From contig JAIOYZ010000034.1 in NCBI GenBank assembly GCA_021740845.1, forward strand, positions 1 to 34,014: 34,014 bases of DNA, given 5' to 3'. A program made the position numbers and the translations under genes. Position 1 is the first letter of the stretch. The number at the start of each line of letters is the position of its first letter. This document shows, one piece after another, positions 1 through 34,014 of this stretch. Origin of the DNA: Bacteroidia bacterium. GTDB lineage: Bacteria > Bacteroidota > Bacteroidia > UKL13-3. The notes beneath the pieces were generated by a model. The model was not told the DNA's origin and made no database searches. It saw nothing but the letters and a program-made list of their open reading frames with translations.

Positions 1-1807
1 CTGAACCATTCATTGCAATGGTATTGTGGTAAACTAACGCTCTATAAGTGGAACTTGCTTGGTATAAATAAATACCATAATATCCAGGATAAGAACCACC
101 ATCAGTACTTGAAACAACATTGTTATAGCATTCTACTGGCGCTGCTGCGGCATTGTTTATTGGATAGTACAAATAGATTCCGTATCCACCAAAACGGATG
201 ATTTTGTTTCTCTTAATTTGGTGTGGAATAGTTGCATTATTAGATTGATTGTAATAAAAATACAAACCATAATAACCATAGTTCTGACCTTGCATGTTAA
301 ATTCATTGTCTGTTACAACAATTGGATTGTAGTTATATGCAATGTATCCACCCATGTAATTACAGTTGTTCACTTTGTTGTTTCTTACCATATGGCCTTT
401 ATTGTTGGCTGCAGTTGAACTTCCATAAATAGAAATACCATAACCACCACCTGTAACAATATTGCTATCAATAACAATTGAGTCACCAGGCATAGCACTA
501 ACACCACCGCCATTAGCGGTACCAGTGGCAATAATACCATAACCAGTTGAAGAAGTACCAGATAAAATATTTAGGTTAACCTTACAATTGCTGATATTGA
601 TTTTACTTACAGCACCAACCATGGCAATACCTGCACAAGTACTAGTATTTGTATTGGCAACAGTCATATTTCTCCAAGTAATATACTTAGAAGCATTCAT
701 AATAACAGTTCCTTGAGAGGCAAAACTTCCAGTAATAAGTACTGAATCTGCACTTAATCCATCAAATAAAATTGGATTAGCTGGTGAGGCACCAATGATA
801 TTAGGAATTACAACTTGGTCAGTATAGGTTCCTGGCGCTACTATAAAAGTTGCAGGACCACAAACACCACCCACACTCATAGCAGAAATTGCAGCAGCAA
901 AGGAAGTAAAGTTACTGGTACCAGTTCCCAATGGATTGATAGTAAAGTTACCCGACATAGCAGGGATTTTACTTGCACTTGCCGTATCGTTAACGGGTAT
1001 AGTATCTGTACTAGAATTTGGACCAGAAGTCCATGCCTTAATTAAGGTTGGTGTTGAAGTGGCGAAAGTATATCCAGTTGCTAAAGTAATTTGAGCAGAA
1101 TTAGGACTTGAACCACCTATAGTATCCAAGGAAACATATGAAGTAATTGGTGTTTGTAAAACACCATTTAAGCTCCAGTTTACATCGTAATTTGCAACCA
1201 CATTGGTTCCAAAATTTTGTACACGAGCTACGATGTTTTGAGGACCACCGCAAAATACTGATGGAGAATCAATAGATGCAACACCGATATCATCTGTTGA
1301 CAAAGAACCTTGCCAAATTTGAATTTCGCGGAAGTTCACATTTGAACTTTGTGAGCCGATAACTACCATATCAATAATTCTTAATTGTGTAGTTGCTACA
1401 CTATTAAAATTAATGTCGTAGCTACAAACACCTATTGATTGGGTGAAAGTAGTGTGGGTTACCCATGCACTACCATTCCAAATTTGAATGGTACCACCAC
1501 CCAAGAAACGTGTGTTGTTCTGACCTACATTAATGGTCATTTTGTTAATGACTTGTACAGTTGGCCAAGTAAATTGAATAAAAATACTGGAACCTGGATT
1601 GGTTGCGGAAGATGAGATCCACATTTGTTGTGTACCACAAGATCCAAAGTTTAGATCGTTAAGCGTACTACAAGCACCCGTGTTACACGTACTTGCTGTG
1701 GCTGTGGCCGACGGGGCCACATTCACCTGCGCTACCGACCAGCTTGAAAGCATCGTCAGCAAGCTGACTAAGACGATCATTCTGATTTTTTGTAGAGTTT
1801 GATTCAT
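1..1807 (-). CDS. Secreted discoidin-like / parallel beta-helix surface protein (partial, C-terminus beyond window)
   Basis: The frame stays open from an ATG at 1807 to the left edge, about 602 residues with no stop, so the C-terminal part is missing. Residues 1-27 form a signal peptide with a hydrophobic core ending SSWSVAQ. About 28-170 resembles a discoidin / F5/8C-type domain (paired Cys, IQIWNGSAWV, NFREIQIWQ). About 175-285 looks like a CARDB/Ig-like region (ARVQNFGTNVVANYDVNW). From about 320 on it has the repeated Asn/Gly/Tyr-rich rungs of a right-handed beta-helix (ISNCKVN, IDSNIVTGGGYGISIYG, VTDNEFNMQGQNYGYYG). I infer an exported adhesin or glycan-binding protein; a C-terminal sorting domain would be expected but lies outside. 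Short plus-strand ORFs here are antisense shadows. A good promoter lies upstream. Confidence 0.85.
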   Translation of the reverse strand, partial: MNQTLQKIRMIVLVSLLTMLSSWSVAQVNVAPSATATASTCNTGACSTLNDLNFGSCGTQQMWISSSATNPGSSIFIQFTWPTVQVINKMTINVGQNNTRFLGGGTIQIWNGSAWVTHTTFTQSIGVCSYDINFNSVATTQLRIIDMVVIGSQSSNVNFREIQIWQGSLSTDDIGVASIDSPSVFCGGPQNIVARVQNFGTNVVANYDVNWSLNGVLQTPITSYVSLDTIGGSSPNSAQITLATGYTFATSTPTLIKAWTSGPNSSTDTIPVNDTASASKIPAMSGNFTINPLGTGTSNFTSFAAAISAMSVGGVCGPATFIVAPGTYTDQVVIPNIIGASPANPILFDGLSADSVLITGSFASQGTVIMNASKYITWRNMTVANTNTSTCAGIAMVGAVSKINISNCKVNLNILSGTSSTGYGIIATGTANGGGVSAMPGDSIVIDSNIVTGGGYGISIYGSSTAANNKGHMVRNNKVNNCNYMGGYIAYNYNPIVVTDNEFNMQGQNYGYYGLYFYYNQSNNATIPHQIKRNKIIRFGGYGIYLYYPINNAAAAPVECYNNVVSSTDGGSYPGYYGIYLYQASSTYRALVYHNTIAMNGS

Positions 1808-1870
1808 GTTGTTTAATTAAAGTGATTAAATAGGAAATTTTGTTTGGTTTTTAATAATAAATTAATGACT

Positions 1871-1900
1871 CAAAATTAATTGTTTGAAGGAGACTACAAA
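1871..1900 (-). promoter_or_regulatory. Bacteroidota-type promoter of the beta-helix gene
   Basis: On the minus strand TTTG (1900-1897) is followed after 18 nt by TAATTTTG (1878-1871), a full match to the TTTG / TAnnTTTG consensus of Bacteroidota housekeeping promoters. Transcription should start near 1864, giving a leader of roughly 55 nt. Confidence 0.6.
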
Positions 1901-2166
1901 ATTTTTTGCGTTTTTTGCAAAATCTATTTTAATTCAATTTTAAATTCATTTTAAGTCAAGCCGTATATATAAACCTATTTTACAGTTATTTACAAATACA
2001 TGTGTGCCTAAAATTAATTTTTAAAATAATTAAATAAAATTCTATCAAAGCAAATTGAAACAATGTAAATACCCACATTAATAAAAAATTAAAGCAAAAT
2101 ACATATTTTTTAATTCAAAATTAAGCTACTCTCTATTTTAAAGTATTCAAGAATTAAAGTTTCAAT

Positions 2167-2174
2167 TACATTTG
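2167..2174 (+). promoter_or_regulatory. Putative -7 element before the ferredoxin-like gene
   Basis: TACATTTG matches TAnnTTTG 17 nt before the ATG, so the leader would be very short. No clear -33 TTTG is seen at 18-21 nt spacing. Confidence 0.4.
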
Positions 2175-2191
2175 CCACTTACCATAGAAAA

Positions 2192-2500
2192 ATGAAATTT
2201 CAAAAACACATATTTATTTGTTCGAACCAAAAGGAAGAAGGAAAAGCCTGTTGTGGATTAGAAAATGGAATGGCGCTGGTTGAAAAATTTAAAGCAGTTT
2301 TAAAAGAGAAAGGTTTAAGCACACAAATTAGAGCACAAAGAGCTGGCTGTTTAGATGCTTGTAAATTTGGCCCCGCTTTAGTTATTTATCCAGAAGGTAC
2401 CTATTATAAGAATATCCAAATTACAGATGTAGAAAGAATTGTAGAGGAACACGTGATTAATAATAGAGAAGTTAGCGACCTTGTTCTTAATTGGGATTAA
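2192..2500 (+). CDS. Thioredoxin-like [2Fe-2S] ferredoxin-domain protein
   Basis: A 102-residue cytoplasmic protein of the thioredoxin-fold [2Fe-2S] family, the fold seen in NuoE-like subunits and stand-alone shethna-type proteins. The N-terminal strand HIFICSN carries C10, followed by C20/C21, and the second half has AGCLDACKFGPALVIYPEG with C53 and C57. This is the usual four-Cys ligand pattern, then the conserved GP..V.YPEG..Y tail. The length is normal for a free-standing member. No redox partner is adjacent; the next gene is a convergent TonB receptor whose stop directly abuts this stop. Family assignment is firm, but the electron donor and acceptor are unknown. Confidence 0.82.
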   Translation: MKFQKHIFICSNQKEEGKACCGLENGMALVEKFKAVLKEKGLSTQIRAQRAGCLDACKFGPALVIYPEGTYYKNIQITDVERIVEEHVINNREVSDLVLNWD

Positions 2501-4810
2501 CTAGAATTGATAGTTGAATTGAATCATTGTTAATCTTGGTGGACGCAAATCAGCAGGGCGAGTCATGATTTCTGCATTAAACAAATTATTGATAACTAGC
2601 CCTAGCTTCATTTTTGTATTTACCTGATAGGAAAGACGCATGTCAAAAACAGTATTGCCACCTGTTTGAGATTTACGAGCCTCATCTACTCCTTTAATAA
2701 AATAGGTTAAGGGAGTTGTAACAAATGCGGCATCAATGTTTTCCATATAACTATTGTACCTGCTGCTAATCCCAAGACTCCATTTTTTATAGGAAAATTG
2801 CAAATCCATTTTAAACAGGTGTTTGTATCGGTATTTTAAAATATTGGTACTATCACTTCTGGTATTTCTAAAAGAATATTCTTTGTTTAATGAATCCACA
2901 GCAAACACTTCATCTATATTTATCATTGTTGGATTAGTATAGGTATAACCCATAATACCTTGGATCAAAACGGAACCTATTTTACCTTCTAAATTGACAC
3001 TTATATCTAAACCAGGAATTTGGGTTTCACCAATATTTAAAGAAGTAAAACCATAACTTTTAAAAGGGTCTGAAAGATTTAAGGCACGCCATAAACCAAG
3101 GTTAAAATCAATCATGTTTTGGTAGCGAGTATAGAAAACAGCAATATCTAAAAAGCCTTTTAATTTCTTAATTGCAAAACCCTGTTTGAACCCAATTTCG
3201 GCATTCCAACCTGTTTCACTTTTTAGATTGGGATTTGGAAAAACATTTAACAAACCCACACTTGTTTGAATGTATTTTTCTGCAATGGAAGGAAATCGAT
3301 AACCTTGTCCATAACTTGCACGGATAAATGACGCTTTAGCCAATTCATAATTTATTCCTGCTCTAAAAACAGGTTTACTTTCGGCCTTTCCATTCATGTT
3401 AAAATACTCGTATCTTGCTCCAATACTTGCATTTAATTTTCTGAAAAAAGTTTCATCCAATTGCAAGAAAACCGCATGGTTTCTACTCTTTTGAAAACCA
3501 TTGTACAAAGGTGAACTCGAAAAATTTTGACTAGAAACAAAACCGCTTGTTAGGTTCAAACCGATACCAGAAAAGTAGCGTTGTACTTGGTATTCTCCAT
3601 AATAATTTTTAGAAGAATTATCTTGATTGACAGTTGAATCTGAATTAGAAATATCGTTGGAAATATACATCCATCGTCCTTGGATAGTATGTTTTAAAAG
3701 GCCAGTATAAAATGTGCAATTTGGATCAAAATAAATATTTTTTGATTCTGTATTAGAAACATTAGAATCCAGAATGGTATATCCTTTCTCATAACTTTCC
3801 CAGAGTAAAAACGAACCTCCATCTGAGTACAAAGCACCTATATTTAGGCCGTATTGCACATTGGATTTTGTCTTATATTTTAGATTGGCATTTAAGCGAA
3901 GTCTATTCTCAGTTTCACCTAAACGATAACCATTGTCTTTAAAATAATTCCCACTAATTGAAACTTGCAAATTTTGTTTCTTAAAAGAATGAAATCCATT
4001 TAAATTGTATTGCAATAAAGGGTTATTAGTCCAAACCAAACTATTGCGTTTTGGTTGGCTGTAAATACCAGAGCTTACAGAAAACCTTGTAAAAGGCTTA
4101 TCATTGGTCATTTCTGTTCTAAAATGAACTATTCCACTTAAAGCACTTGACCCATAAAGAACAGAAGAAGCACCCTTAACTACCTCCACTTGTTTTACAT
4201 TTTCTATGGGTACAAAATTCCACTTTACCTGACCCGCATCACCGGTTAAAAAAGGCATACCGTCAACCAAAACCATTACTCTTGAGCCAGCACCGTATGT
4301 CCAACCACTTCCGCTTCTTATGTTAATTTGCCCATCAATAATATTCACACTAGGAACTTGATCCAATAAATCGTCCATCATGGTGGTGTTTTTATTGGAA
4401 ATTAAATAGGGTTGAATTACTTCTGTACTTACCAATTGTCTTTTTACAGATTGCTCAAACCTGCCTGCAGTAACCAGCATTTGGTTTAATAAGGTTGGCG
4501 AACTCAACAAATAAACTACCATATGTTTGCCCCAATTATCAGCAGAAATGGGTACTATTTGGGTTTGGTAACCAGTATAACTTATCTCAATTGTTTTATG
4601 GTTTTGCGACCCATTTTCTAAGCTTATTTCAAAAACACCTGCCGAGTTTGAAACAGCTCCTAATTTTCCCAATCTAATAACTGCACCGGCAATTAATTCT
4701 CCAGAAATTGAATCTTTAATTGTACCAGATATTTTTTGGTTTTGGGCTTGAACCAAAATGGAGTTGTGAAGAAAAAAAAAGCAAATCAGAAGAAATTTAT
4801 ATCTTGCCAT
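2501..4810 (-). CDS. TonB-dependent outer-membrane receptor
   Basis: 769 residues. A signal peptide (about 1-22, ending QAQ) is followed by a carboxypeptidase-regulatory-like beta-sandwich (about 25-105, GTIKDSISGELIAGAVI). A plug domain follows (about 125-235, with LLDQVPSVNI, VLVDGMPFLTG and VEVVKGASSVLYGSSALSG), then a 22-strand-type barrel ending in the aromatic FNYQF typical of outer-membrane proteins. The family imports siderophores, cobalamin, metals or other ligands using ExbBD-TonB energy. The substrate cannot be deduced. It is not a SusC-type protein: it is shorter and has no SusD partner. Its start is only 13 bp from the divergent sorted-protein gene, so its promoter must lie inside that gene. 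Confidence 0.9.
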   Translation of the reverse strand: MARYKFLLICFFFLHNSILVQAQNQKISGTIKDSISGELIAGAVIRLGKLGAVSNSAGVFEISLENGSQNHKTIEISYTGYQTQIVPISADNWGKHMVVYLLSSPTLLNQMLVTAGRFEQSVKRQLVSTEVIQPYLISNKNTTMMDDLLDQVPSVNIIDGQINIRSGSGWTYGAGSRVMVLVDGMPFLTGDAGQVKWNFVPIENVKQVEVVKGASSVLYGSSALSGIVHFRTEMTNDKPFTRFSVSSGIYSQPKRNSLVWTNNPLLQYNLNGFHSFKKQNLQVSISGNYFKDNGYRLGETENRLRLNANLKYKTKSNVQYGLNIGALYSDGGSFLLWESYEKGYTILDSNVSNTESKNIYFDPNCTFYTGLLKHTIQGRWMYISNDISNSDSTVNQDNSSKNYYGEYQVQRYFSGIGLNLTSGFVSSQNFSSSPLYNGFQKSRNHAVFLQLDETFFRKLNASIGARYEYFNMNGKAESKPVFRAGINYELAKASFIRASYGQGYRFPSIAEKYIQTSVGLLNVFPNPNLKSETGWNAEIGFKQGFAIKKLKGFLDIAVFYTRYQNMIDFNLGLWRALNLSDPFKSYGFTSLNIGETQIPGLDISVNLEGKIGSVLIQGIMGYTYTNPTMINIDEVFAVDSLNKEYSFRNTRSDSTNILKYRYKHLFKMDLQFSYKKWSLGISSRYNSYMENIDAAFVTTPLTYFIKGVDEARKSQTGGNTVFDMRLSYQVNTKMKLGLVINNLFNAEIMTRPADLRPPRLTMIQFNYQF

Positions 4811-4823
4811 AAAATTAATTCAA

Positions 4824-5570
4824 ATGAAAAAACTCATACTTTCAATAATAGTATTTTGTGCCTTAAGTTTAGCAACAAATTTGTTTGCTCAATGCACACC
4901 AGACCCAAATCTTAAAACCACGGCTATTCTTCCTGAAGTAATTGATTCTGCTATGGTTGGTGTTCCTTACAGCCAAGTTATTCAATATTTTATTACCAAA
5001 GACACAACTGTTTATGTTGCCCAATTAGGTACAACTGTTAATGCAACTATTGACACCTTATGGATTACAGATGTAGTAGGATTGCCAAATGGTTTTACCT
5101 ACGCTTGTCATAATGCAGATTGTAAAATTACTGGTGGAAGTTCTGGTTGCGCTGTGTTAACAGGAACTGCAACAACTGGCCAAGGTGGCATTTATCCCTT
5201 ATTAGTATTAATTACCATTAGAGCTACCGCAATGATAGGTCCCTTGCCAATAAGCCAAATGGTTAGCGATACCAATGGCAGGTATGCGTTAGTTGTAAAA
5301 GGTGCTACAGGAAATTCTGAAATAGCCAAAGATGATGAAATGGTTTTGTATCCAAATCCTGTTAAAAACGAGTTACAAGTTTATGTTCCAGCATTAAATG
5401 GGAATGGCAAATATGTAATCAAAAATATTCAAGGACAATTGGTTGCAGAAGGAAATATGGCATCTAATAGAGAAGTAAGTCATATCACTATACAAGAAAA
5501 AACAGGTATTTATTTCATTGAAATTAGATCTGAAAATCAAATTTGGACTAGAAAATTTGTGGTGGAATAA
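4824..5570 (+). CDS. Small secreted protein with type IX secretion C-terminal sorting domain
   Basis: 248 residues. A signal peptide (about 1-23, ending NLFAQ) is followed by a cysteine-bearing beta-rich region (C24, then ACHNADC and a further Cys near SSGCAV) that I do not recognise. A linker leads to a type A sorting domain from about residue 172: LYPNPVKNELQVYV, YVIKNIQGQLVAEG, then TGIYFIEIRSE and the terminal TRKFVVE. In Bacteroidota this domain directs export through the T9SS and cleavage or anchoring at the cell surface. The middle domain gives no function. The gene is divergent from the TonB receptor with 13 bp between starts, which suggests joint control. A strong terminator follows. 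Confidence 0.85.
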   Translation: MKKLILSIIVFCALSLATNLFAQCTPDPNLKTTAILPEVIDSAMVGVPYSQVIQYFITKDTTVYVAQLGTTVNATIDTLWITDVVGLPNGFTYACHNADCKITGGSSGCAVLTGTATTGQGGIYPLLVLITIRATAMIGPLPISQMVSDTNGRYALVVKGATGNSEIAKDDEMVLYPNPVKNELQVYVPALNGNGKYVIKNIQGQLVAEGNMASNREVSHITIQEKTGIYFIEIRSENQIWTRKFVVE

Positions 5571-5587
5571 CCAATAAATTATTAAAC

Positions 5588-5619
5588 AAAAAAAGCAGCT
5601 TATTAAGGCTGCTTTTTTT
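5588..5619. terminator. Bidirectional rho-independent terminator
   Basis: A7-GCAGC, an 8-nt loop, then GCTGC-T7. The A-tract and T-tract extend the stem, so it can stop transcription from the sorted-protein gene (+) and from ybaB (-). Confidence 0.85.
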
Positions 5620-5633
5620 ATGCAATTAAGTTT

Positions 5634-5643
5634 GGTTTGAACC
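5634..5643. repeat. Intergenic copy of the iterated GGTTYRAACC motif
   Basis: GGTTTGAACC within TTTGGTTTGAACCGAA, lying between a terminator and the ybaB stop. It is one of ten exact copies (3553, 5634, 9325, 9481, 9956, 19378, 25518, 30832, 31265, 33860). Being non-coding, it shows the motif is not a by-product of codon choice alone. Confidence 0.6.
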
Positions 5644-5704
5644 GAAATAAAACGGAATAGATTTTCCTTGTTTGCTTTATCCAGAATTATAAATTCACTT
5701 GGTA

Positions 5705-6010
5705 TTATTTGCCGAAAAGTCCTCCTAAACCAGGCATCATGCTGCTCATCATTGCACGCATTTCGCTCTCTGAAACATTCTCTGCCGCTTGTAAGGCACG
5801 GTTTGTAGCAACTACTAATAAATCTTGTAATTCCTCTTTATTTTCTGGCTTTAATAAGTCTTCATTAATTTGAATTTCTTGAATATTTCTATTTCCATTA
5901 GAAGATACTTTAACCATTCCATTGCCAGCATCGCCTATTACGCTAATGCTTTCTAATTTCACTTTTACATCATCCGCCATTTGTTTGGCTGCACCTAATT
6001 TATCAAACAT
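5705..6010 (-). CDS. ybaB: YbaB/EbfC family nucleoid-associated protein
   Basis: 101 residues from the ATG at 6010 (MFDKLGAAKQM). The family forms a small DNA-binding dimer that coats the nucleoid, often encoded near dnaX/recR, although here neither is adjacent. Visible marks are the N-terminal amphipathic helix (AAKQMADDVKVKLESI), the central strands VIGDAGNGMVKVSSNGNR, the helix ELQDLLVVATNRALQAAENVSESEM, and a Met/Gly-rich tail MMPGLGGLFGK. A longer reading from a TTG at 6034 is rejected because that TTG is part of the TATTTTTG promoter element. The length fits the family. Confidence 0.88.
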   Translation of the reverse strand: MFDKLGAAKQMADDVKVKLESISVIGDAGNGMVKVSSNGNRNIQEIQINEDLLKPENKEELQDLLVVATNRALQAAENVSESEMRAMMSSMMPGLGGLFGK

Positions 6011-6031
6011 AGTTTTATCTTTTATTTGGTT

Positions 6032-6061
6032 CAAAAATAGGAAAGCTTTTCTCTTTAGAAA
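6032..6061 (-). promoter_or_regulatory. ybaB promoter
   Basis: Minus strand TTTC (6061-6058), 18 nt, TATTTTTG (6039-6032). The -7 element is exact and the -33 has one mismatch. It places transcription start just before the ATG at 6010 and decides against the upstream TTG start. Confidence 0.5.
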
Positions 6062-6195
6062 AAATTTGATTTGTTAACCTCAATTCATTTGGTGTAAGAT
6101 TCAAAATTTTGGTTCAAACAGAATAAAAACCAGAACAAAAGCGTGGGAAAATGGTGGATTAAATGGCCATTTCTGGTAAAACAAGAGTGAATTAA

Positions 6196-6227
6196 TTGAA
6201 AATGCGAGGCAGAAATCTCATTTTCAA
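6196..6227. repeat. Inverted repeat upstream of gcvP
   Basis: TTGAAAATG (6196-6204) and CATTTTCAA (6219-6227) can form a 9-bp stem, with AG/CT pairs continuing inside. No T-tract follows on either strand, so it is more likely regulatory or structural than a terminator. Confidence 0.45.
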
Positions 6228-6296
6228 ATAGTTAAAAGTATGACAAAAATCAAATAGCAAAGGGGAAATTTCTTATGCTTGAACGCCAAAAAAAGA

Positions 6297-6304
6297 TAAA
6301 TTTG
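6297..6304 (+). promoter_or_regulatory. Putative gcvP -7 element
   Basis: TAAATTTG matches TAnnTTTG 36 nt before the gcvP ATG. The -33 element is poor (CTTG at 6278-6281 is too close), so the call rests on the -7 alone. Confidence 0.4.
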
Positions 6305-6340
6305 CCACCTCTAATAAGCAATTAGACTAAAACTTTTAAT

Positions 6341-9211
6341 ATGCAAATCAAAGCAAACTACAGCGATTTATTTGTAAACCGCCACATTTCACCTTTAGCA
6401 AACGATACTGCAGCCATGTTAAATACCATTGGCGTATCTAGCTTAGATCAATTGATTGACGAAACAATTCCAGCGCACATTCGATTGAAACAGCGCATGG
6501 ATTTACCTGCGGCATTAACAGAAAACGAATTATTAACGATGCTAGCAGAAGTAGCATCAAAAAATGATATTTATAAAAACTATTTGGGTCAAGGCTATTA
6601 TGGAACCCTAACTCCTGGTGTTATTTTGAGAAATATTTTTGAGAACCCAGGATGGTATACAGCTTATACTCCTTACCAAGCAGAGATTGCACAAGGTAGA
6701 TTGGAAGCCTTGTTGAATTACCAAACCATGATTATTGATTTAACTGGGATGGAAATTGCCAATGCATCTTTATTAGATGAAGGTACAGCCGCAGGTGAAG
6801 CAATGCATATGTTATATGCAGAAACAAAAAAGCAAAATGCTAATAAATTCTTTGTTTCTAACTTATGTTTCCCACAAACCATTGATGTTTTAAAAACACG
6901 CACAGAACCAATTGGCGTTGAACTAGTAATTGGCGATTACAATACAGTTGAATTTGATGAAACCTTTTTTGGTGCTTTAATTCAATATCCTGCGGGCGAT
7001 GGTTCTGTAAACGATTACAGTGAATTTATGGCAAAAGCCATAGAAAAAAATGTAATGGTTGCAGTTGCTGCAGATTTATTAAGCTTAACTTTATTAACTC
7101 CTCCGGGCGAATGGGGTGCAGACGTAGTTGTTGGTTCTGCCCAACGATTTGGCGTTCCAATGGGATACGGCGGACCACATGCAGGATTCTTTGCCACCAA
7201 AGATGCGTATAAGCGTCAGATGCCAGGTCGTTTAATTGGTGTTTCAATTGATAGCCAAGGCAACCCAGCTTTACGCATGGCTTTACAAACTCGTGAGCAA
7301 CATATTAAGAGAGAAAAAGCAACATCCAATATTTGTACAGCGCAAGTTTTACTTTCTATTATGGCAAGTATGTATGGCGTTTACCATGGACCAAAAGGCT
7401 TAAAAGGTATTGCAGGTAGAGTTCATGGTTTGACCCAAACTTTGGCTGAAGCAGTTTCTGAAAACGGAATGTCTGTGGTTACTAAAAACTACTTTGATAC
7501 CATTACTGTTCAGGTTGCAAATGCAGACTCTTTGCTTGAAGCTTGTGCAAAAGCAGAAATGAATATTGTGAAAGTAGATGCAACTCATATTCGTATGAGC
7601 ATAGATGAAACTCATACTATTGCTGATATTAACGAATTGGCTTCTATTTTAACAGGAAAAACAATTGCTAAAACTCAATCTGAAAACATTGAATTAAAAG
7701 CGCCTGCAAACTTTGCACGTAAATCAGATTTCTTAACTCACCCAGTATTTAATACTTACCACAGTGAGCATGAAATGTTGCGTTATATCAAATTATTAGA
7801 ATCAAAAGATCTTTCACTTTGTCATTCTATGATTGCATTGGGTTCATGCACAATGAAATTAAATGCAACCGCAGAAATGGTTCCAGTTACCATGCCTGGT
7901 TTTGGTCAATTACATCCATTTATTCCTAGAAACCAAGCAACTGGTTATACTCAAATATTTGAAGAATTAACTCATGCATTAAAAGAAATCACTGGATTTG
8001 CAGGAATTAGCCTTCAACCAAATGCAGGTGCGCAAGGTGAGTATGCTGGCTTAATGGTAATAAGAGAATACTTCAAAAACATTGGTCAATCACATAGAAA
8101 TATTGCATTAATTCCTTCTTCTGCGCATGGTACAAACCCTGCAAGTGCTGCAATGGCGGGTATGAAAGTTATTGTAACCAAAACACTTGAAAATGGCTAT
8201 GTAGATATTGAAGATTTAAGAGCAAGAGCTATTGAACATAAAGATAATCTTGCTTGCTTAATGATTACCTATCCTTCTACCTACGGAATTTTTGAAGAAC
8301 AGATTCAAGAAGTATGTGATTTGATTCACCAAAATGGTGGCCAAGTTTATATGGATGGCGCTAACATGAATGCTCAAGTTGGGTTAACTAGTCCGGCTAA
8401 TATTGGCGCAGATGTTTGCCATTTAAATTTACATAAAACTTTCTGTATTCCACACGGTGGTGGCGGACCTGGAATGGGCCCAATTGGAGTTGCTAAACAC
8501 TTAGTTCCTTTCTTACCTGGTCATGCGGTTGTTGATATGGAAGGTGGAGATAAATCTATGAGTGCGGTATCTGCAGCGCCATGGGGAAGTGCCTCTATCT
8601 TATTAATTTCTTATGCTTATATCAAAATGATGGGTGCAGAAGGATTAGAAAATGCAACTAAATATGCAATCCTTAATGCCAATTATATCAAAGCAAGATT
8701 AGAAAAAGATTACCAAATTTTATATACAGGTAGCAAAGGTAGATGTGCCCATGAAATGATTTTGGATACACGTATTTTCAAAGGCGCAACTGGTGTTGAA
8801 GCGGAAGATATTGCAAAACGTTTGATGGATTATGGATTCCACGCTCCTACAATGAGTTTCCCTGTTGCTGGTACCATTATGATTGAGCCAACAGAATCTG
8901 AACCTAAATCTGAATTGGATAGATTCTGTGATGCCATGATTGCAATTAAAAATGAAGTAAATGCAATTGAAAATGGAAGCGCTGATAAAAAGGATAATAT
9001 GTTAAAGAATGCTCCACACACTGCTGCCATGGTTATTGCAGAAGAGTGGAATCATGCTTATACAAGAAACCAAGCTGCTTATCCATTACCTTATGTTTTG
9101 GCAGCTAAGTTTTGGCCAACTGTAGGCAGAGTTAACAATACACATGGAGATAGAAATTTAGTTTGTGCTTGTTTGCCAATTGAGGCGTACATGACAGAAT
9201 CGAGCAACTAA
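6341..9211 (+). CDS. gcvP: Glycine dehydrogenase (decarboxylating), P-protein of the glycine cleavage system
   Basis: 956 residues, the single-chain (fused alpha-beta) form. This PLP enzyme decarboxylates glycine and passes the aminomethyl group to lipoylated H-protein. The N-terminal half shows [45 protein letters not shown]-type motifs from about residue 85 to 130, plus [13 protein letters not shown] and [19 protein letters not shown]. The C-terminal half carries the cofactor site [14 protein letters not shown], with K699 as the expected Schiff-base lysine, and [15 protein letters not shown]. Length and motifs are complete. gcvT and gcvH are not adjacent. It stands alone, ending in a strong bidirectional hairpin. 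Confidence 0.97.
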
Positions 9212-9228
9212 TTTTTGATAAATACTAG

Positions 9229-9261
9229 CAATAAAAGCGAGACTTGTTCTCGCTTTTATTG
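9229..9261. terminator. Bidirectional terminator between gcvP and the MOSC gene
   Basis: Perfect 13-bp arms CAATAAAAGCGAG (9229-9241) and CTCGCTTTTATTG (9249-9261) with a 7-nt loop. T-rich sides on both strands make it serve both convergent genes. Confidence 0.9.
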
Positions 9262-9262
9262 T

Positions 9263-10084
9263 TTAAAATAAGCTCGGTTTAAAGGTAATTGGGTCAAGCA
9301 AATCGCCTACAGAAATTTGGGTTTGGTTTGAACCTAGAACCAGGTTTTCACCGAAATAAATTTTGTTGTCCTTTTGGCGGAAGGTGGCCAATGTTTTTGT
9401 TGGCTCCACACCCTTTGTACCATTTTGTTGGTTTATAGTTGGCACTGAGCAACGCGCACAAGGTTTTAGGGCAAAAAATCGGTTTGAACCAACTGAAATT
9501 TCAAGAAAAGTATCCTCCTCAAATGCAGCGCCACCGCTAAAAACTATATTTGGTCTAAAGCGATTCATTGGAATTGGTTCAGACAGAATTTGATTTAGAT
9601 AATCTAGAGAAGATTGACCAATTAAAAGAAAAGGAAACCCATCTGCAAAACTCACCAAATCCTCGCCCCTATTGTACTTTGGATCAAGCAATCTAGAGGA
9701 AGAATTTGGCAAATAAACTAGCCTACATTCCATATTAAGTATGGTTGAAAACCATTCTGAATATGGGCTTTCTGCCTCAATTGCATCCACCATATCTTCC
9801 CAAATTTTCACCTTTCGGGTTGAACCAAAAATTTCAAAAGGCAGGGCAATGTTTGTATTTGATTTTGGATCAAACAGAACAAAACCCCTGCTAGAAAATT
9901 GAATATTAATTAATGCCAATTGAGGGACTTCACGTTGAGAAATAAAGGTTCCATTGGTTTGAACCAACATATAGCGTCTATCATATTTTAAACCGAGCGG
10001 AGTAAGCTCTGATTTTTGAAGGCTTATACCCTTTAAACCCTTAATTGGATAAATATGTAGTTCTGAAATTTTTCTCACTTTCAA
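9263..10084 (-). CDS. MOSC domain protein (YcbX/mARC-like molybdenum-cofactor enzyme)
   Basis: 273 residues: an N-terminal MOSC beta-barrel domain (SELHIYPIKGLKGI ... GLKYDRRYMLV, about 1-115), then a MOSC domain (about 130-270) with MNRFRPNIVF and KPCARCSVPTIN. The C209-x-x-C212 motif contains the cysteine expected to bind molybdenum; relatives reduce N-hydroxylated compounds. Three exact GGTTYRAACC decamers and one GGTTGAACC variant fall in this gene. The start is unusual. There is no in-frame ATG near; the first start is TTG at 10084 and the next GTG at 10078, and the TTG overlaps a TATGTTTG promoter-like element. Redox partners and the substrate are unknown. Confidence 0.82.
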   Translation of the reverse strand: MKVRKISELHIYPIKGLKGISLQKSELTPLGLKYDRRYMLVQTNGTFISQREVPQLALINIQFSSRGFVLFDPKSNTNIALPFEIFGSTRKVKIWEDMVDAIEAESPYSEWFSTILNMECRLVYLPNSSSRLLDPKYNRGEDLVSFADGFPFLLIGQSSLDYLNQILSEPIPMNRFRPNIVFSGGAAFEEDTFLEISVGSNRFFALKPCARCSVPTINQQNGTKGVEPTKTLATFRQKDNKIYFGENLVLGSNQTQISVGDLLDPITFKPSLF

Positions 10085-10089
10085 ACATA
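10082..10089 (-). promoter_or_regulatory. Possible -7 element overlapping the MOSC start
   Basis: TATGTTTG on the minus strand, directly after the terminator of susD. If used, transcription would begin downstream of the TTG, and the GTG at 10078 would be at or near the 5' end (leaderless). The -33 is weak. Confidence 0.3.
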
Positions 10090-10121
10090 AAAAAAACGGG
10101 CCACATAAAGCGACCCGTTTT
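10089..10121 (-). terminator. Terminator of the susCD operon
   Basis: On the minus strand AAAACGGG (10121-10114) pairs with CCCGTTTT (10100-10093), with extra inner pairs, followed by a run of eight T. It lies between the susD stop and the MOSC start. Confidence 0.85.
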
Positions 10122-10145
10122 ATTAATTAAACAAAAAAACCAATA

Positions 10146-11543
10146 TTATTGATCCCACCAAACTGGCATATTCAATTGATTTCTTGTAATTAGAGTTGCA
10201 TTTTTATTGTACAAACGCTCTTCTAATACTGTTGGTAATCTTCTAGGAATAAAAGCCAAGCCTCCATTAGAATTTGGGGTTAATGCAGGGAAACTAGTTC
10301 TTCTCCAATCAGCATAAGCCTCAATCTGACCATACATGGCAACGTATTTATGAGTCATAATTTTCTCTAAAGTAATAGTTGCACCAGTTTCCTTAGCTTG
10401 GCTATTTTCAAAAGAAGTATCTGCAGCAGCACCTGTAACAGCTTCAACACTTGCCAATACAGCTTCATTGTGAGCTGTTGCTGCACCAGGAGCATCACCA
10501 GCTCTAAGTTTTGCTTCTGCCTCAATAAACTTAGCTTCGTAATATGTAACTATAGGGAAAGGAGCATTAGCACTTGCCAAATATTCTCCAATTTCCGAAG
10601 CATCTAAATTAGGTGTTTCAGGAGCGGAACCATTAAATCCACCACCAGTATCAGCAACACAGTAGAATGAAAGTCTAGGGTCATTCCATGAATTCATAAT
10701 ATCTGTCATGGTTAATCCAGCTTTCATATAACCAGCTCTTTCAACCACGGTAAAAGCATACCATTGATTATACTCGTTACTATTTTCACCAAACGTTGCA
10801 TTCATATTATTACCATTACTAGTAAAACCAGCAGCAGTAGCAGCAGTAAGATCTGCAAGAGCGCTTGATGCAGAACCAGGAGCATCTTTCTTGCTTAGGC
10901 GATTGTGGTATCTAGCTTTCAAAACATGTGCTGCAGCAATCCAAGCATTTACATCACCTGCAAAGATATAATCATCTGCGCCTGGCAACATAACATTGGC
11001 TGCTTCTGCTTTACTTAATAAGGCAATACCATCTGTCAGATTTTTTTGAATATCAGCAATAACAACGTCCTGTTTATCGTAAGCTGGGTTAAAATTAGCC
11101 AAGCCTCCTATTGCTTCTCTGTTTGGAATATCGCCCCATAGATCGGTGGCAACTCCTAAAAACATAGCAGTTAAAACTTTTGCCATCCCTTGGTAATATG
11201 GATTGGCGCCACCTGCTTGAGATTGAAGCTTATTTAAATTAACTAAACCATTTGTATAGATAACAGCCCATTCGTTGGAGTTTGTACCCTCATCAATAGA
11301 GTAATCGTTAACATCTCTACTTTGTTGATCTACCCCAGTAGTTTGTTGAATCATCATGGTTGTTTGGCGAGCCAATTGACCATTAACTGTTGCAAAGTAA
11401 GCAACCTCGCAGTTTGATAATAAAAGAGCGTTGGTTACTTCGGAAGGATCATTTGGACTTTTATCATATCCATCTACAAATTTCTTGCAGGCCCCAAAAG
11501 TTATTAGTAATAAGGCTAAAACGCTATATGTAATTTTTTTCAT
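10146..11543 (-). CDS. SusD/RagB-family nutrient-binding outer-membrane lipoprotein
   Basis: 465 residues. The signal peptide ends in a lipobox FGAC with C19 as the lipidated residue. The rest is an alpha-helical SusD-like fold of the SusD-like_2 group: EVAYFATVNGQLARQTTM, the VATDLWGDIPNREA segment common to the family, ARYHNRLSK, and a C-terminal ADWRRTSFPALTPN region. It caps the SusC-type barrel encoded 27 bp upstream and delivers a glycan or peptide ligand to it. No glycoside hydrolase, protease or sigma/anti-sigma gene is adjacent, so the ligand is undefined. A strong terminator follows. Confidence 0.92.
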   Translation of the reverse strand: MKKITYSVLALLLITFGACKKFVDGYDKSPNDPSEVTNALLLSNCEVAYFATVNGQLARQTTMMIQQTTGVDQQSRDVNDYSIDEGTNSNEWAVIYTNGLVNLNKLQSQAGGANPYYQGMAKVLTAMFLGVATDLWGDIPNREAIGGLANFNPAYDKQDVVIADIQKNLTDGIALLSKAEAANVMLPGADDYIFAGDVNAWIAAAHVLKARYHNRLSKKDAPGSASSALADLTAATAAGFTSNGNNMNATFGENSNEYNQWYAFTVVERAGYMKAGLTMTDIMNSWNDPRLSFYCVADTGGGFNGSAPETPNLDASEIGEYLASANAPFPIVTYYEAKFIEAEAKLRAGDAPGAATAHNEAVLASVEAVTGAAADTSFENSQAKETGATITLEKIMTHKYVAMYGQIEAYADWRRTSFPALTPNSNGGLAFIPRRLPTVLEERLYNKNATLITRNQLNMPVWWDQ

Positions 11544-11570
11544 CTTTTTAATTTTTAAACGTTTAACATT

Positions 11571-14500
11571 TTAGAAACTTGCTCTTAAAGAAAAGGTATA
11601 AGATTTGGTTCCAGGGTTGTTGAAATAATCCCAACCACCAATATTAGAACCAGCACCTGTTAAACTTGTTTCTGGATCTACACCGGTATAATCTGTAAAC
11701 AATAACAAGTTACGACCAGTAATTCCAAGTTCTAGGCTTTTAACAATACGAGCAGCTTTAGGATTAAGGTTAAATCTATAAGAAATGCTTGCATCACGCA
11801 AACGAACCCAACCGCCGTCTTGAATAGCGTTTTCAGCAGCATAGTTTCCACCATCACCTTTGTAGGTTCTGAAATAGTTGTAAGCAGAAATTTTGATGTC
11901 ATTTTCTCCATAAGTTTCAGTTCCATCAGGAGCGGTACTGATAACTTTTTTACCAGGAATGATATAAAATTTCTCACGACCTTCTGCAGATTCTTCTGTT
12001 TGACCCAATTGGCTTAAGCGAGCCCAAGTACCATTCCAAACATCTCCACCTTTACGCATATCCCAAAGGAAGCTAAATGTGAATGTTTTGTAGGTAAAAG
12101 TATTTCTTAAACCACCGTACCATTTTGGATAAGGATTTCCAATTTGACCTCTAGTTTCTGCAACTCTAGGTAAACCATTTGCACCCATAATTAAGTCACC
12201 ATTAGCAGTTCTATCCCAACGTGTACCATAAAGAACACCATAAGGCAAACCTTTGATTGCATAAGAACCCATACTTGAGAAACCAGCCTCTAAACTAATT
12301 TCTTCCACACCAGGAGCTAATGCCAAAACTTCATTTCTATTTCTTGAATAATTTACACTAATATCCCAATTGAAGTCCTTCATTTTAACTGGTGTACCTG
12401 TTAATATCAATTCAATCCCTTTGTTAACCATAGAACCAGCATTGTTATAATATTGAGAGAAACCAGATGAAGGAGCGATTGGCATATATACTAACAAATC
12501 AGTTGATTTTTGATTGTAGTAAGTAAAATCGGCAGTTAAGCGACTATCAAAAAATCTCAAGTCTGCACCAAATTCAATTCCAGTATTTCTTTCAGGTTTA
12601 AGACCAGCATTTCCAATAGTTGCAGAATAGCCATAACCATTACCACCTAGGTAAGGGAATGATAAACCACCTGTGAAACCATCTGTATAAGTTGATCTAG
12701 TGAAATAGGTTTGGGTTGCATAAGGGCTTGGGCTAATACCAGCTTGAGCATAAGCAACTCTAAGTTTACCAAAATCCATTTTAGGTATTTTAACCAATTC
12801 TGTAAATACTAAAGATAAACTTGTGGAAGGATAAAAGAAATTGTTTTTAGCAGTTCCAAAAGTAGACGCCCATTCATTTCTTCCTGAAACACCTAAGAAC
12901 AAGAAGTTTTTGTACGCAGCATTGAAATCAAATAATAATGCAGCAGTTCTAATAGTAGTATTTGCTTCACTTGCATAAAGGCTTGCAGCATTATTTAAAT
13001 TGTAATTTCCAGGAGCACCTAAATCTCTTCCTCTAGAATATAAATCTTGATCGTAGCGAGAATTTAGATTGTTACCAACCAATAAGGTTGTTTTTAAATC
13101 TTTAGTGATATCCTTTTTAAAAGTTACCAATAAATCTGAATAATATTCTCTGTATCTCAATATGTTTTCATCAATTTCTCCACCTGGAGCGTTATCTGGT
13201 GCCCATGAGCCGATTGCAAAAATTTGTTTGCGTTGATCGGTGTACATATCAGTTCCTAAACGGTAAGTTACGCTCATCCATTCCAAAGGATCGTATGTGA
13301 AATTGATATTTCCTAAAGCACGATTTACATTGTCCGTATAAGGATTTTCATTAACCGTCCACCATGGATTATCATAAATTTGAAAATACTGCCTTTGGGT
13401 TCCATCTGGATTTTTATATCCACCATTATTGGGATCGTTTAATCTAAAACTATTTGGAGCACGCAATAAACCTAACATTACACCAGAAAGGTTACTACCA
13501 TTTTGAGCACGTATACCGCCCGAATTAATTAAATTTACAGTTCCTCCCATTACAAAGTTTTTAGTTAATCTAGAATCCATAGACAACCTTACACTCGTTC
13601 TAGTGAAATTGGTATTTGGCATAACTCCATTTTGATCTAATCTACCAACCGACATGCGCATAGAGGCATTCTCTGTATTATTGGTGATTGAAATATTGTT
13701 GTTATATGCATAACCAGTTTTAAAGAATTCACCCATATTATCTGTTGGAGTGATTCCTAAACTATCTTTTGTTAAATTACCCCAATTGGCAGAAGTAAGA
13801 CCAGGTCTGTAAACACCAGCACCTATTGAACCTGATTGGTCAGCATTTAACACTCCACCACCAGTACCTTGAGAATACTTCATTTGAAGGCTAGGTAATT
13901 TGTTAACTTTAGAAATTTCAACAGATGAACTTAAATCAACACTGAAACTTTTTTTACCTCTTTTACCCTTTTTGGTAGTAATAATAATGGCACCAGCACC
14001 AGCTCTAACTCCATAAAGGGCGGCGGCAGCAGGGCCTTTTAAAACGTTCATACTTTCAATATCATCTGGGTTAATATCCACACCACGATTGGATGAATTT
14101 ACACCTTGAAGATTTGCATTAAAAGGATAATCTCCTGCAACAGATTGTGCAGTGCTATTATCAATTGGAACTCCATCAACAACTATTAATGGTTGGTTGC
14201 TTCCCGTAAAAGTAGCATTACCACGTAATAATACTTTTGAAGATGCACCTGGTGTTCCTCCAGAACCTTGAACATAAACCCCAGCAGCTTTACCAGCCAA
14301 ACCTTGAATCATGTTTTGTTCGCCCGATTTACGCAACTCATCTCCACCAATTTTTTGTTGCGAATAACCTAGGGTTTTTCTTTCACGTTCAATACCAAAG
14401 GCAGTTACTACCATCTCGCCAAGGTTAACATTGTCTGTTAACATTTTGGCATTAATTTCTGAAAGACCAGCAATGGATAATTCTTGCGTTTTTAATCCAA

Positions 14501-14723
14501 TTGCTTTAATAACAATTGTTGTAGCATCATTGGGTACATTTAAGATGTACCGCCCATTGGCATCCGTAACGGCACCAGTTGATGTTCCTTTAACTTGAAC
14601 AGAAGCTCCAATTACGGGCTCTTTTCCATCCGTCACAACACCCGTAATTTGCCGGGTTTGTGCCCAAACTGCCAACGCGGAAACCATCCACGCTAACAAT
14701 AAAGTCAGTAGTTTTTTTCTCAT
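11571..14723 (-). CDS. SusC/RagA-family TonB-linked outer-membrane transporter
   Basis: 1050 residues. A signal peptide (about 1-21, ending VWAQ) is followed by a carboxypeptidase-like domain (about 24-100, ITGVVTDGKEPVIGASVQVKG). Next comes the SusC-type region LGEMVVTAFGIERERKTLGYS and a plug (about 110-235) with QGLAGKAAGVYVQ, QPLIVVDGVPIDN, MNVLKGPAAAALYG and GAIIITTKKG. A large barrel ends in SLRASF with a terminal aromatic. It imports the ligand presented by the downstream SusD-like protein using TonB energy. It is transcribed first in the pair; a dyad symmetric element lies in the 93-bp gap upstream. Confidence 0.95.
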   Translation of the reverse strand: MRKKLLTLLLAWMVSALAVWAQTRQITGVVTDGKEPVIGASVQVKGTSTGAVTDANGRYILNVPNDATTIVIKAIGLKTQELSIAGLSEINAKMLTDNVNLGEMVVTAFGIERERKTLGYSQQKIGGDELRKSGEQNMIQGLAGKAAGVYVQGSGGTPGASSKVLLRGNATFTGSNQPLIVVDGVPIDNSTAQSVAGDYPFNANLQGVNSSNRGVDINPDDIESMNVLKGPAAAALYGVRAGAGAIIITTKKGKRGKKSFSVDLSSSVEISKVNKLPSLQMKYSQGTGGGVLNADQSGSIGAGVYRPGLTSANWGNLTKDSLGITPTDNMGEFFKTGYAYNNNISITNNTENASMRMSVGRLDQNGVMPNTNFTRTSVRLSMDSRLTKNFVMGGTVNLINSGGIRAQNGSNLSGVMLGLLRAPNSFRLNDPNNGGYKNPDGTQRQYFQIYDNPWWTVNENPYTDNVNRALGNINFTYDPLEWMSVTYRLGTDMYTDQRKQIFAIGSWAPDNAPGGEIDENILRYREYYSDLLVTFKKDITKDLKTTLLVGNNLNSRYDQDLYSRGRDLGAPGNYNLNNAASLYASEANTTIRTAALLFDFNAAYKNFLFLGVSGRNEWASTFGTAKNNFFYPSTSLSLVFTELVKIPKMDFGKLRVAYAQAGISPSPYATQTYFTRSTYTDGFTGGLSFPYLGGNGYGYSATIGNAGLKPERNTGIEFGADLRFFDSRLTADFTYYNQKSTDLLVYMPIAPSSGFSQYYNNAGSMVNKGIELILTGTPVKMKDFNWDISVNYSRNRNEVLALAPGVEEISLEAGFSSMGSYAIKGLPYGVLYGTRWDRTANGDLIMGANGLPRVAETRGQIGNPYPKWYGGLRNTFTYKTFTFSFLWDMRKGGDVWNGTWARLSQLGQTEESAEGREKFYIIPGKKVISTAPDGTETYGENDIKISAYNYFRTYKGDGGNYAAENAIQDGGWVRLRDASISYRFNLNPKAARIVKSLELGITGRNLLLFTDYTGVDPETSLTGAGSNIGGWDYFNNPGTKSYTFSLRASF

Positions 14724-14755
14724 TTACATTTTACATTTACAATAGCCAAGTTAAT

Positions 14756-14771
14756 TTTGTGTAAACACAAA
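14756..14771. promoter_or_regulatory. Dyad operator-like element upstream of susC
   Basis: TTTGTGTAAACACAAA has 7-bp perfect arms around an AA centre, 33-48 bp before the susC start. The size and spacing suit a dimeric regulator. It has no T-tract on the minus strand, so a role as gldB terminator is less likely. Confidence 0.4.
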
Positions 14772-14816
14772 TGCAAATAATTTTACTAAAAAAGGAAAGA
14801 AATTTTTTGTTTAAAT

Positions 14817-15815
14817 CTATTCGGGCTTGTAATAACTATTTTTTAATAAGCCATCCCAATTAGAATTTGCCATTAATTCTTGCAACGTTATGGATGGGTT
14901 TTCTTTCATATATTTCTCAATTATTTTATATCCGCAAAATACGCCCATGGCTGGCATAGACTCCTGTGGCACACCCGTTGCAATGGTGAAAGGTCCATCA
15001 TTAAAATACCTCATATATTGGTTTGGTTCAACATTAAAAAGCATTTTGTTTTGAACCAAATGTTTCCAAATCATTCCCTCATTTTGTTTTCCCCAATTTA
15101 ATTGTTCTTGCGAGCAGGCAAAAATTAATGTATCTGATACATTTGGCAATAATTCCTTCATCATAAACCTAACTTTACCCTCAAAAAGCATCATGGCTAA
15201 GAATCTTTTATCAGTTAATTGATTCTCATACTTACCAATTGCAAAAGCTTTAATTGTATTTGCAACAAGGTATTCCTTTCTCAATTTAGCAATCATAAAA
15301 TCCGGAAATTCTAATGCAGGATAAATTGGATATTTATTACCAAGATACATATCTAAGCCTATTCCAACCACGGTATCCATGGTTATGTTTGCATAGCCAA
15401 ATTCTGAAATAAAAGTTATAAAACACGGGATTTTTTCATCCTTAAACTTATCATGAAAAATTTGCATGGCACCTTGTAATTCGCTTTCAATGTCTTTTGT
15501 AGATTGAAAAACACTATCTACTTCCTTTTTTAATTGAACTATAGTTGGATATTTTACAAACAAACTCATACTAGGCTGATAAAACTGAGAACGTTCCTCC
15601 TCGCTAATATTCAGCATTTCTTGGGCGAAGCTAGTAAAAAAATCACCATACTTACCTTGTAATTTTTTATAGTGCTCTTCCCTATTAACGGTACTTGGGT
15701 CAAATAAATCTTGGTCGAACCTAAGAAACTGAATAGGGGGAATTTCCTCCTTACAAGAACTTAGAATACTAAAAAAAAGAATCCCAATTAAATAGATATG
15801 ACCTCGATTAAGCAT
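14817..15815 (-). CDS. gldB: GldB-like gliding motility lipoprotein
   Basis: 332 residues from the ATG at 15815. The signal peptide ends in a lipobox ILSSC (C21), predicting an envelope lipoprotein. The body matches my recollection of GldB: LRFDQDLF near the N-terminus, LQGKYGDFF, FGYANI, GIGLDMYLGNKYPIYP, MLFEGKVRFMMKELLPN, EGMIWKHLVQNKMLFN, and the C-terminal GPFTIATGVPQESMPAMGVFCGYKIIEKYMKENPSITLQELM. In flavobacteria GldB is needed for gliding and T9SS function. The ORF extends upstream to 15932, but that reading places the lipobox far inside and overlaps the divergent gene. gldC, often the partner, is absent; susC follows. Confidence 0.78.
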   Translation of the reverse strand: MLNRGHIYLIGILFFSILSSCKEEIPPIQFLRFDQDLFDPSTVNREEHYKKLQGKYGDFFTSFAQEMLNISEEERSQFYQPSMSLFVKYPTIVQLKKEVDSVFQSTKDIESELQGAMQIFHDKFKDEKIPCFITFISEFGYANITMDTVVGIGLDMYLGNKYPIYPALEFPDFMIAKLRKEYLVANTIKAFAIGKYENQLTDKRFLAMMLFEGKVRFMMKELLPNVSDTLIFACSQEQLNWGKQNEGMIWKHLVQNKMLFNVEPNQYMRYFNDGPFTIATGVPQESMPAMGVFCGYKIIEKYMKENPSITLQELMANSNWDGLLKNSYYKPE

Positions 15816-15852
15816 GAATTTAAATTTATGTATGTAAACGTATAATAAAACT

Positions 15853-15884
15853 TTTGGCAATATCTTCATTTGAACATAAATTTG
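15853..15884 (+). promoter_or_regulatory. Promoter of the PorT-like barrel / nadE operon
   Basis: TTTG (15853-15856), 20 nt, TAAATTTG (15877-15884), 17 nt before the ATG. It matches the Bacteroidota consensus at both boxes. It overlaps the region an N-extended gldB reading would need. Confidence 0.55.
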
Positions 15885-15901
15885 AATTTCATAATATACA
15901 C

Positions 15902-16633
15902 ATGAAACAATTCTTTTTAGTCTCCTTTTCACTTTTCTGGATGACCCTAAATTCCTTTGCGCAAAATTCTGATGACAAAATTGAATTTGGGTTAGGTATT
16001 ACTCCATGCGTTGCTTGGATCAAACCAAATACAAAATTTATTAGCTCTGGAGGTACTGGATTAACTTTTGGTTTTGGCGCAAGAGTTAATAAGATTATAA
16101 GTGAAAAATACGCCATTGGTTTAGAATTTAACCTTCAAAACATATCTGCTAAAACACATTTCGACAAAATTGATGTAGAATATAAAAATATAAAAACAAC
16201 TTCTACTGATTTTAATATCAACTATAATTTGAGGTATATTGATATTCCAATTTTATTAAAAATGAACACTACTCCCAATGAAGCACTAAGCTATTATGGT
16301 GAATTTGGCGGTGTTTTTGGGATTTTGCTAAACCAAAAAGCAGATATCGTTTCCAATGAATTAAATTTAACAGATGTAAATACAAAATCTCCTGAGGATA
16401 TTGATAAATTTATACTTACCAATTCGGATAACTTGAATACAAGTTACAACATTAAAACAAATACGTTTAGAATAGGGATGGCTTTTGGAGGAGGAATTCA
16501 AATACATTTAGACAACGGCTCTAGAGTAAACTTAGGACTAAGATATAACCTAGGTTTAACAGATATTTTGGATGATAATAAATTAGATGCAACAAGTCAG
16601 AATTTAGGTATCAATATGGGTTTTATTTTCTAA
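15902..16633 (+). CDS. PorT-family outer-membrane beta-barrel protein
   Basis: 243 residues from the ATG at 15902 (MKQFFLVSFSLFW...), with a signal peptide ending NSFAQ at about residue 21. The rest alternates beta-strands typical of the OMP_b-brl_2 / PorT-like group: FGLGITPCVAWI, LTFGFGARVNKIISEKYAIGLEFNLQ, LRYIDIPILLKM, SYYGEFGGVFGILL, FRIGMAFGGGIQIHL, VNLGLRYNLGLTDIL, ending in the aromatic MGFIF. The LRYIDIPILLK strand is characteristic of the family. PorT/SprT itself acts in type IX secretion, and the gldB neighbour is suggestive, but many paralogs exist, so a specific role is not claimed. A TTG 48 nt upstream is rejected because the signal peptide begins at the ATG. Confidence 0.75.
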   Translation: MKQFFLVSFSLFWMTLNSFAQNSDDKIEFGLGITPCVAWIKPNTKFISSGGTGLTFGFGARVNKIISEKYAIGLEFNLQNISAKTHFDKIDVEYKNIKTTSTDFNINYNLRYIDIPILLKMNTTPNEALSYYGEFGGVFGILLNQKADIVSNELNLTDVNTKSPEDIDKFILTNSDNLNTSYNIKTNTFRIGMAFGGGIQIHLDNGSRVNLGLRYNLGLTDILDDNKLDATSQNLGINMGFIF

Positions 16634-16642
16634 ACAATTACT

Positions 16643-18298
16643 TTGAAAATTACTTTATCGCAGCTGAGTTTTCATACCGGAAATTTTGAAGGGAATACTC
16701 AAAAAATAATTTCGGCAATTAATGACGCAAAAGCGCTTGGTTCAGACCTAATTGTTTTTGCGGAATTGGCTACATGTGGCTACCCAGCTAGAGATTTCTT
16801 GGAGTTTGAGGACTTTATAACAAAAGCTGAATATAGCATTTTGGAGATTGCCAAACATTGTTTTGGGATTGCTGCAATTGTTGGATCACCCAGGAGAAAC
16901 CCTGTTATAGAGGGTAAAGATTTATTCAATTCTGCATTTCTTTTAGTAGATGGAAAAATCCAACAAACCATAGACAAAACCTTACTTCCTAATTACGATA
17001 TTTTTGATGAATACAGGTATTTTGAACCGAATTCAAAATTTGAATTAATTCACCTAAATGGATTTAAAATTGCTTTAACTATTTGTGAAGATTTATGGAA
17101 CCTAAATGACAATCCAATGTATTTAACAACTCCAATGGATGAGTTAAATAAATTGAACCCAGATTTTGTAATCAATATTGCTGCCTCACCATATTCTAAA
17201 ACGCAAATTGAAGAGCGTAGGCTTACACTAAAATTAAACTCCTTAAAATATCAGTTACCAATTTTTTATGTAAATCATATTGGTGCACAAACTCACCTAA
17301 TTTTTGATGGAGGTAGCTGTGTTTATGACAATAACGGAGAAGGTTTGGATGAGTTATCCTATTTTAGTGAAGAGACCTGCAGTTATAAAATTTCTAATAC
17401 AACAGTTTTTCGGGTTGAACCAATTCAGAGAAGCTTAAATGGTTTATCAATTAGGAATAAATACGAGGATTTAGAAAATGCATTAACCCTTGGGATCAAA
17501 CAGTATTTCTTAAAACTAGGATTTAGCAAAGCTATTTTAGGGCTATCTGGCGGAATTGACTCTGCATTGGTCACCTATTTGGCAGCAAAAGCATTAGGTA
17601 AAGAAAACATATGGACAATTATGTTACCATCCAAATTTAGCAGCGATCATTCAATTTTTGATAGTGAAAAATTAGCTAAAAATTTGGGCATCAAAAACGA
17701 TAAGATGGAAATTGAAAACACTTTTCAATCTTTTCTTGAAACTTTGAGTCCTTATTTTGCAGAAACATCATTTGGATTACCTGAAGAGAACCTTCAATCT
17801 AGAACAAGAGGCGTTTTGTTAATGGCCTTGGCTAATAAATTTGGATATATTTTGCTTAACACAAGCAATAAAAGCGAACTCGCAGTAGGTTATGGAACTT
17901 TATATGGTGACATGTGTGGAGGACTTTCTGTTATAGGAGATTTATATAAAACCGAAATTTATGAATTGTGCCAATACATAAATAGAAAGGAAGAAATTAT
18001 TCCAAAAAACATTTTAGAAAAAGAACCCTCCGCAGAATTGCGTCCCGACCAAAAAGACAGTGACAGCCTACCGCCTTACGAAATATTGGATCAAATATTA
18101 AATTTCTATATTGAAGAAAGGCTTGGACCAATTCAAATCACCGATAAAGGTTTTGAGGGAGATTTGGTACGCAGAATATTGAGAATGGTTAACATGAACG
18201 AATGGAAAAGATGGCAAGCCCCACCTGTTTTGCGTGTTTCAAAAAAGGCATTTGGACCAGGAAGGCGAGTTCCAATTTCTGGCAAATACCTAAGTTAA
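16643..18298 (+). CDS. nadE: Glutamine-dependent NAD+ synthetase
   Basis: 551 residues, two domains. The N-terminal nitrilase-type glutaminase (about 1-265) has the expected Glu-Lys-Cys triad: E41 in FAELATCGYPA, K112 in DKTLLPNYD and C148 in LTICEDLW. The C-terminal NAD synthetase (about 280-551) has the ATP-binding loop GLSGGIDSAL (300-309), LNTSNKSELAVGYGTLYGD and AELRPDQKDSDSLPPYE. It converts deamido-NAD to NAD using glutamine ammonia. The start is TTG; no nearer ATG exists and the first strand KITLSQLSF begins right after it. It is 9 nt after the barrel gene stop, so probably cotranscribed. Its TAA shares TTAA with the convergent gene. Confidence 0.95.
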   Translation: MKITLSQLSFHTGNFEGNTQKIISAINDAKALGSDLIVFAELATCGYPARDFLEFEDFITKAEYSILEIAKHCFGIAAIVGSPRRNPVIEGKDLFNSAFLLVDGKIQQTIDKTLLPNYDIFDEYRYFEPNSKFELIHLNGFKIALTICEDLWNLNDNPMYLTTPMDELNKLNPDFVINIAASPYSKTQIEERRLTLKLNSLKYQLPIFYVNHIGAQTHLIFDGGSCVYDNNGEGLDELSYFSEETCSYKISNTTVFRVEPIQRSLNGLSIRNKYEDLENALTLGIKQYFLKLGFSKAILGLSGGIDSALVTYLAAKALGKENIWTIMLPSKFSSDHSIFDSEKLAKNLGIKNDKMEIENTFQSFLETLSPYFAETSFGLPEENLQSRTRGVLLMALANKFGYILLNTSNKSELAVGYGTLYGDMCGGLSVIGDLYKTEIYELCQYINRKEEIIPKNILEKEPSAELRPDQKDSDSLPPYEILDQILNFYIEERLGPIQITDKGFEGDLVRRILRMVNMNEWKRWQAPPVLRVSKKAFGPGRRVPISGKYLS

Positions 18299-19599
18299 GC
18301 CATTCTGTTTAAGGTAAAAACTGTAATTTCTGGTAAAATCCCTACTCTACCAGGGTAGCCCCAAAATCCATATCCTCTATTAACATAAAGCATTTGCTGT
18401 TCAACTTTGTACAAATCTGCCCAACGCGGGTAAATATATTGTGAAGGACTCCATCTAAAATTACCCAATTCTACTCCAAACTGAAAACCATGTGTATGTC
18501 CAGAAAGTGTTAGATCGATATCAGGATGATTTTTGGAAATAATAGTATCAAAATGACTTGGGTCATGAGATAATAAAATCTTTACTGGCACATCGGGCAT
18601 TCCAGCTTTTGCTTTATCGATATCTCCAAACTTTTGAAATCTGCCCTGGTCTCCCCAATTTTCAACACCTACTAAACCAATTCTTTTATTTTCCTTTTCT
18701 AGAATAACATGCTCATTTCGTAAGAGGTTCCAACCCATATTTTTATGCAAGTCCACTAAATCTGCCAAGTTTTTCTGCTTTTCCTCAGGTGATTTCCAAT
18801 CAGAAACATAGTCGCCATAATCGTGGTTTCCGAAAATAGAAAACACACCCATTGGCGCTTTAATTTCAGAAAACATGTCGGCCCATTCATTGGCCTCCTT
18901 GGTTTTATTGTTTACTAAATCGCCTGTAAATACAGCCAAATGAGCCTTTTGTTCCTTAATTAACTGGATACCTTTGTAGACTGCATCGCGATCAAAAAAA
19001 CTACCACAGTGAACATCTGAAATTTGAAGTAATTTTATTCCATCAAAAGCTTCTGGTAAATTAGGAAGTACCAAGTTTACTCTTCTAACTTGATAATTGT
19101 ATGCCCCAGAAACCATTCCTCTAGTTAATAATATTAATGGAGCGGTACCAGCTATTAATCCAGCGCGTGCAATAAATTGGGACCGACTAATTTTCTCAGT
19201 TTCTAAACCAATTGCTTCTTCCATTTCCTCTTCATCGGCCTCCTCTTTTCGATTCAATAATTTCCTTTCTATAACACGCCAAATCCAAATAAAAAGTCGT
19301 TTGATATCATCAATTAGAATAAACAGAAAGGCAACTAATTTGGAAGCATAAACGATAAAGAAAAAAGCCATTAAATAGGTTCGAACCAAACGATTGCTTT
19401 CAGAAAATGAAGTAAAAAAATTAAGTGCAAAAAGAAATAATACCAGAAATGGAATACTCCAAAAAATGGTTTTTATGAACTTTTTATACCAAATAGCTCG
19501 GTCCTTAATCAGAACCCTAATAGCCTGCCAAAGGTATAAATCAATTAAAACTACAAATACCAAAGTGGCAAAAAACATGACTAGTCGGAAGGATTGCAT
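18295..19599 (-). CDS. Membrane-anchored calcineurin-like metallophosphoesterase (YkuE-like)
   Basis: 434 residues. The N-terminal part has about three hydrophobic segments (about 5-30, 45-65, 75-98). An acidic stretch follows (EEADEEEMEEA), then SRSQFIARAGLIAG and a further hydrophobic segment (about 140-162), which resembles a degenerate Tat-type signal. The phosphoesterase domain spans about 185-430 and has all metal motifs: D195-x-H197, GDLVNN (226-231), GNHD (257-260), SHDP (H345) and GHTHGFQ (367-373). Relatives with this layout act at the membrane, some on UDP-sugar lipids or nucleotides; the substrate here is unknown. Its stop overlaps that of nadE. Confidence 0.88.
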   Translation of the reverse strand: MQSFRLVMFFATLVFVVLIDLYLWQAIRVLIKDRAIWYKKFIKTIFWSIPFLVLFLFALNFFTSFSESNRLVRTYLMAFFFIVYASKLVAFLFILIDDIKRLFIWIWRVIERKLLNRKEEADEEEMEEAIGLETEKISRSQFIARAGLIAGTAPLILLTRGMVSGAYNYQVRRVNLVLPNLPEAFDGIKLLQISDVHCGSFFDRDAVYKGIQLIKEQKAHLAVFTGDLVNNKTKEANEWADMFSEIKAPMGVFSIFGNHDYGDYVSDWKSPEEKQKNLADLVDLHKNMGWNLLRNEHVILEKENKRIGLVGVENWGDQGRFQKFGDIDKAKAGMPDVPVKILLSHDPSHFDTIISKNHPDIDLTLSGHTHGFQFGVELGNFRWSPSQYIYPRWADLYKVEQQMLYVNRGYGFWGYPGRVGILPEITVFTLNRMA

Positions 19600-19760
19600 A
19601 TAAAATTATTCAGTATCCAAATAAACGAAACAAAATCTATATTGTTCACTCTTTTCGACCAAACAATAAAAAGGCAAGACGAAACCAAAATCTAATAATT
19701 AAAAATGATGGTTTTAAAATTAGGGAATCCAAAAATCTTCGCTAAAATTGCACAACAAGC

Positions 19761-20495
19761 ATGGGAAAAACGAGTAAAGCATTAGCTAAAAAATTTGGGC
19801 AACTAAAAATATTTGTTGGGAAAATAGCACTAATAGCATTCCAAGTAAGTCTATTTTTTATTATCCTATACCGAGTAGTACCTGTTCCTATTACACCACT
19901 TCCATTGGTTAGATTATTTGAACAGGCATTTGGTGACGACCCTGTAAGGCTAAAAAAAGATTGGGAAAGCATAGAAAGTTTAGGTAGAAATATTTGTTTA
20001 GCAAGTGTTACCTCGGAAGATCCTAAGTTTTTCCAACATTATGGATTTGATTTTGAGCAAATAATAGAATCTTTAAAAAAGAGTTTCGATAAGGGGAAAA
20101 GACCAAGGGGAGCCAGCACAATTACTCAGCAAACTGCTAAAAATCTATTTTTCACTCCACGCAGGAGTTGGCTAAGAAAAGGTTTAGAAGTTTACGTTAC
20201 TGTTTGTTTGGAGTTATTTTGGACAAAAAAGAGAATCCTAGAAGTATATTTAAATATTATTGAAATGGGTAACGGTGTTTATGGAGCAGAGGCAGCTTCC
20301 TTATATTATTTCAACAAATCATCCGGAAAGCTTACAGCAAATGAGGCAGCGGCCATCGCAGCATGTTATCCAAACCCAAGGAGATGGAAAGCCAATAAGC
20401 CTTCAAGATATATTAAAAAGAAACAAAACCTTATAGCTAGGTATATGTATAGAATTGGTTCATTACCTTGGGAAAACAAAAAGAAACCTAAATAA
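19761..20495 (+). CDS. mtgA: Monofunctional biosynthetic peptidoglycan transglycosylase
   Basis: 244 residues. A basic N-terminus is followed by one transmembrane helix (about 20-40). The glycosyltransferase family 51 domain has the catalytic Glu at E86 in TSEDPKFFQHYGFD, the RGASTITQQTAKNLF motif (116-130) and ILEVYLNIIEMG (159-170) with the second conserved acid. It polymerises lipid II into glycan strands at the periplasmic face without a transpeptidase domain. Length fits MtgA. Its neighbours are envelope genes, including two barrels with peptidoglycan-binding tails just downstream on the other strand. It ends in a perfect terminator. Confidence 0.94.
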   Translation: MGKTSKALAKKFGQLKIFVGKIALIAFQVSLFFIILYRVVPVPITPLPLVRLFEQAFGDDPVRLKKDWESIESLGRNICLASVTSEDPKFFQHYGFDFEQIIESLKKSFDKGKRPRGASTITQQTAKNLFFTPRRSWLRKGLEVYVTVCLELFWTKKRILEVYLNIIEMGNGVYGAEAASLYYFNKSSGKLTANEAAAIAACYPNPRRWKANKPSRYIKKKQNLIARYMYRIGSLPWENKKKPK

Positions 20496-20523
20496 AAAAA
20501 GCCTGATTAATCAGGCTTTTTTT
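20494..20523. terminator. Bidirectional terminator mtgA / ompA-like
   Basis: A perfect 30-bp palindrome: A7, GCCTGATT, AATCAGGC, T7. It overlaps the mtgA stop and ends 5 bp before the stop of the convergent OmpA-family gene. Confidence 0.92.
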
Positions 20524-20528
20524 ATTTA

Positions 20529-22031
20529 CTATTTTTCTCTTAAATCTTCTGTATCCACACGAGGTTGTCGTTTTTCAACTGGTCTTATGATTCTAAATTC
20601 AACCTTTCTATCCAAACCTTCTGTACTTATTTGATACTTTTGAACGTAAGGGTCTTTAGAAGAGTAAACCAACATTCTTTCTTCGTCAATTTCATAAACT
20701 TTAAACAATTTACGCTTTACTTCTAAAGCACGGCGTTCTGCCAAAGTTAATTGAGTAAGGTTTGGTTTATTATTATCAGCATGACCAATAATTACTAATG
20801 AAGCTGATGTGTCAATCATTAGAATCCTTGCAATTTGTTGAAGTAAATTAAATTGTTCTACATGCACTGTAAACCTATTTGGCGGGAAAATAATAGTAGG
20901 TAATCCAAAGCCACTTTTAGAAATTGTTACAAAACCATCTTGGGGAATAGAATCATTAAACTTATAAATATTTTCTGAAGAATCATTACCATTACCCAAT
21001 CCTGAAGGGAAATATAAACCGACAGTTTTCCCAAAACCATATGGATCTGGATCAATCGTATCAGGTATCCCATCTCCGTCACTATCTAAAGTAACACCTT
21101 TGTTGTCTACTTTATAACCTTCTTTGGTATTGGGTTCTTGATCAAAGAAATCTGGAACACCATCTTTATCGGTATCATTTTTCATAGCCTCCGCCTGGTC
21201 CTTAGCATCCTTTAAATCTCTATAAATTTTATCAATTGGGTTACTCCAATCTATATGTTGAGGTTTCTTTTTTGTAGTTAAATTGTAAACCACTGTTGCA
21301 ACTAAATATCCATTTCCATCAGGTAAAGAACCTGCCAATGGCAATAAATCTAAATTATCATTTGAACCTAGTAAGTAATTAAACTCTAAACCTACATCAA
21401 TACTTTTACTTATCTTACGTTTATATCCAATTGTAAGAGGTATAGCCAACATATTCTCGCTAATTTTCAAAGTATTATTAGAAGGAGTATCAGGATTTTC
21501 TCTTGTTCCATTAACATTTTGCAATGTTGCTCCAAAACCAAAATAAAAATTATTTCTTGGGAAACTCTGGCGAAAATCTACGCTACCGATATTGAAAAGC
21601 ATTTGCAAAGTAAAGTCTTGTACAACTGTGTGATAACTTGCATTGTATAAAGATTTTTTGGTGTTAGGGGCACCAGAAAATTTACCATGTAAATATTGAA
21701 AACGTAATCCAGCAACGTGACTAAAGGAGTATTTCACGTAGCCCCCAAATCCAGGATACATAGCATCTGCAGGCACATCTGTTGCTCCAAATGCCATACC
21801 AAATTGGCCACCAAATGACAACCTAGCATAGCTAGTTGGAGGGATAATATTTAGGGTATCTCCTACAGTTGACTTCTTTGCAGGAGCATTTGTTTTGGAA
21901 TCATTCAAAACACTCATGTCGGGATTTTCTAACTTCATCTCCGACCCTCGTTTATCTTTGGCGGGGGTGGTTTGAGCAGTTGCAGTAACTACAAAAAAAA
22001 CCAAAAACCCTATTAAAAAATTAGTTCTCAT
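20529..22031 (-). CDS. OmpA-family outer-membrane protein with calcium-binding repeats
   Basis: 500 residues. A signal peptide (about 1-20, ending ATAQ) and a low-complexity linker precede a beta-barrel (about 65-255: FGGYVKYSFSHVAGLRFQYLHGKF, DFTLQMLFNIGS, FYFGFGATLQ, IDVGLEFNYLLGSND). The marker HIDWSNPID closes the barrel. Two thrombospondin-3-like calcium repeats follow (DTDKDGVPDFFDQEP and DSDGDGIPDTIDPDP). The C-terminal OmpA domain (about 380-490) has VIIGHADNN and LAERRALEVKRKL, which bind peptidoglycan. The barrel is related to those in the upstream gene (86 bp away, same strand), so the two probably form a unit. Confidence 0.9.
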   Translation of the reverse strand: MRTNFLIGFLVFFVVTATAQTTPAKDKRGSEMKLENPDMSVLNDSKTNAPAKKSTVGDTLNIIPPTSYARLSFGGQFGMAFGATDVPADAMYPGFGGYVKYSFSHVAGLRFQYLHGKFSGAPNTKKSLYNASYHTVVQDFTLQMLFNIGSVDFRQSFPRNNFYFGFGATLQNVNGTRENPDTPSNNTLKISENMLAIPLTIGYKRKISKSIDVGLEFNYLLGSNDNLDLLPLAGSLPDGNGYLVATVVYNLTTKKKPQHIDWSNPIDKIYRDLKDAKDQAEAMKNDTDKDGVPDFFDQEPNTKEGYKVDNKGVTLDSDGDGIPDTIDPDPYGFGKTVGLYFPSGLGNGNDSSENIYKFNDSIPQDGFVTISKSGFGLPTIIFPPNRFTVHVEQFNLLQQIARILMIDTSASLVIIGHADNNKPNLTQLTLAERRALEVKRKLFKVYEIDEERMLVYSSKDPYVQKYQISTEGLDRKVEFRIIRPVEKRQPRVDTEDLREK

Positions 22032-22117
22032 ACAATGGGACTTTGCAGTAAAAATATCTGCTAAGTTACCCCATTATATGAGAACTAGGAAATTTCTAAT
22101 ATTCAGTTATCTACAAA

Positions 22118-24055
22118 CTACTGTGCATTGTACAAATACATCCAAGAATATGGATCTATTTCTTTTCTAGCTTTTCTTAATACTTTTAATGCTTCAGCTT
22201 TATCATCGGTAGAGATTACTGCCAATCTTAATAATTTAGATGCATTTGAGCTTCTATATATACTTGGCTCATAACCCTTTCTTGCCAACCTTGCTTTAGT
22301 ATTTTCTGCTACAGCTAATTTATTTACACTATAACAACCTACGATAACATTGTACTTAGCTGGTGGAGGTGTAACCTCATCTGTTGCAACATATTCTGGT
22401 GTAGCAGGCTTAGGAGTTACAACAGGTGCTGGTTTTGGAGCAGGTGCTGGTTTTGGTGCAGGAGCCGGCTTAGGAGTTGGAACTGGAGTTGGTTGAACAA
22501 ATGGTTTAACTGGCTCTGGAGTTGGCTCAACAACTGGTGTTGGTTCAACAACAATTGGTTCTGAAACTGGCTCAACAGGTGCAACTACCGCCATTTTAGT
22601 AGTATCTATTTTAGGTTCCTCTACTGCAGGTTTCTCAATTACTGGTACTTGTTCAATTGTGGTAGTTTTGTCTTTATAATTGTTATAATTAGAATAAGAC
22701 CAATCAATATGCTCTCTATCCTTATTGGTACCAATTTTATACGTAACACCAGTATGGAAGTACAAATGGTTATTTAAATTTTTCTTATCATAACCAAAAT
22801 CTAACCATTTAGATTGGTTATAACTAAAATCTACCCCAGCAATTAAGTCAAAATTATGGGTTAAATATTTTCTTGCCTCATACCCTATTACAATTGTTTG
22901 AATTCCTGGTTTTCTGGAAATTTTAGCATCCTTGTAAGATAATCCACTCGCAAATGTAGCGTCACCTTTTGCCCCCATATAGCCACCACCAACTATGGCA
23001 TAATGGTTCCATATTGCTCTTGTTTGGGATTCTCCAGACAAATTTCTAATATTAAAATAAGCTCTTAAGGTAAATTGGTTAATTTTCGTTTTAAAATCTT
23101 TAACCGCATCTGGCGAACCTATTGCAGGTGTACCCGAAATATCTTGAGTCCCTTTAAATGCACCGTGAGAATAATTTAATTGCAATCCCATTGCTTTATT
23201 AAATGAATATCTAGCTCCTAGACCAAGCATTCCAGTAATCTTATGCCCCACAGGAGTGAAAAGAAACGGCAAACCTATTGTTCCGTCAATCGCCATTTTA
23301 CTATAATCCTTAGCACTTTCATTCGGATTCTCAATATTTTTATGACTCCAATCTACCAAATTATTCCAAGGTTTGGCTCCTAATTTAATTGAAACTCCTG
23401 CATAAAAATTCAAATATTGATCCAATTTTGGGTTAGTAGCTTCCTGTAAAGCATCCAACCAATAAGTTTCACTTACATGGTATTCAACTCCCCCAAATAA
23501 ATCAATATTTGAATTTAAATAATATCTTGTCCCAAAACCAATTTGAAAATCTCTGTAAGGTTTTCCAAATTCCCTCTTAACCATTTTTGCACCATTAGCA
23601 TATGTGGCGTTAGGTTTGTACCAATTGTAACCCGCTCCACCGTTTATGAATGGCAACCATCTTGAATCTGGCGTTCTATTTAGCCCAAAAATATTGTGCA
23701 AATTATAATATACAACACCCGTTAATCCATAAACAGGGGTACGATAGGAAATTACATCAGAAGGAGTTCCATCTAAAGTCGTTTTCTTTGGATTACCAGT
23801 AGCATTGTTGTAAAAGGTATTTGATGTTAACTTGGCTTCCAAAGACCAGGTTTTGTTAAACGAGTATCTTGCAGAACCTGTATAAATACCAACCATCTTA
23901 GACTTAACAGAGAATAAGGTAACTGGAATACCCATACCTACTCCAACTGAAAGTTTTGGTGCTCTATCTTGAGCGAAGACGCCTAGGGAAAAAGTTAATG
24001 CCAACAAAAGTGCAATTCGTTTTCGAGCAAAGGTTAATTTAGTAAAGAGTCTCAT
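22118..24055 (-). CDS. Tandem beta-barrel outer-membrane protein with Pro-rich linker and SPOR domain
   Basis: 645 residues from the ATG at 24055 (MRLFTKLTFARKR...), signal peptide ending GVFAQ. Two related barrel units follow. The first (about 30-235) contains ARYSFNKTWSLEAKL, GGAGYNW, RYYLNSNIDLFGGVEY, WLDA and NLVDWSHKN. The second (about 255-465) contains ARYSFNKAMGLQLNYSHGAFKG, GGGYMG, RKYLTHNFDLIAGVDF, WLDF and HIDWSYSN. A Pro-rich spacer (Val/Glu-Pro then Pro-Lys-Pro-Ala repeats) leads to a C-terminal SPOR domain (YNVIVGCYSVNKLAVAENTKARLARKGY), which binds denuded glycan strands. A longer reading to 24184 overlaps the divergent methyltransferase and lacks the signal peptide at its front. 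I infer an outer-membrane to peptidoglycan tether. Confidence 0.85.
   Translation of the reverse strand: MRLFTKLTFARKRIALLLALTFSLGVFAQDRAPKLSVGVGMGIPVTLFSVKSKMVGIYTGSARYSFNKTWSLEAKLTSNTFYNNATGNPKKTTLDGTPSDVISYRTPVYGLTGVVYYNLHNIFGLNRTPDSRWLPFINGGAGYNWYKPNATYANGAKMVKREFGKPYRDFQIGFGTRYYLNSNIDLFGGVEYHVSETYWLDALQEATNPKLDQYLNFYAGVSIKLGAKPWNNLVDWSHKNIENPNESAKDYSKMAIDGTIGLPFLFTPVGHKITGMLGLGARYSFNKAMGLQLNYSHGAFKGTQDISGTPAIGSPDAVKDFKTKINQFTLRAYFNIRNLSGESQTRAIWNHYAIVGGGYMGAKGDATFASGLSYKDAKISRKPGIQTIVIGYEARKYLTHNFDLIAGVDFSYNQSKWLDFGYDKKNLNNHLYFHTGVTYKIGTNKDREHIDWSYSNYNNYKDKTTTIEQVPVIEKPAVEEPKIDTTKMAVVAPVEPVSEPIVVEPTPVVEPTPEPVKPFVQPTPVPTPKPAPAPKPAPAPKPAPVVTPKPATPEYVATDEVTPPPAKYNVIVGCYSVNKLAVAENTKARLARKGYEPSIYRSSNASKLLRLAVISTDDKAEALKVLRKARKEIDPYSWMYLYNAQ
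22400..22590 (-). repeat. Proline-rich repeat spacer inside the SPOR protein gene
   Basis: Degenerate tandem units encode EPTPVVEPTPEP then PKPAPAPKPAPAPKP; the boundaries are approximate. The repeat is coding and in frame, likely a rigid spacer crossing the periplasm. Confidence 0.7.
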
Positions 24056-24065
24056 AGTTTTATTG

Positions 24066-24098
24066 TTTGCGACAAAGGTAATAATATTTTTATGTTTG
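24066..24098 (+). promoter_or_regulatory. Promoter of the SpoU methyltransferase gene
   Basis: TTTG (24066-24069), 21 nt, TATGTTTG (24091-24098); the leader would be about 50 nt. It overlaps the divergent promoter at 24073-24102. Confidence 0.5.
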
Positions 24099-24102
24099 CA
24101 AA
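24073..24102 (-). promoter_or_regulatory. Promoter of the barrel-SPOR / OmpA unit
   Basis: Minus strand TTTG (24102-24099), 18 nt, TACCTTTG (24080-24073), exact at both boxes. It starts transcription close to the ATG at 24055, which supports that start. Confidence 0.6.
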
Positions 24103-24154
24103 GTAAAGAAATCCTTACAAAATTGGGATTACCAGATAATAAATCAAACCTACC

Positions 24155-24715
24155 ATGAGCTACCAAAAGATTACCAATTCTCAACTCAACCGCTTATCAA
24201 TTGAAAACTTCAAATCATCCGATAAAATTGATATTCAAATAGTTTTAGACAACCTTAGAAGTGGTCATAATATTGGTTCAATTTTTAGAAGTTCAGATGC
24301 ATTTTTAATTAAAAAAATTTTCATATGTGGAAATTCAGCTGTTCCCCCAAATAAAGAAATCATAAAAACTGCCTTAGGCGCTACAGAAACAGTTGAATGG
24401 GAGTATTTTGAAAACACTTTGGACGCAATTGAATACCTAAAAACATCCGGTGTTTCAGTTTTTGCGATTGAACAAGCAAAAAATAGCATTTCTCTTGAAA
24501 ATTTTACAATTAAGGATTATCCAAAATTGGCCTTAGTATTTGGAAATGAAGTAGATGGAGTTGATCAATCTGTAATTGATGCCTGCAATGGATGTATTGA
24601 AATTCCCCAATTTGGGACAAAACATTCATTAAATGTATCTATTAGCTCTGGGATTGTACTTTGGCATCTTGTAAACCAAAAAATTGAAAATCTTAAGCTT
24701 AATGAGTCGAAATAA
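24155..24715 (+). CDS. SpoU/TrmH-family RNA 2'-O-methyltransferase
   Basis: 186 residues, the compact SPOUT form without an RNA-binding extension. All three SpoU motifs are present: DNLRSGHNIGSIFRSSDAF (32-50), LALVFGNEVDGV (125-136) and IEIPQFGTKHSLNVSISSG (148-166), which together form the knotted SAM site. It methylates a ribose in tRNA or rRNA; the exact target (such as tRNA position 18 or 34) cannot be told. It overlaps the convergent bshC by 17 bp at the 3' ends, so there is no room for a terminator between them. Confidence 0.9.
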   Translation: MSYQKITNSQLNRLSIENFKSSDKIDIQIVLDNLRSGHNIGSIFRSSDAFLIKKIFICGNSAVPPNKEIIKTALGATETVEWEYFENTLDAIEYLKTSGVSVFAIEQAKNSISLENFTIKDYPKLALVFGNEVDGVDQSVIDACNGCIEIPQFGTKHSLNVSISSGIVLWHLVNQKIENLKLNESK

Positions 24716-26303
24716 GCAGCTTTCCTGAAAAAGGCTCAACAAATTCTAACAGCTCGTTGAGGATTTTTTTATTGATACTTGACTCCAATTGCATTAAAGT
24801 TTCAATTCTTTCTTGGAAAATCCCTTTTGGGAAAATCCTAGATCTCAATTTCAAGACTTTTTCAATTTGAATTTGCTCATTTGCCTCCATTGCATTTCTA
24901 AGGATTGATTTTTTTGATTTAAATTGATCCTTAAGGCTCAGCTTTGTTTGCAAAAATTCTTTACTAATGGCTTGGTCCAAATTTCGGGTTTCTTCCACTA
25001 AGGTCTGAAATTTATCTAAAATATCTTCAAATTGCTCTTGAAATGGAATTGGATTAGATTTATCAATAACCAATTCACTTACTTTATTTTCGTCCTCTAT
25101 TAATTCACTCAACTCAAACCCAACTTTTTCAATTTTTTCAATCATTCCTTTTCCCAAAATCAAATTCATAAATCGAACAAGAACTATTGGATATGGAATT
25201 TCATTTGCCTCAAAAACAGATTTTAATTGTAACCAATAAGCTACTTCTGCCGGACCTCCAACATATGCTAAATTAGGTAAAATAGTTTCTTGGTAAACAG
25301 GACGTAAATTCACATTTGGACTAAACCTCTCAGGTGAATTCTCTATCAGATCTTCAATTTCACTTGGAGTAAATACTTTTGAATTCTCCTCAAAAAAATA
25401 AGCACCATCTTTAAATTTGAGCATTTTCCTACCAACAGTATCGTCTAGAAAAAAGAAATTAATTGGGCGGGCATTAATTTGTAATTTATAATTCTCTGCT
25501 AAAACTTTATCAGTTTCGGTTTGAACCGAAAAAGTCCTTTGCTCTAAAATATCTCTTCGCATCGTTTGACGAAATAGATTTTTCAGCTCCTTTGCATTTG
25601 GGTCAAGAATAACTAACCCAAAACTAGCAAATAAATGGTGGTAAAATCTAATGGTGGCTTGACCCAAATCATATTTTTCATCATAGGCTATTTTCATTTC
25701 TTGGGCCCATTCTTTTGCAATCTCACCTTCTCCTAAACTAGAAGAAATATCATTTATTAATTGGGTAATTCCTTCCAAATCTACCTTTCCTGTTGGGCGA
25801 TTTTTGGAATCTTTTTCCCAAACAAAATCTTTTCCAAATAAATGGGTCGATTTAATTTCCTCAAAATCGTGATCTTCACTTGCTAGCCAAAGGATGGGTA
25901 TAAAATTTTTATCTGGGTATTGAATTCTTAAATTATTTGCTAGTTTTATGGCAGTTAAAATTTTATACGCCATAAATAAGGTGCCGCCAAATAAACTTAA
26001 TTGATGACCTGTAGTTACTGTATACGTGTTTGGTTCAGACAGTAAATTAATTTGTTTAGAGGTTAAACTCTCCTCACTTAATTCTAATTCAGCTTCTGCA
26101 TATTGGCTATATAAATGTTGAACCAAAATAGGGCGCTTGAAGGAATCAAATGATCTTTCTGAAAGGATTTTTTCTAAACCATCATGTGTATGCCAAGCAT
26201 TTACAAATGGTTCTAGTTTTGCATCTTGATGAAAATAATCCTTAACTATTTGTTGAATAAGTTTGGTTTCATCCAATTTTATTTCAGAAAGTTTCCTCAA
26301 CAT
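24699..26303 (-). CDS. bshC: Putative cysteine ligase BshC (bacillithiol biosynthesis)
   Basis: 534 residues, normal for the family. BshC adds cysteine to glucosaminyl-malate in the last step of bacillithiol synthesis. Landmarks are VTTGHQLSLFGGTLFMAYK (96-114), IPILWLASEDHDFEEI (135-150), the YVGGPAEVAYWLQLK segment, and a charged helical region near 385-470 that is probably the family's coiled coil. Its ATG overlaps the rimO stop by one base (TAATG), which implies translational coupling and cotranscription with ftsY-rimO. bshA and bshB are not in the window. Presence of the pathway suggests bacillithiol is this organism's low-molecular-weight thiol. Confidence 0.94.
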   Translation of the reverse strand: MLRKLSEIKLDETKLIQQIVKDYFHQDAKLEPFVNAWHTHDGLEKILSERSFDSFKRPILVQHLYSQYAEAELELSEESLTSKQINLLSEPNTYTVTTGHQLSLFGGTLFMAYKILTAIKLANNLRIQYPDKNFIPILWLASEDHDFEEIKSTHLFGKDFVWEKDSKNRPTGKVDLEGITQLINDISSSLGEGEIAKEWAQEMKIAYDEKYDLGQATIRFYHHLFASFGLVILDPNAKELKNLFRQTMRRDILEQRTFSVQTETDKVLAENYKLQINARPINFFFLDDTVGRKMLKFKDGAYFFEENSKVFTPSEIEDLIENSPERFSPNVNLRPVYQETILPNLAYVGGPAEVAYWLQLKSVFEANEIPYPIVLVRFMNLILGKGMIEKIEKVGFELSELIEDENKVSELVIDKSNPIPFQEQFEDILDKFQTLVEETRNLDQAISKEFLQTKLSLKDQFKSKKSILRNAMEANEQIQIEKVLKLRSRIFPKGIFQERIETLMQLESSINKKILNELLEFVEPFSGKLLISTH

Positions 26304-27619
26304 TATTCTACTACTACCTTTCCATATAAATCAAAATCTTCGGCAGATTCAATTAGGACATTTGCAAAATCTCCGATTCTAACAAAATTCGTTTTGGCAT
26401 CAACTAAAACTTCATTGTCTACTTCTGGACTATCAAACTCTGTTCGGCCAATATAGTAACCGCCTTCTTTGCGATCAAAAAGAACTTTAAGAGTTTTACC
26501 TACTCTTGTTTTATTAATTTCGGTACTTATTTCTTGTTGAATTTCCATTACCACAGCAGCTCTTTCCTCTTTTACTTCTTGAGAAACATTGTCTTCTAGA
26601 GTTCCAGAATGGGTTCCATCCTCGTGGCTATAGGTAAATATTCCAAGTCGGTCGAATTTATTGCGTTTAACGAATTCACATAAATCTAAAAAGTCTTGTT
26701 CGGTTTCATCTGGATGACCCGCAATAAGAGTTGTTCTAATGGCTATACCAGGAACTTTTTCTCTGATAGTTTGAATAAGTTCTTCGGTTCTTTTACTTGT
26801 AATTCCTCTTCTCATTACCTTCAACATATTATCACTAACATGCTGTAAAGGAATATCAATATACTTACAAATATTATCACGTTCGGCCATTACCTCTAAG
26901 GCATCCATTGGGAATTGTGATGGGTAAGCATAGTGTAAACGAATCCATTCCACACCGGGTACATCAGAAATTTTTCTTAGCAAATCGGCAAGTTTTCGCT
27001 CACCATATAAATCTAAACCGTAATAAGTACTATCCTGAGCGATCAAGAGAATTTCTTTAGTACCATTTTTTACCAAATTTTTTACTTCTGTTTCAATTTG
27101 CTCCAAACTTTTTGATACATGTTTACCACGCATAATTGGAATTGCACAAAAGGAACAAGGTCTATCGCAACCTTCAGATACTTTTAAATAAGCATAATGA
27201 CTAGGAGTTGTAATTATTCTTTCTCCAATTAGCTCATGTTTATAATCCGCACCTAATGTTTGAAGAAGTTGGGGTAAATGAGTGGTGCCAAAATATTGGT
27301 CAACCTCTGGAATTTCCTTTTCTAAATCTGGTTTATATCTCTGAGAAAGACAACCTGTAACATATAATTTATCTATTTCTCCCGCTTCTTTAGCCTCAGC
27401 CCAACGAACGATGGTATTTATACTTTCTTCTTTAGCATTATCAATAAATCCACAGGTATTGATGATTACAATATTGGCATCATCAGCTTCAGATTCGTGT
27501 TCAACCAGAAAATTATTTGCTTTTAATTGGCCGTATAATACTTCGCTGTCAACAATATTTTTTGAGCAACCTAGAGTAATTATATTTACCTTATCTGTTT
27601 TAAGTGTTTTGGTTTTCAA
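26303..27619 (-). CDS. rimO: Ribosomal protein S12 methylthiotransferase
   Basis: 438 residues. RimO attaches a methylthio group to an aspartate of S12 using two iron-sulfur clusters. The N-terminal MTTase domain has C18, C56 and C90 (TLGCSKN, INTCGFID, VTGCLSQR). The radical SAM domain has C151-x3-C155-x2-C158 (EGCDRPCSFCAIP), and the C-terminal TRAM-like domain runs from about 370. The variant GCSKN with CGFID fits RimO rather than MiaB. The start is TTG (MKTKTLKTDK), at the position where relatives begin, 5 nt after the ftsY stop. There is no ATG nearby. Confidence 0.95.
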   Translation of the reverse strand: MKTKTLKTDKVNIITLGCSKNIVDSEVLYGQLKANNFLVEHESEADDANIVIINTCGFIDNAKEESINTIVRWAEAKEAGEIDKLYVTGCLSQRYKPDLEKEIPEVDQYFGTTHLPQLLQTLGADYKHELIGERIITTPSHYAYLKVSEGCDRPCSFCAIPIMRGKHVSKSLEQIETEVKNLVKNGTKEILLIAQDSTYYGLDLYGERKLADLLRKISDVPGVEWIRLHYAYPSQFPMDALEVMAERDNICKYIDIPLQHVSDNMLKVMRRGITSKRTEELIQTIREKVPGIAIRTTLIAGHPDETEQDFLDLCEFVKRNKFDRLGIFTYSHEDGTHSGTLEDNVSQEVKEERAAVVMEIQQEISTEINKTRVGKTLKVLFDRKEGGYYIGRTEFDSPEVDNEVLVDAKTNFVRIGDFANVLIESAEDFDLYGKVVVE

Positions 27620-27624
27620 AATTC

Positions 27625-28578
27625 TTATCCTTTAAATAATGAATCTACAAATTCCTTCTTATTAAATAATTGAAGGTCTTCAATTCCTTCACCTACTCCA
27701 ATATATTTAACAGGAATTTTAAATTGATCGGCAACGCCAATTACTACTCCGCCTTTTGCAGTTCCATCTAATTTGGTTAAAGCAAGAGCATTTACTTCGG
27801 TTGCTGCTGTAAATTGTTTGGCCTGTTCAAATGCATTTTGACCAGTACTTGCATCTAAAACCAACAAAATTTCATTGGGAGCATTTGGAATTACTTTTTG
27901 CATGACGCGCTTGATTTTAGAAAGCTCGTTCATCAAGTTAATTTTATTATGCAATCTACCGGCGGTGTCAATAATAACAACATCTGCATCCATTTCCACA
28001 GCCTTTTGAACAGTGTCAAAAGCCACAGATGCAGGATCTGTGTTCATACCATGAGACACAACGGGAACATCGTTTCTAGTTCCCCAGATTTTTAGTTGTT
28101 CAACAGCAGCAGCCCTAAAGGTATCACCCGCACCAAGAATAACTTTCTTTCCTGCTTTTTTATATTGATTTGCCATTTTGCCAATGGTTGTAGTTTTACC
28201 AACACCATTTACACCAACAACCATAACCACATATGGTTTTACACCCTTAAGGTCGGAAAAATCAACTGGAATTTCTGATTTATTTTCATCTAATAAAGCT
28301 GCAATCTCTTCCTTTAATAAAGTATTTAACTCAGATGTACCCACATATTTATCCTTGGCCACACGCTTTTGCAAGCGATCAATTATTTTCAAAGTGGTTT
28401 CAATTCCAACATCGCTACTAACCAGAATTTCTTCTAAGTCATCTAGGAAAGCGTCGTCCACATTGCTTTTTCCAACCAAAGCTTTACTAATTTTATCTAG
28501 CAAACTTGTTTTGGTTTTCTCCAAACCTTGATCCAGCTTTTCCTTTTTTTCTTTACTAAAAAAATCAAAAATTCCCAT
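27625..28578 (-). CDS. ftsY: Signal recognition particle receptor FtsY
   Basis: 317 residues, the short form without an acidic A domain. The N-terminal helix MGIFDFFSK precedes the helical N domain. The SRP GTPase follows with G1 GVNGVGKTT (122-130), DTFRAAA (152-158), DTAGR (204-208) and TKLDGTAKGG. It receives SRP-ribosome complexes at the inner membrane and hands them to SecYEG. It heads the ftsY-rimO-bshC run; a hairpin terminator lies between it and DUF4295, so it may depend on readthrough or a promoter I could not identify. Confidence 0.96.
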   Translation of the reverse strand: MGIFDFFSKEKKEKLDQGLEKTKTSLLDKISKALVGKSNVDDAFLDDLEEILVSSDVGIETTLKIIDRLQKRVAKDKYVGTSELNTLLKEEIAALLDENKSEIPVDFSDLKGVKPYVVMVVGVNGVGKTTTIGKMANQYKKAGKKVILGAGDTFRAAAVEQLKIWGTRNDVPVVSHGMNTDPASVAFDTVQKAVEMDADVVIIDTAGRLHNKINLMNELSKIKRVMQKVIPNAPNEILLVLDASTGQNAFEQAKQFTAATEVNALALTKLDGTAKGGVVIGVADQFKIPVKYIGVGEGIEDLQLFNKKEFVDSLFKG

Positions 28579-28600
28579 GATTTACCATTTATAATAAAAC

Positions 28601-28633
28601 AAAAAAAGCATCCTGCTTTTCACAGAATGCTTT
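28601..28633 (-). terminator. Terminator/attenuator between DUF4295 and ftsY
   Basis: Minus strand AAAGCAT (28633-28627) pairs with ATGCTTT (28611-28605), with inner CTG/CAG pairs across one mismatch, then seven T. It sits 22 bp before the ftsY start, on the same strand as both neighbours. Confidence 0.75.
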
Positions 28634-28655
28634 ATTAATATTAGTTTTCAAAAGA

Positions 28656-28805
28656 TTACTTTTTGAAGTAACCTTTTACCTCATCGTTAGGAACAATCTC
28701 AGATTTGAATGAGTATGAACCTTTAGCATTTTTTACTGCTTTGTATACTTTGGCGAAATCTTTTCCCGCTCCAGTTTTTAGTGTTGCAACTACCTTCTTA
28801 GCCAT
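28656..28805 (-). CDS. DUF4295 small basic protein, linked to ribosomal proteins
   Basis: 49 residues, below the length of the larger ORFs here but clearly real. It begins MAKKVVATLKTGAGKDFAKV and ends DEVKGYFKK. The middle (KAVKNAKGSYSFKSEIVP) is Lys-rich with aromatic residues, as expected for an rRNA-binding protein. The DUF4295 family is restricted to Bacteroidota and always sits beside L28 and L33; from memory, it has been seen in a flavobacterial ribosome structure as an extra large-subunit protein, which I cannot check here. It starts 7 nt after the rpmG stop, so it is cotranscribed with it. Confidence 0.9.
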   Translation of the reverse strand: MAKKVVATLKTGAGKDFAKVYKAVKNAKGSYSFKSEIVPNDEVKGYFKK

Positions 28806-28812
28806 GACTTAT

Positions 28813-28995
28813 TTATTTAATTTCTTTATGAACGGTAACTTTTCTCATGATTGGGTTGTATTTCTTCAACTCAATTCTCTCCGTGGTATTTTTACGGTTC
28901 TTAGTGGTGATGTATCTAGAAGTTCCAGCTAAACCACTTGTTTTATGCTCGGTACATTCTAAAATAACCTGCACTCTATTTCCTTTTCTTGCCAT
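28813..28995 (-). CDS. rpmG: 50S ribosomal protein L33
   Basis: 60 residues, beginning [18 protein letters not shown], with the family segment [25 protein letters not shown]. Only one cysteine (C14) remains, so this is the zinc-free form without the CxxC pairs. It lies between rpmB (17 nt upstream) and the DUF4295 gene (7 nt downstream). Confidence 0.95.
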
Positions 28996-29012
28996 TTCTT
29001 AGTTCTCCTATT

Positions 29013-29243
29013 TTAGATTTTTCCGTTACGGATATAATCGTTCAAAACGGCATTAATGCCCTTTTTGTTAATTGTTTTAATCGCTTTAGTAGATACCTTT
29101 AAGGTAATCCAGCGGTTTTCTTCAGGAATAAAGAATTTCTTTTCCTGCAAATTTGGGTAAAAGCGACGCTTGGTCTTACGGTTTGAGTGAGACACATTAT
29201 TACCCACCATAGGGCGCTTACCGGTTAAATCACATACTCTCAT
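29013..29243 (-). CDS. rpmB: 50S ribosomal protein L28
   Basis: 76 residues, with [25 protein letters not shown] at the N-terminus followed by [34 protein letters not shown]. First gene of the ribosomal run. Only one cysteine is present, so no zinc site. A possible promoter lies about 26 bp upstream. Confidence 0.96.
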
Positions 29244-29579
29244 GACAATATTTTCTTCAAAAGGACTGCAAATATCTCGCTTTTTTTCTGAAATGCAACA
29301 CTTTTATTAGAGAAATCTAATTTTAGATGTCGCATTTAATTGAGATTGTGGCCAAATACCATTTACTCAACTGATGATTAGCAAGTTAAAAATAACAAAT
29401 AATTTAAAAATGAATGAAATAAATTGATTCTTTGAAACCTTTCTATCTTTCCTTTTCACTTATTTGGGCTGCAAATATATGCCAAGTTTTGGAAGTAAAA
29501 ATAAATAAGTTTCAGTTTTGGCATTTTTCTGGTGATTTTGATTTTTCTTGTTTTGATTTGCACCCTAAACTAACCCAAC
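29244..29579. other. Divergent intergenic region rpmB-crotonase
   Basis: 336 bp, AT-rich. It holds a probable rpmB promoter (29269-29299) and a small dyad ATCTAA-TT-TTAGAT (29315-29328). I found no exact TAnnTTTG before the crotonase gene; TTGATTTG about 40 bp upstream is the nearest, with one mismatch. There is no ORF or RNA gene I can support. Confidence 0.5.
29269..29299 (-). promoter_or_regulatory. Possible rpmB promoter
   Basis: Minus strand GTTG (29299-29296), 19 nt, GATATTTG (29276-29269). One mismatch in each box compared with TTTG / TAnnTTTG, but the spacing and position are right for the ribosomal operon. Confidence 0.38.
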
Positions 29580-30359
29580 ATGGAATTTCAATATATTATA
29601 GTAGACCCTAGTTTCAAAAAACATATTGCCTTGGTTCGTTTGAACCGACCAAAAGAATTAAACGCATTGAATTTACAATTGATGCTGGAGTTAAAAAGCG
29701 CTTTTGCAAGTTTGGATGAAGATGATGAGGTACGTTGCATTATTATAACAGGAAATGAACAAGCCTTTGCTGCTGGTGCTGATATTAAGCAAATGGAAAA
29801 TAAAAATGCTATCGACTTGTTGAAAATTGACCAGTTTGAAACTTGGGATCAAATAAGAAAAACCAAAAAGCCAATTATTGCTGCAGTATCTGGTTTTGCT
29901 TTGGGTGGCGGTTGTGAGTTAGCCATGACATGCGATATGATAATTGCTAGTGAATCTGCTAAATTTGGTCAGCCCGAAATTAAAATAGGAATTATGCCAG
30001 GAGCTGGAGGAACGCAAAGATTAACTCGTGCTGTTGGAAAAGCATTGGCTATGGAAATGGTTTTGACAGGCAAATTTATTTCTGCAGAAGAAGCCCAAAA
30101 AGCGGGATTGGTAAATAAAGTTGTACCTGAAGAAATATATTTAGATGAAGCAGTGAAACTCGCAAATGAAGTTGCTATGATGAGCCCAATTTCTGTCCGT
30201 TTGGCAAAAGAAAGTGTTTTAAAAGCATTTGAAAGTGGCCTGCAAGAAGGTTTATATTTTGAAAGAAAAAATTTCTACATGTGCTTTACAAGTGAGGATC
30301 AAAAAGAAGGCATGAGCGCATTTGTGGAGAAAAGAAAGCCAAACTTTACAGGCAATTAG
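29580..30359 (+). CDS. Enoyl-CoA hydratase/isomerase family protein (crotonase)
   Basis: 259 residues, complete crotonase fold. Key motifs are RLNRPKELNALN, the oxyanion-hole segment FAAGADIKQM (63-72), ALGGGCELAMTCD with E113 and QPEIKIGIMPGAGGTQRL with E133. Both catalytic glutamates of true hydratases are present, so it probably hydrates short-chain trans-2-enoyl-CoA in fatty-acid or amino-acid breakdown. No other beta-oxidation gene is adjacent. The queA-family gene begins 20 nt after its stop, which suggests one transcript. Confidence 0.93.
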   Translation: MEFQYIIVDPSFKKHIALVRLNRPKELNALNLQLMLELKSAFASLDEDDEVRCIIITGNEQAFAAGADIKQMENKNAIDLLKIDQFETWDQIRKTKKPIIAAVSGFALGGGCELAMTCDMIIASESAKFGQPEIKIGIMPGAGGTQRLTRAVGKALAMEMVLTGKFISAEEAQKAGLVNKVVPEEIYLDEAVKLANEVAMMSPISVRLAKESVLKAFESGLQEGLYFERKNFYMCFTSEDQKEGMSAFVEKRKPNFTGN

Positions 30360-30379
30360 TTTTGGATAAAGGCAAATTC

Positions 30380-31600
30380 ATGGATCCAAAATTTATTTCC
30401 ATTCAAGATTTCTCATACAATTTACCAGAGCATAAAATTGCTGTATTCCCTCTAGAGAAAAGAGATGAAAGCAAATTGCTGTTATATAAAAACCATCAAA
30501 TAACAGATACTCTATTTCAAAATCTTCCTTTAAATTTACCCGAAGAAACCCTCTTAATTGCTAACAATACTAGGGTTATTCATGCTCGAATTTATTTTCA
30601 AAAATTGAGCGGTTCTCAAATTGAGGTATTTTGTTTGGAGCCTAAAAACCTCAACTATGAGGAAGCATTTTTATCTAAAAAAGAATGCACTTGGAAGGTC
30701 TTATTAGGAAATGCCAAACGCTGGAAAGGTGAAATACTTGAAAAGGAAATTCTAGTCCATACCCAACTAATCAAGCTACAAGCAGAGTTGATAAAAAAAG
30801 ATGGAGCTTTTGGCGTAGTAAAATTTACTTGGGTTCAAACCGAAATAAATTTTGGCGAGCTATTACATTTTGCTGGAATTTTACCCTTGCCACCTTATTT
30901 GAATAGGGTTGCCGGAGAAAAAGATGAAATTTCTTACCAAACATTATTTGCAAAAAAGGAAGGTTCTGTTGCTGCTCCAACGGCAGGATTGCATTTTACT
31001 GAGCAAGTAATTGAATCCCTCAAAAAGAAAAAAATCCTTCAAGAAGAAATAACTCTTCATGTAGGTGCTGGAACTTTTATGCCTGTTAAAAGTGATACCA
31101 TGGCCGATCATGAAATGCATCGAGAGACGGTGATAATTGCTAAATCAACCTTGGTTCAAATAGAAAAAAACTTAATTAAGCAAAAAGCTATTGTGCCTGT
31201 TGGAACTACTTCTTTAAGAACCTTAGAGAGTTTGTATTGGTTTGGCCTTAAATTAATGCAAGGCGGTTTGAACCAAAAAGAGCTTTTGGTTAATCAGTGG
31301 GATCCATATGAATTGACCGAAAGTACGGAGCCAATTGGAAGCATTCAAGCAATACTAAAAATGATGGAATTAAATGGTTTGGATGAATTAATTGGATCAA
31401 CCCAATTGTTAATTGCACCAGGCTATAAATTTAAATTTGCAGATGGCTTGATAACCAATTTTCACCAACCTAATAGCACACTTTTACTTTTGGTTGCTGC
31501 ATTTTTAGGAGAAAATTGGAAACGTGTTTATGAGTATGCGCTTGAGAATAATTTCAGGTTTTTGAGTTTTGGTGATAGCAGTTTACTTTGGAGAAATTAA
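30380..31600 (+). CDS. queA: S-adenosylmethionine:tRNA ribosyltransferase-isomerase (QueA family, long form)
   Basis: 406 residues from the ATG at 30380 (MDPKFISIQDF); a TTG 18 nt upstream is less likely. The family transfers the ribosyl part of SAM to 7-aminomethyl-7-deazaguanine in tRNA, making epoxyqueuosine. Visible motifs are DFSYNLPEHKIA, LLIANNTRVIHARI, SVAAPTAGLHFT, LHVGAGTFMPV followed by HEMHRE, VGTTSLRTLES and NFHQPNSTLLLLVAAF. It is longer than my recollection of the usual chain of roughly 340-350 residues. The extra length lies partly in the middle (about 75-125), so it may be a second paralog rather than the canonical enzyme. Its TAA shares TTAA with the convergent channel gene. 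Confidence 0.85.
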   Translation: MDPKFISIQDFSYNLPEHKIAVFPLEKRDESKLLLYKNHQITDTLFQNLPLNLPEETLLIANNTRVIHARIYFQKLSGSQIEVFCLEPKNLNYEEAFLSKKECTWKVLLGNAKRWKGEILEKEILVHTQLIKLQAELIKKDGAFGVVKFTWVQTEINFGELLHFAGILPLPPYLNRVAGEKDEISYQTLFAKKEGSVAAPTAGLHFTEQVIESLKKKKILQEEITLHVGAGTFMPVKSDTMADHEMHRETVIIAKSTLVQIEKNLIKQKAIVPVGTTSLRTLESLYWFGLKLMQGGLNQKELLVNQWDPYELTESTEPIGSIQAILKMMELNGLDELIGSTQLLIAPGYKFKFADGLITNFHQPNSTLLLLVAAFLGENWKRVYEYALENNFRFLSFGDSSLLWRN

Positions 31601-32610
31601 TCAATCATTTCTTTTAAGGTTTCCATTTGAGAGGAGTTGGCCAAAATGATTAGCTTCATGTCTTCCTCCAAAACCATATTGATATTGGGGTTGACGATAT
31701 AGGAACCATCTCCCCTTCTTAAACCAATAACATTGGCACCTGATTTTTTACGGATATTCAAATCAGAGATGGTTATTCCTTCCAACTTTTTCTTTAATCT
31801 TTCATAAGAAAACTCTTCCAACTGAACATCTGCACCGCCTTGTCCTGCAAGAATATCTACAAATTCATTTACATCTGGACGAACAATTAAAGATGCCATG
31901 TGCGCGCCGCCAATTTGATCTGGCATAATCACGTTATCTGCACCCGCACGTTTAAGCTTAGTAAAACTAGAACTATTAGACGCACGACTAATTATTGTTA
32001 AACTAGAGTTTAAACCTCTTGCTGTTAAAGCCACAAAAACATTGTCTGCATCATTTGGCAAAGTTGTAATTAAGCCTCTTGCACTCATAATTCCGGCATC
32101 TAAAAGAGACTCGTCTTTAGTTGCATCCTCATTGAGATAATAAAAATGTTCTTTGTTAAGGTACTTTTCTAACAACTCTTTTTTACTTTCTAAAATAACG
32201 TAAGTAATTTCATGTTTTTTAAGCATTTCGCAAGCGGCCTGGCCATTTCTTCCAAATCCACAAACAATTACATGTTGGTTTAAATCTTGAATTTTATCTT
32301 TCATCCGTTTAATTTTTAGCTGTTGAAAAAAGTTTCCTTCAATTAAGAATCGAGTTATTAAAGTAATGGCATATGCAAAAACTCCAAGATTACTCAAAAT
32401 AAGTACAATGGTAAAAATTCTGCCCGCGGTACTTAATGGAAATACCTCACCATAACCAACTGTTGAAATAGTGGTTACCGTCATAAACAAAGCATCCAAT
32501 AAAGGAACACCTTCAATAATCATGTAACCAAACATCCCCATTGTAATTGGAATGAGGATAAGGCCAATTGCTAAAGCAATTTTTGATTTTGTACTAATTA
32601 GTTCCACCAT
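31597..32610 (-). CDS. Two-TM potassium channel with RCK (TrkA-N/TrkA-C) domains
   Basis: 337 residues from the ATG at 32610; a TTG at 32631 would add seven residues. TM1 (about 9-32) and TM2 (about 65-88) flank a pore helix and the selectivity filter TVGYG (50-54). The cytoplasmic RCK domain follows, with the nucleotide-binding GFGRNG (118-123) and the acidic E at the end of the second strand (YVILESKK). A TrkA-C domain ends the protein (about 255-335, ERLKKKLEGITISDLNIRKKSGANVIGLRR). The architecture resembles MthK-type ligand-gated K+ channels. It stands alone and convergent to queA; the ligand is unknown. Confidence 0.92.
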   Translation of the reverse strand: MVELISTKSKIALAIGLILIPITMGMFGYMIIEGVPLLDALFMTVTTISTVGYGEVFPLSTAGRIFTIVLILSNLGVFAYAITLITRFLIEGNFFQQLKIKRMKDKIQDLNQHVIVCGFGRNGQAACEMLKKHEITYVILESKKELLEKYLNKEHFYYLNEDATKDESLLDAGIMSARGLITTLPNDADNVFVALTARGLNSSLTIISRASNSSSFTKLKRAGADNVIMPDQIGGAHMASLIVRPDVNEFVDILAGQGGADVQLEEFSYERLKKKLEGITISDLNIRKKSGANVIGLRRGDGSYIVNPNINMVLEEDMKLIILANSSQMETLKEMID

Positions 32611-32693
32611 TGGCAATTTATTTATTTGCAATCAATTTATTTGAAATTTTAATCATGGAAAACAAATTTATTAAAGTTAATTTTTGAAAGGTG

Positions 32694-32725
32694 CTTGGAG
32701 ATGTAAATTAAGAGAAATATATTTG
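32694..32725 (+). promoter_or_regulatory. Promoter of the perR-peroxiredoxin unit
   Basis: CTTG (32694-32697), 20 nt, TATATTTG (32718-32725). The -7 is exact and the -33 has one mismatch. Transcription would begin near 32731, about 35 nt before the TTG start. Confidence 0.5.
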
Positions 32726-32743
32726 AAGACAATTTTTCGTATT

Positions 32744-32758
32744 TAAGAATTATTATTA
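32744..32758 (+). promoter_or_regulatory. PerR-box-like sequence before the Fur-family gene
   Basis: TAAGAATTATTATTA agrees at 12 of 15 positions with the Per box TTATAATNATTATAA known from Bacillus. It lies between the predicted transcription start and the start codon, where binding could give autoregulation. The AT-rich background lowers its weight. Confidence 0.35.
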
Positions 32759-32765
32759 TTTAGAG

Positions 32766-33200
32766 TTGAACACTACACTTGCTGATATTAAAGACAATTT
32801 TAAGGAATTAGGGATAAAATCAACATTACCTAGAGTTGTTATTTATCAAGCTTTGATGAAGTTTACCCATCATCCTAGCGCAGAAGAAATTCACATCGGA
32901 ATTCAAAAAAAATATCCAGGTGTTTCTTTGGCAACGGTATATAAAACCTTAGATCTTTTGGTTCAAAACAATTTGGCTTCTAAAGTTGTAACTGATGAGG
33001 ATAAAGTTAGGTATGATCCAAGAACAGACCAACACATTCATTTGTATTGCAAAAAAACTAATAAAATAGTTGACCACGAAGATGCTGGATTGGAAAAATT
33101 GATTGCAGATTATTTGAATTTGAAAGGAATTCCAGGATTCGATATTCACCAAATTCAGGTAAATATTAAAGGAGAACTTAAAACCATTATTAAAAAATAA
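32766..33200 (+). CDS. Fur-family transcriptional regulator, PerR-like
   Basis: 144 residues from a TTG start; no ATG is available upstream and the next Met is at 31. A winged-helix DNA-binding domain (about 1-80, HHPSAEEIHIGIQKKYPGVSLATVYKTLDLL) is followed by a dimerisation domain. Aligned by eye to Bacillus PerR, the regulatory metal ligands are all present: H36 (or H35), D84, H90, H92 and D103, with Asp rather than Asn at the diagnostic site. Both structural-zinc CxxC pairs are missing (CKKT in place of the first, nothing at the C-terminus). The peroxiredoxin gene begins 11 nt later, supporting a peroxide-sensing role. A Per-box-like site lies just upstream. Confidence 0.87.
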   Translation: MNTTLADIKDNFKELGIKSTLPRVVIYQALMKFTHHPSAEEIHIGIQKKYPGVSLATVYKTLDLLVQNNLASKVVTDEDKVRYDPRTDQHIHLYCKKTNKIVDHEDAGLEKLIADYLNLKGIPGFDIHQIQVNIKGELKTIIKK

Positions 33201-33211
33201 ACACAAAAATT

Positions 33212-33856
33212 ATGACCATGTTAGTTGGAAAAAAGGCGCCATTTTTTAGCGCAGACGCTGTAGTTAACGGCGGTGAATTTGAAGAGAATTTTTCTTTAAG
33301 TAAGTACGAAGGAAAGAAGCATGTTTTGTTTTTCTTTTATCCATTGGATTTCACTTTTGTTTGTCCTACCGAACTAATTGCCTTCCAAGATCGCATTAAG
33401 GATTTTGAAGATAGAGATGTTCAAGTGGTTGGATGTTCTGTTGATAGTAAATTTTCTCATTGGGCTTGGTTAAATACTCCAAAAAACAAAGGTGGTATTC
33501 AAGGTGTAGCCTATCCAATGGTGGCAGATATTAACAAAACTGTTGCAACAAATTATGGTGTTTTAGCTGGAAAATATACTTACAACGACGAAGAGCAATT
33601 AGAATGGATTGGCGATAATGGCGAAAACGCAGTAGCTTATCGTGGATTGTTTTTAATTGACAAAAATGGCGTTGTTCGTCACCAAGTTGTAAACGATATG
33701 CCATTGGGAAGAAGCATTGATGAAGCATTAAGAATGATAGATGCTTTACAATTTTTTGAAGACAAAGGAGAAGTTTGTCCTGCAAATTGGGCCAAAGGAA
33801 AAGAAGGTATGAACGCAACCGCAGAAGGTGTTGCCCATTATTTGGGTTCACATTAA
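33212..33856 (+). CDS. Typical 2-Cys peroxiredoxin (AhpC/Prx1 type)
   Basis: 214 residues. It reduces peroxides with the peroxidatic Cys C51 in DFTFVCPTE and the resolving Cys C189 in GEVCPANW. Supporting motifs are YPLDFTF, GCSVDS, FSHWAWLNTP and GLFLIDKNG with the conserved Arg in VVRHQVVND. The GGLG/YF pair that marks hyperoxidation-sensitive enzymes is altered (GGIQG; the end is VAHYLGSH), so a robust form is inferred. It is cotranscribed with the PerR-like regulator 11 nt upstream. The start could also be the second Met, two residues later. No AhpF is adjacent. Confidence 0.94.
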   Translation: MTMLVGKKAPFFSADAVVNGGEFEENFSLSKYEGKKHVLFFFYPLDFTFVCPTELIAFQDRIKDFEDRDVQVVGCSVDSKFSHWAWLNTPKNKGGIQGVAYPMVADINKTVATNYGVLAGKYTYNDEEQLEWIGDNGENAVAYRGLFLIDKNGVVRHQVVNDMPLGRSIDEALRMIDALQFFEDKGEVCPANWAKGKEGMNATAEGVAHYLGSH

Positions 33857-33872
33857 TTTGGTTCGAACCAAA
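33857..33872. repeat. Perfect 16-bp palindrome after the peroxiredoxin gene
   Basis: TTTGGTTCGAACCAAA begins immediately after the TAA stop. It is the most symmetric copy of the iterated GGTTYRAACC motif. It could double as a weak terminator stem, though it has no loop and only an A-rich tail follows on the plus strand. Confidence 0.6.
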
Positions 33873-33875
33873 CCT

Positions 33876-34014
33876 AAAAAATTAAGTAGGAGGCAAAGAT
33901 AATTTAAATAAATTCTCTTTGCCGTCCTCTCACACCACCGTATGTACTTGCGTGTACGGCGGTTTCCTTAAAGTTAGTTCCGATGAAGCCGCATATAGTT
34001 CTCTGCGAGGCTGT
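33876..34014 (-). mobile_element. 3' end of a group II intron (domains V and VI), partial
   Basis: Read on the minus strand, a domain V-like hairpin has perfect 9-nt arms ACCGCCGTA (33963-33955) and TACGGTGGT (33942-33934), a bulged inner part and a GCAA tetraloop. The flank GTGTGAGAGGAC is familiar from bacterial group II introns. It is followed by a domain VI-like hairpin GGCAAAGA/TCTTTGCC (33923-33916 and 33899-33892) with an unpaired A opposite G. The 3' splice site should lie between about 33876 and 33890, but I cannot fix it. The maturase and the 5' end lie outside the window. GC content is higher than in the neighbouring genes. Confidence 0.72.

Follow-up and report, generated by a model that had tools for sequence, protein, structure and literature searches.

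What might a bacterium gain from two adjacent genes that carry related barrels on different cell-wall-type tails, and how did one of them come to hold two barrels in a single chain? The question is raised by a locus of a Bacteroidia bacterium (assembly GCA_021740845.1), which lies in a stretch of 34,014 nucleotides of contig JAIOYZ010000034.1, referred to below as the window. A first-pass annotation had described three related beta-barrel units in two neighbouring genes, one ending in a SPOR domain and the other in an OmpA domain, and had read them as a paired envelope-tethering system near the peptidoglycan polymerase MtgA.

Layout of the locus

Open reading frames and domains agree with that annotation on two adjacent minus-strand genes, A followed by B, which end in different wall-type tails (a SPOR fold in A, an OmpA domain in B). 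The start codon of gene A is an ATG within a longer open reading frame (22118-24184), and the intergenic distance is 86 bases. The features of the locus are as follows:

22118..24055, minus strand: gene A, 645 aa (signal peptide, barrel 1, barrel 2, Pro-rich spacer, SPOR)
23318..23968, minus strand: barrel 1 of A (b1), residues 30-246, 8 strands between residues 35 and 224 (AlphaFold)
22718..23314, minus strand: barrel 2 of A (b2), residues 248-446, 8 strands between residues 254 and 441 (AlphaFold)
22358..22669, minus strand: Pro-rich spacer of A, residues 463-566, probably disordered (pLDDT mostly <50)
22133..22354, minus strand: SPOR fold of A, residues 568-641 (PF05036 match and AlphaFold)
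22334..22336, minus strand: Cys574, sole cysteine of the window's A, kept where B is present
22023..22086, minus strand: inverted repeat at the A-B junction, arms 22070-22086 and 22023-22039, 17 pairs
20529..22031, minus strand: gene B, 500 aa (signal peptide, barrel, TSP3-like repeats, OmpA)
21246..21827, minus strand: barrel of B, residues 69-262, 8 strands
21036..21179, minus strand: TSP3-like Asp-rich repeats of B, residues 285-332
20586..20894, minus strand: OmpA-type domain of B, residues 380-482, with D419 and R434

The pair is flanked by trmH/spoU (24155-24715, plus strand) and mtgA (19761-20495, plus strand). The latter lies on the opposite strand from B and is convergent with it, with a terminator-like hairpin (20489-20528) between the two; the Rfam search over 20400-24300 yielded nothing above the gathering score. 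When the gene orders of 20 relatives were laid out, MtgA adjoined B in six (G003, G015, G005, G004, G024, G035) and a different gene did so in five (G027, G043, G022, G023, G034); regarding the remainder, G044 ends at a contig end and eight carry no B. TrmH/SpoU was the steadier neighbour. The proximity to MtgA therefore holds as a position, but a partnership with it was rejected as evidence, since mtgA is convergent and is replaced by other genes in five relatives that have B.

The 3' arm of the junction repeat contains the start codon of B, and a T run follows inside B. In an alignment of 17 junctions (the window's genus plus L102), the hairpin is paired in 94% of the cells, and sliding the partner arm lowers this to 33-46%. 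Seven of the 17 pairs have changed on both sides, which was reached by 1 of 500 shuffles. The hairpin loop contains TAnnTTAGC, invariant in all 17 junctions, which resembles the -7 element of Bacteroidota (TAnnTTTG). Eight other junctions differ, six with a GCCC/GGGC terminator-like hairpin and two with another hairpin (by reading). The covarying hairpin around the start codon of B makes simple co-expression of the two genes doubtful; they may be transcribed separately, or the A transcript may carry B in masked form.

Structure, kinship and origin of the barrels

Pfam matches of A are OMP_b-brl (47 bits) and SPOR (PF05036, 23.7 bits, cut-off 21). An AlphaFold model of A from 26 sequences (mean pLDDT 79, pTM 0.49) bears on whether the chain forms one large barrel or two: it predicts two complete, separate 8-stranded barrels, and the single 16-stranded barrel, which the model does not show, was rejected. 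With so low a pTM, the model does not say how the parts are arranged relative to each other. Each half aligns singly with a known fold, residues 31-225 with the 8-stranded NspA (Z 16.6) and residues 249-446 with an OmpA model (Z 17.8), in structural alignments of the model. The best whole-chain Foldseek matches, mostly FadL/OmpG, were disregarded (rmsd about 16-22, query TM about 0.2 or below), and sequence searches of solved structures gave nothing convincing for A; its SPOR region yielded weak matches to a sporulation amidase (1x60) and FtsN, amid chance ones. A BamP-type BAM subunit, considered through a match to 9n2d, was set aside, the domain layout being absent from the portion of PMC12611786 consulted. 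Two complete barrels in one chain are also described for the class of multi-barrel outer-membrane proteins (Solan et al. 2021, as cited by other papers) and for the two-barrel model of GfcD; A, a possibly distinctive case, combines two homologous 8-stranded barrels with a following spacer and SPOR.

In B, Pfam recognizes the OmpA domain (PF00691, 28.7 bits, cut-off 27.2), while DUF6089 (19.1 bits) stays under its cut-off of 23.2 and TSP_3 (12.8 bits) far under its cut-off of 25. The AlphaFold model (22 sequences, mean pLDDT 63) has one 8-stranded barrel, is of low confidence after residue 343 and places the OmpA tail at pLDDT <50. The barrel itself matches OmpA (E 1.5e-10), and the only solved structures matched by sequence were OmpA/Pal-type domains. 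All 22 B orthologues have PF00691 at E 0.01, D419 and R434, and Asp at all eight repeat positions tested. The spacing of D419 and R434 equals that of D241 and R256 in E. coli OmpA. As judged from sequence, a role of this domain as a stem-peptide anchor is well supported by its family, and the Asp-rich repeats are probably calcium-binding. Like OmpA/OprF-type proteins, B joins an 8-stranded barrel through a spacer to an OmpA domain that has the D/R pair; it differs from them in a barrel that belongs to a subfamily common to A, and in the weakness of its OmpA match.

The relatedness of the three units, as first proposed, was borne out. In pairwise alignments b1 and b2 share 29% identity over 212 aa (score 250, shuffle maximum 58 in 300 shuffles), and b2 and the B barrel 27% over 208 aa (score 132, shuffle maximum 63); b1 against the B barrel was not significant pairwise (score 45, shuffle maximum 69), and these two are linked by profile-profile comparison (E 7e-14, 98%). 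The profile-profile E-values of the other pairs were 4e-40 (b1-b2) and 3e-23 (b2-B barrel). As a control, 15 further barrel-type proteins encoded in this genome were compared with the three units by profiles, leaving out A and B themselves, the same genes met again (L127, L128, L140, L142, L144), three larger proteins (L134, L136, L137) and a frame with a stop (L126). Eleven of the 15 had a probability of at most 8.5% against every unit. The other four matched at least one unit (up to 96.4%); they are PorG (L139), an adjoining PorG paralogue (L121) and two barrel-TSP3-OmpA proteins (L118, L123). The units thus match each other far above most control barrels, and generic barrel-strand similarity was rejected on this control. 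Because the own-genome controls show little or distant kinship, b1, b2 and the B barrel are assigned, on sequence comparison, to a subfamily inside a wider PorG/OmpA-like set.

Regarding the origin of the second barrel, two barrel-SPOR genes (s1 and s2) flank trmH/spoU at six loci (L109, L110, L111, L113, L114, L116). A tree of 77 barrel units, with long branches flagged, grouped all B barrels (100/100), all b1 (97/93) and 19 of the 20 b2 (99/98), and put s1 and s2 together beside b1 (94/87); one b2 (L072) and one single barrel (L074, from a B-bearing genome) were unplaced near the base. A clade of b1 and b2 was rejected with L074 outside it (p-AU 0.004), a rejection dropped once L074 was let in (p-AU 0.31), and neither b1 with s1 (p-AU 0.29) nor b2 with s2 (p-AU 0.15) was rejected. 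Since all three groupings survive the tests (b1 with b2 when L074 is included), the tree favours neither of two courses: the second barrel would stem from intragenic duplication or from the joining of two adjacent barrel-SPOR genes. In their SPOR, A and s2, a group that includes L074, are one family (hhalign 100%, 5e-38), and the SPOR of s1 is more distant (92%, 7e-7), a placement which fits either origin. Of the duplication within and between genes envisaged by the first-pass annotation, common descent stands, and the tree allows duplication inside A as well as fusion.

The SPOR tail of A and its cysteine

The predicted SPOR fold of A has the order beta-alpha-beta-beta-alpha-beta (pLDDT of blocks 81-94), and a Pro-rich spacer and SPOR are present in all 18 double-barrel rows of the alignment (by reading). 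Only 10 of the 26 A-type proteins reach the Pfam SPOR model at E 0.01. According to the consulted portion of the RlpA structure paper (PMC6895207), SPOR domains bind denuded glycan and a glutamine is the one highly conserved ligand residue. The corresponding residue 571 of A (PF05036 model position 8, counted from the ungapped start of the Pfam match) is I in 13 and V in 13 of the 26 proteins and glutamine in none, so only the SPOR fold is claimed for A. The view of this tail as a reader of denuded glycan is accordingly weakened. The A protein shares the tail fold, the Pfam family and a disordered spacer before the SPOR with FtsN, DamX and RlpA, but its SPOR is carried on barrels instead of a membrane helix, and the glutamine is replaced.

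These residues bear on a septal tether, in which the SPOR of A would hold denuded glycan at division sites and B would tether along the whole cell. The family match, the glycan binding of SPOR domains as given in the same portion of PMC6895207, and residue 610, which lies at the ligand-arginine place by our own alignment and is R in 24 of the 26 proteins and K in the other two, are consistent with it. We nevertheless regard this tether as unlikely, given I/V in place of the key glutamine (although another SPOR of the same genome, L063, also lacks it by reading) and the fact that no division gene was seen to accompany the pair in the 20 relatives laid out.

Cys574 is present in all 20 double-barrel proteins; past residue 31, 15 of these have no other cysteine and the remaining five have one more. 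Among distinct A-type sequence ends, 30 have Cys at this site, all from B-bearing lineages, whereas A, T, S or G stands there in 18 ends whose loci lack B. The end of G085, which the search expression did not catch, has Cys too. The split may reflect a single change on the tree. In alignment the residue falls on the site of RlpA Ala273, beside the glycan and inside the SPOR fold.

A conserved, mostly lone cysteine recalls PorG/SprF-GldK disulfides, which are documented in the consulted portion of PMC12635249, and A could accordingly be a PorG-like, force-coupled gliding or type IX protein attached through the cysteine to a track protein such as GldK. The NCBIfam PorG model picks up both A (42.6 bits) and B (43.8 bits), yet far below its cut-off of 130. 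The genome's own PorG, which is above cut-off and has a cysteine near its C-terminus, shows profile kinship to the B barrel (96%) and b1 (68%), but b2 reaches only 2% against it, though 92% against the PorG paralogue. GldK is above cut-off in this genome and, by reading, has a KGC motif that includes a cysteine; Cys574, however, lies within a SPOR fold, unlike a free-tail cysteine, B has no conserved cysteine and A is missing in some relatives. Relative to PorG/DUF6089 of type IX secretion, A and B therefore share distant barrel kinship and differ in their scores and extra tails, and we consider the PorG-like role improbable. Least probable of the readings weighed is a disulfide anchor in which the SPOR without glutamine would bind a periplasmic partner, possibly a track protein, through the cysteine in the former glycan groove, the barrel family freely swapping wall-binding heads (OmpA, SPOR, TSP3-like plus SPOR, perhaps SH3b).

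Distribution of the pair and its probable role

The 64 genomes of the window's family were sorted by hand; several are incomplete, and a missing gene is therefore weaker evidence than a present one. Both genes occur in 31 genomes and are adjacent in all 31; the pair is conserved in part of the family. A double-barrel A is found in 28 (three split by contig ends and one open at a contig end), always adjoining B, a single-barrel A beside B in two (G034, G085), and one more is cut by a contig end (G086). Four genomes have B without A (G004, G012, G024, G035), 14 have barrel-SPOR genes without B (contig-cut in G025 and G036, where the barrel number is not readable) and 15 have neither gene. An automatic count of B gave 42; seven of these matches, from two genera, end ahead of the OmpA part and were not counted. 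As to a paired system, adjacency is upheld, whereas obligate pairing is weakened by the genomes that have one gene only. All 32 titled loci are MAGs of Bacteroidota members, and the genus is not known to have a cultured strain.

Pieces resembling relics of A lie beside B in G004 and G012 (E 0.002; 2e-4 and 0.008), whereas G024 and G035 yielded no such pieces. All four genomes keep B in the absence of A, which is therefore dispensable there. Within the window's genus, B is present in 19 of 19 genomes and A is missing in two, both with relic-like pieces; barrel number also varies inside one genus, G034 and G085 being single and the others double. In G085 the first barrel is gone and an apparent inter-barrel linker remains (by reading), which suggests loss of one barrel. 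Such variability is what would be expected if B were the working anchor and A a variable, partly redundant surface protein, with barrels that matter for what they expose on the outside and a vestigial SPOR. A vestigial SPOR sits poorly with the retention of Cys574 and the SPOR motif in A-type sequences of B-bearing genomes and of the spacer and SPOR in every double-barrel row, and this alternative is given a low probability, on a par with the septal tether.

A class-wide survey matched 19 of 396 genomes at 1e-15, of which 15 belong to the window's family (G004, G024 and G035 through the barrel of B only); three candidates were scored per genome, and distant double barrels may be missed. The gene-order search for the pair returned this family only. 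The four matches beyond the family have a related barrel with different ends: OmpA in L184 (88.8 bits), a TSP3-like part and SPOR in L183 (19.3 bits, just under the cut-off), a weak SH3_3 in L178 (16.8 bits, cut-off 27) and, in L181, a TSP3-like tail by reading with no Pfam tail. Profile kinship to the B barrel is 98.8% for L183, 99.1% for L181 and 98.7% for L184, and the barrel of L178 matches s2 (98.8%). A literature search, conducted mainly outside subscription journals, found no paper that was evidently, judging by title or abstract, on a barrel-SPOR fusion in this phylum.

Taken together, we lean, somewhat beyond even chances, to A and B as outer-membrane anchors that would join one barrel family to the cell wall by different tails; membrane insertion, wall binding and a mechanical role are what we infer from sequence and models. 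The barrel of B would sit in the outer membrane with the Asp-rich repeats as a spacer, and its OmpA domain would grip the diaminopimelate of peptide stems. The two barrels of A may be joined on the periplasmic side, an arrangement open to barrels with an even number of strands, since both of their ends lie there. From them a flexible Pro-rich spacer of about 100 residues would carry the single modified SPOR, which would bind the wall or a wall-associated partner; for A we propose this anchoring role, through a modified SPOR that has a conserved cysteine, only tentatively. Two barrels per chain would give one tail a wider, slower membrane foot.

The A-B pair represents a variant, specific to its lineage, of anchor proteins that are already known. 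If it proves ordinary, a likely role is still given to two conserved nameless genes. The comparison raises two testable questions, namely what an anchor gains from a second barrel and whether denuded glycan is still bound by SPOR domains that lack the glutamine, and it presents one Bacteroidota outer-membrane barrel family that carries different wall-binding-type tails, with one or two barrels per chain.

Inverted repeats flanking gene B

Window 22023-22086: covarying inverted repeat of 17 pairs, enclosing the gene B start codon
Window 20489-20528, both strands: terminator-like hairpin of 18 pairs, separating convergent mtgA and gene B

The covarying repeat around the start codon of gene B (barrel and OmpA domain) was found in the 17 aligned junctions with the upstream gene A (two barrels and SPOR); TAnnTTAGC is invariant in its loop, and a T run is located past the repeat. 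The repeat is possibly a terminator, a mask of the start codon or a promoter carried in the loop. Immediately past the gene A stop codon lies TGTAGATAA (window 22107-22115), which, by reading, was found in the window and in all 24 further A-B junctions inspected, those of genera whose junction hairpin differs among them.

PorG-type genes of the genome

L121:1381-2367: PorG-type gene, 125 bits against the PorG model
L139:1447-2235: PorG-type gene, 146 bits against the PorG model

These two genes of the window's genome are neighbours.

Relic-like gene A pieces and a single-chain relative

L038:2400-4115: relic-like gene A pieces adjoining intact gene B
L082:6400-7300: the same arrangement
L183:793-2343: barrel, TSP3-like repeats and SPOR-like end in a single chain

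The relic-like pieces occur in two genomes of the window's genus, and the L183 protein, from a class-level relative, unites features of genes A and B.
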